Below, piece after piece: positions 1 through 53,280 of a stretch of DNA of 53,280 nt; the first letter of the stretch is position 1, and every line of letters begins with the position of its first letter. Where the stretch lies: assembly GCA_017629145.1 (NCBI GenBank), contig JAGBXR010000010.1, positions 1-53,280 on the forward strand, in the 5' to 3' direction. Both the position numbers and the translations under genes were made by a program. The notes under the pieces are model-generated. The model did no database searches. It had not been told where the DNA came from and saw nothing but the letters and a program-made list of their open reading frames with translations. The DNA is from Alistipes sp. Lineage in GTDB: Bacteria; Bacteroidota; Bacteroidia; Bacteroidales; Rikenellaceae.

Positions 1-428
1 ACGATCATACCGCCCTTAGTGCGACACTTAACGTAACCCTTGATGATCTCGTCGTTGTTCAAAGCCTCGTTTACACGATACCAGCTCTTGAGCTGACGAG
101 CCTTCTTGTGTGAGAGTGCCAACTGGCCACCCTTGTCCTCTACCGACTCAACGTAAACCTCTACCTTGTCGCCTACTGTCAAATCGGGGTTGTAACGGAA
201 CTCTGTTGCTGCGATAAGACCCTCAGACTTGTAACCGATGTTTACAGTTACCTCACGCTTGTTGATCTCGCTTACAGTACCCTCAACTACCTCGCCTACA
301 GCTACGTTAGACAAAGTCTGACCATAAGCCGCTGCAATCTCCTCCTTCGACTGGTTGTAAATGCCAAGGTCATTCTCGAACGCATTCCAATCGAAATTCT
401 CGTTCGCTACAAAAATGTTCTGCTCCAT
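1..428 (-). CDS. rpsA: 30S ribosomal protein S1, N-terminal part (cut by window edge)
   Basis: The reverse strand reads about 142 codons from an ATG at 428 into the window edge. The product begins MEQNIFVANENFDWNAFEND and continues into S1-type RNA-binding repeats (VAVGEVVEGTVSEINKREVT, then KVEVYVESVEDKGGQL). S1 helps the ribosome hold mRNA, and it matters in Bacteroidetes, where Shine-Dalgarno pairing is weak. A reverse-strand -7 box lies about 110 bp upstream, so the transcript would have a leader of roughly 100 nt. S1 genes are often autoregulated through such leaders, but no specific element is visible here. Confidence 0.93.
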   Translation of the reverse strand, partial: MEQNIFVANENFDWNAFENDLGIYNQSKEEIAAAYGQTLSNVAVGEVVEGTVSEINKREVTVNIGYKSEGLIAATEFRYNPDLTVGDKVEVYVESVEDKGGQLALSHKKARQLKSWYRVNEALNNDEIIKGYVKCRTKGGMI

Positions 429-535
429 AATGGAAAAAATGTTTTGCGATACAATCGCTCGTTAAATTGTTAATAATTAGTTAGTTGCCTCGTGTTTATG
501 CTCCTCGTCACGATTCGCACGCGCACAAAGGCCTG

Positions 536-543
536 CAAAGGTA
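536..543 (-). promoter_or_regulatory. Bacteroidetes -7 box for rpsA
   Basis: On the reverse strand this reads TACCTTTG, an exact match to TAnnTTTG. It lies about 110 bp upstream of the rpsA start, back to back with the forward -7 box at 618-625. Confidence 0.55.
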
Positions 544-617
544 CAAAAAAAATCTAAACCACAGCCACTTAACCCCTAAATTTTTAATATATAGGTGTAA
601 CTTCACGCAAAATATAC

Positions 618-625
618 TACCTTTG
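618..625 (+). promoter_or_regulatory. Bacteroidetes -7 box for the small lipoprotein gene
   Basis: TACCTTTG matches TAnnTTTG and lies 36 bp before the ATG at 662. It argues against the longer reading frame starting at 485, because that start would lie upstream of the promoter. Confidence 0.6.
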
Positions 626-661
626 TGCAACTTTGCGTTACAAATAAAAACTAATGATACG

Positions 662-1108
662 ATGAAAAGATTGCTACAAACACTTGTCTGCGCGCTGCTT
701 GCTGTGGCGTTCGTGGGCTGCCATCCCGAAGAGGAGGCGAAGAGCTATCCCGAGCTCGAGACATTAAATGCCACGCTATGGTATAGCTACGACCAGACTA
801 CTGCGACCTACTACGACGTGACGTTCGGTGCAACTAATGGCGAGATGGTGGGTTACAGCGACCCGGAGCGCACTGCCGAAGTGTCGCGTGAGGGTTTCGA
901 GTATACGTTCGATGCGGTGATGGATGTCGTGACTGTCAACTTCGATGAGGGTGCGCGCTATGCTGGTATTCTTGTGCCCAAGGGCCAGTTCCAAGTGAGC
1001 AATATCGATGTCTATCTCATTCAGCTCTACGGTGTTGATGAGAATGGTGAGATTGTCTACACTCCTGAGGGACAGGTTAAGGATTCGATGTTGTTCTGGA
1101 AAGAATAA
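662..1108 (+). CDS. Small lipoprotein of unknown function
   Basis: A 148-residue protein starting MKRLLQTLVCALLAVAFVGC, a signal peptide with a lipobox (cysteine at residue 20). The residues after the cysteine are HPEEEAK; such an acidic stretch is the kind that sends Bacteroidetes lipoproteins to the cell surface. The mature part (about 128 residues) has alternating polar and hydrophobic segments that suggest a small beta-sandwich, and I recognise no family. The frame stays open upstream to 485, but that part holds the promoter and gives a non-signal-like sequence, so I start at 662. It is a single-gene unit closed by a hairpin terminator. Confidence 0.75.
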   Translation: MKRLLQTLVCALLAVAFVGCHPEEEAKSYPELETLNATLWYSYDQTTATYYDVTFGATNGEMVGYSDPERTAEVSREGFEYTFDAVMDVVTVNFDEGARYAGILVPKGQFQVSNIDVYLIQLYGVDENGEIVYTPEGQVKDSMLFWKE

Positions 1109-1146
1109 TTTCTTGTTATAAGGGGCTATCTGCGCCTCTTCAATCA

Positions 1147-1194
1147 AAATGTCGAATGGGGAATACGCTTGGTATGTTCCATTCGACATTTTTC
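1147..1194. terminator. Hairpin terminator after the lipoprotein gene
   Basis: AAATGTCGAATGG pairs with CCATTCGACATTT across a loop of about 19 nt, and T residues follow. The stem is symmetrical, so it could also serve transcription arriving from the reverse-strand phosphatase gene on the right. Confidence 0.65.
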
Positions 1195-1305
1195 GTACTA
1201 TAGTAACATCTAACCCCTTCTAACAAGAAATTAGGGTGTGCAAGGAAGAGCGCAATCACTGCGTGTCTAAAATAATATATCTTAATCCAACCTTGTTAGT
1301 CCAAT

Positions 1306-2370
1306 CTATTTCAGCAGTTGCTTAAGCTTTGCGCCGAGTTCCGAGTTCTCCATAATGCCGTTGATGAGCTCTGCGCCTGTGCCATAGAGATATACGGGCA
1401 CCATCTGTGCCGAGTGGCCCGTAGTGCACCAGCGATACTCCACGCCCTGCTCGCTGAGGTTGAAGTCGGCATTGCCACTAACCAGACCAAGACCGCCAGT
1501 CTCGTGGTCAGCCGTAACGACAACAAGCGTATCGTCGTGCTCGGCAGCATAGGCTACGGCACACTCTACAGCTGCCATAAAGCCGTGCATCTCCCTCTGC
1601 ATAGCCTCGGCATTGTTGCCGTGTCCCATACCATCAATCAGCGATCCCTCGACCATCAGCACGAAGCCCTTGTCGCCGCCGCGTGACTCCAGAATGCGGA
1701 TTGCCTCGTGTGTTGCATCTCGCAGATAATCACCGCTATCCGCGCCTATCTCATAGTCGGCAAGGAGTGCTACAACGCGCTCATCGCCATTCATTGCAGC
1801 TACCTGCTCGAGGCTTGTAGCGAGTCTCTTACCCTCGGCCTCGAGGCTCTTGGCTACATCTGCGCCATACTCTTCCACGAAGTAGTGCATACCGCCACCA
1901 ATGGCTACATCGAGGTGGCTTGAGGCGAGCTGTCGTGTGATAAGCGGCATATTGTGTCGGCTGTCGCTATGCGCATAGAATGCCGCAGGTGTCGCGTGCT
2001 GAAGGTATGTGGTGACTACCGTACCCGTAGCCTTGCCCTGCGCCGATGCGAGTGCTGTGAGCGAGCATAGCTCTTCGCCATCGGGGGTTAGTCCGAGGTA
2101 TGTGTTGTTGGTCTTGCTGCCCGTAGCGAGTGCTGTACCTGCTGCTGCAGAGTCGGTTACGCGATTGTCCGCAGACGAGGTGCGTGTAAGCGCGATGTTC
2201 TCGGCCTTGTCGAAAATCGTAGGTGTGCCATCGACGAGTTGCATCATAGTAACCGAAGATAGTCCCATACCATCGCCAATCAGGTAGATGATATTTCGTA
2301 CCGACTCCTGCGCCCAGAGCATCGAGGGCAGAAGGATAAGTGTTAGGAGCGTGATTAGTTGTCGTTTCAT
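1306..2370 (-). CDS. Alkaline phosphatase, periplasmic
   Basis: A 354-residue protein of the PhoA-type alkaline phosphatase family, which releases phosphate from phosphomonoesters outside the cytoplasm. The start MKRQLITLLTLILLPSMLWA is a signal peptide. The metal-binding DGMG is at 33-36, and the nucleophile is Ser74 in TDSAAAGTALATG. HATPAAFYAHSDSR, DHETGG and GHSAQMVP supply the remaining zinc ligands. It is shorter than E. coli PhoA (about 450 residues) and resembles the compact Bacteroidetes form. The frame stays open for 30 codons upstream, but only the ATG at 2370 gives a signal peptide. It is divergent from ung, with about 70 bp between the two starts. Confidence 0.88.
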   Translation of the reverse strand: MKRQLITLLTLILLPSMLWAQESVRNIIYLIGDGMGLSSVTMMQLVDGTPTIFDKAENIALTRTSSADNRVTDSAAAGTALATGSKTNNTYLGLTPDGEELCSLTALASAQGKATGTVVTTYLQHATPAAFYAHSDSRHNMPLITRQLASSHLDVAIGGGMHYFVEEYGADVAKSLEAEGKRLATSLEQVAAMNGDERVVALLADYEIGADSGDYLRDATHEAIRILESRGGDKGFVLMVEGSLIDGMGHGNNAEAMQREMHGFMAAVECAVAYAAEHDDTLVVVTADHETGGLGLVSGNADFNLSEQGVEYRWCTTGHSAQMVPVYLYGTGAELINGIMENSELGAKLKQLLK

Positions 2371-2443
2371 ATCTTTAAGGTTTAAAGTAATGTGCAAAAT
2401 TAAGAAAAAAATATTATCTTCGCAACCACTAACACTTATAGAT

Positions 2444-3109
2444 ATGGCAGACGTACGCATTGCCGAGGATTGGAAGGCGATTCTCGCGGAGGAGTTCTCG
2501 AAACCCTATTTCGACGAACTCGTAGGCTTTGTTAAACAGGAGTATAGCTCGGGTGTGGTCTTCCCGGAGCCTCGCAACATATTCAGAGCATTCGATAAAT
2601 GTCCGTTCGATAGGCTCAAGGTGGTAATCATTGGCCAAGATCCCTATCACGGTGAGGGTCAGGCTAATGGCCTATGCTTCTCGGTGGGCGAGGGTGTGGC
2701 TTTTCCGCCGTCGTTGCAGAATATATTGAAGGAGGTTGCCGACGATGTAGGCTCTCCAATGCCTGTGTCGGGTGAGCTGGATCGCTGGGCCGAGCAGGGT
2801 GTGCTACTGCTCAACGCGGTGCTTACGGTGCGTGCTCACGAGGCAGCATCGCACGCAGGACGCGGTTGGGAGCGATTTACCGATGCTGTGGTGCGTGCTA
2901 TTGCCGAGCGCAAGGAGGGTGTAGTCTATATGCTGTGGGGTAACTATGCGCAGAAGAAGGGCTCGATTGCAGACCAGAAGCGCAACCTTATACTTCGTGC
3001 GGTGCATCCATCGCCACTCTCGGCCTATCGTGGTTTCTTTGGCTGCAAGCACTTCTCGGCGGCTAACCGCTATCTGCTCTCTATGGGCAAAGAACCTATT
3101 GTGTGGTAG
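2444..3109 (+). CDS. ung: Uracil-DNA glycosylase
   Basis: A 221-residue family 1 uracil-DNA glycosylase, which removes uracil from DNA at the first step of base excision repair. The catalytic water-activating motif GQDPYHGEGQANG holds Asp66. The second motif HPSPLSAYRGFFGC is near the C-terminus, and the LLLNAVLTV and MLWGNYAQKK segments are typical. The length matches the family. The frame is open upstream to 2288, into the divergent phosphatase gene, but homology begins at the ATG at 2444. A -7-like TATCTTCG lies just upstream. Two stem-loops follow the stop. Confidence 0.95.
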   Translation: MADVRIAEDWKAILAEEFSKPYFDELVGFVKQEYSSGVVFPEPRNIFRAFDKCPFDRLKVVIIGQDPYHGEGQANGLCFSVGEGVAFPPSLQNILKEVADDVGSPMPVSGELDRWAEQGVLLLNAVLTVRAHEAASHAGRGWERFTDAVVRAIAERKEGVVYMLWGNYAQKKGSIADQKRNLILRAVHPSPLSAYRGFFGCKHFSAANRYLLSMGKEPIVW

Positions 3110-3120
3110 TTGGAGGGCTT

Positions 3121-3148
3121 TGTGCAATGCACGAACGTACATTGCACA
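3121..3148. repeat. Perfect 9-bp inverted repeat after ung
   Basis: TGTGCAATG and CATTGCACA form a perfect stem with a 10-nt loop. There is no T-run directly after it, so it is not a standard terminator. It sits between the ung stop and a true terminator. Confidence 0.5.
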
Positions 3149-3169
3149 CTATCTGCACAGTACAAAGAA

Positions 3170-3208
3170 GAGGCTGCCAACACAGTTCGTTGGACAGCCT
3201 CCGTTTTT
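3170..3208. terminator. Terminator shared by ung and the convergent AraC gene
   Basis: GAGGCTGCCAA pairs with TTGGACAGCCTC, followed by CGTTTTTT on the forward strand. It lies between two convergent genes (stops at 3109 and 3234), so it probably serves both. Confidence 0.75.
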
Positions 3209-3233
3209 TGCGGCCTTGTCGAAGGGTATAGTG

Positions 3234-4097
3234 CTACTTGTTCATTCGGTACTGCTTGGGCGATATGCCTGTTGCGCGCTTGAAATATTTGCCAAAGAAG
3301 CTCTGGTTCGAGAAGTTGAGCGAGGTGGCAATCTGCTGAATTGTCATATCCGATGACTGCAACATTGCGCGTGCCTCGAGTATCACGTGGCTCTCTATCC
3401 AGTCGCTCGCCGAACGTCCAGTGTGCTCCTTGACGAGCTTTGACAGATATTTGGGTGTGATACATAGCTTATCGGCATAGAAGCCAACGAGTCGCTCGGT
3501 GCGGTAGTTTTCGTGAACGAGCTCCATAAAGCGCTCTATGAGGCTATTCTTGACGTTGTTGCTGGCGTGTACCGATGTTCTCAAGCGGCTGATACCGCCG
3601 AAGTAGAATACGCGGATGAGGTTTTCGATAACCTGCAAGCGGAATGGATTTTCGGCATCATCTGCCGCGCGATAGAGAATCATAAAGAAGGTGTGAAACG
3701 CCTGAAGCTGGGTGTCGTCGAGCTTGAGCATCGGAGTGTTGTACATCGATATGTAGCTCTGTTGCCAGCCGGGGATATTTACCGCGTCGATGAAGCGTTT
3801 CGAGAGGATTATAGCATACGCTTTATAGTCTTCGCTGCACTCAAATGCCTCGATGATTTGTCCAGGCATTAGCGTTACGAGCGTTTGACTCTCAAGCATA
3901 TGCTCACGAAGATTTATCCTCAAATGCTGCGTTCCCTCGGTGCAAAGAATGATTGCTGCCTTATCTAATTTGGTAGGCGCGGCAATCTTGGTTGTCGAGG
4001 CATCGTAGCTAAGAATTTTGAGGTCATCTCCAATGTAGATATCTCCCTCGGGTGATATGCCAATATTATTGTTAATGTTGGTTAGTAGTTGATGCAT
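3234..4097 (-). CDS. AraC-family transcriptional regulator
   Basis: A 287-residue regulator. The N-terminal half (about 1-165) looks like an AraC cupin-type sensor. The C-terminal 100 residues hold the two helix-turn-helix units; LVGFYADKLCITPKYLSKLV is the first and MTIQQIATSLNFSNQSFFGK the second, followed by the family signature GKYFKRATGISPKQYR. The ligand and targets cannot be read from the sequence. The frame extends 30 codons upstream of the ATG at 4097, but that extension does not look like protein of this family. It stands alone, convergent with ung and divergent from murA. Confidence 0.88.
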   Translation of the reverse strand: MHQLLTNINNNIGISPEGDIYIGDDLKILSYDASTTKIAAPTKLDKAAIILCTEGTQHLRINLREHMLESQTLVTLMPGQIIEAFECSEDYKAYAIILSKRFIDAVNIPGWQQSYISMYNTPMLKLDDTQLQAFHTFFMILYRAADDAENPFRLQVIENLIRVFYFGGISRLRTSVHASNNVKNSLIERFMELVHENYRTERLVGFYADKLCITPKYLSKLVKEHTGRSASDWIESHVILEARAMLQSSDMTIQQIATSLNFSNQSFFGKYFKRATGISPKQYRMNK

Positions 4098-4337
4098 ACA
4101 ATATGTATAACATATAATTGTTACAAAGATAACACAAAATGGCCAATCTTGTTTTTGCGAGGTATCAATGTGCGACATATGGGACAATATTATAGTATAA
4201 TGTGCCGAAAATTAGTCCTAAAAGGGGGCGGCGAGGGTGCGTAAACAGCGCTAAATTCGACTTTTTAACTACAACTGACAGGTGTAGTGTTGAAAACTAA
4301 TTTTGCAAAAAGTGTGTGCTATATTCTTTTTTTTTCG

Positions 4338-4345
4338 TACCTTTG
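4338..4345 (+). promoter_or_regulatory. -7 box of the murA operon
   Basis: TACCTTTG lies 16 bp before the murA ATG, so the leader would be only a few bases long. Confidence 0.55.
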
Positions 4346-4361
4346 ATAAAATTTTTGAAAT

Positions 4362-5672
4362 ATGGCTCTGTTTAAAGTTGAAGGAGGTCATCGCCTAAAG
4401 GGTGAGATCAGACCTCAAGGTGCTAAAAATGAAGCACTACAAATTATATGCGCTGCACTGCTCACTCCCGAGCGTGTAGTTTTGCACAACGTACCCATTA
4501 TTGCCGATGTGATGCAGCTCTTGGAGCTTCTCGCAGCAATGGGTGTCAAGGTAGAGCGTCTGTCGGACGATAGCTTTGCGCTGCAGGCAGACGATATCAA
4601 CCTCGACTATCTGCGCACGGCAGATTATCACAAGCGTTGTCGCAAGTTGCGTGGTTCGGTGATGATGATTGGCCCGCTGCTCACGCGCTTTGGCGTAGGC
4701 TTTATGCCTAAACCAGGTGGCGATAAGATTGGTCGTCGTCGTCTGGATACCCACTTTATCGGTTTTCAAAAGCTTGGCGCGGAGTTTAACTTCGATATCA
4801 GCGATGAGTTCTATACCGTTGAGGCAAAGCGTCTTAAGGGTACATATATGCTTTTGGATGAGGCGTCGGTTACAGGTACTGCCAATATCGTTATGGCAGC
4901 CGTTTTGGCCGAGGGTCGCACGACAATCTACAATGCAGCGTGTGAGCCCTACTTACAGCAGTTGTGCAAGATGCTCAACCGTATGGGTGCGCGTATCTCG
5001 GGTATCGCATCCAACCTGCTTACCATCGATGGAGTGGAGTCGCTCGGAGGTACGGAGCATACGATGCTTCCAGATATGATTGAGGTGGGTAGCTTCATTG
5101 GTATGGCGGCAATGAATCGCTCGGAGCTCACCATCACGAACGTGTCGTACGACAACCTCGGTATCATCCCAGCGCAATTTGCGCGTATGGGTATACGTTT
5201 CGAGCAGCGTGGAGACGATATCTACATCCCACAGCAGGACCACTATAGCATCGAGAGCTTTATCGATGGCTCGATTATGACCATTGCCGATGCACCCTGG
5301 CCAGGCCTCACGCCCGATTTATTGTCTATCTTCCTGGTTGTAGCAACCCAGGCCAAGGGCTCGGTGCTCATCCATCAGAAGATGTTCGAGAGCCGCTTGT
5401 TCTTCGTCGATAAGCTTATCGATATGGGTGCGCAGATTATTCTGTGCGATCCACATCGCGCTACGGTCATCGGCTTAGACCACCGCTTGCCATTGCGTGC
5501 TGCCAATATGACCTCGCCAGATATTCGTGCAGGTGTGGCATTGCTTATCGCAGCGATGAGTGCCGAGGGAACAAGCACTATCCAGAATATCGAGCAGATA
5601 GATCGCGGATATCGAGATATCGACACACGCCTGAATGCGCTGGGTGCTCGTATCACTCGTATCGAGGAGTAG
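4362..5672 (+). CDS. murA: UDP-N-acetylglucosamine 1-carboxyvinyltransferase
   Basis: A 436-residue MurA, the first committed enzyme of peptidoglycan synthesis, which transfers enolpyruvate from PEP to UDP-GlcNAc in the cytoplasm. The start matches the family (FKVEGGHRLKGEIRPQGAKNEAL, with the conserved K-N pair). The catalytic loop reads PGGDKIGRRRLDTH, with Asp at codon 121 where the E. coli enzyme has the fosfomycin target Cys115. Known Asp forms (Mycobacterium, Chlamydia) remain active and resist fosfomycin, so this enzyme is probably insensitive. It heads a tight unit with tdk, tsaC and a thioesterase. Confidence 0.95.
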   Translation: MALFKVEGGHRLKGEIRPQGAKNEALQIICAALLTPERVVLHNVPIIADVMQLLELLAAMGVKVERLSDDSFALQADDINLDYLRTADYHKRCRKLRGSVMMIGPLLTRFGVGFMPKPGGDKIGRRRLDTHFIGFQKLGAEFNFDISDEFYTVEAKRLKGTYMLLDEASVTGTANIVMAAVLAEGRTTIYNAACEPYLQQLCKMLNRMGARISGIASNLLTIDGVESLGGTEHTMLPDMIEVGSFIGMAAMNRSELTITNVSYDNLGIIPAQFARMGIRFEQRGDDIYIPQQDHYSIESFIDGSIMTIADAPWPGLTPDLLSIFLVVATQAKGSVLIHQKMFESRLFFVDKLIDMGAQIILCDPHRATVIGLDHRLPLRAANMTSPDIRAGVALLIAAMSAEGTSTIQNIEQIDRGYRDIDTRLNALGARITRIEE

Positions 5673-5706
5673 TATGTAGATGTGTAAGTTATAAAGATTT
5701 ATCGCT

Positions 5707-6273
5707 ATGTTCTTGGAAAACAATAAAAATAAGGGTTGGATTGAGGTGATATGTGGATCAATGTTCTCGGGTAAGACCGAGGAACTTATTCGCCGTATGA
5801 AGCGTGCGCAGTTTGCCAACCTCAAGGTCGAGATATTCAAGCCCTCGATTGATGTGCGCTACTCGGAGCAGGAGGTGGTGTCGCACGATGCTAACGCTAT
5901 ACAGTCTACGCCCGTGGAGTCGGCGCAGAACATCCTGCTTATGGCTTCGGATGTCGATGTTGTAGGTATTGACGAGGCGCAGTTCTTCGATGCGGGTATC
6001 GTTGACGTATGCCGAGAGTTGGCAAATAGCGGTGTCAGAGTCATCGTTGCGGGCCTCGATATGGACTATATGGGCAAGCCTTTCGGTCCTATGCCAGCGC
6101 TTATGGCTACGGCTGAGTATGTCACCAAGGTGCACGCCATTTGTGTGCGTTGCGGCGATTTGGCGCACCACTCGCACCGTCTTACGGCCGAGGATAAGCA
6201 GGTGGTGCTGGGTGCTCACGACACCTATCAGCCAATATGTCGTCACTGTTTCAAGGAGTTGGTAAAGAAGTAA
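5707..6273 (+). CDS. tdk: Thymidine kinase
   Basis: A 188-residue type II thymidine kinase, which phosphorylates thymidine in the salvage pathway. The P-loop is [14 protein letters not shown] near the N-terminus. The DEAQFF motif provides the Mg-binding and catalytic acidic residues. The C-terminal zinc-binding cysteines appear as CVRCGD and CRHC. The length is typical. It lies 34 bp after murA and 4 bp before the next gene, so it is very likely co-transcribed. Confidence 0.95.
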
Positions 6274-6277
6274 AGAT

Positions 6278-6841
6278 ATGCAGAAAGCAGTAGAGAAGTG
6301 TGTTGAGGTGCTCCGCGCTGGAGGTCTCATCCTTTATCCCACCGATACGGTGTGGGGCATCGGTTGCGATGCAACAAACGAGGAGGCTGTGCAGAAGGTA
6401 TATGCGCTCAAGCGCAGCGAGGATAAGCACTCGATGTTGTGCTTGTGTCGCGATGCCGATATGGTTGTACGCTATGTGAATCGCGCTCCGGGTATCGCCT
6501 TCGAGGTTATGGAGCTTTCGGATAAGCCTCTTACGGCTATCCTCCCGGGTGCTGTGGGTGTTGCCAAGTCGCTCATCCCCGAGGCTGCTACACTCGGCGT
6601 GCGTGTTCCACAGCACGAGTTCTGCCAGGCATTGTTGCGTAAGTTCGGCAAGCCTATCGTTTCGACCTCGGCAAATATCTCGGGCGAGCCTACGGCAAAG
6701 CGCCTCAAGGAGGTTGCCCAGGAGATTATCGACGGTGTGGACTATGTGGTAAATCCTCGCTTCGAGGGTAAGCCAACACTCAAGCCAAGCTCGATTATCG
6801 CGTTTGGCGAGGGTGGCGAGATTGAGATTATCAGACAGTAG
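6278..6841 (+). CDS. tsaC: L-threonylcarbamoyladenylate synthase (Sua5/YrdC/YciO family)
   Basis: A 187-residue YrdC-fold protein that makes threonylcarbamoyl-AMP from threonine, bicarbonate and ATP, for the t6A modification of tRNAs reading ANN codons. The family motifs are clear: GGLILYPTDTVWGIGCDA at the N-terminus, the KRSEDK substrate loop, and STSANISGEPT toward the C-terminus. It lacks the extra C-terminal Sua5 domain, so it is the short form. It sits between tdk and the thioesterase gene with gaps of 4 and 6 bp. Confidence 0.9.
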   Translation: MQKAVEKCVEVLRAGGLILYPTDTVWGIGCDATNEEAVQKVYALKRSEDKHSMLCLCRDADMVVRYVNRAPGIAFEVMELSDKPLTAILPGAVGVAKSLIPEAATLGVRVPQHEFCQALLRKFGKPIVSTSANISGEPTAKRLKEVAQEIIDGVDYVVNPRFEGKPTLKPSSIIAFGEGGEIEIIRQ

Positions 6842-6847
6842 TGGCGT

Positions 6848-7258
6848 ATGGCGCAGAGACTTACAACCCCTGTACAGAAGCGCTTTTCGGATGTCGACTC
6901 GTTTATGCACGTCAACAACATCTGGCAGCAGAGCTACTTCGATATGGGCAAGACGGAGTTTTACACTAAGGTGTTGGGTATCACCGGTGTGTTCGATAAG
7001 TTGCGTATCATCACTGCCTCGACGCATACCGACTATTACGGTCAGGTGCGCCTCGCGGATGATATCGTCGTGGTTACGGACGTATCACGCATCGGCAATA
7101 AGAGTATGACACTGCACCAGCAGATTATGTGTGGCGATAAGTGTCTTACGGAGAGTTCATCGGTTATGGTGGCCTTCGATTTCGAGTTGCAGCAGACGGT
7201 GGCCATCCCCGATGAGTGGCGCGAGAAGTTGTCGGCATATCTTGTTGAGAGAGAGTAG
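6848..7258 (+). CDS. Acyl-CoA thioesterase, 4HBT hot-dog family
   Basis: A 136-residue hot-dog-fold protein that probably hydrolyses acyl-CoA thioesters in the cytoplasm. The 4-hydroxybenzoyl-CoA thioesterase signature is at the N-terminus (RFSDVDSFMHVNNIWQQSYF, with the catalytic-type Asp and HVNN). The length is normal for YbgC/FcbC-like members. The substrate cannot be deduced. It is the last gene of the murA unit, starting 6 bp after tsaC and followed by a strong terminator. Confidence 0.85.
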   Translation: MAQRLTTPVQKRFSDVDSFMHVNNIWQQSYFDMGKTEFYTKVLGITGVFDKLRIITASTHTDYYGQVRLADDIVVVTDVSRIGNKSMTLHQQIMCGDKCLTESSSVMVAFDFELQQTVAIPDEWREKLSAYLVERE

Positions 7259-7286
7259 ATACTACGAGAGATTTGCTCGTAGCGCT

Positions 7287-7317
7287 GGAGGGTAGTATGA
7301 CTACTCTCCTTTTTTTG
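7287..7317 (+). terminator. Rho-independent terminator of the murA operon
   Basis: GGAGGGTAGT and ACTACTCTCC form a 10-bp stem (one G-U pair) around a 3-nt loop, followed by seven T residues. Confidence 0.85.
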
Positions 7318-7416
7318 TGTTGCCGCTCGTCGGTTGAAACGCTCCATTCGGCTCAATATTACCGCCATCGGGTAAAATCGGGGTTGCGAAAGTCGGGCGG
7401 TTAGCGAAAAAATGAG

Positions 7417-7424
7417 TAACTTTG
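7417..7424 (+). promoter_or_regulatory. -7 box for the amylase-family lipoprotein gene
   Basis: TAACTTTG lies 76 bp before the ATG at 7500. The leader contains a short palindromic stretch, GCGTGCATACGTGCAC (7434-7449). Confidence 0.5.
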
Positions 7425-7499
7425 CCCTTAACGCGTGCATACGTGCACTGCGAGAGTTGATACACAACGCAATAATAGAATAACTAAAATAGAGACACG

Positions 7500-10466
7500 A
7501 TGAAAAAGTTCAGATTGTTTTTGCTGACACTTTTAGTGGCAGTGATTGCGGTAGGATGTGAGCCCGAGCGCCAGTACTACCCACCTACACCAAACGACCC
7601 AACTGAGAAGCCCGAGGATGAGGGTAAGGATGACCCAGAGGTCCCTGTGGATCCCACCGAGTTGCCTTTCATCTCTACAAGCCCAGCGTTTGTTACCGAG
7701 GCTATGACCGAGGATGTAACCGTTATCCTCAACGCCAAGGGTACGGCTGCCGAAGGCTTCACTGGCGAGCTCTATGCTCATACAGGTGTACTCACAAGCC
7801 TGAGCACAAGCCTAAGCGACTGGAAGTATGTCAAGGCTGACTGGGGTGTGAATATCGACGACTGCAAGCTCCAGAACAAGGGCAACAACATCTGGTACCT
7901 CACAATCAAGGGCGGCCCTCGTGCCTACTATGGAGTGCCTGAGGGTGAGGCTATCGAGAAGCTTGCGTTCGTATTCCGCTCGTCTGACAACTCTATCGAG
8001 GTTAAGGACAACGGCAACGATATCTTCATCGACATTGTCGAGGAGGGTCTGTCGGTTGCTATCGTTAGCCCTGCAAATGGCTCGGTATACCAGGTCGGCG
8101 AGACTTGCGAGGTTGTCGTAAACCAGAAGGCCGCAACAAGCCTTACGCTCTACAAGAACGACGAGGTTGTAGCAGAGAGCGCATTGTCGCAGGTCGTTTA
8201 CAGCTACTCTCCGGTAGCTCCCGAGGATGTTATCTTCCGCGCTGTAGCTACCGATGGCACAAACACAGTTGAGGATAGTGTGACTGTAGCCGTATTGGGT
8301 CAGACCCAGAACGAGGCACGTCCAGCAGGCGTTAAGGATGGTGTCACTATCGACGGCACATCGGCAACATTCGTACTCTATGCCCCAGGCAAGAAGTCGG
8401 TATCGTTGCTCGGTGACTTCAACAACTACGCCCCAACCAACAAGCACCTTATGAAGCGCGATGGCGACTACTTCTGGGTGACTGTCGAGGGCCTTCAGTC
8501 GGGTGTTGAGTATGGCTACCAGTTCCTTGTTGACGGTACAGTGAAGGTTGGTGACCCATATGCAACAAAGATTCTTGACCCTTGGAACGACAAGTGGATC
8601 AACGCATCGGTATACCCTAATCTCAAGGCATACCCTTCGGAGTACACTACCGACATCGTATCGGTATTCGATATCGATGATGTGGAGTACAACTGGAGCG
8701 TTAAGGATTTCGACCGTCCAGCCGAGAACTCATTGGCCGTTTACGAGCTCTTGCTCCGCGACTTTACCCTCGACCGCTCGGTGGATGGTGCTTTGGCCAA
8801 GCTCGACTATTTGGATGAGTTGGGCGTAAATGCTATCGAGCTTATGCCTATCCAGGAGTTCGACGGTAACGACTCTTGGGGCTACAACCCTTGTTTCTAC
8901 TTCGCTCCCGATAAGGCATACGGTACCGAGGAGGCATACAAGCGCTTCATCGATGAGTGTCACAAGCGTGGTATCGCCGTTATCCTCGACGTAGTATTCA
9001 ACCACGCTACAGGTCAGTTCCCTTGGGCAAAGATGTGGTGGGACTCTTCGAAGAACTGCACAGCTTCGGATAACCCATTCTTCAACGTGTCGGCGCCTCA
9101 CAACTGGAGCGTATACCACGATTTCAAGCACCTCTACCCAAAGACTCGCAGCTACTTCAAGGAGGTTCTCCAGTTCTGGCTTACGGAGTACAAGGTCGAT
9201 GGTTTCCGTTTCGACCTTACAAAGGGTCTTGTTCAGAATCCTAGCAACTACGATGCTGGTGGTTATTCGGTTGAGCGTATCGAGATATTGTCGGACTATG
9301 CACGTGCTATCCGCGAGGTAACACCCGATGCATATATCATCTTCGAGCACTTCTGCGATCAGCGAGAGGAGACCGAGCTCTACGATAACGTAGGAGGTCT
9401 TTGCTGGAACAACAACCAGATGAACGGCTATATGGAGTCGGTTATGGGCTGGTATGAGGGCGGTACCTCTACAGGCTCTGGCTCTTGGAGCCTTATGGGT
9501 GACTTCCAGAGTAACAATTGGTCTAACGATATCGCGTTCGTTGAGCGCGGTGGTTTCTTGGTTGCCGAGGATGTTGTCTTCGCTGATGCCAACAAGGAGG
9601 GCTGCGTGTTTAAGGTGCGTAAGAATCGTAACTGGAACGAGTCGTATGGTGTTGCCGATGGCTCAAAGTTGCGTAACATTGGTGCGGTTATTTCGCTCGA
9701 TGGTGGCGCTAATGTGCTTGTAAATGCACAGGTTGGTGTTAAGTACGACTTCTACTTCTCGCCTGACAATATGACAATCTACGTTATGAAGGATGGTGCG
9801 AAGCCATCGGTAGCTCGTCCACAGTATGCAACACGTGCTGGCGAGAATAAGAGTAACTTCGCAGACTTCAAGCGTGGCCGTATGAACAACATCGAGACAC
9901 ACGATGAGGAGCGTATCGCCTATAAGGCAATTACCTACGGTCAGTCTTATGTTAAGGATGACTGGAGCGTAATTTCGAAGCACCTCCAGGCGGTATATGC
10001 CTTCCACTTCCTCACACCTTATCCAAAGATGTTGTGGCAGTTTGGTGAGCTCGGCTACGACTTCTCGATCAACTCTAACGAGAATGGCGTTGTAGGTTCG
10101 GGTGACGATTACCGTACACACCGTAAGCCAGTACGCTGGGACTACTTCGATGACGCTAATCGCAAGGCCGTATACACAGCATTGTCTAAAGTGTTGAAGT
10201 ATCGTAGCGACAACGAGCATATCTACGGTCAGGACAACCTTGCGGTACACACCTGGAAGGTTGGTGACAGCGATATGAGCGGCAAGCAGCTCGTGATGGA
10301 CAACGTGATTATGGTTGCAAACTTCACAAACCAGTCAAGCTCTACTACAGTCAACGTTCCAGCTACAGGTCAGTGGCGCAACCTTATGACAGGCGAGATG
10401 GTAAACCTCGGCTCGAGCTATACTGCAAATCTCGGTGCTCACGACTACATTATTCTTGTTCGATAA
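7500..10466 (+). CDS. Multidomain GH13 alpha-amylase-family lipoprotein
   Basis: A 988-residue lipoprotein that probably degrades starch, glycogen or maltodextrin at the outer membrane. The signal peptide ends in a lipobox (VIAVGC, Cys20), followed by a Pro/Asp/Glu-rich linker. Residues about 65-180 look like a starch-binding module, 190-265 an Ig-like domain and 285-370 a CBM48-like domain (SVSLLGDFNNYAP). The catalytic barrel starts near 405. Its GH13 motifs are complete: DVVFNH (497-502), GFRFDL with nucleophile Asp572, EHF with acid/base Glu616, and ETHDE with Asp802. About 110 residues between Glu616 and Asp802 (roughly 658-770) resemble a SusE/F-type starch-binding module placed inside the catalytic domain. 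No SusC/D pair is nearby. Confidence 0.88.
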   Translation: MKKFRLFLLTLLVAVIAVGCEPERQYYPPTPNDPTEKPEDEGKDDPEVPVDPTELPFISTSPAFVTEAMTEDVTVILNAKGTAAEGFTGELYAHTGVLTSLSTSLSDWKYVKADWGVNIDDCKLQNKGNNIWYLTIKGGPRAYYGVPEGEAIEKLAFVFRSSDNSIEVKDNGNDIFIDIVEEGLSVAIVSPANGSVYQVGETCEVVVNQKAATSLTLYKNDEVVAESALSQVVYSYSPVAPEDVIFRAVATDGTNTVEDSVTVAVLGQTQNEARPAGVKDGVTIDGTSATFVLYAPGKKSVSLLGDFNNYAPTNKHLMKRDGDYFWVTVEGLQSGVEYGYQFLVDGTVKVGDPYATKILDPWNDKWINASVYPNLKAYPSEYTTDIVSVFDIDDVEYNWSVKDFDRPAENSLAVYELLLRDFTLDRSVDGALAKLDYLDELGVNAIELMPIQEFDGNDSWGYNPCFYFAPDKAYGTEEAYKRFIDECHKRGIAVILDVVFNHATGQFPWAKMWWDSSKNCTASDNPFFNVSAPHNWSVYHDFKHLYPKTRSYFKEVLQFWLTEYKVDGFRFDLTKGLVQNPSNYDAGGYSVERIEILSDYARAIREVTPDAYIIFEHFCDQREETELYDNVGGLCWNNNQMNGYMESVMGWYEGGTSTGSGSWSLMGDFQSNNWSNDIAFVERGGFLVAEDVVFADANKEGCVFKVRKNRNWNESYGVADGSKLRNIGAVISLDGGANVLVNAQVGVKYDFYFSPDNMTIYVMKDGAKPSVARPQYATRAGENKSNFADFKRGRMNNIETHDEERIAYKAITYGQSYVKDDWSVISKHLQAVYAFHFLTPYPKMLWQFGELGYDFSINSNENGVVGSGDDYRTHRKPVRWDYFDDANRKAVYTALSKVLKYRSDNEHIYGQDNLAVHTWKVGDSDMSGKQLVMDNVIMVANFTNQSSSTTVNVPATGQWRNLMTGEMVNLGSSYTANLGAHDYIILVR

Positions 10467-10476
10467 TCAATAAATT

Positions 10477-10507
10477 GAGGGGTTGTCCGGTGTGGCTGGA
10501 TGACCCC
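10477..10507 (+). terminator. Possible weak terminator after the amylase gene
   Basis: GGGGTTGTCC and GGATGACCCC form a stem with two G-U pairs around a 10-nt loop. There is no good T-run, so it may only be a transcript-end or processing hairpin. Confidence 0.4.
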
Positions 10508-10532
10508 TTAATGTATCTAAATGCACACCATT

Positions 10533-12446
10533 ATGAAACGCACAATCATAGATCTTTTCGAGGAGTCGGTTGCCAAGTATGGTGCCAAGGAGTTCCTCCT
10601 GGAGAAGCATAACGGCAAGTTTGAACCTACAACCTATAACGAAGCACGCGAGCAGGCTCTGGCCATTGGTGCAGGTCTTGCGGTGCTGGGTATTGAGCCC
10701 CGCGACCGTGTATCAATCCTCGCAGAAGGTTGCAACAACTGGATTACCTCGGAGCTCGGTCTGCTCTATGCCGGTGCAGTGAGTGTCCCTCTCTCGATTA
10801 AACTCGAGGAGGCCAACGATCTGCTCTTCCGCTTGCGTCACGCCGACGTCAAGGCTATCTTCGTCTCGCGCCAGCAGCTTCCGAAGCTGCGTCGTATCGT
10901 TGCCGAACTTCCCGACCTCAAGCACATCATCGTGTGGGGTGAGCGCAGCGAGATGCTTGTCGATGGCGAGCGTACCATCGAGGAGCTTATGGAGCAGGGT
11001 AGGGCGTACCTTGCGGCAAATGCCGAGGAGTTTCTCAAGCGTGGTCAGGCGCTCACGAACGACGATATGGCCACAATTACCTACACGTCGGGAACTACGG
11101 CCGATCCAAAGGGCGTTGTGCTCACACATCGTAACTATACGGCAAATGTCGAGCAGGCACTCTCGGTTGTCTCTATACCTTCGCACTGGCGTACACTCAT
11201 CATCCTGCCTCTGGATCACTGTTTTGCGCACGTCGTAGGCTTCTACATTATGATCGCTTGCGGTGCTTCGGTAGCAACTACCGAGGTGGGTCGCACGCCA
11301 ATGGAGACACTCAAGAACATCCCACTCAACATTCGCGAGGTGCGTCCTCATTTCTTGCTCTCGGTGCCTGCGTTGGCTAAAAACTTCCGCAAGAATATCG
11401 AGACCTCGATACGTAAGAAAGGTAAGACTACCGAGCGTTTATTCGAACTCGCACTCCGTACATCATACCTCTATCAGGCCGATGGCTACACAAAGGGCCG
11501 TGGCTGGCGAGCTCTGCTTAAGCCTGCTGTAGTGCTCTTCGACAAGATTCTCTACTCGAAGGTGCGCGAGGCTTTTGGTGGCGAGTTGCAGTTCTTCATC
11601 GGTGGTGGTGCGCTTCTCGATAGCGAGTTGCAGCGCTTCTTCTACGCTATAGGCATCCCAATGTTCCAGGGCTATGGTCTCTCGGAGGCAACGCCCGTAA
11701 TCTCGACAAATGCACCTACGAAGCGCAATCATCGCTTTGGCTCGTCGGGCCGTCTGGTGAAGCCTCTCGATATCAAGATTTTGGATGACGAGGGCCGCGA
11801 ACTTCCTGTTGGCGAGAAGGGCGAGATTGTCATTCGTGGCGAGAACGTGATGGCTGGCTACTGGAAGAATCCCGACTCTACGGCCGATACGGTTCGCGAT
11901 GGCTGGTTGCATACGGGTGATATGGGCTATATGTCCAAAGATAACTTCCTCTATGTGCTGGGCCGCTTCAAGAGTCTGCTCATCTCGAGCGATGGCGAGA
12001 AGTATAGTCCCGAGGGTATGGAGGAGGCTATGGTCGATAAGTCGCCATATATCGACCAGATTATGATCTACAACAACCAGAACCCATATACCATAGCTCT
12101 TGTCGTGGCATCGCGCGATAACCTCAACCGTCTGCTCGACGATCGAGGTGTTACGGGTGAGGCACGTAGCAGGGAGGCAGCGCAGATTGTTGCCGCCGAG
12201 ATTGCAAAGTATCGCAATGGCGGTATCTATGCCAGCGAGTTCCCCGATAGATGGGTGCCAGCGGTTATTGCCCTGGCCGATGAGCCATTTACCGAGCAGA
12301 ATGGCCTTGTGAACAGCACGATGAAGGTTGTCCGTAACAAGGTCGAGAAGCACTTCGCCGAGGCCATTGCCCACGCCTACACAGCCGAGGGTAAGGCAGT
12401 AGACAATGAACGTAATATTGCGGCAATAACCACGCTTCTCTCATAA
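10533..12446 (+). CDS. Long-chain fatty-acid--CoA ligase (AMP-binding family)
   Basis: A 637-residue adenylate-forming enzyme that activates long-chain fatty acids to acyl-CoA. The AMP-binding P-loop is TYTSGTTADPKGVVLTH. Further motifs are QGYGLSEATPVIS, GWLHTGDMG and the hinge region LGRFKSLLISSDGEKYSP. The architecture and length match bacterial long-chain synthetases with an extended C-terminal domain. I start at ATG 10533 (MKRTIIDLFEES) because homology begins there; an in-frame ATG at 10521 would add four residues. It is separated from the amylase gene by only about 65 bp and may be partly co-transcribed. Confidence 0.88.
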   Translation: MKRTIIDLFEESVAKYGAKEFLLEKHNGKFEPTTYNEAREQALAIGAGLAVLGIEPRDRVSILAEGCNNWITSELGLLYAGAVSVPLSIKLEEANDLLFRLRHADVKAIFVSRQQLPKLRRIVAELPDLKHIIVWGERSEMLVDGERTIEELMEQGRAYLAANAEEFLKRGQALTNDDMATITYTSGTTADPKGVVLTHRNYTANVEQALSVVSIPSHWRTLIILPLDHCFAHVVGFYIMIACGASVATTEVGRTPMETLKNIPLNIREVRPHFLLSVPALAKNFRKNIETSIRKKGKTTERLFELALRTSYLYQADGYTKGRGWRALLKPAVVLFDKILYSKVREAFGGELQFFIGGGALLDSELQRFFYAIGIPMFQGYGLSEATPVISTNAPTKRNHRFGSSGRLVKPLDIKILDDEGRELPVGEKGEIVIRGENVMAGYWKNPDSTADTVRDGWLHTGDMGYMSKDNFLYVLGRFKSLLISSDGEKYSPEGMEEAMVDKSPYIDQIMIYNNQNPYTIALVVASRDNLNRLLDDRGVTGEARSREAAQIVAAEIAKYRNGGIYASEFPDRWVPAVIALADEPFTEQNGLVNSTMKVVRNKVEKHFAEAIAHAYTAEGKAVDNERNIAAITTLLS

Positions 12447-12484
12447 GAGAGGCGTGTAACGACGCTGTTTTGACGTTATAGCTT

Positions 12485-12537
12485 AAGAGTGAGTTCCTTG
12501 CGTACGTTTAGTATGCTGTGGACTCACTCTTTTTTTT
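12485..12537 (+). terminator. Rho-independent terminator after the acyl-CoA synthetase gene
   Basis: AAGAGTGAGTTCC pairs with GGACTCACTCTT (one bulged A) across a loop of about 22 nt, followed by eight T residues. Confidence 0.8.
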
Positions 12538-12832
12538 ATGCCTGAAATGGTGCTCTGCTATGCGCTATTTACGGTAGTAATATGGTGAAGCGAGCTATTG
12601 CGCGTTGAGCGTAGCGTTGTGGCGAAAAGCGAGATTACACTGCTCGTACCTTATTATATATAGTCTTTCAAAAACTGGGTTTTGAGGCTTAAACGAGAGC
12701 TGAAATTCTGGTAGTTTGACAAAACGGTGCTGAAAAATCCCCGTTCAGAGGGTAAAATCGACCATTCATACCCCCATAGTGACCATTTATTAAAAATATT
12801 TAAAATGATTTTCTCTTGTCGAATATTTGTAT

Positions 12833-12840
12833 TACCTTTG
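12833..12840 (+). promoter_or_regulatory. -7 box of the glycogen synthase-phosphorylase gene
   Basis: TACCTTTG lies 107 bp before the ATG at 12948, which gives a leader of about 100 nt. Confidence 0.55.
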
Positions 12841-12874
12841 TGCCGAGATATATTATTTACTTATGTAAAGCACG

Positions 12875-12902
12875 ACCCCTATTCTTAACCAAGAGTAGGG
12901 GT
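12875..12902 (+). promoter_or_regulatory. Strong hairpin in the leader of the glycogen gene
   Basis: ACCCCTATTCTT pairs with AAGAGTAGGGGT (one G-U pair) around an AACC loop, about 45 nt before the start codon and inside the predicted leader. No T-run follows, so it does not look like a terminator. It could stabilise the mRNA or control translation. Confidence 0.5.
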
Positions 12903-12947
12903 TGGATAGCTATAAAGTATTGAATAATCTATAACAATTAATAGAAT

Positions 12948-15900
12948 ATGAATAACGTAAATCTGACCCCCGACTACCTATTTGAGGTTAGCTGGGAGGT
13001 GTGCAACAAGGTGGGAGGCATCCATACGGTAATTGCCTCGAAGGCTCCCACCGTCAAGGGCTTGATGGGCGATAAGTACATCACTATCGGTCCTGACTTC
13101 TCGCAGGACGCTGCAAATCCTGAGTTCCAGGAGGATGCAACGCTTATGGCAGCTTTGCGCGAGATGCTCTACAACAAGGGTGTGCGTGTGCGTATCGGTC
13201 GCTGGGCTATCGAGAGCTCTCCAATCGCAATCCTTATCGACTTCAAGTCGTTCTTCTCACAGAAGGATGCAATTCTCAAGCAGCTTTGGGATTCATACCA
13301 CGTAGACTCTTTGTCTGGCCAGTGGGACTATGTTGAGCCAGTGCTCTTCGGTCACGCTGCGGGTGTGGTTATCTCGACATTTGCAGAGGCTATGTGCGCT
13401 ACATCTGACAAGGTTGTGGCTCACTTCCACGAGTGGATGGCTGCAGCAGGTTCGCTCTACTTGCGTGACAACGCGCCTTACGTAGCAACTGTATTCTCTA
13501 CACACGCTACAGTAATGGGTCGCTGCATCGCTGGCAACCGTCTGCCTCTCTACAACGACCTTCACAAGTTCAACGCCGATGAGCTTGCTCGTCAGTTCAA
13601 CGTGATGGCAAAGCACTCGTTGGAGAAGTCGGCTGCAACTTATGCCGATGCATTCCTTACAGTTAGCGACATTACAGCTAACGAGTGTAAGTATTTGCTC
13701 GGTCGTGAGGTAACACGCATCACACCTAACGGTTTCGAGAATGGCTTCGTACCAAAGGGTGAGGAGCTTGAGACAAAGCGTGCTGCTGCGCGCAAGCGCA
13801 TTATCGACGTGGCTTCAGCTACTTGGGGCTACGAGTTCGGCAACGATCCTTTGATCGTGGCAACAAGCGGCCGCTATGAGTATCGCAACAAGGGTATCGA
13901 TGTATTCCTCGAGTCGTTGAAGCAGCTCGCTACAAACAACCTCGAGCGCGACGTATTGGCAGTTATCGCCGTACCAGCAGCTACAGCAGGCGCTCGTTTG
14001 GATCTTATCGAGCACCTCGAGAACAAGGGCGTGGCTATCGACCCAGCACAGAAGCGCTACCTCACACACCACCTCGAGGCAGAGGCTTGGGATCAGGTAT
14101 CGCAGAGCATCGAGGGCAGCATTCTCTCGACTACAGCTTCACGCGTGAAGGTTATCTTCATCCCTACATACCTCAATGGTCGTGATGGCGTATTCAATAT
14201 GTCATACTATGACCTCTTGGCAGGTGTAGATCTCACTGTATTCGCATCATACTACGAGCCTTGGGGTTACACTCCATTGGAGTCGGTAGCATACAGCGTA
14301 CCTACAGTGACTACAACATTGGCAGGCTTCGGCTTGTGGGTATCGAAGCTCGCTAACCACGTGGGTGTAGATATCGTACGTCGCGACGACTACAACGAGC
14401 GTGAGGTGGTATTCCAGATTACCGATACTCTCCGCAAGTATATGAATATGAGCGCAGATGAGTTCGCTGCTACACGTCGTTCGGCTGCTAACATCTCATC
14501 GACAGCTCTCTGGTCGAAGCTCTTCTCGGAGTACCAGAAGGCATACGAGGAGGCTTTGGACAACTCTGTATCACGCACCAACCGCGTAATCTTCGACGGT
14601 GGTAGCCGTGGTGAGCAGATCAACTTCCTCCGCCAGCAGCTCACTTCAAACAAGCCTACTTGGCACCGTTTGATGGTAGAGAAGGGTGTGCCCGAGCGTC
14701 TTAAGCCACTTGAGGAGCTTTCACGCAACTTGTGGTGGTGCTGGACTCCAGGTGCACAGGAGCTCTTCGAGGCTGCTGACAGCGAGCTTTGGGTAAAGGT
14801 AGACCGCAATCCTATCGCTTTGCTCGATAAGATTTCGGCTGCACGCTACGAGGCGTTGCTCGCAGACAAGGAGTTCCTCTCAAAGATGGATGCTGTATAC
14901 AAGCAGTTCTGCGACTATATGTCGGAGAAGCCAGCTCCAGAGCACGCAAAGGTAGCATACTTCTCAATGGAGTATGGTTTGCACTCATCGCTTAAGATCT
15001 ACTCTGGTGGTCTTGGTATCCTCGCTGGTGACTACCTCAAGGAGGCTTCAGACCGTAACGTGCCTATGGTTGCTGTAGGTCTCTTGTACCGCTACGGTTA
15101 CTTCACTCAGCGTCTTTCAGCACAGGGTGCACAGGAGGCGACATACGAGGCTCAGAACTTCTTCAAGCTTCCTATCTCGCCAGTACGTGACGAGTTTGGC
15201 AACTGGGTAACTGTTCAGGTAGCTCTTCCTGGCCGTACTCTCTCGGCACGTGTTTGGAAGTGCCAGGTAGGTCGCACCGACCTCTTCTTGCTCGATGCAG
15301 ACTACGAGGCAAACCTCGAGGAGGATCGTCAGGTAACATACTACCTCTATGGTGGTGACTGGGAGAACCGTCTCAAGCAGGAGATCTTGCTCGGCGTGGG
15401 TGGTATCCGTGCCCTTGTGAAGATGGGCATCAAGCAGGAGGTTTACCACTGCAACGAGGGTCACGCTGCATTCATCGGCGTGGAGCGTATCCGCAACCTC
15501 ATTGCACGTAAGCACCTCTCATTCTCGGAGGCTTTGGAGGTAGTGCGTTCATCGTCACTCTTTACAACACATACACCAGTACCTGCAGGTCACGATGCAT
15601 TCCCCGAGTCTATGATTCGTCAGTATATGTCACACTACCCAGACGTATTGGGCATCACTTGGGATCAGTTCATCAACCTCGGTAAGACTAATCCAAGCGA
15701 CCACAACGAGAAGTTCTCTATGTCGGTTTTGGCTTGCAACCTTTCGCAGGAGGTTAACGGTGTATCTTGGCTCCACGGCGAGGTTTCAAAGGAGATACTC
15801 GGTAATATGTGGCCAGGTTACTTCAAGAACGAGCTTCACATTGGCTACGTAACCAATGGTGTTCACTTCCCAACTTGGGTAGCTTCTAACTTGCGTCGTC

Positions 15901-17192
15901 TTTATGCAAAGTACTTCGGCGAGGCATTCGAGGGTCACACCTACGATATCCCAGCTTGGCAGGGCGTACATAAGATCGACGACAGAGAGTTGTGGAGCGA
16001 GCGTATGGTGCTCAAGGAGCGTCTTATCAAGACTATCCGCAAGCGCTTCAGCGATCCTACACAGGTACGTTTGCAGTCACCACGCCAGATGGTACAGGTT
16101 GTAGAGAGCATCCGTCCAGACGTTCTTACTATCGGTTTTGCGCGTCGTTTCGCTACATACAAGCGTGCATACTTGCTCTTCACCAACTTGGAGCGTCTCT
16201 CTGCGTTGGTTAACAACAAGGAGCGTCCTGTACAGTTCATCTTCGCTGGTAAGGCTCACCCTAACGATAAGCCAGGTCAGGATCTTATCAAGCGTATCGT
16301 TGAGGTATCTGCAATGCCAGAGTTCGTAGGTAAGATTGTATTCTTGCAGAACTATGATATGGAGCTTGCTCGTCGTATGGTTCAGGGTGTCGATGTATGG
16401 CTCAATACGCCTACACGTCCTTTGGAGGCATCGGGTACTTCAGGTGAGAAGTGCGTTATGAACGGTGTTATGCAGTTCTCGGTTCTCGACGGCTGGTGGG
16501 TTGAGGGCTACAAGGAGGGCGCAGGTTGGATGTTGCCTATGGAGCGCACATATGCCGACCAGCGTTTCCAGGATGAGTTGGATGCAGAGATGATCTACAA
16601 CACTATCGAGGAGCAGATCGTACCATTGTACTACGATCGCGCAGAGGATGGCGTGCCACACCGCTGGGTTAACTCGGTTAAGAAGTGTGTTGCTGACATC
16701 GCATCAAACTTTACTATGAACCGTCAGCTCATCGACTACGAGGAGCGCTTCTACAACAAGCTCGCAGCGCGTAAGGGTCTCATCGTTGAGAACAACTACT
16801 TGATGGCTCGCGAGATCGCAGCTTGGAAGCGTAAGGTTTCAGCAGCTTGGGACAATGTCGCTATCCTCGACGTTAAGCGTGCAGAGATTGAGAGCGAGGC
16901 AATGTACGTAGGTAAGAAGTACCACTTCGAGCTTACCCTCGACCTCGCAGGCTTGCAGAAGGAGGATATCGGTGCCGAGTTGGTAGTAGCTACACAGATC
17001 GAGGCTGGTCAGGCTGCAAATGTTGTCGAGACACGCCGCTTGGAGGTTGTAGCTGCAGAGGGCAATACCGTAACTCTCGCTTTGGACTACAAGCCAGAGC
17101 AGACAGGTATGTTTGACGTAGCATTGCGTATCTTCCCTTCTAACGATAAGTTGGAGCACCGTATGGACTTTGCTTTGGTTAAGTGGGCATAG
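12948..17192 (+). CDS. Glycogen synthase (GT3) fused to alpha-glucan phosphorylase (GT35)
   Basis: A single 1414-residue reading frame. Residues 1 to about 560 are a eukaryotic-type (GT3) glycogen synthase, beginning FEVSWEVCNKVGGIHTVI and carrying the YEPWGYTPLE nucleotide-sugar-site motif. From about 571 a DUF3417 segment (LEELSRNLWWCW) leads into an alpha-glucan phosphorylase of the archaeal/thermophile type. EYGLHSSLKIYSGGLGILAGD is typical, and the PLP-binding lysine is probably Lys1168 in ASGTSGEK. The last 110 residues look like a small beta domain. The two halves catalyse opposite directions of glycogen turnover: chain extension from a nucleotide sugar, and release of glucose-1-phosphate. 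It is monocistronic, with its own promoter and terminator. Confidence 0.9.
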   Translation: MNNVNLTPDYLFEVSWEVCNKVGGIHTVIASKAPTVKGLMGDKYITIGPDFSQDAANPEFQEDATLMAALREMLYNKGVRVRIGRWAIESSPIAILIDFKSFFSQKDAILKQLWDSYHVDSLSGQWDYVEPVLFGHAAGVVISTFAEAMCATSDKVVAHFHEWMAAAGSLYLRDNAPYVATVFSTHATVMGRCIAGNRLPLYNDLHKFNADELARQFNVMAKHSLEKSAATYADAFLTVSDITANECKYLLGREVTRITPNGFENGFVPKGEELETKRAAARKRIIDVASATWGYEFGNDPLIVATSGRYEYRNKGIDVFLESLKQLATNNLERDVLAVIAVPAATAGARLDLIEHLENKGVAIDPAQKRYLTHHLEAEAWDQVSQSIEGSILSTTASRVKVIFIPTYLNGRDGVFNMSYYDLLAGVDLTVFASYYEPWGYTPLESVAYSVPTVTTTLAGFGLWVSKLANHVGVDIVRRDDYNEREVVFQITDTLRKYMNMSADEFAATRRSAANISSTALWSKLFSEYQKAYEEALDNSVSRTNRVIFDGGSRGEQINFLRQQLTSNKPTWHRLMVEKGVPERLKPLEELSRNLWWCWTPGAQELFEAADSELWVKVDRNPIALLDKISAARYEALLADKEFLSKMDAVYKQFCDYMSEKPAPEHAKVAYFSMEYGLHSSLKIYSGGLGILAGDYLKEASDRNVPMVAVGLLYRYGYFTQRLSAQGAQEATYEAQNFFKLPISPVRDEFGNWVTVQVALPGRTLSARVWKCQVGRTDLFLLDADYEANLEEDRQVTYYLYGGDWENRLKQEILLGVGGIRALVKMGIKQEVYHCNEGHAAFIGVERIRNLIARKHLSFSEALEVVRSSSLFTTHTPVPAGHDAFPESMIRQYMSHYPDVLGITWDQFINLGKTNPSDHNEKFSMSVLACNLSQEVNGVSWLHGEVSKEILGNMWPGYFKNELHIGYVTNGVHFPTWVASNLRRLYAKYFGEAFEGHTYDIPAWQGVHKIDDRELWSERMVLKERLIKTIRKRFSDPTQVRLQSPRQMVQVVESIRPDVLTIGFARRFATYKRAYLLFTNLERLSALVNNKERPVQFIFAGKAHPNDKPGQDLIKRIVEVSAMPEFVGKIVFLQNYDMELARRMVQGVDVWLNTPTRPLEASGTSGEKCVMNGVMQFSVLDGWWVEGYKEGAGWMLPMERTYADQRFQDELDAEMIYNTIEEQIVPLYYDRAEDGVPHRWVNSVKKCVADIASNFTMNRQLIDYEERFYNKLAARKGLIVENNYLMAREIAAWKRKVSAAWDNVAILDVKRAEIESEAMYVGKKYHFELTLDLAGLQKEDIGAELVVATQIEAGQAANVVETRRLEVVAAEGNTVTLALDYKPEQTGMFDVALRIFPSNDKLEHRMDFALVKWA

Positions 17193-17217
17193 TCTGCTGA
17201 CCATCACCATATGTATG

Positions 17218-17259
17218 AAGAGTCTGTTCGACCGAAAGGTTGAGCAGACTCTTTTTTTT
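17218..17259 (+). terminator. GAAA-capped terminator after the glycogen gene
   Basis: AAGAGTCTGTTCGACC and GGTTGAGCAGACTCTT form a 16-bp stem with two G-U pairs, closed by a GAAA tetraloop and followed by a T-run. Confidence 0.9.
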
Positions 17260-17330
17260 CGTTCTGTCCAAACCAGTGTTGCATAAGGTCCGAAGTGGTT
17301 GGAGAGATGTTATAGGGTACTCTTTTTTCA

Positions 17331-17338
17331 TACCTTTG
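17331..17338 (+). promoter_or_regulatory. -7 box of the sulfate/PAPS operon
   Basis: TACCTTTG lies 44 bp before the first gene of the operon. Confidence 0.55.
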
Positions 17339-17382
17339 TCGGCATAGTTTTTGATGGTTGCCCCTAAAATAGTGGTGCAACT

Positions 17383-18930
17383 ATGCTTGGATATGAAAAA
17401 TATGTTGTGCTCGCATCGATAATCTTTATGGTGTGGATGCTCTTTCGTGAGCAGATGCGTGCGGGCATACTCCTCTTCTCGATTGTCGTACTCTTTCTGG
17501 CTTTAGGCATCCTCACGCCTAATGAGGTGCTGGCGGGCTTCTCGAATAGGGGTATGATAACCGTAGCTCTGCTCTTCTTGGTTAGCGAGGGTGTCAGGCG
17601 TAGCGATGCGCTTGGAACTATTATGCGCTATATCTTCCCCTCTAAGGAGCATAGCTCGGTGCGCAAGGGACTAACATATATAATGAGCGTTGTAACCTTT
17701 GGCTCGGCATTTCTAAATAATACACCCATTGTCGTAATATTCATCCCACATATCAAGGCGTGGGCGCGACGTGTGGGACTTCCTCTTAAGAAGTTTCTCA
17801 TACCGCTCTCCTATGCCGCTATTCTCGGTGGCATCTGCACGCTTATCGGCACCTCGACAAACTTAGTGGTGCACGCCTTAATGCTTGGTGCGGGTATGGA
17901 GGGCTTCACTATGTTTGAACTCGGCTATGTGGGTGCTCCCATAGCCATTGTCGGTACTATATATATGATATTTATTGGCGCGCGTCTTCTGCCCGACGAT
18001 ACTATAGACGAGGTCGATGGCTTAGCATCAAGGGGTAAATATCATATCGTTGAGGCGGTTATAGGCCCGCGATTTCCGGGTATAAACTCCGCTGTCGGCG
18101 AGTTCGATTTTCGGCGACACTATAATGCCAACATTCTGCAACTTCGGCGTGGCGGAGAACTTGTCGCGGATATTTCGTCGTTACGTTTCCGCGAGGGTGA
18201 TACGTTGCTGCTGGCTGCCGATAGTAGCTTTATTCCCACGTGGGGTGATTCGAGCGTCTTTCTCATCCTCACCAACGACCACGACCACACGCCGCAAAGC
18301 ACACCACTGCGTAAGTGGAGTGCGCTTGTGCTGCTACTTGTGATGATTGTAGGTGCTACGCTGGGCGATATGCCCTTTATGCAGGGACTACTGCCTCAAG
18401 AGTCGTTGGATATGTTCTTCTGGGCAGCTGTGGTTACCGTGATTATGGCCTTTACGGGGATATTTCCAGCTAAGCAATACACCAAGTTTATATCGTGGGA
18501 CATCCTTGTAACCATCGCCTCGGCACTCGCTATTAGTACAGCAATGACACGCTCGGGGCTTGCCGATTGGATGGCGCATAGTCTTGTAGGGTTGGCTAAC
18601 GATTACTCTCCAATAGTGGTTTTGGCACTACTATATATAGTCACTAATATAATTACCGAGCTAATTACGAATAATGCAGCGGCAGCCTTTGCCTTTCCTG
18701 TTGCACTTGCTGTGTCGCAGCAGATGTCCGTCAGTGCAATGCCCTTTATGGTAGCGATAACGATTGCTGCATCGTGTAGCTTCTCATCGCCTATTGGCTA
18801 CCAAACTAATATGATTGTGCAGGGTATTGGTGGCTATAGCTTTCGTGACTTTTTGCGTGTTGGCATTCCGCTAAATGGTATAGCATTTGTAATATCTATG
18901 GTGCTAATCCCGATATATTGGTCTTTCTAA
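17383..18930 (+). CDS. SLC13-family (DASS) sulfate permease with RCK_C domain
   Basis: A 515-residue inner-membrane protein with about 10-12 hydrophobic segments. It is a divalent anion:sodium symporter by its SLC13 motifs: FLNNTPIVVIFIP and GTSTNLVVHALM in the first half, and ITELITNNAAAAFAFP and FSSPIGYQTN in the second. A soluble TrkA-C-like domain (about 220-290, REGDTLLLAAD) is inserted between the halves, as in many bacterial sulfate carriers. The genes for sulfate activation follow immediately, so sulfate is the likely substrate. It is the first gene of a five-gene run with gaps of 3-12 bp. Confidence 0.87.
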   Translation: MLGYEKYVVLASIIFMVWMLFREQMRAGILLFSIVVLFLALGILTPNEVLAGFSNRGMITVALLFLVSEGVRRSDALGTIMRYIFPSKEHSSVRKGLTYIMSVVTFGSAFLNNTPIVVIFIPHIKAWARRVGLPLKKFLIPLSYAAILGGICTLIGTSTNLVVHALMLGAGMEGFTMFELGYVGAPIAIVGTIYMIFIGARLLPDDTIDEVDGLASRGKYHIVEAVIGPRFPGINSAVGEFDFRRHYNANILQLRRGGELVADISSLRFREGDTLLLAADSSFIPTWGDSSVFLILTNDHDHTPQSTPLRKWSALVLLLVMIVGATLGDMPFMQGLLPQESLDMFFWAAVVTVIMAFTGIFPAKQYTKFISWDILVTIASALAISTAMTRSGLADWMAHSLVGLANDYSPIVVLALLYIVTNIITELITNNAAAAFAFPVALAVSQQMSVSAMPFMVAITIAASCSFSSPIGYQTNMIVQGIGGYSFRDFLRVGIPLNGIAFVISMVLIPIYWSF

Positions 18931-18942
18931 AACATATAGCAG

Positions 18943-19536
18943 ATGAATGATATTTATCCGATTGCGGGGCGTGTCACCTCGCGTCAAGCTAAGGAGCAGC
19001 AGCTTAAGCAACGGGGCATTGTAGTATGGTTTACGGGGCTCTCGGGCTCGGGTAAGAGCACGTTGGCTCTTGCTGTAGAGAGAGAACTCTCCGCAGAGGG
19101 TTATCTTTGCCATATCATTGATGGCGATAATGTGCGTTCGGCGCTTAACAGCGATTTGAACTTTAGCGATGCTGCGCGCAAGGAGAATATTCGTCGTGTC
19201 GCGGAGGTGTGTCGTATGTTTTTGGACGCTGGGATTATCGTTCTGGCGACGTTTATCACTCCGCGTGAGGAACTACGCCACTTAGCACGACATATCATCG
19301 GTAGTGATGACTTCGTGGAGATATACCTTAGCACCCCATTAGAGGAGTGTGAGCGTAGAGATGTCAAGGGTCTATACCGCAGGGCACGCTGTGGGAGTGT
19401 TGTTAACTTCACGGGCGTAGATTCGCCTTTTGAGCCACCTCTTACTCCGCAACTTACAATAGATACTGATGGTCGTAGTGTCGCGGAGTGCGTAGATGAG
19501 GTGTCGCAATATCTTCGTCCGAGAATAACCCTATAA
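18943..19536 (+). CDS. cysC: Adenylylsulfate (APS) kinase
   Basis: A 197-residue APS kinase, which phosphorylates APS to PAPS, the universal sulfuryl donor. The P-loop GLSGSGKST is at 32-40. IDGDNVRSALNSDLNFSDA and KGLYRRAR are the APS-binding and lid segments. It is a free-standing enzyme, not fused to CysN. The start lies 12 bp after the permease stop, and the stop is 10 bp before cysD. A dedicated APS kinase, with no PAPS or APS reductase gene in the operon, suggests the product is used for sulfation. Confidence 0.94.
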   Translation: MNDIYPIAGRVTSRQAKEQQLKQRGIVVWFTGLSGSGKSTLALAVERELSAEGYLCHIIDGDNVRSALNSDLNFSDAARKENIRRVAEVCRMFLDAGIIVLATFITPREELRHLARHIIGSDDFVEIYLSTPLEECERRDVKGLYRRARCGSVVNFTGVDSPFEPPLTPQLTIDTDGRSVAECVDEVSQYLRPRITL

Positions 19537-19546
19537 ATAGTTACTT

Positions 19547-20452
19547 ATGTCCTATCGTTTGACGCATCTTAAGGCTCTCGAAGCCGAATCTATACACATA
19601 ATACGCGAGGTTGCTGCCGAGTTCCGCAATCCGGTGATGCTCTACTCCATAGGCAAGGATTCGTCGGTTATGGTGCGACTTGCCGAGAAGGCCTTTGCTC
19701 CGGGGCGCGTACCCTTTCCGCTGATGCATATCGACTCGAAGTGGAAATTCCGTGAGATGATAGAGTTTCGCGACCGCTATGTGCGTGAGCAGGGGTGGCG
19801 GCTCATCGTTGAGTACAACCGTCAGGCATATGAGCAGGGCGTAGGGCCATTTACGCACGGCAGCAAGGTGCATACCGATCTGATGAAGACACAAGCACTA
19901 CTCGATGCTCTGCGGCAATATGGCTTCGATGCGGCATTTGGAGGTGCGCGACGCGATGAGGAGCGCAGTAGAGCAAAGGAGCGCATCTTCTCGTTCCGCG
20001 ATGCCTTTCAGCGGTGGGAGCCTAAAAATCAGCGACCCGAGTTGTGGGATATCTACAATACTCGCATAGGCGAGGGGGAGAGCATACGAGTCTTTCCGCT
20101 CTCGAATTGGACCGAACTCGACATTTGGCAGTACATACGTCTGGAGCAGATACCCGTTGTGCCGCTATACTTTGCCAAGCGCCGCAAGGTAGTCGAGCTG
20201 AATGGCAACCTTATACTCGTTGATGACGAACGTATGCCCGACGAGATGCGTCGACGTGCGCAGTGGCGTGTTGTGCGCTTCCGTACACTCGGCTGCTATC
20301 CGCTTACGGGAGCTGTCGAATCCTCGGCCGATACTGTCGAGAAGATTATCGAGGAGATGATGGCCACGACCAGGTCGGAGCGTACAACGCGAGTGATAGA
20401 TTTCGACCAGGAGGCGAGTATGGAGCAGAAGAAACGCGATGGATACTTTTAA
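19547..20452 (+). CDS. cysD: Sulfate adenylyltransferase subunit 2
   Basis: A 301-residue ATP-pyrophosphatase-type subunit that adenylates sulfate to APS together with CysN. The PP-loop is [10 protein letters not shown] near residues 31-42. The [20 protein letters not shown] block and the C-terminal [12 protein letters not shown] and EKKRDGYF-like segments (here [10 protein letters not shown]) are diagnostic. The length matches the family. It ends 10 bp before the preferred cysN start and would overlap the upstream alternative start at 20439, so the two are translationally linked. Confidence 0.95.
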
Positions 20453-20462
20453 ACAAATAGCA

Positions 20463-21890
20463 ATGGAGGTGGCAACAATAGATGAATTTTTGGAGCGTGA
20501 CGAGCGCAAGGAGCTGTTGCGCCTGCTCACTGCAGGCTCGGTAGACGATGGCAAGTCGACACTTATAGGTCGTCTGCTCTACGACAGCAAACGCCTATAC
20601 GAGGATCAGCTTCAGGCTTTGGAGCGCGATAGTCGAAGGGTGGGAAGCGCCGGAGAGCATATCGACTATGCGCTGCTGTGCGATGGACTGCGTGCAGAGC
20701 GTGAGCAGGGTATAACTATCGACGTGGCATACCGCTACTTCTCGACCAACAAGCGTAAGTTCATTATTGCCGACACGCCTGGTCACGAACAGTATACCCG
20801 AAATATGATTACGGGAGGCTCGACTGCCAACCTTGCGATAATTCTTGTTGATGCGTGTCGGGGTGTCGTGACGCAGACGTTGCGCCATAGCTATATTGTA
20901 TCGCTGCTCGGTATACGTCACGTGGTGCTGGCTGTCAATAAGATGGATCTTGTGGACTATAGTCGTGAGCGCTTCGAGAGTATCGTTACGCAATATCGCA
21001 CGTGGATGGATACGCAGGAGTCGCACATCGATGATCTGTGCTGCATACCCCTCTCGGCACTCGAGGGGGAGAATGTTGTCGAGCGAAGTGCTTCGATGGC
21101 GTGGTACGATGGGCCGTCGCTAATGGAGCATCTCGAGAGTGTGTTGATAGTCAACGACACGAATCTCGGAGCGTTTCGTCTGCCAGTGCAGTATGTTCTA
21201 CGCCCCGACCATACCTTTCGAGGCTTTGCTGCGAAGATAGCCTCGGGCATCGTCCGACAGGGCGACGAGGTTGTAGCACTACCTTCGGGCCGCAAGTCGC
21301 GCATTCGCGATATTGTTACCTACGATGGATCGCTCGCCGAGGCCTTTGCGCCGCAGTCGGTAGTCGTAACACTAGAGGATGAGATAGACCTTTCGCGTGG
21401 CGAGATGCTTGTTCACGTCGGGGATATGCCCTCGGTAGGACACCGCATTCGTGCGATGGTCGTATGGATGGATGAGCAGCCACTCGACAGAGCAAAACTC
21501 TTCTATCTGAAACATACCACGCGCGAGACGCGAGCGCGTATAATATCGATTCACTATCGTGTTGATATCAATCGTGCGGAGAGGGTCGCGACATCGTCTG
21601 TACGTCTGAACGAGATAGTTGAGCTATCGATCGAGACCACTGCACCGCTTATGTTCGACAGTTACGACCACAACCGTTCGACGGGAGCCTTTATACTTAT
21701 CGATCCGATGAGCAACTACACATCGGCTGTCGGTATGATTGTGGGCGAGGATGCGCCCTCGTGCGAGTTGTCGCAACGTGCTGTTTCGCTCGCGGAGATG
21801 GGCTTTGTGGGAGAGGCACGGAGTGTCGTGGAGCGCTTTTGCAAGGAGCTGCGTCTACGCTATGGTATAGATATTGAGCTGCGAGGATAG
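20463..21890 (+). CDS. cysN: Sulfate adenylyltransferase subunit 1 (GTPase)
   Basis: A 475-residue EF-Tu-like GTPase that drives APS formation by CysD. The G1 motif [11 protein letters not shown]3 [12 protein letters not shown] and G4 NKMDLVDYS are intact, followed by the beta-barrel domains. There is no fused APS kinase domain, in keeping with the separate cysC. I choose the ATG at 20463 (MEVATIDEF) because close relatives begin here; the in-frame ATG at 20439 would overlap cysD by 14 bp. The sulfotransferase gene starts 3 bp after its stop. Confidence 0.94.
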
Positions 21891-21893
21891 GTT

Positions 21894-22997
21894 ATGGGCA
21901 TACTCAATTTCGAACGACTTCCAGCCAGTCCCCTCGTAGGTGCCGATAGTGCGACATTCGACAGGGTGGTCGAGGGCCTTGCAAAGGATGACGCTTATCG
22001 TCGCAAGCGAATAGCTACGCGCTGCGTGCAACGCCTCCTGTCGCCACTCTACGAGCTGAATAAGCGTCACTATCGCAGGCTCTCACTGTGTGGCGAGCAG
22101 CACGCTCCGATATTTATCATCGGTCATTGGCGTAGTGGTACAACATACGTGCACAATCTCCTCACACAGGATGAGCGCTTCGGCTACTGCACGACATTTC
22201 AGACCATATTTCCGCATCTTATGTTACGCGGATATAGGCCAATGCGCTACATTGCAGGTCTGTTCATTCCCTCGTCGCGTGCAGCGGATGGTATGCCTCT
22301 CGGTATCGATACTCCGCAAGAGGAGGAGGTGGCGCTGTCGAATATGACTCCGCTGTCGTTCTATCACGCTCTCTCCTCGCCACAACGCATCGCCTACTGG
22401 CGTGAGCGAGCACTGCTGATGAATGGTGTAGGTGGGGGCGAACGAGCCTTGTGGCGCAGGGCAATGCGCGAACTTGTGGCAACGGCACTTCACGTTCAAC
22501 AAAAGGATATGTTTCTGTCGAAGAACCCTCCGCATACGGCGCGCATAGCCGAGATATTAAGGATATGGCCCGATGCGAGGTTTCTCTACTTGGTGCGTAA
22601 CCCCTATGCAGTGTTTGAGTCGACCTGTAACTTCTTCAGTCGTACGATACGTTCGACAACGCTCGAGAGCTTCGATATGAATGGCTTTGAGCGAGAGGTG
22701 CTCATAACCTATAAGGCACTTATCGAGCGCTACGAACGCGATAAAGTGCTGATACGCAGCGGCAACCTCTTCGAGGCGCGTTTCGAGGATTTCGTGGCTG
22801 ACCCTGTGGCGATGACCGAGCAGCTCTATCGAGCATTCTCGCTCGGAGGTTTCGAGCGTGTAGGTGGTCGTGTGGCGAAATATGTAGCGAGCATCGGGGC
22901 ATTCAGACAAAACAGCTATACTTATAGTTCGACTCGAGAAGAACTCGTCAAGAGGTGGTGTGGCGATACACTGAGGCGCTGGAACTATAGCCAGTAG
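21894..22997 (+). CDS. PAPS-dependent sulfotransferase
   Basis: A 367-residue sulfotransferase of the Sulfotransferase_3-like group. The 5'-phosphosulfate loop is GHWRSGTTYVHNLL (77-90), and the 3'-phosphate contact is probably in LYLVRNPYAVFESTCNFFS. It lies 3 bp after cysN, so it is the probable consumer of the PAPS made by the operon. In Bacteroides thetaiotaomicron a sulfotransferase (BT0416) in a comparable sulfate-activation cluster makes cholesterol sulfate. This protein may therefore act on sterols or other lipids, but the acceptor cannot be read from the sequence. The cluster has no cysQ (PAP phosphatase) in this window. Confidence 0.87.
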   Translation: MGILNFERLPASPLVGADSATFDRVVEGLAKDDAYRRKRIATRCVQRLLSPLYELNKRHYRRLSLCGEQHAPIFIIGHWRSGTTYVHNLLTQDERFGYCTTFQTIFPHLMLRGYRPMRYIAGLFIPSSRAADGMPLGIDTPQEEEVALSNMTPLSFYHALSSPQRIAYWRERALLMNGVGGGERALWRRAMRELVATALHVQQKDMFLSKNPPHTARIAEILRIWPDARFLYLVRNPYAVFESTCNFFSRTIRSTTLESFDMNGFEREVLITYKALIERYERDKVLIRSGNLFEARFEDFVADPVAMTEQLYRAFSLGGFERVGGRVAKYVASIGAFRQNSYTYSSTREELVKRWCGDTLRRWNYSQ

Positions 22998-23061
22998 GTA
23001 GAAAAATGCCATTCGGCAAATTAATGTTGCTATAGAGTGTCGCAGCATAGATAATATTTTG

Positions 23062-23069
23062 TATCTTTG
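23062..23069 (+). promoter_or_regulatory. -7 box of rnpB
   Basis: TATCTTTG lies 5 bp upstream of the first base predicted to pair in stem P1 of RNase P RNA. Confidence 0.6.
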
Positions 23070-23073
23070 CAGC

Positions 23074-23417
23074 GCATACACGCTCCATCGCTGCCACCGC
23101 AAGGTGGGGGAGGAAAGTCCGAGCAACATAGAGCACCGCGCAAGTTAACGGCTTGATGTTCGTGAGAGCATAGTAGCGTAGAAGAGAATGACCGCCCGTA
23201 AGGGTAAGGGTGAGAAGGCGGGGTAAGAGCCCACCGCGAGGGTAGCAATGCTCCTCGGCAGTACGTCTCGTGGGTTGCAAGACCGTGTATACCGACAATT
23301 AAGGGTTGCTCGTCCAATGTCGGGGGGTAGGTTGCTAGAGGCGGCAAGTGATTGTCGTCGTAGATAAATGATGGAGGCCCTCGCAAGAGGGTACAGAACT
23401 CGGCTTATAGGGTATGC
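23074..23417 (+). ncRNA. rnpB: RNase P RNA
   Basis: The RNA subunit of ribonuclease P, which matures tRNA 5' ends. The universal P4 strands are present: GGAGGAAAGTCCGAGC (about 23108-23123) and ACAGAACTCGGCTTATA (about 23394-23410). GCATAC at the start and GTATGC at the end form P1. The length of about 344 nt and the bacterial A-type layout fit. It has its own promoter and terminator. Confidence 0.93.
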
Positions 23418-23424
23418 AAACTAA

Positions 23425-23460
23425 AATGGGTTATCCGTTCGGACAACCCATTATTTTTTT
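23425..23460 (+). terminator. Terminator of rnpB
   Basis: AATGGGTTATCC and GGACAACCCATT form a stem with one mismatch and a GTTC loop, followed by TATTTTTTT. Confidence 0.85.
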
Positions 23461-23525
23461 GGGGGATGCTTGCGTCTGTGCTTCGTGGTTAGCACTTCGT
23501 TGGCAGCCGTCATACTATAAATAAA

Positions 23526-23552
23526 AAAGAGTTCCCCAAAAGGAAACTCTTT
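23526..23552 (-). terminator. Terminator of the tRNA-Leu gene
   Basis: AAAGAGTTCC and GGAAACTCTTT pair. On the reverse strand a T-run follows, just downstream of the tRNA 3' end. Confidence 0.75.
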
Positions 23553-23559
23553 CGCTGTG

Positions 23560-23640
23560 TGCCCAGAATAGGACTCGAACCTACACGCCGTTAAGCACTC
23601 GCACCTGAAACGAGCGCGTCTACCATTTCGCCATCTGGGC
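23560..23640 (-). tRNA. tRNA-Leu, anticodon CAG
   Basis: On the reverse strand the gene starts GCCCAGATGGCGAAATGGTA and ends in TTCTGGGCA, giving the acceptor pair GCCCAGA/TCTGGGC. The anticodon stem is CTCGT/GCGAG with loop TTCAGGT (anticodon CAG, codon CUG). The T arm contains GGTTCGAGTCC. A long variable arm identifies a class II tRNA. CCA is not encoded. Confidence 0.93.
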
Positions 23641-23654
23641 ATCGAAACGATGCA

Positions 23655-23662
23655 CAAAAGTA
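23655..23662 (-). promoter_or_regulatory. -7 box of the tRNA-Leu gene
   Basis: On the reverse strand this reads TACTTTTG, 15 bp upstream of the tRNA 5' end. Confidence 0.5.
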
Positions 23663-23683
23663 GTATATTTTTTTTAATTTTCG

Positions 23684-23691
23684 TATATTTG
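23684..23691 (+). promoter_or_regulatory. -7 box of lspA
   Basis: TATATTTG lies about 80 bp upstream of the lspA start and is divergent from the tRNA promoter. Confidence 0.45.
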
Positions 23692-23766
23692 TGCAAAATT
23701 AATTTGTTTAAAACGATATGACGGTGAGCAAATGCTGTGCCGTAAACATATATAATGTTGATAGTT

Positions 23767-24351
23767 ATGAAGTTGAAAAATATTTCTGCAGGATATAAGG
23801 TCGCAATTAGTGTAGTTTTACTCGTTCTTCTCGACCAGTTAGTTAAGCTCCTTGTACACACCAATATGGAGGTTGGCGAGCGTATCTCGGTATTTTCGTG
23901 GTTTAATCTATGCTATGTCGAAAACCCAGGTTTTGCATTCGGTATGCAGCTTGGCTCGGGCGATTGGGCAAAGATTATCCTCAGCCTCTTCCGCTTGTGT
24001 ATGATTGGTGCGATAGGCTACGGTATTGCTCATCTTCTGCGCAAGGGCAGCGAGGTGCCCAAAGGTGTTATCGTTGGTGCTGTACTCATCCTGGCTGGTG
24101 CTATCGGCAATATGGTCGACAGTATGTTCTACGGTCTGTTTATCGAGGCGCAGGGCACAGGTTTCCTTACGGGTAAGGTCATTGATATGATACATCTTCC
24201 GCTCTTTAAGTGGGAGAACTGCCCATCGTGGCTAGACTTCCTGGTGGGTGGCGACGGATACTTCTTTGGTGCGGTGTTCAATGTTGCCGATTCCTATATT
24301 TCGGTGGCTGTAGTCTATCTGCTCATATTCCACTATAAGTTTTTCAAGTAG
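23767..24351 (+). CDS. lspA: Lipoprotein signal peptidase (signal peptidase II)
   Basis: A 194-residue inner-membrane aspartyl protease that removes signal peptides from prolipoproteins, which are abundant in this window. Four hydrophobic segments are visible. The catalytic aspartates lie in GNMVDSMFYG and FNVADSYISVAV. VLLDQLVK and NPGFAFGM are conserved family motifs. The extracytoplasmic loop between the catalytic motifs is somewhat longer than in E. coli, as is common in Bacteroidetes. An in-frame ATG at 23755 would add four residues; I prefer 23767 (MKLKNISAGYK). Confidence 0.93.
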   Translation: MKLKNISAGYKVAISVVLLVLLDQLVKLLVHTNMEVGERISVFSWFNLCYVENPGFAFGMQLGSGDWAKIILSLFRLCMIGAIGYGIAHLLRKGSEVPKGVIVGAVLILAGAIGNMVDSMFYGLFIEAQGTGFLTGKVIDMIHLPLFKWENCPSWLDFLVGGDGYFFGAVFNVADSYISVAVVYLLIFHYKFFK

Positions 24352-24398
24352 CGCAGAGAGTGCTCTGCTGCGCACAATATAATATATATAGGTGCAGC

Positions 24399-25307
24399 GT
24401 GATTATCGACGATTTCATACTATGGCTTGAGGCGGAGCGACGCTACTCGCCTCTCACGGTGCGTAACTATCGTCACGACCTCTCCGATTTTCTGGCACAC
24501 TGCAATATTGCGCCCGAAGAGTTCAATCCCACAGCAATCAAACGTAAGCATATAGACGAGTGGATAATGTCGCTCGCTAGTCGCAAGCTCAAGAGCGCAA
24601 CTATTAACCGATATATTGCCACATTACGCACATTCTGGCGTTGGATGCGTTCGCGTGGCCTGATCACAGAAAACATTATGCTTAAGGTGCGCGCGCAGAA
24701 GGCGTCGCGCCGACTTCCTGTATATCTCCCCGATAGCCGTATCGGTGATGTCGTGGAGCGTGTTGCTGCCGATATTGCCTCGGATGATTTCGAGCGTCTG
24801 CGCAATGGACTTGTCATTCTGCTATTCTATACTACGGGACTACGCCTCTCGGAGCTTGTCGAGGCCGACAGAGAGGATGTGGCGGCCGATTTTAGCACGA
24901 TACGTGTGATGGGTAAGGGTGGTAAGGAGCGTATTCAGCCAGTCACTTCGTTGGTAGGTGCGGTGCTAAAAAAGTATTTTATTCAAATATTTTCGCAAAA
25001 TATTTGCACAGATGAAAAAAAAGCATTAATTTTATCTCTGAAAGGCGAGCGTATCAATAGACGAATGGTACAGCGTATAGTCGACAGGGTTCTCAAAGAG
25101 TCTGGAATACAGGGTCGTACATCGCCCCACGTATTACGCCATACCTTTGCGACACATCTGCTCAACTATGGTAGCGACCTTCGAGAGATACAGGAGCTTA
25201 TGGGTCACAGCTCGTTGCGTGCTACGCAGGTCTACACCCATCTCGATATAGTCAAACTCAAAGAGGCATACGCTACGGCGCATCCGCGTGAGCGAGACAA
25301 GAGATGA
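24399..25307 (+). CDS. xerC: Tyrosine recombinase XerC/XerD
   Basis: A 302-residue Xer-type recombinase that resolves chromosome dimers at dif. The N-terminal SAM-like DNA-binding domain occupies about 1-90. The catalytic domain contains TGLRLSELVEA (first Arg), MGKGGKER (Lys), HVLRHTFATHLL (His-x-x-Arg), GHSSLRATQVYTHL (His and nucleophile Tyr). I take the GTG at 24399 as the start, because the frame upstream (from 24360) gives an unlikely Cys-rich peptide. The genomic setting just before hpf is the usual one for the housekeeping enzyme in Bacteroidetes, so it is not evidence of a mobile element. Confidence 0.9.
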   Translation: MIIDDFILWLEAERRYSPLTVRNYRHDLSDFLAHCNIAPEEFNPTAIKRKHIDEWIMSLASRKLKSATINRYIATLRTFWRWMRSRGLITENIMLKVRAQKASRRLPVYLPDSRIGDVVERVAADIASDDFERLRNGLVILLFYTTGLRLSELVEADREDVAADFSTIRVMGKGGKERIQPVTSLVGAVLKKYFIQIFSQNICTDEKKALILSLKGERINRRMVQRIVDRVLKESGIQGRTSPHVLRHTFATHLLNYGSDLREIQELMGHSSLRATQVYTHLDIVKLKEAYATAHPRERDKR

Positions 25308-25397
25308 GAGAAAATTGGGTTGTGGTCCGAGATATGCAGGACAGCTTGATGCCGCGAGAGCATCGGGCACTATTTATAAACTTAATACTTTAGACCT

Positions 25398-25697
25398 ATG
25401 AACGTACAGATTCAGTCAGTAAAATTCGATGCGAGCAAGCAGCTCCTTGAGTTCATTCAGAAGAAGATGGATAGATTGGATCGCTTTGTCGATGAGAGAG
25501 CGGGTGATGTAGAGGTGGTTTTGCGTCTCGATCCCGATTCAGAGAAGGGCAACAAAGTAGTAGTGATATCGCTTCACGTTCCAGGCAGCGATATTCGTGT
25601 TGAGGAGCGTGCATTCACCTTTGAGGAGGCAATAGATAACTCTATGGATATTATTAAGCGACAGCTCGAAAAGGCTAAGGCAAAGTTCGAGAAGTAG
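25398..25697 (+). CDS. hpf: Ribosome hibernation-promoting factor (short HPF/YfiA)
   Basis: A 99-residue protein of the HPF/YfiA family, which binds the 30S decoding site and inactivates ribosomes in stationary phase. MNVQIQSVKFDASKQLLEFI and the C-terminal FEEAIDNSMDIIKRQLEKAK match the beta-alpha-beta-beta-beta-alpha fold. There is no long-form dimerisation domain. It lies 90 bp after the Xer gene and ends in a terminator. Confidence 0.92.
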   Translation: MNVQIQSVKFDASKQLLEFIQKKMDRLDRFVDERAGDVEVVLRLDPDSEKGNKVVVISLHVPGSDIRVEERAFTFEEAIDNSMDIIKRQLEKAKAKFEK

Positions 25698-25717
25698 TAG
25701 ATAATGATTTATAAACA

Positions 25718-25746
25718 GAGGGCTGGGTAATACCCAGCTCTTTTTA
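25718..25746 (+). terminator. Terminator of hpf
   Basis: GAGGGCTGGGTA and TACCCAGCTC form a tight stem followed by TTTTTATT. Confidence 0.8.
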
Positions 25747-25803
25747 TTGGTAGCGATATAGGCTTACGCAAGCGTGGGTACGCACCTGCGGATGGGGGCT
25801 AAG

Positions 25804-25830
25804 GGAGATTAAGGAATTTAAGGAATTTAG
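25804..25830 (+). repeat. Left 9-nt repeat array (GGAATTTAA-type)
   Basis: Three consecutive 9-nt units: GGAGATTAA, GGAATTTAA, GGAATTTAG. They are the reverse complement of the unit in the right array. Confidence 0.75.
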
Positions 25831-25884
25831 GGAGGGCTTGCGCGCCTTTGGAAAGCACTCTGCTCCTTAACGCCCCTATATTCA

Positions 25885-25938
25885 TTAATTTCCTTAAACT
25901 CATTAAATTCCTTAATCTCCCTAATTTCCCTAATTCAC
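25885..25938 (-). repeat. Right 9-nt repeat array (TTAATTTCC-type)
   Basis: Six consecutive 9-nt units: TTAATTTCC, TTAAACTCA, TTAAATTCC, TTAATCTCC, CTAATTTCC, CTAATTCAC. The third and fourth units can pair with the left array to form a long hairpin with a loop of about 75 nt. Confidence 0.75.
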
Positions 25939-25960
25939 CACCTACCCACCTGCACACCCT

Positions 25961-26085
25961 AATTTGTTGTCAGAAGGCAGCAGATGCTGCAGCGATAAAG
26001 AGAAAGAGCGGATGGGACATACTTAGCGTATTTCCCATTCGCTCTTTGGATTGAGATGCAGCAGATGCTGCCTTATTACAACAAA

Positions 26086-26087
<2 letters not shown>
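25961..26087 (-). terminator. Nested inverted repeat, probable gapA terminator
   Basis: Three successive pairs of arms: AATTTGTTGT/ACAACAAATT (25961-25970 and 26078-26087), GGCAGCAGATGCTGC/GCAGCAGATGCTGCC, and AAAGAGCGGATGGGA/TCCCATTCGCTCTTT (26003-26017 and 26032-26046). The inner stem is the likely terminator for reverse-strand gapA. The outermost arm overlaps the gapA stop codon. Confidence 0.6.
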
Positions 26088-27111
<1,024 letters not shown>

Positions 27112-27165
27112 TTATTTTATAATGAATTAAAAATTTAATAGTCCTTCTTCGGGCGATACATTACG

Positions 27166-27173
27166 CAAATGTA
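27166..27173 (-). promoter_or_regulatory. -7 box of gapA
   Basis: On the reverse strand this reads TACATTTG, about 64 bp before the gapA start. Confidence 0.5.
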
Positions 27174-27236
27174 CTATTTTTTACTCGATAAAGCAAATGA
27201 ATTGCCAAAAAACTAAATAAAATAGCGCAAGAGGTG

Positions 27237-27992
27237 CTATCGAGCAACACTCTTGGCGCGTTTTGCCATCGCCGAGGCGAAGACAAAGTCGTTAAGCTCG
27301 GGGTTGTCCGAGAGAAGAATATCATCCTTTGAACCCTCCCACCATTTCTGACCTTCGTGGATATATACAATCTTCTCGCCAATCTCCATCACCGAGTTCA
27401 TATCGTGCGTGTTGATAATTGTCGTGATGTTGAACTCGCGTGTGATATCCTGGATAAGGTTGTCGATGACCACCGATGTCTGTGGGTCGAGACCCGAGTT
27501 TGGCTCGTCGCAGAACAGGTAGCGTGGGTTGAGTACTATGGCGCGAGCTATGGCTACACGCTTGACCATACCACCACTCAACTCCGAGGGGTAGAGGTGG
27601 TCGGCACCTGCGAGGCGTACGCGCTCGAGGCAGAAGTCTACGCGGTCGCGCTTCTCGCCATCGCTCATCTCGGTGAACAGATCGAGTGGCAGACGCACAT
27701 TCTCTCTTACGGTTGACGAGTCGAGCAGAGCACCTCCCTGGAAGATCATACCGATATCCTTGCGTATTGCCTTGCGCTCCTTGAAGCCGAGCTCCGTATA
27801 GCAGGTCTCATCAAAGAAGATGCGACCCTGATCGACGTCGTGCAGGCCGACGAGCGATTTTAGCAGTACGGTCTTACCCGAGCCACTGCGACCGATGATA
27901 AGGTTGGTCTTGCCTGTGTCAAACTCAACGCTGATGTCCTTGAGAATAGGACGGCCCTCGAAACTCTTTGATATGTGGTCGGCTCGTATCAT
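27237..27992 (-). CDS. Mla-type ABC transporter ATP-binding protein
   Basis: A 251-residue ATPase of the MlaF/Ttg2A group, which powers phospholipid (or related hydrophobic substrate) transport between the membranes. Walker A is IIGRSGSGKTVLLKSL, the signature is LSGGMVKRVAIARAI, and Walker B is YLFCDEPNSGLDP, with the H-loop in INTHDMNSV. Its start overlaps the end of the permease gene by 4 bp (27989-27992), which is strong evidence for a paired complex. No MCE-domain (MlaD) gene follows here. Confidence 0.9.
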   Translation of the reverse strand: MIRADHISKSFEGRPILKDISVEFDTGKTNLIIGRSGSGKTVLLKSLVGLHDVDQGRIFFDETCYTELGFKERKAIRKDIGMIFQGGALLDSSTVRENVRLPLDLFTEMSDGEKRDRVDFCLERVRLAGADHLYPSELSGGMVKRVAIARAIVLNPRYLFCDEPNSGLDPQTSVVIDNLIQDITREFNITTIINTHDMNSVMEIGEKIVYIHEGQKWWEGSKDDILLSDNPELNDFVFASAMAKRAKSVAR

Positions 27993-28732
27993 ACGCGCAT
28001 AATCTGTGTTAGGATAAGGTCAAAAATCATAATCGTAATCGAACTTGCCACAACGGCACGTGTCGAAGCACGACCAACCTCCAGCGAGTTGCCCTTGGCA
28101 TAGTAGCCACAATAGGCCGAGATAGAGGTGATGATAAAGGCAAATACCGCGCCCTTGACAAGAGCATAGGTTATTGAGAAGGGCTCGAAGTAGTAGAACA
28201 AACCCTCGATATAGTCGCCCGGAAGCATAATGCCCGTAAGCGCACCTATGGCATAACCACCGATGATGCCGACAAAGATACTGAAGAGTGTGAGAAGTGG
28301 GAAGAAGAGCACCGTAGCCACAATCTTGGGTAGAATGAGGTATGATGCCGAGTTAACACCCATAATCTCGAGAGCATCAATCTGCTCGGTGATACGCATC
28401 GTGCCAATCTCGGATGCGATGTTTGAGCCAACCTTACCTGCGAGGATGAGCGCAACAACCGTCGACGAAAACTCGAGAACCATAACCTCGCGTGTGGCGT
28501 AGCCAATCATAAACTTGGGGATGAACGGTGACTCGAGCGTGATAGCCATCTGCAGAGCTACAACAGCACCGATAAATGTTGAGATGATGGCTGTGAGCGA
28601 GATAGAGTTGAAGCCGAGGGCCTCGACCTCAAACCATATTCGTCTGCCATATATACGCATCTTCTCCGGGCGCGAAAAGACCTTGCCCAAAAGAATGAAG
28701 TAGCGTCCTATATTCTTAAGTAGTTGTATCAT
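27989..28732 (-). CDS. MlaE-family ABC transporter permease
   Basis: A 247-residue inner-membrane permease of the MlaE family. Five or six hydrophobic segments are visible, and the family motifs include FIGAVVALQMA, LAGKVGSNIASEIGTMRITEQIDAL, and the C-terminal AVVASSITIMIFDLILTQIM. It is the partner of the overlapping ATPase gene. The upstream DUF4834 gene is 30 bp away and probably in the same transcript. Confidence 0.92.
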   Translation of the reverse strand: MIQLLKNIGRYFILLGKVFSRPEKMRIYGRRIWFEVEALGFNSISLTAIISTFIGAVVALQMAITLESPFIPKFMIGYATREVMVLEFSSTVVALILAGKVGSNIASEIGTMRITEQIDALEIMGVNSASYLILPKIVATVLFFPLLTLFSIFVGIIGGYAIGALTGIMLPGDYIEGLFYYFEPFSITYALVKGAVFAFIITSISAYCGYYAKGNSLEVGRASTRAVVASSITIMIFDLILTQIMRV

Positions 28733-28762
28733 TTCTATGCTTTTGCTGATTGCTGTGCACTC

Positions 28763-29206
28763 TTACTTAATCTCCTCGAAATCGACGTAGTCATCGTTGC
28801 GCGAATCGCGAACGCGCGAAGTCGAACTATTTGCACCGTTTGTCGACGAATTGTTGTTCGTCTGCTTCTGGGCGTTTGCCTGGGCCTGCATCTGGCGCAC
28901 AAGCTCCTCGAGAGTCATACCGCCAGTGTTCATATTGCCGAAACCCGAAAAACCCGAGAAACCTCCTGCGTTGCTCGAGGTGTGGCTCTGGAATTCGCGC
29001 TCGACACGACGCTGCATAGTGCGCATACGCCAAGCTATTACACCCATAACCACGATGGCGAGGGCGATGATGCCGAGAATGATCCAACCTACGAACTTAA
29101 ATACCACAGGGGCAAATATTGCTAAAAGAGCAAGTACGATACAGAGCTTTGGGTTGCGCTCTATGAATGCAAGTATTGCGAAAAAAACTATCTTTAGATA
29201 AATCAT
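28763..29206 (-). CDS. DUF4834-like small membrane protein
   Basis: A 147-residue protein with two hydrophobic stretches in the first 60 residues (an amphipathic N-terminus, then FVGWIILGIIALAIVVMGVI). A Ser/Gly-rich spacer (about 75-100) and an Asn/Gln/Ser-rich tail ending in acidic residues follow. This matches my memory of the Bacteroidetes DUF4834 family, whose function is unknown. It is the first gene of the transcript that continues into the MlaE/MlaF pair, so a supporting role for that transporter is possible but only inferred. Confidence 0.7.
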   Translation of the reverse strand: MIYLKIVFFAILAFIERNPKLCIVLALLAIFAPVVFKFVGWIILGIIALAIVVMGVIAWRMRTMQRRVEREFQSHTSSNAGGFSGFSGFGNMNTGGMTLEELVRQMQAQANAQKQTNNNSSTNGANSSTSRVRDSRNDDYVDFEEIK

Positions 29207-29258
29207 ATTTCGATTAACATAAGGCCTCCCCTATGGGGATAGTCACCATAATATGGCG

Positions 29259-29266
29259 CAAAGATA
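29259..29266 (-). promoter_or_regulatory. -7 box of the DUF4834-mlaE-mlaF unit
   Basis: On the reverse strand this reads TATCTTTG, about 53 bp before the DUF4834 start. The leader carries a small CCCC/GGGG hairpin at 29228-29238. Confidence 0.5.
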
Positions 29267-29298
29267 ATAAAAAAGCCGAAATCTTCAACTACGCGCCT

Positions 29299-30453
29299 CT
29301 ACTTTTCCGCACGGAAGAGCAGTGGTGTGAACTGCGAAAGATATACTCGCCAGTTGCGCCATACGTGACCGCCATCGCTCTCGACATAGGTGTAGGGGTA
29401 ACCCTTTGCGTCAAGGAGCTCGCGGTAGCGCACGTTCTCGTCGTAGAGGAAGTCATCCTTGCCGATAGCTATCCAGTAGAGGCGAGGCTCGGCTGCGAAC
29501 TGCTTCTCGAGACCAGCCTCGAGGTTTTTGTATATCTCGACATCCTCCTTGCCTCTGAATATTGCTGCCGAGAAGAGACCCACATAGTCGAACATCTCGG
29601 GATAGGTCTTCGATATCTGCAACGAGTGGAAACCGCCCATCGACAGACCTGCTATGGCGCGAGACTCGCGGCTTGCCTTGACGCGATAGTGTGCCTCGAC
29701 CCACTCGACGATTGTTGGGAACATAGTCTCGAACGAACCATCCATTGAACCAGTCATATAAGGGCGCCACATACCCTCGTGCGAGTAGCCTGGTGCCGAT
29801 ACGTGTTTTGTACAGCCGTTGGTCATAACCACAATCATAGGCTCGACCTTGCCAGCAGCGATGAGGTTGTCCATAATCTCGCATACGCGGCCTGTTGCCA
29901 CCCACGCCTCCTCATCGCCACCCATACCGTGGAGTAGGTAGAGAGTGGGGTAGCTCTGCGCCGCCTCCTCGTAGCCGGCAGGTGTGTAGAGTGTCATTCG
30001 GCGCGATACACCGCCCATATCTGCCCATACTCGCGATAGTGTGCCGTGTGCTACGTTCTGCGCCGAATACAGATCACCACGCTCGCCACCAACGATGAAG
30101 TAGTTGAAGAGCGAGCCAACGTCGCGCATTGCGTATGAGTTCATCGGGTCGCGCACGTCGCGCATACCGTCAACGATAAACGAGTAGCTGTACAACTCCG
30201 AAGCGAGAGGCTCGCTGTGATACTCCCATACGCCATTCTCGTTGCGAATCATCGTTGCCTCGCCCGTTAGGAAGTCACCCGTAACCTTGACCTCCTCGGC
30301 CTTGGGTGCATATAGTCGCAGTGTTACGCTGCCATCTGCTCCAATTTCGGGAGATGTATAGTTGTCCACACGGCCAAGATTCTGCTGTGCCGAGCTGCTG
30401 ATTATGCCCAGGAGCAATGATAGTGCAAAAAGTAGTGATACTCTCTGTTTCAT
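29299..30453 (-). CDS. Secreted CE1-type esterase with N-terminal CBM48-like domain
   Basis: A 384-residue exported hydrolase. The signal peptide is MKQRVSLLFALSLLLGIISSSAQ. Residues about 35-115 form a CBM48/isoamylase-N-like beta-domain (VTLRLYAPKAEEVKVTGDF), as in feruloyl esterases linked to XynZ. The esterase D/CE1 domain follows, with LYLLHGMGGDEEAW, nucleophile Ser in AGLSMGGFHSL, and a C-terminal His in GGHVWRNWR. It probably removes acyl groups from plant polysaccharides, but the exact substrate is unknown. There is no PUL (SusC/D) next to it. Confidence 0.83.
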   Translation of the reverse strand: MKQRVSLLFALSLLLGIISSSAQQNLGRVDNYTSPEIGADGSVTLRLYAPKAEEVKVTGDFLTGEATMIRNENGVWEYHSEPLASELYSYSFIVDGMRDVRDPMNSYAMRDVGSLFNYFIVGGERGDLYSAQNVAHGTLSRVWADMGGVSRRMTLYTPAGYEEAAQSYPTLYLLHGMGGDEEAWVATGRVCEIMDNLIAAGKVEPMIVVMTNGCTKHVSAPGYSHEGMWRPYMTGSMDGSFETMFPTIVEWVEAHYRVKASRESRAIAGLSMGGFHSLQISKTYPEMFDYVGLFSAAIFRGKEDVEIYKNLEAGLEKQFAAEPRLYWIAIGKDDFLYDENVRYRELLDAKGYPYTYVESDGGHVWRNWRVYLSQFTPLLFRAEK

Positions 30454-30492
30454 AGTTATATTGCTTTAAGTTAATGATTCGCGATATCCATA

Positions 30493-30500
30493 CAAAGATA
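30493..30500 (-). promoter_or_regulatory. -7 box of the esterase gene
   Basis: On the reverse strand this reads TATCTTTG, 39 bp before the esterase start. Confidence 0.55.
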
Positions 30501-30543
30501 GGATATTTTTAGCAAACTGCGTCTAATATCTCGACTTTTTACC

Positions 30544-30551
30544 TACCTTTG
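30544..30551 (+). promoter_or_regulatory. -7 box of the metallophosphoesterase gene
   Basis: TACCTTTG lies 46 bp before the ATG at 30598 and is divergent from the esterase promoter. Confidence 0.55.
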
Positions 30552-30597
30552 TACTACCTTCTGCACGAAATGTGACTAAAACGATGGTTTGGGATAT

Positions 30598-31089
30598 ATG
30601 AAGATTGGCGTAATATCAGATACACACAGCACCTTTGATGCCTGCCTTGAGGAATTTCTCAAGCCGTGCGACGAGATATGGCACGCTGGAGATATAGGCT
30701 CGCTCGAACTTGCCGACCGTATCGCAGCTTTCAAGCCGCTGCGTGCTGTCTATGGCAATATCGATGGAGGAGTGATGCGTCGCGTATACCACGAGAGCAA
30801 CTTTTTCGAGGTCGAGGGTGTGCGTGTGCTGATGACGCATATCGGTGGTTATCCGCGCCACTACTCACCCAAGGCCTTACAACTTATACACGGCTCGCGC
30901 CCCAAGATCTTTGTGGCAGGACATTCGCACATACTCAAGGTTATGTACGACCCGATATACGACTTGCTATTCATCAATCCTGGTGCTGCGGGACTATACG
31001 GTGCGCATCACGTGCGTACGGCAATTCGCTTCGATATTACCAATGGCGAGATTGGGAATATGGAGATTGGTGAGTGGAAGAGAGGTTAA
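30598..31089 (+). CDS. YfcE/MJ0936-family metallophosphoesterase
   Basis: A 163-residue calcineurin-like phosphoesterase. All metal-binding motifs are present: ISDTHS, HAGDIGS, YGNIDG, THIGGYP and AGHSH. Small members of this family are phosphodiesterases of uncertain natural substrate. The ATG at 30598 gives the family start MKIGVISDTHST; an in-frame TTG at 30589 would add three residues. The next gene starts 20 bp downstream, so the two are probably co-transcribed. Confidence 0.87.
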   Translation: MKIGVISDTHSTFDACLEEFLKPCDEIWHAGDIGSLELADRIAAFKPLRAVYGNIDGGVMRRVYHESNFFEVEGVRVLMTHIGGYPRHYSPKALQLIHGSRPKIFVAGHSHILKVMYDPIYDLLFINPGAAGLYGAHHVRTAIRFDITNGEIGNMEIGEWKRG

Positions 31090-31109
31090 TAATTGATTAT
31101 TATATGGTT

Positions 31110-32051
31110 ATGAAGAAAATTTTGATGCTTTGCACACTGCTGCTTACCTTTAGCAGTATCTTCGCTCAAGAGGATGTTGAGCGACGTACACTTCACTTTG
31201 CAACAACCGATGGTCAGGAACTAATGCTCGACTACTACCGTAGTGCAGCGTGTGGCGATTCGGCTCCTTGTATGATTTTTGCCTTTGGCGGTGGCTTTGT
31301 TCGCGGCGACAGAGCGTGGGAGCACTATATGCACTATTTCGAGGAGTTAGCTCGCAATGGTGTATCTGTAGCATCGATAGATTATCGCTTGGGCCTCAAG
31401 GGCTTGAGCGGAAGGATTGGTGTGCTTGGTATGATCGACATAATGAAGCATAGTGTCGATATTGCCGTTGAGGATATGTACGCTGCTACGCGCTATATTA
31501 TCGATAATGCAGAGCAACTCGGAGTCGATGTCTCGAAGATTATGCTCAGCGGCTCGAGTGCCGGTGCTATCACAGCACTTCAGGCGGAGTGGGGACGTTC
31601 GGAGGGTCTCGATGCGGCGAAGGTTCTCCCCGGGGATTTCCGCTATGCAGGCGTTGTGGCTTGCGCAGGAGCGCTATTCTCGAAGTCGGGAAAGCCAAAG
31701 TTCAGGAATTGCCCAGCGCCAATGCTCCTATTTCACGGTACGTCGGATTGCAACGTGCCCTACAACAAAGCATCGATTATGGGTATAGGCTTCTACGGCT
31801 CGCAGTATATCGTAAAGCAACTCGATAAATTGCAGTCGCCCTACCTATTCTGCTCGATGGAGTATGCCGATCACTCTGTAGCCGTGACGCCACTTATCGA
31901 GCAGACCGACCTTATCCTTCAGTTCATCAACGACTATGTTGTCGAGGGGAACAGACTCTGCGTTAAGTACTCCATACGCAATCTCGAGACCGAGCCTCGT
32001 CCAACGCATTTTACAGCACGAAAGTATCTTAAGACCAACTACGCAAAGTAG
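31110..32051 (+). CDS. Secreted alpha/beta-hydrolase
   Basis: A 313-residue exported hydrolase starting MKKILMLCTLLLTFSSIFAQ (signal peptide). The oxyanion-hole region FAFGGGFVRGDRAW precedes the nucleophile elbow SGSSAGAIT, and an HGTSDCNVPYNKA segment and a later DHSVAV supply the likely Asp and His. It resembles esterase/lipase or polysaccharide-esterase members of the BD-FAE type. The substrate is unknown. The open frame reaches 31074, overlapping the previous gene, but only ATG 31110 gives a proper signal peptide. Confidence 0.8.
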   Translation: MKKILMLCTLLLTFSSIFAQEDVERRTLHFATTDGQELMLDYYRSAACGDSAPCMIFAFGGGFVRGDRAWEHYMHYFEELARNGVSVASIDYRLGLKGLSGRIGVLGMIDIMKHSVDIAVEDMYAATRYIIDNAEQLGVDVSKIMLSGSSAGAITALQAEWGRSEGLDAAKVLPGDFRYAGVVACAGALFSKSGKPKFRNCPAPMLLFHGTSDCNVPYNKASIMGIGFYGSQYIVKQLDKLQSPYLFCSMEYADHSVAVTPLIEQTDLILQFINDYVVEGNRLCVKYSIRNLETEPRPTHFTARKYLKTNYAK

Positions 32052-32125
32052 CGCGATAGCTTCGGAAAAGGAGGATACTTGCGCACTGATATATAGTGGT
32101 TTAGTATAATGTGTAGGAATAAAAT

Positions 32126-32168
32126 AGCAGATGGGGAATGCCTGTTGCATACCCCATCTGCTATTGGT
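32126..32168. terminator. Terminator between convergent hydrolase and glnS genes
   Basis: AATAGCAGATGGGG and CCCCATCTGCTATT form a perfect long stem with a loop of about 16 nt. The flanking A-rich and T-rich sequence lets it work in both directions. Confidence 0.75.
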
Positions 32169-32203
32169 TTGTTGTGGCTGTATCGAGCCACTATCGCACT
32201 CGG

Positions 32204-33883
32204 TTACTTGTTAATCTTTGCCCAAGTATCCTTCAACGTAACGGTACGGTTGAATACGAGCTTCTCTGGTGAAGAGTCGCTGTCGGCGCAGAAGTAGCCT
32301 ACGCGCTCAAACTGGAATGGCTTTGTAGGTTCTGCATCCTTGAGCGAAGGCTCTAACCAACCCTCGATCTTAACCAACGAGTTAGGGTTGAGGTTATCCT
32401 CCCAAGACTCCTGGCCAGCCGATGTGTCGCGTGGATTCTCTGTGAGGAAGAGTGTGTCGAAGAGACGAATCTCGGCAGGGATAGCGTGAGCCGCAGATAC
32501 CCAGTGGATTACACCCTTAACGCGGCGACCATCGCTTGATGAGCCATCGCCCGACATTGGATCGTATGTGCATCGAAGCTCTACGATGTTACCCTCCTTA
32601 TCCTTGATAACCTCCTCGCACTTGATGAGGTATGAGTAGCGCAAACGCACCTCGGTACCGGGGCTTAAGCGGAAATACTTCTTTGGAGGATTCTCCATAA
32701 AGTCGTCGCGCTCGATGTATAGCTCGCGGCTGAATGGCACCTCGCGCATACCTGCTGCCTCATCCTCGGGGTTGTTTACAGCCTGGCGCATCTCTACACG
32801 ACCCTCCTCCCAGTTGGTGATAACCACCTTGAGTGGGTTGAGGACTGCCATACGGCGCTCGGCAACCTTGTTCAAGTCCTCGCGTACGCAGAACTCCATC
32901 TTTGCAAGATCGATGACATTATCGCGTTTTGCAACACCCACCATCTCGGCAAATGCACGTACTGCAGCTGGGGTGTAACCCTTACGGCGCAATGCGCAGA
33001 TCGTAGGCATACGTGGATCATCCCAACCCATAACTACACCCTCCTGAACGAGCTTGAGAAGGTTACGCTTCGACATCATCGTATAGGTGAGGTTCAAGCG
33101 AGCAAACTCGTACTGGTGTGAAGGGAAGATCTCCAACGCCTCGATGAACCAGTCGTACAATGGGCGGTGTACGTCGAACTCCAAAGTACAGATCGAGTGA
33201 GTAATCTTCTCGATAGAGTCACACTGACCGTGAGCATAGTCGTACATAGGGTAGATGCACCACTTGTCGCCAGTGCGATGGTGATCGGCGTGGATGATAC
33301 GGTACATAATAGGGTCGCGGAAGAGCATATTTGGATGTGCCATATCGATCTTGGCACGAAGCACCTTCTCGCCATCGGCGAACTCGCCATTACGCATACG
33401 TGTAAAGAGGTCGAGGTTCTCCTCTACAGAGCGGTCGCGCCAAGGTGATGGCTTACCAGGCTCCGAGATAGTACCACGTGTCTCGCGAATCTGCTCCTGT
33501 GTCTGGTCGTCGACATAGGCCAAGCCCTTCTTGATGAGCTCAACAGCCCAGTCGTAGAGCTGCTCGAAATAGTCCGATGCGTAGTACTCGCCAGCCCACT
33601 CAAAGCCCAACCACTTGATATCGCGCTTGATAGAGTCTACATACTCGGTATCCTCCTTAACAGGGTTAGTATCGTCGAAACGCAGGTTACACTTACCGCC
33701 ATACTTCTTTGCAAGACCGAAGTTGATGCAGATACTCTTGGCGTGGCCAATGTGAAGATAACCGTTAGGCTCGGGTGGGAAGCGTGTCTGAACACGGCTT
33801 TCGCCCTTGGCTATCGACTCCTCAATAATCTCCTCGAGAAAGTTCAATGACTTCTCCTTTACCTCATTTACTTCTACTGTCAT
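32204..33883 (-). CDS. glnS: Glutaminyl-tRNA synthetase
   Basis: A 559-residue class I synthetase that charges tRNA-Gln. The HIGH motif appears in [18 protein letters not shown], and the KMSKS-equivalent is MMSKRNLL. The [16 protein letters not shown] segment and the C-terminal beta-barrel anticodon-binding domains ([19 protein letters not shown]) confirm GlnS rather than GltX. The length matches bacterial GlnS. Confidence 0.96.
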
Positions 33884-33906
33884 AAACTTATAGTGTTTTT
33901 CGTTTG

Positions 33907-34974
33907 TTATTCTTTACTCTTTTTGCAAAAGCCATAGTCGAGCGCGATGCTCACCTGTAGCCACTGTCGCGTACCCCAGCCTATGCCGTCGTACTCGAGT
34001 GTTATGCCTCCCTCCAGGCGTACTGTATCCTTGAAAAAGCTGTTGCCGTAGGATGCCGTAATGGTGTTGTGTAACCCTTCGGTTGTGCGATATATGAGCT
34101 TGCCGTGGTAGAGGTCTGTGCCGTAGCGGTCGAAGTGGGGGAGTAGGTTCTCACCTACGTATAGTCTGTTGGATAGTGTTACGCCCCAGCGACTTAACGC
34201 AACGTATAGCTCACCGCCCATCGGTGCAAGCCACTTGTCCTCGAAGTGGCGGTCGCGCTGCAACGACTGAATATAGCCGAGTTGCAGCGTGAGGTCGAAA
34301 CCTCCTAAATGCAGGTCGTAGCCGATGTGTGGCGTTGCGAAGATGTTGTCCACCACACCATCGTCCGTGTCGGGGTTGTCATCCTTGGCGTAGTGACCCA
34401 CCATAATGTCGTAGCCATAGCGGAATCCTCCGATTACATCCTCACCCGAGGTGATTATCATAAACGATTCGCGTGTATTGAAGTCGCGCATTCCCGTATA
34501 GTCGAACACAAATTCGACGTAGGCCCCCGGATGCTTCGCGGCTTCGAAGCGTGCCAATACGCCACCTATGCGGTTGTTGTAGTAGCGATAGGTGCGGTCG
34601 AAGAATAGCGGACTACGAAGACCGCGCATCTCTTCACGAGGAAAGATACCGGCCATCAGCTTCAGACGAGGCGCGCGATAGGCGTAGTAGAGCTGCAGAT
34701 GTGCATCCGACAGGAACTTGGCGTGATAGCCTATGTCCTGCACCAAATCGACAGCCACGCGCAGTTCGTTGCGCTCGGCCCAGTCTACTCCCACCTTGGG
34801 GGTGAGGCGGCTGCTGAAGAGTGTCCACGACTCATCAAAGCCCATCGACGAGTACTCCTTGTTGTCGAATAGGGTTGTGAAATCGGCGCCTATGCGCAGT
34901 TGCTGTGCCTCGGCCGCTGGGAGCGTGCAGAGGAGCATAAGGCATAGTGCTATGTATCGTAGCAGTCGGTGCAT
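33907..34974 (-). CDS. Outer-membrane beta-barrel protein of unknown function
   Basis: A 355-residue protein with the signal peptide [23 protein letters not shown]. The remainder has many amphipathic strands ending in aromatic residues ([39 protein letters not shown]), typical of a beta-barrel. No functional domain is recognised. The arrangement is compatible with a porin-like or phosphate-selective-porin-like fold, but I cannot assign it. It lies 23 bp upstream of glnS on the same strand and may share its transcript. Confidence 0.7.
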
Positions 34975-35068
34975 CGTTTAGCTGATATAACAATTCCGTG
35001 CAAAATTACAGAAAATATTTTTATTTGCTTAATTTTGTGGCGGAATAATTAAAAATACTTAATAATAT

Positions 35069-35596
35069 ATGCGTAAATTGCTTAACGACGAGCTGGGTCG
35101 CCCCTCATTGGAGGAGTATGCCGAGCAGCAGAAGTTACCCGTAGTGGTGGTTTTGGATAATGTGCGCTCGGCGCAGAACGTAGGCTCGTTCTTCCGTACT
35201 GCCGATGCATTCGGAATCGAACGTATCGAGCTTTGTGGTATCAGTTCAACGCCTCCTAATCGCGAGTTGCACAAGACGGCGCTTGGCTCGGAGCTTAGCG
35301 TAGCGTGGCGCTACAATGAGTCTACGGTGGAGTGCCTCGGAAAATTGCGTTCGGAAGGTTACGAACTACTTGCCGTAGAGCAGGTTGAGGGCGCTGTGAT
35401 GCTCGATAAGTTTGTGGCCCAGAGCGATAAGCGATATGCTCTGATTTTCGGTAACGAGGTCGATGGCGTGTCGGAAGAGGCGGTGGCTATGGTCGACGGC
35501 GCAATTGAGATTCCGCAGGTCGGTATCAAGCATTCGCTCAACGTTTCGGTTGCAGCTGGAGTGCTTATGTGGGAGGCGTTCCGTCAGCTTAAGTAG
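35069..35596 (+). CDS. TrmH/SpoU-family RNA methyltransferase
   Basis: A 175-residue SPOUT methyltransferase that probably adds a 2'-O-methyl group to tRNA or rRNA. The three motifs are VVLDNVRSAQNVGSFFRTAD, IFGNEVDGVS and IPQVGIKHSLNVSVAAGVLM, which form the knotted SAM-binding site. It has no N-terminal substrate-binding extension, so it is a minimal, TrmL-sized member. The target nucleotide cannot be assigned. Confidence 0.9.
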   Translation: MRKLLNDELGRPSLEEYAEQQKLPVVVVLDNVRSAQNVGSFFRTADAFGIERIELCGISSTPPNRELHKTALGSELSVAWRYNESTVECLGKLRSEGYELLAVEQVEGAVMLDKFVAQSDKRYALIFGNEVDGVSEEAVAMVDGAIEIPQVGIKHSLNVSVAAGVLMWEAFRQLK

Positions 35597-35796
35597 GGTG
35601 ATTCGTTGATGAGTTTTGGCACTCGGTTTAACGATTTGTTAGCAGCGAAAAATGGCTATTTGCTAACAATTAAATAAAATGCTCAAATAAGGGGACTTTA
35701 GATATCATTGTATTGGGCGTAAAGTATTGACATACAAAGTGGTATCTTGTTACTGCGAACAAGTTAATAGTGAGGTAAAAGCATAAATTATGCGGA

Positions 35797-35829
35797 TGCT
35801 GCAAGGGTGGAGGACATTCTTGCAGCATT
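35797..35829 (+). repeat. Perfect 10-bp stem-loop upstream of the surface operon
   Basis: ATGCTGCAAG and CTTGCAGCAT flank a 13-nt loop, and an AT-rich but not T-only tract follows. It could be a terminator for the methyltransferase gene or part of a regulatory RNA. Confidence 0.5.
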
Positions 35830-35893
35830 ATACTTTATATTATATAAAAAGGGTTGTTCGTTGAATTTATTTTTCAACTAAAGAATATTCGTA

Positions 35894-35901
35894 TAAATTT
35901 G
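35894..35901 (+). promoter_or_regulatory. -7 box of the surface-lipoprotein operon
   Basis: TAAATTTG lies about 34 bp before the ATG at 35935. It is the only good -7 match before the first gene of the 11-kb run. Confidence 0.55.
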
Positions 35902-35934
35902 CGACCGATTTATTGCGCGTAAATGTATAATTTA

Positions 35935-37743
35935 ATGAAGATATTAAGCAGAATATTTGTTTTGGTTGTGGCTCTTGCCATTGCGTCGTGCTCAAATGAC
36001 GGTGATGTGTTCAATCCCACAACAAACCGCGAGGCAGAGGTGCAGTTTGCGCTTTCGGCCGACGCAACACGTACTATGATTGGCGAGGACGGTCGCACTA
36101 CCAACTGGGTTGTGGGTGACAAGATCGCGCTATGGGCACAGAAGGATAGCGGTGAGTTTGTAGCCGAGGGTGCACAGTTTATGTTGCACCACTTCTCTAC
36201 GGAGTACACCAAGGCTTTCTTTGCAGGTAACATTGCCGAGCAGACCGATGATAGCTATACATACTATATGTGTTCGCCTATGCCAGGCAAGGTTGATGGT
36301 ACGAGTGTTACTTATACGCTCCCTGCCGAGCAGGATGGTACCTATAACGGAGCATACGACATTATGGTAGCACGCGCTACAGAGGCTGGTGCAATTACTG
36401 CATCGGGTCAGACTGAACTCAACACCTCGTTCATCCACCAGATGCACGCGCTGAAGATTACGGTGCCAGAGAAGGAATCTAATTTTGCCAGCAAGATTTA
36501 TAAGCTTGAGATAACCTTCCCTAATGCAGTCGTCGGAGATATAACCTTTGATGTTACTAATCCCAATGGTGAGCCAACATACTCAAATACATCGAATACG
36601 ATCGTCGTTGAAAGCGCTGAAGGTATTGCCGTAGGTAGTGATATCTGGGTTTTTGTGCTCCCTGGTACAGTGTCAGGTGATGGTAACTACAAAATGACAG
36701 GTCTTGAGCAGCGCTCTGAGGTTCAGCCTTGTAGTTTCGATAGAGAGTTTGTGCGTGGCCATGTGACTCCTATTAAAATGTCGATGCCACCATTCGAGAA
36801 GTATACGGCATTAACCTTCTCTATCGGTAATAACTATCTTGGTGAGGATTTCAACTTCTTTACCCTCTACGATAATAATAATAATGTAATAGGAGTATTC
36901 AATCGTAATGCTGAAAACCGTTATGCCGTAGAGCATTATGGTGAGCTAGATGCTGCTGACTATAATAATAAAACATGGAAGCTGGTCTTCGATTCGGATA
37001 ACGCAGTTGTTGAGAATAGCGTTAACTTGGGTACAATACGCCCATATTTCCAGCAGAATATTGCCCCAGTGGATGTCCCATACCTTTTGTTCCAGGATTT
37101 CCAGAATGTAAGCGATGCCGAGAGCTATGGTAATAACGACTACTCACAAAGTGAGCGAGAGCAGCCTGGTGTAGCATTGTCGGGTACGCTAGCGGGATGG
37201 AATGCAGCACGCTTTTGGCTTAAGCCTGGTGCTATGCGTATCAACTCGCGATATCAGAGCGTAAAGGTTTTTGGGCTCTCATTTGCATCGTATCACCATG
37301 GTCGTTTGGATACACCGACACTTGGCAATGGCTCTCGCGGTATAAAGCCAGGTAAGAGTGTTTCTGTTAAGATTGATTTTGATGTCGATGGATATAATCA
37401 TAAAAGTAGCTCATTGACAATTAATGAATGTAAAATCAATATCGCTACGCATACCAACGCTAGCAATCCTATAAATGGTATACCTACAGGTTCAACTGGT
37501 ATCACATCGTCTTATGATACAACGCTAGCCGATTTCGGTTCAACTTACTTTTCTGAGGTGTTGAATAGTGGTGCTGGTGATAATGCATTTGGAGAGAGTT
37601 TCCCTACATTATCTGCAGAGCTCCCAGCAATAAGTGCTGACACTCGAATATGTTTCTATCCAACACTTTCGACTAAGAGTGGTACTGGTAATGCTGAGGT
37701 TAATGTCTACATAGATAATATTAAAGTATCGATAGCAAAATAA
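35935..37743 (+). CDS. Fimbrillin-like surface lipoprotein with C-terminal lectin-like region
   Basis: A 602-residue lipoprotein (MKILSRIFVLVVALAIASC, then SNDGD). Residues about 30-290 resemble the Bacteroidetes fimbrillin/Mfa-like fold: an early TRTMIGEDGRTTNWVVGDKI segment and paired beta-sandwich domains. The C-terminal 250 residues are Gly/Ser/Asn-rich beta structure with a terminal strand VNVYIDNIKVSI, like the jelly-roll of many carbohydrate-binding modules. I start at ATG 35935 because it gives the lipoprotein signal; ATG 35923 would add four residues. It opens a run of same-strand genes separated by 3-97 bp. It could be a pilin-type structural subunit or an adhesin. Confidence 0.68.
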   Translation: MKILSRIFVLVVALAIASCSNDGDVFNPTTNREAEVQFALSADATRTMIGEDGRTTNWVVGDKIALWAQKDSGEFVAEGAQFMLHHFSTEYTKAFFAGNIAEQTDDSYTYYMCSPMPGKVDGTSVTYTLPAEQDGTYNGAYDIMVARATEAGAITASGQTELNTSFIHQMHALKITVPEKESNFASKIYKLEITFPNAVVGDITFDVTNPNGEPTYSNTSNTIVVESAEGIAVGSDIWVFVLPGTVSGDGNYKMTGLEQRSEVQPCSFDREFVRGHVTPIKMSMPPFEKYTALTFSIGNNYLGEDFNFFTLYDNNNNVIGVFNRNAENRYAVEHYGELDAADYNNKTWKLVFDSDNAVVENSVNLGTIRPYFQQNIAPVDVPYLLFQDFQNVSDAESYGNNDYSQSEREQPGVALSGTLAGWNAARFWLKPGAMRINSRYQSVKVFGLSFASYHHGRLDTPTLGNGSRGIKPGKSVSVKIDFDVDGYNHKSSSLTINECKINIATHTNASNPINGIPTGSTGITSSYDTTLADFGSTYFSEVLNSGAGDNAFGESFPTLSAELPAISADTRICFYPTLSTKSGTGNAEVNVYIDNIKVSIAK

Positions 37744-37779
37744 AAAATAAATAAACATAAATAAATTAACTAAGCAGCT

Positions 37780-38592
37780 ATGAAAAGATTTTTTACTTTA
37801 GCACTACTTGTATCGTTTGCTATGACTTCGTGTTCGAAGGATGAGCAGACTGCAGGTGACGCAGCTGAGATGGGTCGTGTAGCGATTAACCTTGGGTTCG
37901 ATACCATGGTTGATGCAACTCGTGCAGAGGCTACCTACGAGGTGGAGTGCGCAGTACCAGAGAGCGATGAGTTCAAGCTCTTGCTCGAGGGAGTAAAGTT
38001 TGACTTCGATGCCGATTACAGCTTCTCGAAGGAGTATGCATCGGTAGCCGATGTTAAGGATGAGTACCTCTATCGTGGTACTTACCACGCAACGGTTAGC
38101 TATGGCGACATCGCAGAGGAGGGTTACAACAAGCCTGCGTTTGTAGGTGTAAGTAACGACTTTCAGATTGTTCCTCGCAGCGAGGTTGAGGTGCCAATCA
38201 CTGCAACTATCGCTAACGCGTTGGTTGTTGTTGAGGTAACAGATAGCTTTAAGAAGTATTTCACTAGTGGTTACACTTTTGATGTAGTAACCGAGGCTGG
38301 TAATACATTTGAGAATGTAACAGCCGAGGAGGGTGAGAATGCTGGTAAGCCTCTCTTTATCGCTCCAGCATCTTTCAAGGTTACTGGTGAGGCTACCAAG
38401 CAGGCTAATCAGTCTGGTGTTCAGCCTACAGTAGTAAAGATGGAGCATAACTTTACAAATGTAGCTGCTCGCACTATCTACAGAGTAAAGATGGATGTAG
38501 ATACAGCTGGTGAGGCAACGCTTAAGATTACGCTCAACGATGAGCTCGTTGAGGAGCGCGCTGTTGAGCAGGAGCTCAACCCATGGGCATAG
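37780..38592 (+). CDS. DUF4493-type surface lipoprotein (short)
   Basis: A 270-residue lipoprotein (lipobox FAMTSC, then SKDEQ, a Lys-plus-acidic surface-export type signal). The body matches the DUF4493 style: an early GRVAINLGF strand, a DATRAE stretch, a YRGTYHATVSYGD segment typical of the small beta-domain, and a closing region rich in short strands. The function of DUF4493 is unknown; such proteins occur in Bacteroidetes surface-protein operons. It starts 36 bp after the previous gene. Confidence 0.7.
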   Translation: MKRFFTLALLVSFAMTSCSKDEQTAGDAAEMGRVAINLGFDTMVDATRAEATYEVECAVPESDEFKLLLEGVKFDFDADYSFSKEYASVADVKDEYLYRGTYHATVSYGDIAEEGYNKPAFVGVSNDFQIVPRSEVEVPITATIANALVVVEVTDSFKKYFTSGYTFDVVTEAGNTFENVTAEEGENAGKPLFIAPASFKVTGEATKQANQSGVQPTVVKMEHNFTNVAARTIYRVKMDVDTAGEATLKITLNDELVEERAVEQELNPWA

Positions 38593-38625
38593 TGAGTAAC
38601 TTTAGAATAATAAAAGAAACGAAAT

Positions 38626-40326
38626 ATGAAATCACTATTTAGATTGATGAGCGTTTTTGCGCTTTCGGCACTTACGCTCGCCTCTTGCCACAAGGATAAT
38701 GTGGACTATACTGGTGGTCAGACCGAAGAGCAGGATAACATCGGTTATTTGGCTTTGGGCGGTTTGAAGGCTTCGGTGATGGTTGATACCGAGAATGTGA
38801 GCACTCCAACACGTGCTGAGGGTGTTGATATCAACGCATTCAATGTAGTAATTGAGCGTGCTATTTATGAGAATGAGGTTCTCTCTGGTTATGAGGTGGC
38901 TGTCGATCCGTTTGTATACGGTGAGCGTCCAGAATCTATTGCGTTGGAGGGTGGTGCGTATCGCATTACAATCTACTCTGCAGAGATGAAGGGTGCTGAT
39001 TGGGATTATCCAGTATATAGCGCTACTAAGGAGTTTACTATCGAGCGTTTGAAGACTACAACAATCAATGATATCGTATGTAAGCTTTCAAACATCAAGG
39101 TTACTGTTGCATATTCGGCAGATATCCTCGATCAGCTCGATAACGAGTATACAACAATGACTATTGCCGTAGGTGGCAACTCGTTGTCATACTCGATGGA
39201 CGAGACTCGTGGTGGTTATTTCGAGCCTGAGGCTGAGACAAACACTCTTAAGCTTACTCTTAACTGCCGCTATGTAGGCCAAACTAAGGACATTGTGATG
39301 ACTAACACTATTGATGGCGTTAAGGCTGCCCAGTGGCATAAGATCAACATAAATATCCAGCACGCATCAGATGGTACGGCAACTATCGGTATTGTTTGCG
39401 ATACCTGGACATACGAGGAGGAGGTCGTATTTGACACTGCCCAGTTTCTAATGGAGGAGATCCTCATCGATGACACTGATATGCCAGAGATTAAGTGGGA
39501 GAACCACGATTTGTCTCAGGAGTTTGAACTTACAGACGAGCTTTTCGATGCTGATGGCAACTTCACAAGCAGCATCAACCTCGATATCACATCAAAGACT
39601 GCTATCGCATCGTTGGTAATCAGCGTTGAGTCGGATAACGACGACTTCATTGCGGAGTATCAGTCTAACGTAGGTGCATCTATCGACCTTTGCAATACAT
39701 CGCTTACAGACTATAAGCTCACATCGTATGGCTATTCGAAGGTTGGCAGCGGTGTTACCTCAACACAGATTAAGTTCGGCAAGCAGGCGCAGCTTATGAA
39801 GGCTTTCGAGGGCTTGCACGTATACACAATTGTCGTTACCGACGTTAATGGCCGTAAGAGCGAGACGCAGCTCAAGGTTAACTCAGGTCAGAATGTTGCA
39901 CCTAAGATTATCTGGGAGGGTTACAATATTGATCAGCGTCAGACATATTTCCCTGGTATGACTTGTGACCTCTTGGTTAAGGCTCCATTGGCTATTTCAG
40001 ACTTTAAGGTTAAGATTATTTCTGAGACTCTTAATGCTGATCAGTTGCAGGGTGTAGGCTTGGCTGCTGAGTTTAGCCTTGTTAACGATACGCAGTTCTT
40101 CGGCGCGTTGAGTGGTTACCCTTACCGTGGTGATGATGCTTCTGATGAGGGTCTTGGTTTCCCTGTTGGTGATGAGGTGAGGGGTGCAACTGAGCTTAAG
40201 CTCTCTATCACTAACTTCTTGTCGGTACTCAGTATGCTTGGTGCAGGTGAGCACGACTTTGAGATGACAGTAACTGATACTGAGGGTAATGCTACGACTA
40301 AGACAGTAATGTTCAAATTTGAGTAG
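38626..40326 (+). CDS. DUF4493-type surface lipoprotein (long)
   Basis: A 566-residue lipoprotein (lipobox LTLASC, then HKDNVD). Residues about 40-270 repeat the DUF4493 pattern of the preceding gene (GYLALGGLKASV, TRAEG, EGGAYRITIYSAEM, and a closing YEEEVVF strand). The rest is two further beta-sandwich-like parts of about 140 residues each, with strands such as LHVYTIVVTDVNGR and EHDFEMTVTDTEGN that look like Ig-type repeats. No catalytic motif is visible. It probably forms an extended surface structure. Confidence 0.7.
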   Translation: MKSLFRLMSVFALSALTLASCHKDNVDYTGGQTEEQDNIGYLALGGLKASVMVDTENVSTPTRAEGVDINAFNVVIERAIYENEVLSGYEVAVDPFVYGERPESIALEGGAYRITIYSAEMKGADWDYPVYSATKEFTIERLKTTTINDIVCKLSNIKVTVAYSADILDQLDNEYTTMTIAVGGNSLSYSMDETRGGYFEPEAETNTLKLTLNCRYVGQTKDIVMTNTIDGVKAAQWHKININIQHASDGTATIGIVCDTWTYEEEVVFDTAQFLMEEILIDDTDMPEIKWENHDLSQEFELTDELFDADGNFTSSINLDITSKTAIASLVISVESDNDDFIAEYQSNVGASIDLCNTSLTDYKLTSYGYSKVGSGVTSTQIKFGKQAQLMKAFEGLHVYTIVVTDVNGRKSETQLKVNSGQNVAPKIIWEGYNIDQRQTYFPGMTCDLLVKAPLAISDFKVKIISETLNADQLQGVGLAAEFSLVNDTQFFGALSGYPYRGDDASDEGLGFPVGDEVRGATELKLSITNFLSVLSMLGAGEHDFEMTVTDTEGNATTKTVMFKFE

Positions 40327-40361
40327 TTTTTTAAGTCGTAACAAGTAAAAAGAGAATAACA

Positions 40362-42440
40362 ATGAAAAAGATATTAACACTACTCTGTGCGGTGCTTCTT
40401 TTTGCATCGTGCTCAAAGGAGGAGAACATTCAGTTGGCAAGTGGCGAGGGTGCAATGCGTTTCGCTCTTGCAGCTGGCTCAGAGATCTCTAACGACGATA
40501 CCGCATCTATCAAGATTTATAAGGAGAATGAGGAATCAGGAGAGTATGAGCTTGTTCGTCGCTACACAAATACCGATGATGTACCTGAGAAGCTTGCGTT
40601 GCTCGAGGGTAACTACAAGGCTGTGGTTCAGGTAGGAGAGCGTATGGTCGTATCATTCGATGAGCTTTGCTACTATGGTGAGCAGGAGTTTACAATCGCG
40701 GCTGGTCAACTAACAGATGTTGAGGTAGATTGCGTTCTTCAGTCAACAATCGTTAAGGTTGTTTACGACAGCAATATCGCTGCTAAGTTCAATGCAGGTT
40801 ACGCTACAACTGTAGCTATCGATGACGAGTACAATCAGACTGAAGTAAACTCTGGCGATGTTCACTCGCTTAAGTACACCGAGACTAAGGAGGGTTACTT
40901 CCTTATGCCTGAGGGTCAAACTACTATTGCATGGCAGTTTGAGGGTAGCCTCTCATCAGAGAGCGATGCAGCGGAACTTGGCAATGGTGGTAAGATAACA
41001 GCTTCTGCTATTATCGAGGATGTAAAGGCTAATGCTCGTTATACTATCTCTTTGAAGTATTCGGCAGATGCTCCTGGTAACTTGGTATTCGAGGCAAGCG
41101 TTGAGGAGGAGCCTAAGCAGCCTACCAACGATCACAACTGTAGCTTCAGCCCAGATCCTACATTGTTGGGCAGTGGTTTTGATATTACAGAGGTGCAGTA
41201 TTCTAATGTTGCTAGAACCTATAACATTAGCGCACTTGCTCTTATCAACGCGATCTCTATCACTGTTGATGGTGCAACATACGATGTTTTGAATACCGCT
41301 ATTGAGGGTCTTACTCTTACCGATACAAGCGTTGCTGATAACATTTCGTACACTTTGAATATTGCACCTGATTTCTTTGCAAATGTTACTGGTGGTATGC
41401 AGAATGTCTCTATCTTCATCTCAGATGTTGATGGTGGTAAGAAGACTTTTGATATCGGTTATGCTTGTCAGGGTGTTTACGTGCTCTCTACTGAGGATTA
41501 TGACCTTTGGAACGCTACTGCAACATTCAAGGCGTGTGTGTTGGATACTACAGCTACTGATATCAAGATTGCATACCGTGCGCAGGGTGATGAGGCATGG
41601 ACTGAGCTTGCAGCAACACTCTTGGAGGGTAATAGCTATGTAGCTGTTGCTAGTGATTTTGCTGGCGACAAGACTTATGAGTATAAGCTTGTTTTTGGTG
41701 CCGACAGCAAGGGTAAGACTTTGTCAGTTGTAACACCTGCTGGTGCTCAGTTGCCTAACGGTGATATGGAGCGTTGGCATACAGCTTCATGGGTGCTTCC
41801 TTACGGTCAGGGTGATACTCCTTTCTGGCTCACAGGTAACGAGGGTGGTAACATGGTAGGTGCTACACTTACTCAGTCGTCTACAGATGTGCGTCCTGGT
41901 TCTACTGGTTCATATTCTGCATACCTTAAGTCACAGTATGCATCTTTTATGGGTATCGGTAAATTTGCTGCTGGTAACCTCTTTACAGGTACATTTATGC
42001 TTAACGGTATGGATGGTATCGTAACATTCGGCCGTGACTTCAACTTTACATCTAAACCTAAGAGCCTGAGCTTCTGGATGAAGAACAATGAGGGTGCTAT
42101 TGACCAGGGTTCACACGCTTCAGGTACAGATATCTACACAGTGATGGTAATTATTACAGACGGTACTACCTATTCGGTAAATACTAAGGATGAGAGCACA
42201 TTCCTCAAGGTTGCGGATTTGGACAAAACTCCTGGTGTTATTGGTTATGGTTATATCTCTGGCACTGATTCACGCGCAGCATGGACTGAGGAGACTATCA
42301 ATATTACATATCGTGATGATATGAAGAATGCTAAGCCTAAGAAGATTGTGGTATCGTTCACTCCTTCAGGCTATGGTGACTACTTCTGTGGTTCTACATC
42401 ATCATGGATGTATGTAGATGACATTGTTCTCAACTACTAA
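40362..42440 (+). CDS. DUF4493-PCMD surface lipoprotein
   Basis: A 692-residue lipoprotein (lipobox LLFASC, then SKEEN). The N-terminal 240 residues are DUF4493-like (AMRFALAAGSE, LLEGNYKAVVQVG). A middle Ig/fibronectin-like section follows (about 255-450). The C-terminal 240 residues match the PCMD 'putative carbohydrate metabolism' domain: NGDMERWHTASW, WLTGNEGG, VRPGSTGSYSAYLKS, GIGKFAAGNLFTGTF, and a final MYVDDIVLNY. The PCMD fold is a lectin-like beta-sandwich, so glycan binding is plausible but not shown. Confidence 0.75.
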   Translation: MKKILTLLCAVLLFASCSKEENIQLASGEGAMRFALAAGSEISNDDTASIKIYKENEESGEYELVRRYTNTDDVPEKLALLEGNYKAVVQVGERMVVSFDELCYYGEQEFTIAAGQLTDVEVDCVLQSTIVKVVYDSNIAAKFNAGYATTVAIDDEYNQTEVNSGDVHSLKYTETKEGYFLMPEGQTTIAWQFEGSLSSESDAAELGNGGKITASAIIEDVKANARYTISLKYSADAPGNLVFEASVEEEPKQPTNDHNCSFSPDPTLLGSGFDITEVQYSNVARTYNISALALINAISITVDGATYDVLNTAIEGLTLTDTSVADNISYTLNIAPDFFANVTGGMQNVSIFISDVDGGKKTFDIGYACQGVYVLSTEDYDLWNATATFKACVLDTTATDIKIAYRAQGDEAWTELAATLLEGNSYVAVASDFAGDKTYEYKLVFGADSKGKTLSVVTPAGAQLPNGDMERWHTASWVLPYGQGDTPFWLTGNEGGNMVGATLTQSSTDVRPGSTGSYSAYLKSQYASFMGIGKFAAGNLFTGTFMLNGMDGIVTFGRDFNFTSKPKSLSFWMKNNEGAIDQGSHASGTDIYTVMVIITDGTTYSVNTKDESTFLKVADLDKTPGVIGYGYISGTDSRAAWTEETINITYRDDMKNAKPKKIVVSFTPSGYGDYFCGSTSSWMYVDDIVLNY

Positions 42441-42537
42441 TTCTTTGGGTGAGTTGGTGGCCCTTGTGGGCTGCCAGCTTCGCCTGCTTTTATAACTGAA
42501 TAGCTGCACTACGATGTGCAGTGTTACAACTTGTTGG

Positions 42538-43488
42538 ATGAGGATACTATTTACATTACTCTTTGTTTTCGCGTCGCTCTGCGCGGCTCAGGCCCAGCAG
42601 ATTGTCGAGGAGAACAATCCAAACGAACTGCATACAGCAGAGGATAGTGCAACAGTGGTAGAGGCAACCCAGCCGGGTGTCGAGGCGGAGGCTATTGCCG
42701 AGCAGCGCATAATCTCGGAGGCAAACTTCGAGAAGGCTATGGTCATCGCCGATGAGAGAGCTCTCGAGCAGGGAATCATCTCGCCAAACGAGGCTCGCAA
42801 GATGCGAGGTTTTACCTCGGATATCACATTCGTTCCTCGCGGACAGTGGATATTTGGCGGTACTGCTTCATACTCGTTGCACAATAACAGTGGTTTTGAT
42901 ATTGTCGTAATCAACGATGTCGATTCGCAGGGCTATACGGTCAACGTAGCGCCAATGATTGCCTATGCTCCCTGGAAGAATATGGCGGTAGGTGTGCGCT
43001 TTGTCTATGGTCGCTCGTTGCTCGATATCGACAACCTCGACCTTGGCATTGGTGATGCCGAGACAGGCGTTAACATCAACGTTGATATGTACCATAAGAT
43101 CAAGCATAGCTACACTGGCTCGATCTTCTGGCGACCATACATTCCGCTTGGACGTAATAACCGATTTGCGATTTTTGCCGAGGTGCAGCTCAACTTGTCG
43201 GGCTCACAGGGTAAGATTGTGACTACGGATGGCGTGGTTAGTGGTATGCAAAACTATCGCGGTACATACTCAAAGGGTTTCGGCGTGTCGTTGGGTCTGC
43301 AGCCAGGTATCGTGGCATTTGTTACCAATAGCACCGCTTTGGAGCTATCGATCGGTGTCTTTGGTGTAGGCTACGAGAAGATTAGTCAGGAGTTTAATAG
43401 AGTGGAAGAGGGAAGTTACGTGTCGAGTGATATGAACTTCAAGGTCAACCTTCTATCTATCGGTTTTGGCGTGTCGTTTTATCTATAA
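42538..43488 (+). CDS. Outer-membrane beta-barrel protein of the surface operon
   Basis: A 316-residue protein with the signal peptide MRILFTLLFVFASLCAAQA. A mainly polar, acidic segment (about 20-100) precedes a beta-barrel of about 215 residues with alternating strands (WIFGGTASYSLHNN, NMAVGVRFVYGRSLL) and a C-terminal aromatic-rich strand FGVSFYL. The barrel half resembles that of the next gene (shared features SFKVN/NFKVN, LNPGLAVYI/LQPGIVAFV). I start at 42538; an in-frame ATG at 42514 precedes the signal peptide. It could anchor the lipoproteins to the outer membrane. Confidence 0.7.
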   Translation: MRILFTLLFVFASLCAAQAQQIVEENNPNELHTAEDSATVVEATQPGVEAEAIAEQRIISEANFEKAMVIADERALEQGIISPNEARKMRGFTSDITFVPRGQWIFGGTASYSLHNNSGFDIVVINDVDSQGYTVNVAPMIAYAPWKNMAVGVRFVYGRSLLDIDNLDLGIGDAETGVNINVDMYHKIKHSYTGSIFWRPYIPLGRNNRFAIFAEVQLNLSGSQGKIVTTDGVVSGMQNYRGTYSKGFGVSLGLQPGIVAFVTNSTALELSIGVFGVGYEKISQEFNRVEEGSYVSSDMNFKVNLLSIGFGVSFYL

Positions 43489-43500
43489 TACTGCATCATT

Positions 43501-44955
43501 ATGAAGAGAGTGATTATACTTTTAGCGGTTGCAGTATTGTTTATACTTCCCGCACAGGCGCAGAACTATGGCGAGGTAGCCGTAGGCGCAATTTCAGAGT
43601 TGTTGGCACAGCGCTTTGGTATCACTGCCGAGACTGTAGAGGAGAAGAGCGAGTCTATTGTCGAGACTGTGGTCGAGGCTGATGCTGAAATGGCTGTGGA
43701 GACTGAAACCGAAGAGGTTGAGGCTGTTGAGGCCGATGTTGTCGAGACAGTGGCAGCAGATGCAGAGGCGACTGCAACGGATGTTGAGGTTGCGGATGTC
43801 GAGGTTATGACACCAGCTGTAACCCCCATCCTTGCTATTGTTAACAAGATCTGGGGCGGAACGGCTATTGAGGTCGAGGTTGCTTCAGTTGGTGATAGCG
43901 AGCCTGTCGTTGCCGAGGCTGATGCTGAAATGGCTGTGGAGACTGAAACCGAAGAGGTTGAGGCTGTTGAGGCCGATGTTGTCGAGACAGTGGCAGCAGA
44001 TGCAGAGACGACTGCAACGGATGTTGAGGTTGCGAATGTTGAGGTTGCGAATGTCGAGGTTATGACACCAGCTGTAACACCCATCCTTGCTATTGTAAAC
44101 AAGATCTGGGGCGTAACGGCTATGGAGGTCGAGGTTGCTTCAATTGGTGATAGCGAGCCTGTCGTTGCCGTGGCTGATGCTGCGGAGGCGGAGGTGGCAG
44201 AGCCAAAGAAACCACGTGGCAGAAGAGAGGATGGCACACGCTTCCTTCCGATGAATCGTCGTGTCGATCGCAATATCAACACTAATAAATTTGTCTATCG
44301 CAACGAGGTGATGCTCGGTCTTACAGCATCGTATGGTACGTTGTCGGTAGATAACTCCGACCTGTTGCTTCTGCTCGAGAATATCAATATCGGACTTAAG
44401 CGTACTACGGTGCGACCATTCGTTGCCTATACCTACCGCGACAATAGTGCTGTCGGTTTGCGTATGGGTTACGAGATGGTAAAGGGTAATTTGGACAACC
44501 TTTCGCTTAACCTTGGAGAGGAGGCCGACTTGTCGTTCTCGCTGGGTGGTTTTGCTGTCGGTAGCGAGAATATGTCGGTAGCACTCTTCCACCGTAACTA
44601 TATGGGTCTCGACCGTCGTGGTATCGTGGGTGTGATACTCGAGTCGGAGTTGCTCGTTAAGAGTGGTCTTACGACAGTTACGATGGGCAGCGGTGAGGGT
44701 GCAACGAACTCGAGAAATAAGACCTTTACAGCAAAGCTTAACCTCAACCCAGGTCTTGCCGTTTACATCTTCCCGGAGGTGTGTGTGACGGTTACGGTCG
44801 GCATTGGTGGTTTGTCGTACAATAGAATACGCCAGATTGACGATGCAGGTGTGGCGGTAGGTTGTCGTCAGCGCTCAAATATGAGCTTCAAGGTTAATAT
44901 TGCCGATATTCAGATTGGTGTAGTTGCCCATCTGTGGAATAAAAAGAAGAAGTAA
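43501..44955 (+). CDS. Outer-membrane protein with duplicated acidic repeat region
   Basis: A 484-residue protein with a signal peptide ending in LPAQAQ. Residues about 45-235 are a Glu/Val/Ala-rich region made of two copies of an 80-85-residue repeat (DAEMAVETETEEVEAVEADV to GDSEPVV). The region ends in a basic cluster (KKPRGRR). From about 260 a beta-barrel resembling the upstream protein continues to the end (MSFKVNIADIQIGVVAHLW). The acidic repeat may act as a periplasmic stalk. It starts 12 bp after the previous gene, and the PCMD gene starts 3 bp after its stop. Confidence 0.72.
   Translation: MKRVIILLAVAVLFILPAQAQNYGEVAVGAISELLAQRFGITAETVEEKSESIVETVVEADAEMAVETETEEVEAVEADVVETVAADAEATATDVEVADVEVMTPAVTPILAIVNKIWGGTAIEVEVASVGDSEPVVAEADAEMAVETETEEVEAVEADVVETVAADAETTATDVEVANVEVANVEVMTPAVTPILAIVNKIWGVTAMEVEVASIGDSEPVVAVADAAEAEVAEPKKPRGRREDGTRFLPMNRRVDRNINTNKFVYRNEVMLGLTASYGTLSVDNSDLLLLLENINIGLKRTTVRPFVAYTYRDNSAVGLRMGYEMVKGNLDNLSLNLGEEADLSFSLGGFAVGSENMSVALFHRNYMGLDRRGIVGVILESELLVKSGLTTVTMGSGEGATNSRNKTFTAKLNLNPGLAVYIFPEVCVTVTVGIGGLSYNRIRQIDDAGVAVGCRQRSNMSFKVNIADIQIGVVAHLWNKKKK
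43675..44169 (+). repeat. 240-bp in-frame tandem duplication inside the barrel gene
   Basis: The block starting GCTGATGCTGAAATGGCTGT recurs exactly 240 bp later and is nearly identical over its full length. The second copy carries an extra 15-bp unit (GAGGTTGCGAATGTT), adding one more VEVAN pentapeptide. The few differences suggest recent duplication. Confidence 0.85.
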
Positions 44956-44958
44956 GAT

Positions 44959-46560
44959 ATGCGTAGAGTTTTAAGATACCTCTTTGCGGCGGTGGTGGCT
45001 GTGATGGCTGCTGTCGGCTGTATCAAAAACGATATTCCCTATCCTATCATTCAGCTCGATATCCTTGCGTTAGAGGCTGATGGTCTTGCTTCGCAGCCAG
45101 TCATCGATGCAAGCAAGCGTACGGTAGAGCTGGAGTTGCTCGAGACTACGGATATCCGCAAGCTCAACGTTACGAACGTGGAGTTTACCGAGGGTGCAAA
45201 AAGCGATGTTGTATTCCCTGCGGTATTCGATATGCGTCAGCCACTCTATGTGACATTGTCGCTGTATCAGGATTACGAGTGGAAGATATGTGCCAATCAG
45301 GATATAACCTATAGTTTCGCGGTTGAGGGACAGATTGGTGAGTCGGAAATTGATGCTAATAACCATATCGTTACGGCATATGTGCCAATGGATGCCGATT
45401 TGCATAATGTGAAGATTAGTTCGGCAAAGTTCGGCCCCAAGGATATTACATCCTATTCGCCCGATCCGCTCTCGTTGACCGACTTCTTCGAAACGGTGCG
45501 CCACGTCGAGGTGCGCTACCACGAGGATATCGTGCAGGACTGGACGATACGTATCGTGCCAAAGGATCTCGAGATCGAGTTTACGCAGATCGATGCCTGG
45601 GCAAAGCGCGTATGGGTTTATGCTATTGGTCGCAGTGGCTCGGATATGGGCTTTAAGTACCGCGCAGCTGGCAGCGAGGAGTGGATTACGCTCGACGATG
45701 TCAAGATTGAGGACGGTAACGTCTCGGGTTGCATCTCGGGTCTTGAGCCTCTCACCACATACGAGATTATGGCATACTCGGGCGAGAACACCACCGAGGT
45801 TGCTACGGTAACAACCGAGGATGTGGCGGTGCTTATTAATGGAGGTTTAGAGGATTGGCTCTTCACCAGTGGTACGTACTATCCATATGCCGAGGGCGCA
45901 GCTCCCTACTGGGCTACGGGTAACGATGGTGCGAAGATTGCAAATGCCATTCTCACAGAGCCTACAAGCGACATCCGTCCTGGCTCGTCGGGCCTCTATG
46001 CTGCGTCGTTGCAGTCGAAGAGAGCTTCGGTTATGGGTATCGGTAAGTTTGCAGCAGGTAACATCTTCCTTGGTCGCTTTGGCGGTCTTAAGGGTGTAAA
46101 CGGTCTGGTATTCTTCGGTCGTCCATCTACGGCACGCCCTGTGGCTCTGCACGGATGGGTCAAGTATGAGCAGGGTATGATCGACGAACTTGGCACGGTG
46201 CCTACGTCGCGCCCCGATATGAAGATGGGTGATCCAGACGAGGGTCAGATATTTATCGCCGTGGGCGACTGGACAGCCGAGGAGTATGGCGGTGACGCAG
46301 ATAGCCCTGTATCGGTGGATACAAGCGATGAGTCTACGTTCTTCAATCTCAAGGGTAAGAACGTCATCGGTGCTGGCGAACTGATTCTCGATAAGTCGAC
46401 AGATGGCTGGATGGAGTTTACTATACCTATGGAGTATGTGTCAACTTCGCGTATACCAACGCACCTTATCATCGTTTGCACTGGCTCACGTTTTGGTGAC
46501 TACTTCACAGGCTCGACAGCCAGCCATATGGTTGTCGACGATCTGTCGTTTGTCTTCTAA
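44959..46560 (+). CDS. PCMD-domain surface lipoprotein
   Basis: A 533-residue lipoprotein (lipobox AAVGC, then IKNDIPYP). The N-terminal half has beta-rich Ig-like parts, including DUF5018-like VELELLETTDIRKLNVTNVE repeats and a fibronectin-like SGLEPLTTYEIMAYSGENT strand pair. The C-terminal 250 residues are a second PCMD domain closely resembling that of the gene at 40362: INGGLEDWLF, PYWATGNDG, IRPGSSGLYAASLQS, GIGKFAAGNIFLGRF, HMVVDDLSFVF. It follows the barrel gene by 3 bp, which implies coupled expression. Confidence 0.77.
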   Translation: MRRVLRYLFAAVVAVMAAVGCIKNDIPYPIIQLDILALEADGLASQPVIDASKRTVELELLETTDIRKLNVTNVEFTEGAKSDVVFPAVFDMRQPLYVTLSLYQDYEWKICANQDITYSFAVEGQIGESEIDANNHIVTAYVPMDADLHNVKISSAKFGPKDITSYSPDPLSLTDFFETVRHVEVRYHEDIVQDWTIRIVPKDLEIEFTQIDAWAKRVWVYAIGRSGSDMGFKYRAAGSEEWITLDDVKIEDGNVSGCISGLEPLTTYEIMAYSGENTTEVATVTTEDVAVLINGGLEDWLFTSGTYYPYAEGAAPYWATGNDGAKIANAILTEPTSDIRPGSSGLYAASLQSKRASVMGIGKFAAGNIFLGRFGGLKGVNGLVFFGRPSTARPVALHGWVKYEQGMIDELGTVPTSRPDMKMGDPDEGQIFIAVGDWTAEEYGGDADSPVSVDTSDESTFFNLKGKNVIGAGELILDKSTDGWMEFTIPMEYVSTSRIPTHLIIVCTGSRFGDYFTGSTASHMVVDDLSFVF

Positions 46561-46583
46561 ACTAACATCGAAATAGGGTGGAA

Positions 46584-47237
46584 ATGATTAAGCCTAAAGT
46601 GATTATCTTCGATTTCGATGGTACACTATGCGATACACGCCACAATATTATTGTGGCGTTTCGCGCTACTATGGAGCGCCTTGGTCTCGATATGCGTGAC
46701 GAGGCTACGTGTGGCGCAACTATTGGACTCACACTGCGCGATGGCTTCCGAAGTATGTATCCTGCGCTTGATGATGAGGCTATAGACAACTGCGTCGAGA
46801 CCTATCGTCAGATATTTGCCGAGCGCCGAGAGGAGCTTATGCCCGACCTGTTTCCGTGTGTTGCCGCTACTCTCGAGGAGCTGCACCGCCGAGGCTACAG
46901 ATTTACTATCGCCTCATCGCGCTTGACAGATTCGCTGATGCTCTTTATGCGTGCGCACGCCATCGACCACTATTTCGAGTATGTCGTATGCTCGGATAGT
47001 GTCGTATGTCATAAGCCTCATCCCGAGCCGGTGCTTAATACCCTCGAGAAGCTCAATATTAGTCCCTCTGAAGCCTTTGTAGTGGGCGATATGCCCGTAG
47101 ATATAGCAATGGCTCACGGTGCTGGTGTAGCGGCTTGTGGCGTGACATATGGAAATGCTACGCGTGAGGAGTTGGAGGCGGCAGATGCAGAGTATGTATT
47201 CGACTCGTTCGAAAGACTGCTTGAGATATTGCCATAG
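46584..47237 (+). CDS. HAD-superfamily phosphatase (phosphoglycolate phosphatase-like)
   Basis: A 217-residue cytoplasmic HAD hydrolase. Motif I is IFDFDGTLCDT with the nucleophile Asp, motif II is FTIASSRLTD, motif III includes HKPHPEPV, and motif IV is FVVGDMPVDIAMAHGAG. The alpha-helical cap between motifs I and II is of the C1 (PGP/beta-PGM) type. The substrate is unknown. It begins 23 bp after the PCMD gene and may be the last gene of the surface operon transcript, although its function has no evident link. A GTG at 46578 is an alternative start. Confidence 0.87.
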   Translation: MIKPKVIIFDFDGTLCDTRHNIIVAFRATMERLGLDMRDEATCGATIGLTLRDGFRSMYPALDDEAIDNCVETYRQIFAERREELMPDLFPCVAATLEELHRRGYRFTIASSRLTDSLMLFMRAHAIDHYFEYVVCSDSVVCHKPHPEPVLNTLEKLNISPSEAFVVGDMPVDIAMAHGAGVAACGVTYGNATREELEAADAEYVFDSFERLLEILP

Positions 47238-47256
47238 AGTGTGGCCTGTAATATTA

Positions 47257-47290
47257 AAGGGGTTGTCCTATGAATGGACAACCCCTTTTT
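47257..47290 (+). terminator. Terminator at the end of the surface operon
   Basis: AAGGGGTTGTCC and GGACAACCCCTT form a perfect 12-bp stem around a 7-nt loop, followed by TTT. It may also serve the convergent DUF819 gene. Confidence 0.85.
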
Positions 47291-47315
47291 GTTGTATGCT
47301 GTGGGCATTGCGCCT

Positions 47316-48485
47316 CTACAACCTCTCGAGTAGTGATGCTATAATCACACCGAACTGGTTGCCTAAAGCATAACCTACGATGCCAGCACCGAGACCTACG
47401 ATAAGCGTTCTCTTGTTCTTGAGTACAGCAACCATCATTGGTACAAATGGTGGTGAGTTGATGAACGATACCGACGATACGGTCATAGAGTCGGCATCGA
47501 CACGCATCACGCGGCAGAAGATGGAGTGAAGCAGCAACGAGCCAAATACGGTTATCGTGAGGAAGAGTATCTGATTGAGTCCATCGGCAAGTCGTAGCTC
47601 TGAGAAGTCGGCCATCGATGCCATCGCGATACTGAAGATGTAGATCAGGTACATACCTATATCAAAGCTGCGCTCCAATTTGCGTACAGGTTTGAAGAAG
47701 GCGAAGAGTACGCCCAGGACGCTGATCATAAGGATGAATATCACCATAAACCACTCCTGGTCGAAAGGCAGGGTAGTGGCCGCCGCGAGTGCAATGACCA
47801 CAAAAGAGAATCCCAAAATCTTTGCCAACTCCTTCAGTCCGTCCTTGCTCCATAGACCTTCGTATGGGTTGCGCTTGGCTTCAGCAATCTGCGCTTCGAG
47901 CTCGACTCTTTCGCTGTCGGTTAGCGTTGCCTGGACCTTTTCTCCGTAGAGGCGGCGGAACATCTTGTAGCCTACCGATACGAGGAATACGAGGTACAGG
48001 AACGAGATTACGATATCATACGAGCACATCATAATGTAGTTCTGCTCCTCGACTCTGAATATCGCCTGTATAGCTGCTGCGTTGAGCATACCTCCGGTGT
48101 ACATTCCAGCCATAATGCCTCCTATCTTGTCGCCCTCGGGGATATGCTTGCCGTAGAGCACATATCCCACAGCTACGGCAATGGCAACCGATAGGAATCC
48201 GCTGATTACCACCTTGAGTTGTGTGCTTGCATCGCTACGTGTGAAGCGACAACAGAAGAGCATCATAGGTATAGCAAGCGGAATCGATGCGCTTGTGGCA
48301 ATCTCCTGTACAAGAGCCATCTCGGGAATGTCGAGCGGCATATTTCCGATGAGCATACCCAAGGCGTAGAGGATCATCATTGGACCAATGTTGTCGAGCA
48401 ACGGAAAACGACGACATAGCCATATCACGCCAGCCGGCGCAAGACAAAATATAGCACCTATTATCACGTAGTTTATTATCGACAT
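47316..48485 (-). CDS. DUF819-family membrane protein
   Basis: A 389-residue inner-membrane protein with about ten hydrophobic segments. It matches the DUF819 (YjcL-like) family, probable transporters: a repeated half-structure, IGGIMAGMYTGGMLNAAAI in the first half and MTVSSVSFINSPPFVPMM in the second. A soluble loop of about 45 residues (CSYD to KDGLKELAK region) lies in between. The substrate is unknown. I start at ATG 48485 (MSIINYVIIG); an in-frame ATG at 48497 would add four residues. Confidence 0.78.
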   Translation of the reverse strand: MSIINYVIIGAIFCLAPAGVIWLCRRFPLLDNIGPMMILYALGMLIGNMPLDIPEMALVQEIATSASIPLAIPMMLFCCRFTRSDASTQLKVVISGFLSVAIAVAVGYVLYGKHIPEGDKIGGIMAGMYTGGMLNAAAIQAIFRVEEQNYIMMCSYDIVISFLYLVFLVSVGYKMFRRLYGEKVQATLTDSERVELEAQIAEAKRNPYEGLWSKDGLKELAKILGFSFVVIALAAATTLPFDQEWFMVIFILMISVLGVLFAFFKPVRKLERSFDIGMYLIYIFSIAMASMADFSELRLADGLNQILFLTITVFGSLLLHSIFCRVMRVDADSMTVSSVSFINSPPFVPMMVAVLKNKRTLIVGLGAGIVGYALGNQFGVIIASLLERL

Positions 48486-48906
48486 AGCAATCAGCATTTA
48501 AAATACGAACAAAGATAGTTGTTTTCTCTTGAAATGCGCACAATGATCCCAATTAATTTGCCTTGCGTTATATGTATCCTAATCTATATGTAATAAAATC
48601 GAAATTCATATTATGCTTTATACATTTAATATAATATCACATAATAGAGGATTTATTTTGATAATATTAGCATTATTTACACTTAACAGACCCCTTCCCC
48701 GCAAAGAGTTGAATCTCTTGTTAGAAGAGGTTAGGCTTGGTCTCGACATAAAAAAAGCCCGATTGAGGAGCGTGAGAAGTTTTTGGTTTTAGAGGAGCAG
48801 ATTTGGTTTATCACAAAAGAAGAGTCCGGGGGATAGTAGTTTAATCTACAGCCCTCGGACTCTTACTTTTAGGGATAGGACGAAGATGCCCTATACAAAT
48901 CGAAAA
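48486..48906. other. Gene-free AT-rich stretch left of the first repeat copy
   Basis: About 420 bp with no supported gene. It contains a strong hairpin (48820-48867) and no recognisable transposase or RNA. A short open frame around 48650-48795 has no recognised family. Confidence 0.5.
48820..48867 (-). terminator. Hairpin downstream of the first GGGtGRT fragment
   Basis: AAGAGTCCG and CGGACTCTT, with inner GGG/CCC pairing, flank an AT-rich loop. It lies on the 3' side of the gene fragment at 48907-49008, where the terminator of the original gene would be expected. Confidence 0.6.
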
Positions 48907-49008
48907 TTAGTTCATTGCCTGCTGGATAGCTACTGCAATAGCAACTGTTGCACCTACCATTGGGTTGTTACCCATACCCAAGAAGCCCATCATCTCAACG
49001 TGTGCTGG
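48907..49008 (-). pseudogene. 3' end fragment of a GGGtGRT-family gene, copy 1
   Basis: On the reverse strand the last 33 codons and the TAA stop of a GGGtGRT-family gene remain, reading PAHVEMMGFLGMGNNPMVGA and ending IQQAMN. This is the C-terminus of that family as I remember it. Upstream (from 49009) the similarity stops abruptly and no start codon or remaining body exists. A copy of the same 102 bp lies at 51991-52092. Only three bases differ between the copies, and all three are synonymous. Confidence 0.75.
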
Positions 49009-49105
49009 TAGTGAATAAGACACCGAAAGCTATGCGTTAATAGCTTATCGTATGTAATACAATCAAATGGCTATATAGTTATAGTAGGCCACCCTCTCTT
49101 TAACC

Positions 49106-49936
49106 TTAGTTATCTTCCATTAGCTTGTCGATGAGTCTATCGACTCTTTCACCACGTCGCTGTATCTCCTCTATAAGCTTGGAGTTAGTTGCCAGAAACT
49201 GATCAATCTGTTCATCCTTCTTTTGGCGCACTGCCTCCATCTGCGAGTACGACGAGGTGAAATTCTTGCGGAAGATACCAATGATATTAGCAGCACTAAA
49301 TTGGTCTGTTGCTAAGTTGAGTACGATATCTCCATATTTAGGATTACGCGCATGGAGTGTCATCTTATCTCCATCAATATAGACATCACGTATCACGCCC
49401 GCATAGGCGGGAGTGTCAATAAAATAGATAGCTCCGCTATGCAACTTTGCTGTCTTAGGCAGAAATTTGAGAAAAACAATATCGCCCTGAGCTATATCTG
49501 GCGACATAGAGTCTTTTAGTATCTCCATAGCAAACTCCGCACCTTCGACAAGTGAGCGTGGGTCGATAGAGGCTAACTCCGAGCCATTGTTTTGAACATA
49601 TTTGCAAATATCCAAATTGCGACGATTTATAATCTCGTCAGGTAGCACAGGAATACTATTCTCATCCTTAGCTGTAAATCTGGCATTGTCAGCGTCAATA
49701 GACTCCACCTCTACCACAGAATCATTAGCATGCACCACTTGATGCTCGCCAGATATTCTATATTTAGATATTACCTCTTCGCCAAAATACTCAATCAATC
49801 CATCAATATGTTTACGAAGTATTCGGCGATTGGCATTGGCAATCTGTGATACCTCTGATTGAGATGTATTCATTATCTCGGCCAACTTCCTCTGAGATAA
49901 TGATTTATCGAACATTAACGCCTTGATATCGATCAT
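49106..49936 (-). CDS. LexA/cI-like S24-family repressor with C-terminal coiled coil
   Basis: A 276-residue regulator. The helix-turn-helix is SQRKLAEIMNTSQSEVSQIA (13-32). The S24 fold occupies about 125-215, with the catalytic-type Ser143 in KDSMSPDIAQGD. The position of the catalytic lysine, aligned on the following G-D/N-K motif of LexA, is occupied by Arg183 (GVIRDVY), so self-cleavage is doubtful. The last 35 residues are charged and helical (RRGERVDRLIDKLMED), probably a coiled coil. It is divergent from the sigma-54 activator gene, with 262 bp between. Confidence 0.8.
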   Translation of the reverse strand: MIDIKALMFDKSLSQRKLAEIMNTSQSEVSQIANANRRILRKHIDGLIEYFGEEVISKYRISGEHQVVHANDSVVEVESIDADNARFTAKDENSIPVLPDEIINRRNLDICKYVQNNGSELASIDPRSLVEGAEFAMEILKDSMSPDIAQGDIVFLKFLPKTAKLHSGAIYFIDTPAYAGVIRDVYIDGDKMTLHARNPKYGDIVLNLATDQFSAANIIGIFRKNFTSSYSQMEAVRQKKDEQIDQFLATNSKLIEEIQRRGERVDRLIDKLMEDN

Positions 49937-50198
49937 AGTATAATTGATTTTTATTGACTATTGCTATATTTATGAAAAAAATTATCAAATATAATTGAAA
50001 ATAATTGATATAATATTTGCAAATTGTTTTCAATATCGTAACTTTGTCCCAGCAAATTACAATTAGACGTAGCAAAATTACAAAATAAAATTGAAAATTG
50101 CAAATATTTTACAATAGTCAATCAATAATTTAATCTATAGTGCAATTCATAGAATGACGCAGTATATAAATATGTATAACCACTTACAACAGTAGACT
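49937..50198. promoter_or_regulatory. Divergent control region with symmetric repeat elements
   Basis: AT-rich region between the repressor and the activator genes. A reverse -7 box (TATATTTG, 49986-49993) and a forward -7 box (TAACTTTG, 50039-50046) point outward. Two dyads surround them: TTGACTATTG/CAATAGTCAA (49954-49963 and 50112-50121) and an AATATTTGCAA...TTTTCAAT element (50012-50034) repeated inverted at 50090-50108. The core ATTGAAAAT occurs a third time at 49995. Confidence 0.6.
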
Positions 50199-51329
50199 AT
50201 GACAAAGATTTTGTTACTATCTCCCTCAAGAGGGATGCTCAATTCATTGCGAGAGCGCCTTAATTTTGAGAACATCGCTACTGCTGAGGCTGACAATCTG
50301 CCACAAGCCAAAAGCCTATGCTGCACAGATGAATTCGATGCAGCTGTTGTGGATAGCGAGCTACTATCGGAGGATATAAAGATACCCTCTATTGTCATTG
50401 CGCATACACCAAATGTGGAGTCGGCTGTTGCTGCACTTCGTCTTGGAGCAATCGACTATCTCTCTGCACCAATAGATATGAATCGACTACTCACATCGCT
50501 TCGTAATATCTCGCACGATAATGGTGATAGTAACGCTTGTGGTCATCGCCACGTTTCAAAAAAATGTAACCTTGTAACACAGCCTATACTCGGCATCTCT
50601 GATGCCATTGAGCGTGTGCGTAAGATGATATGGCGAGTAGCTCCCTCCGATGCTCGAGTGCTAATCCTTGGCGAGAATGGTACGGGCAAGGAGCTTGTCG
50701 CTCAATGGTTACACCTAAAGAGCAATCGTGCTAATGGTCCATTTGTCGAGGTAAACTGCGCTGCAATTCCCTCGGAGCTAATTGAGAGTGAGCTTTTTGG
50801 ACACGAGAAGGGATCGTTTACGTCTGCTGTAAAACAGCGCAAAGGAAAATTCGAGCTTGCAGATGGAGGTACTCTCTTTCTCGACGAGGTAGGAGATATG
50901 TCGCTGTCGGCACAAGCTAAGGTGCTTCGTGCGTTGCAGGAGAATAAGATTATGCGTATTGGTGGTGATAGGGATATTCCCGTGAATGTGCGTGTTGTTG
51001 CCGCAACAAATAAGGATTTACGCAAGGAGATTCGTCTTGGTAATTTTCGTGAGGATCTATACCATCGCCTAAGTGTGATCGAGATCAATGTTCCGCCATT
51101 GCGTGAGCGTTGTGGCGATATTCAGCTGCTGGTAGAGCACTTCATATCGGAGATATGTGCCCGCCATAAGATAAGCATCAAGAATATCGATACCGAGGCT
51201 CTCGAACTTCTTTCGCATTGTGCATGGACTGGTAATATTCGAGAATTGCACAATGTCGTCGAACGACTGATAATCTTAAGTGATGATCGCATCACTGCTG
51301 ACGCAGTGCAATGCTACTACAATGCTTAA
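50199..51329 (+). CDS. Sigma-54 activator with degenerate receiver and no DNA-binding domain
   Basis: A 376-residue NtrC-like protein. The N-terminal 110 residues form a receiver-like domain. It keeps a possible Asp52 but lacks the acidic pair after the first strand (ILLLSPSRG) and the conserved Lys (LSAPID), so normal phosphorylation is unlikely. The AAA+ domain is complete: Walker A GENGTGKE (158-165), the sigma-54-contacting loop GSFTSA (205-210, usually GAFTGA), Walker B GGTLFLDEVG, and the arginine-finger segment FREDLYHRLSV. The protein ends in ILSDDRITADAVQCYYNA with no Fis-type helix-turn-helix, so it must act from solution or through a partner. Confidence 0.85.
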   Translation: MTKILLLSPSRGMLNSLRERLNFENIATAEADNLPQAKSLCCTDEFDAAVVDSELLSEDIKIPSIVIAHTPNVESAVAALRLGAIDYLSAPIDMNRLLTSLRNISHDNGDSNACGHRHVSKKCNLVTQPILGISDAIERVRKMIWRVAPSDARVLILGENGTGKELVAQWLHLKSNRANGPFVEVNCAAIPSELIESELFGHEKGSFTSAVKQRKGKFELADGGTLFLDEVGDMSLSAQAKVLRALQENKIMRIGGDRDIPVNVRVVAATNKDLRKEIRLGNFREDLYHRLSVIEINVPPLRERCGDIQLLVEHFISEICARHKISIKNIDTEALELLSHCAWTGNIRELHNVVERLIILSDDRITADAVQCYYNA

Positions 51330-51381
51330 CGTTCTCAGCTACTTATATATATAAAGTAATTAACCTCAAAATTAATAGTAT

Positions 51382-51897
51382 ATGAAAGATCTATTTACCT
51401 TGAACAGAGATTTGTGGAACAGACTTACCTTAAGTGACACCACATTGTTATCTGAGGCTACGCTGCAGAAGCTTATCGCACTCTCGGACTACCTTGAAAA
51501 TGAGGTGCAAAGCGAGTATCATCTATCTAATGAGCTGACAACAGATGTCAGAATGTTATTCACTAAGAAGGTTTGGCACAGTAGGGATGAGGAGGATTTC
51601 GAACTATCCATTGAGGTTATGTTGGGACTACTTGTGGAATCTATCGAATCAGAGTGTCGCAGGTATGGTTACTCAGAGGAGGAGGTTGTGTCGATGACTC
51701 TAAACTTTAAGGATCTTATATGTTGTGTTCCCGAGTCCTTCAGGGCACACGAGTCGAAGATCCGTGCGATAGTTATTCGCTCCTACATAATCGATAAATT
51801 CTTGGAGATGGGATGTCCCGAAGCGTTTGTATATCAGATTGTCCCTTCTCAGAAGGAGATAGAGCGTCGATTGATGATTGATATCTTGGAGAGCTGA
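51382..51897 (+). CDS. Unknown acidic helical protein
   Basis: A 171-residue protein with no recognised domain, predicted to be mostly alpha-helical and acidic (SIEVMLGLLVESIESECRRY, IRAIVIRSYIIDKFLEMGC). There is no signal peptide or membrane segment. It starts 52 bp after the sigma-54 activator gene on the same strand and is probably co-transcribed, so a role in the same regulatory module is likely by context only. Confidence 0.65.
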   Translation: MKDLFTLNRDLWNRLTLSDTTLLSEATLQKLIALSDYLENEVQSEYHLSNELTTDVRMLFTKKVWHSRDEEDFELSIEVMLGLLVESIESECRRYGYSEEEVVSMTLNFKDLICCVPESFRAHESKIRAIVIRSYIIDKFLEMGCPEAFVYQIVPSQKEIERRLMIDILES

Positions 51898-51933
51898 TAT
51901 GTTAGATTTACGCACAGTGTAACACCACAAAAC

Positions 51934-51965
51934 AAAAGGAGCAAACCCGAAGGTCTGCTCCTTTC
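51934..51965. terminator. Terminator between the helical-protein gene and the second fragment
   Basis: AAAGGAGCA and TGCTCCTTT form a stem, with an inner ACC/GGT pair around a short loop. It lies between converging sequences, at the same relative place as the hairpin beyond copy 1, although the two hairpins differ in sequence. Confidence 0.65.
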
Positions 51966-51990
51966 AATATATTATAAACCAATCTGTTGA

Positions 51991-52092
51991 TTAGTTCATT
52001 GCCTGCTGGATAGCTACTGCAATAGCAACAGTTGCACCTACCATAGGGTTGTTACCCATACCCAAGAAGCCCATCATCTCTACGTGTGCTGG
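51991..52092 (-). pseudogene. 3' end fragment of a GGGtGRT-family gene, copy 2
   Basis: On the reverse strand the same 33 codons plus TAA as copy 1 (48907-49008). It differs only at a Thr, a Pro and a Val codon, each in the third base. Similarity to the family may extend slightly further upstream here (LSSAPAHVEMM), then ends. The frame continues to 52197 but the added part is not convincing protein. No body of the gene is present to the right inside the window. Confidence 0.75.
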
Positions 52093-52331
52093 AGCCGACG
52101 ACAAACCGAGAGCAGAGACTGCTTGCAGGCTATGCCGAGGTGCGAAGGAGGAAAAGACGATACGAATTAACTGATGAAGAACCTGCAAACTGTGCATCAG
52201 AGTGCATACGACCTATAGCGAGATGACTAATACTATATACACCAAGAGGTACTTAAAACTCAGTGAATACCTTAATGATATTAAATAATGTAAAAATTTA
52301 TTTAGAAAGCAAAAGTCTATTTACTTTTTTG

Positions 52332-52339
52332 TATCTTTG
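52332..52339 (+). promoter_or_regulatory. -7 box before the orphan genes
   Basis: TATCTTTG lies 41 bp before the ATG at 52381. The 239 bp from the second fragment to this box hold no supported gene. Confidence 0.5.
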
Positions 52340-52380
52340 TGTAATTCTCAAATATGTAGGATCTCTTAAAATATGGTAAT

Positions 52381-52719
52381 ATGAAAAACTTGTATCAAAT
52401 TGAAGATTTATTTCCTGTAGCTAAGGGCTCAGAAAAACTCTTGCTATTGATAAGAGATAAAGATATTGATAATCCAGAATGTTTGGCGGTGCAAGTAGAT
52501 TTATCAAGTAGGACTTATTATATTGATTTGATTCAGCGATTTTTGAAATTTGGCAACTACGAGGAGATAGAGCGGGATGCTATACTTATTGAGCATTACA
52601 GATATAAAGTAGATAGTGCAATGCCTGATGAGGTGTTGGTTGATATGGTGGTGAACTTTACTAAAGAGATAGAAAAGTGGAGCCAATTAGAGAATAAGTT
52701 TGATTACGGATATGTTTAA
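52381..52719 (+). CDS. Small protein of unknown function
   Basis: A 112-residue acidic cytoplasmic-looking protein beginning MKNLYQIEDLFPVAKGSEKL. It mixes beta (AVQVDLSSRTYYIDLIQRFL) and helical (VDMVVNFTKEIEKWSQLENK) segments. No family recognised. The codons are more AT-rich than in the rest of the window, which suggests acquired DNA. The next gene follows within 25 bp. Confidence 0.6.
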   Translation: MKNLYQIEDLFPVAKGSEKLLLLIRDKDIDNPECLAVQVDLSSRTYYIDLIQRFLKFGNYEEIERDAILIEHYRYKVDSAMPDEVLVDMVVNFTKEIEKWSQLENKFDYGYV

Positions 52720-52744
52720 TAGCCGATAAAATAGATGTAAAGAT

Positions 52745-53044
52745 ATGACACGAGAAGAGTATGAAGATAAATACTGGAGTTTGACAGATGAGAAATGGGA
52801 TGAACTTGTTAAGGAAGGTCTTGTTCCAGATAAAGCCCCTGGGGAATGTGTGTACTTGGGCTATGACAAGACAAAGACATCTTGGAAGAAGTTCGAGGAG
52901 TTGATGAAAAGGTCTCCCAAAGTGGATGGTAGTGCTTTTAGTGATGATGAGATTATATTCTTGGGTAATATGGATCTTGTTGCCTTTGGAAATAAGTTTC
53001 GTTATGAGGCAGAAGTTTACATGGAAGATTTAACAATTTTATAA
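52745..53044 (+). CDS. Small acidic protein of unknown function
   Basis: A 99-residue strongly acidic protein (MTREEYEDKYWSLTDEKWDE...), compact and without signal peptide. Its size, charge and clustering with orphan genes resemble immunity or antidote proteins, but no homology supports this. It lies 25 bp after the previous gene and 14 bp before the next, so the three are probably one transcript. Confidence 0.6.
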   Translation: MTREEYEDKYWSLTDEKWDELVKEGLVPDKAPGECVYLGYDKTKTSWKKFEELMKRSPKVDGSAFSDDEIIFLGNMDLVAFGNKFRYEAEVYMEDLTIL

Positions 53045-53058
53045 AAAAATATTGTGGT

Positions 53059-53280
53059 ATGATCTCTAGCAAGATGATGATTGAAGCAATGGATAAGCTC
53101 GCTAAATGGCGCAAACTGTTTTGGTCGGAAGCGGACTTTCAATTCTCCTTAGCTCAAGTATTGTGCGATATGCTAAAGGAAAAGGATGCTAAAGCTCAAA
53201 TATTCCTAGAGCGACCTATTCCAACGGTAACGGATGACACGAAAGTTAAAAGGAGAAATAGATATATAGATATTCTAATC
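53059..53280 (+). CDS. Unknown protein, possibly nuclease-like (cut by window edge)
   Basis: The first 74 codons of an open frame from the ATG at 53059 that runs off the window. The part seen has a helical start (MIEAMDKLAKWRKLFWSEAD), then FSLAQVLCDML, a glutamate in FLERPIP, and RRNRYIDILI. A Glu in an early helix followed by a hydrophobic strand with Asp is the pattern of PD-(D/E)XK nucleases, but the E-x-K part would be outside the window. Treat the function as unknown. Confidence 0.5.
   Translation, partial: MISSKMMIEAMDKLAKWRKLFWSEADFQFSLAQVLCDMLKEKDAKAQIFLERPIPTVTDDTKVKRRNRYIDILI

Follow-up and report, generated by a model that had tools for sequence, protein, structure and literature searches.

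In Streptococcus, fda is a site at which integrative elements accrete, and the Bacteroidales element NBU1 integrates at a tRNA gene. Tandem accretion of ICEs and IMEs in Streptococcus, as described in PMC5704250, resembles the arrangement reported here in that elements stack at the end of one target gene, the next element enters the att site holding the gene end, and decayed elements devoid of integration genes (CIMEs), which arise by loss of those genes, remain between att sites; the host order, target gene and integrase family differ from those of the GGGtGRT array. Gene-restoring genomic islands are alike in that the 3′ end borne by the element keeps the gene intact (PMC12884075), whereas the GGGtGRT array holds several stacked modules, most of them without an integrase, and GGGtGRT was not found in print as a target. 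The Bacteroidales IMEs NBU1 and Tn4555, set beside the array by description, likewise have site-specific tyrosine integrases in Bacteroidetes (PMC5704250), but other integration sites. Stacked elements at a gene end are thus a kind of system already known. A literature search returned no report of the GGGtGRT site or of its integrase family; most subscription papers lay outside its coverage, so the evidence for novelty is weak.

The window analysed here is a stretch of 53,280 nucleotides from an Alistipes sp. genome (GCA_017629145.1, contig JAGBXR010000010.1). In its right-hand part, integrated elements very probably stand in tandem at a single attachment site that lies within the 3′ end of the GGGtGRT gene. 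The best reading is that CIME-like elements, which lack an integrase, have accreted one behind another at an attachment site of Bacteroidales that is served by its own integrase family. The features, with the two modules called M1 and M2, are as follows.

46578..47237, plus strand: presumed HAD-type phosphatase gene, directly after GGGtGRT in relatives without inserts
47316..48497, minus strand: DUF819 membrane protein gene, in a variable stretch outside the empty site
48907..49008, minus strand: copy 1, displaced GGGtGRT 3′ end (33 codons plus stop), with its break near site B
49009..49105, no strand: M2 left arm adjoining copy 1, recurring in genomes G108, G113 and G121
49106..49936, minus strand: M2, helix-turn-helix/peptidase S24 protein, 276 aa (Pfam PF00717, E = 7.7e-11)
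50199..51329, plus strand: M2, sigma-54 activator AAA+ protein, 376 aa (Pfam PF00158, E = 4.6e-70)
51382..51897, plus strand: M2, 171-aa protein with no assigned family, in 6 of 180 genomes of the genus
51898..51990, no strand: terminator-like stretch after copy 2, of a class that adjoins the intact gene in other genomes
51991..52092, minus strand: copy 2, displaced GGGtGRT 3′ end (33 codons plus stop), by Pfam and repeat match
52093..52168, no strand: insert (about 76 bp) separating copy 2 from a decayed body piece
52169..52219, minus strand: decayed GGGtGRT body piece (approximately codons 284-302), whose start lies in the site A spacer
52381..52719, plus strand: M1, 112-aa protein with no Pfam match
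52745..53044, plus strand: M1, 99-aa protein with no Pfam match
53059..53280, plus strand: M1, start of a 234-aa ORF that runs on to C15:624, the C15 part having no Pfam match

The direct repeats, at 48906-49008 and 51990-52092, are 103 nt long, 97% identical and spaced by 3084 bp. On the reverse strand both encode PAHVEMMGFLGMGNNPMVGATVAIAVAIQQAMN followed by a stop codon, which are the last 33 codons of the GGGtGRT protein, and the ORF containing copy 2 matches the Pfam GGGtGRT family (E = 3.7e-16). An earlier, sequence-only reading had described two 102-bp copies with only three differences, all of them synonymous, and the repeats are present as it described them. Its observation is nevertheless only partly confirmed: the claim that no gene body accompanies either copy fails at copy 2, where a decayed piece of the GGGtGRT body lies at about 52169-52219, past the insert of about 76 bp, and the sharp limits that it reported hold for the clean edge of copy 1 but not for copy 2, with the decayed piece nearby. 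This piece corresponds to PF14057 positions 280-298. The insert itself also occurs in G094 (contig C8), G098 and G100, and at 84% identity in G117; it is followed by at least three different terminator classes, while three different sequences precede the body piece, and it may be either a dispersed repeat or the end of an element. Weaker matches to it were also seen in loci L074, L091 and L100.

The own genome, a draft of 1.62 Mb in 49 contigs that is 76% complete, was searched for a third copy, which proved to be the 3′ end of an intact GGGtGRT gene of 332 codons on the minus strand of contig C15, ending at C15:804 and preceded upstream by a 230-aa gene. Overlaps between neighbouring contigs are a trace left by some assemblers, and the first 141 bases of C15 are the last 141 of the window, with a 234-aa ORF reading across the overlap. 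From the overlap, the reading frame and the gene order in relatives, we infer that C15 follows the window, which would place the intact gene 1.85 kb beyond copy 2 and give the array the order gene / M1 / copy 2 / M2 / copy 1 / DUF819 / HAD. The earlier expectation of an intact gene to the right of the window, with a second module between, was thereby borne out, the joint being drawn from the 141-base overlap. Copy 1 differs from the intact end at four bases and copy 2 at five; these include a two-base difference between the leucine codons TTG and CTC, one step of which our script scores as nonsynonymous though the residue is unchanged.

Neither module carries a recognizable means of integration. 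Direct copies of the end flank both M2 (copy 2 and copy 1) and M1 (the intact gene and copy 2), with breaks near sites A and B (see below), and these are putative att sites; as expected of CIMEs, the Pfam results for the M1 and M2 proteins contain neither a recombinase nor a transfer-gene match. No tyrosine recombinase (PF00589) was found in M1, M2 or C15:1-804, in a genome that is 76% complete, and its two PF00589 matches both lie outside the modules. The window modules therefore lack the integrase of their own that would mark an autonomous integrative element, and with no PF00589 match in them or in C15:1-804 of this incomplete draft, the array does not have the look of an integron either; the modules are separated by coding 3′ ends that carry terminators. 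No Pfam family scored above the cut-off for four of the six proteins of M1 and M2. The sigma-54 activator of M2 has a receiver-like N-terminus (PF00072, E = 7.1e-6, under the Pfam cut-off). The genomes with the 171-aa gene of M2 have it on contigs with GGGtGRT ends, the exception being a partial copy at a contig end in G110, and the search did not recover it from G108, G113 or G117, the contig there beginning inside the S24 gene. Across the other 179 genomes of the genus, nothing matched the large ORF of M1 at more than 40% identity. We do not claim a defence role for this cargo; the PADLOC match of the sigma-54 protein is confined to its AAA region and those of the S24 protein are weak.

A PF14057 profile search found the gene in 94 of 180 genomes of the genus. 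In three of these (G075, G064 and G084) the HAD gene lies directly after GGGtGRT, and in G129 a single 78-aa ORF comes between; the HAD-type phosphatase is our assignment, made from the sequence rather than by domain scan. An uninterrupted gene in relatives was therefore found as foreseen, although the junction is GGGtGRT-HAD and not GGGtGRT-DUF819, DUF819 having turned up at the examined loci of just two genomes. G108 has, in order, the S24 gene of M2 (inside which the contig starts), a displaced end, a terminator of the G075 type and HAD, and its sequence reads as an occupied site next to its empty form. G108, G113 and G121 also have the M2 left arm (98 nt, 49009-49106), at 93-95% identity. 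Different cargo lies between the ends in different genomes, intact genes accompany the fragments, and the order and neighbours of fragments and modules vary, so that neither fragments without an intact gene nor fragments at fixed places were seen. The sequence-only interpretation, repeated use of the GGGtGRT 3′ end as an attachment site, is thus supported. In the other genera of the family, 15 genomes gave a PF14057 match, one each, and no second end was therefore seen there; for other families, the evidence on use of the site comes from the integrase search described below.

The sequences that follow the gene tell a similar story. We sorted the 45 nt after each stop codon into terminator classes by eye, and found that those after the intact gene in G000 are the same as those after a displaced end in G042, where the class at the intact genes of G110 and G067 is also displaced. 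The class following copy 2 stands beside the gene in G040 (the gene being cut by the contig end), G088, G098, G100, G112 and G123. The same M2/copy 1 junction is followed by two classes, that of copy 1 in G000 and G121 and the empty-site type in G108 and, less exactly, in G113. Units of end plus terminator are therefore intact in some genomes and displaced in others, and fragments fixed by descent would not be expected to give such shuffled orders.

The earlier proposal that the donor ends were each selected as coding sequence draws little from the three synonymous changes alone, but fares better on a wider comparison. Twenty displaced ends, each set against its nearest intact gene, gave 48 synonymous to 49 nonsynonymous changes; the decayed ends of G098 and G100 account for 10:38, and the remaining 18 gave 38:11, which supports the proposal. 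Intact GGGtGRT genes compared among themselves gave 334:83, and random changes would be expected to be 23% synonymous.

Fifteen genomes with two ends on one contig were chosen, giving 16 intervals between ends. An integrase is whole in two of these (G037 and G101) and truncated in one (G110), and a serine recombinase lies in one more (G089); by ORF clustering, with which divergent enzymes could be missed, the other 12 of the 16 have neither. The whole-genome PF00589 matches agree for the 14 genomes covered, G066, with an interval of 126 bp, being outside that search. The 10-kb element of G037 encodes DUF3871, a winged-helix protein and a second recombinase of 195 aa, and no relaxase was found among the ten proteins submitted to a domain scan that included this element. 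By eye, the ORFs after the integrase in B. salyersiae and B. oleiciplenus resemble those of the G037 element. Other cargo includes genes in G089 that, from their sequence, we take to be sulfatase-like, an ECF sigma factor in G040 and G117 (domain scan of G117 only), and TIR, SIR2-like and nSTAND matches in G110; G067 has a TIR-type PADLOC match.

In G037, G067, G101 and G028, a tyrosine integrase some 400 aa long is encoded directly downstream of the intact GGGtGRT gene; that of G037 has arm-binding, SAM-like and catalytic domains. A profile built from six such integrases and searched in the 180 genomes gave 39 matches at E ≤ 1e-100, of which the seven scoring at least 404 bits all lie beside a GGGtGRT end. 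The other 32 score at most 375 bits and by coordinates none is near a GGGtGRT match, with the proviso that seven of them start within 500 bases of the contig's beginning, so that a neighbour may have been lost. A wider set of 160 loci was assembled from the best 80 of 110 confirmed loci in genome_contigs and the best 80 of 291 in viral_contigs. Within these best 80 of 110 and best 80 of 291, a GGGtGRT 3′ end lies within 1.5 kb at 49 of the 56 loci that match their nearest query at 50% identity or more (43 of 50 once six re-fetched query records are subtracted), compared with none of the 104 loci below 50%; at the seven loci of at least 50% without the end, five integrases begin no more than 2 bp from the start of the locus, that of L144 after 368 bp and that of L181 after 1,449 bp. 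Integrases with such an end occur in records of Bacteroides, Phocaeicola, Parabacteroides, Mediterranea, Dysgonomonadaceae and Cryptobacteroides. In one subfamily (L161, L162, L163, L165, L167 and L228) the integrase sits at the far side, by the displaced copy and pointing away from it, and two IMG/VR contigs have two tandem integrase genes each, the second beside the GGGtGRT end. The integrase that an attachment site would call for is thus found at this 3′ end in relatives but not in the window's own modules.

We found no support for phages or plasmids as vectors of the integrase: 68 phage records match, all below 60% identity, and 69 plasmid records, one at 60-80% and the others below 60%. 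Nor do phages appear to carry the gene end. Five phage-collection records match a 55-aa C-terminal query, but their ORFs show them to be pieces of bacterial chromosome; the gene is whole in two (L298 and L300) and cut by the record start in three, the neighbours are by eye ordinary bacterial genes, and no integrase-like ORF was noticed next to the end.

We defined a break as the point at which a displaced end stops matching its nearest intact gene; six loci repeating other records were omitted beforehand, and of 47 fragments, nine lay too near a contig end, leaving 38 measured. Counted back from the end of the stop codon, and with close relatives among the rows (L226/L227; L051/L052; L053 and L054 with copy 1), 17 of the 38 breaks fall at 159-179 nt, a 21-nt stretch, and nine at 99-125 nt; the remainder comprise two at 90 and 96 nt, a group of eight at 58-81, and single breaks at 147 and 230. 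Site A is marked by the cluster at 159-179 nt and in the intact gene on C15 reads TATGACC-GACACTATG-GGTCGTA, with nearly inverted arms and a 9-nt spacer, a layout like that of a tyrosine recombinase core. The second, site B, lies near GCAGGTTC-TTCATCA-GTACCAGC and is less sharp, being spread over 26 nt. The body piece starts in the site A spacer by copy 2 as well as in G094 and in G098/G100, behind three different preceding sequences, and it therefore seems most likely, as far as sequence can tell, that M1 entered at site A. For copy 1 the break is near site B, a site without a known integrase. Although the integrases of G101 and G037 are 93% identical, the displaced end breaks at 90 nt in the former and at 161 nt in the latter, indicating that later deletion or decay can shift break points.

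The array would have formed as follows. An incoming element would bring its own copy of the last 100-160 bp of the gene with a terminator behind, and a tyrosine recombinase would join it to the gene at a short core; the gene would keep an intact C-terminus from the donor, and the previous end would be displaced to the far side of the insert. Because the core would be present again in the new end, the next element could integrate there, and stacking would yield gene / M1 / copy 2 / M2 / copy 1. The sequences themselves show the repeats, the intact gene, the empty site in relatives, the reordered units, the clustered breaks and an integrase family tied to the end, and site-specific integration of this sort accounts for them jointly. 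M1 and M2 presumably arrived by such integration and, there being no integrase in either, would have lost one or used one in trans, as CIME-like elements. Points against the scheme are that neither module has a tyrosine recombinase gene, that copy 1 breaks at the more diffuse site B, that two integrases of 93% identity go with different breaks, and that the 171-aa gene of M2 did not turn up in G108, G113 or G117.

A more specific proposal, which we regard as possible but doubtful, is that throughout Bacteroidales the 3′ end acts as a dedicated docking site, similar to a cassette array and served by a specific family of tyrosine integrases. Modules of about 1-3 kb (one to three genes with an end copy and terminator, and no recombinase) would then recombine at a second core within that gene end, with enzymes of larger elements moving them in trans. 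Homologous recombination between incoming and resident GGGtGRT ends could also leave duplicates, with no site-specific enzyme for the small modules, and would account for the want of a recombinase gene in the window modules and in 12 of the 16 intervals, for the same cargo behind different terminators and for the spread of breaks at site B; it is, however, an unlikely origin for the array, given that 17 of 38 breaks cluster in 21 nt and that a specific integrase family is located at this very gene end. Exchange of this kind probably contributed to the shuffling all the same. Ancient tandem duplicates of the gene, of which deletion spared just the 3′ ends, might explain the decayed body piece beside copy 2 and the displaced end in G072, which matches deeper into the body (codons 255-331), but are very improbable in view of the different terminators, the unrelated cargo between ends and the same breaks in different genomes. 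An assembly artefact or a mixture of strains in this metagenome-assembled genome, suggested by the 49-contig draft and the contig break inside the array, is hardly credible when both copies lie on one contig and three further genomes share the copy 1 junction at 93-95% identity.

The gene and its partner belong to the iron-dependent stimulon of B. thetaiotaomicron, according to a table in PMC10434189. Tandem accretion at its 3′ end would swap the C-terminus and terminator, so that an effect on expression of the gene can be tested. The results point to an insertion site used repeatedly in gut Bacteroidales and to an integrase family that matches it, both seen in named genomes of Bacteroides, Phocaeicola, Parabacteroides and Mediterranea. 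A mechanical search can then locate and delimit the islands at this site, and integrases of the family might become tools for targeted insertion in these bacteria. The array also shows small, non-autonomous cargo accumulating at a single locus.

One displaced end of the GGGtGRT gene carries an insert of about 76 bp at about codon 300 (window 52093-52168); this insert is also found in four other genomes, ahead of differing terminators, and gives weak matches elsewhere too. In another Alistipes genome (G101, locus L047, 2104-3566), an integrase gene is the sole content of the interval between two ends (1.8 kb).

Three further features of the window are:

23559-23640, tRNA-Leu gene
24786-25247, recombinase match (PF00589)
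50199-51329, sigma-54 activator gene of the accessory module

The recombinase match lies approximately 1.1 kb beyond the tRNA-Leu gene. The activator protein stops after the AAA+ lid, its AAA region is matched by the RtcR_PspF2 model of PADLOC, and no helix-turn-helix was matched in it by Pfam.

The records MT835590, MT836003, MT837192, MT838301 and MT839063 are labelled Bacteriophage sp. and look like pieces of bacterial chromosome. Genome G094 holds three full or near-full GGGtGRT genes and three fragment matches, on contigs C16, C29, C5 and C8, which may reflect real paralogues or a mixture of strains.
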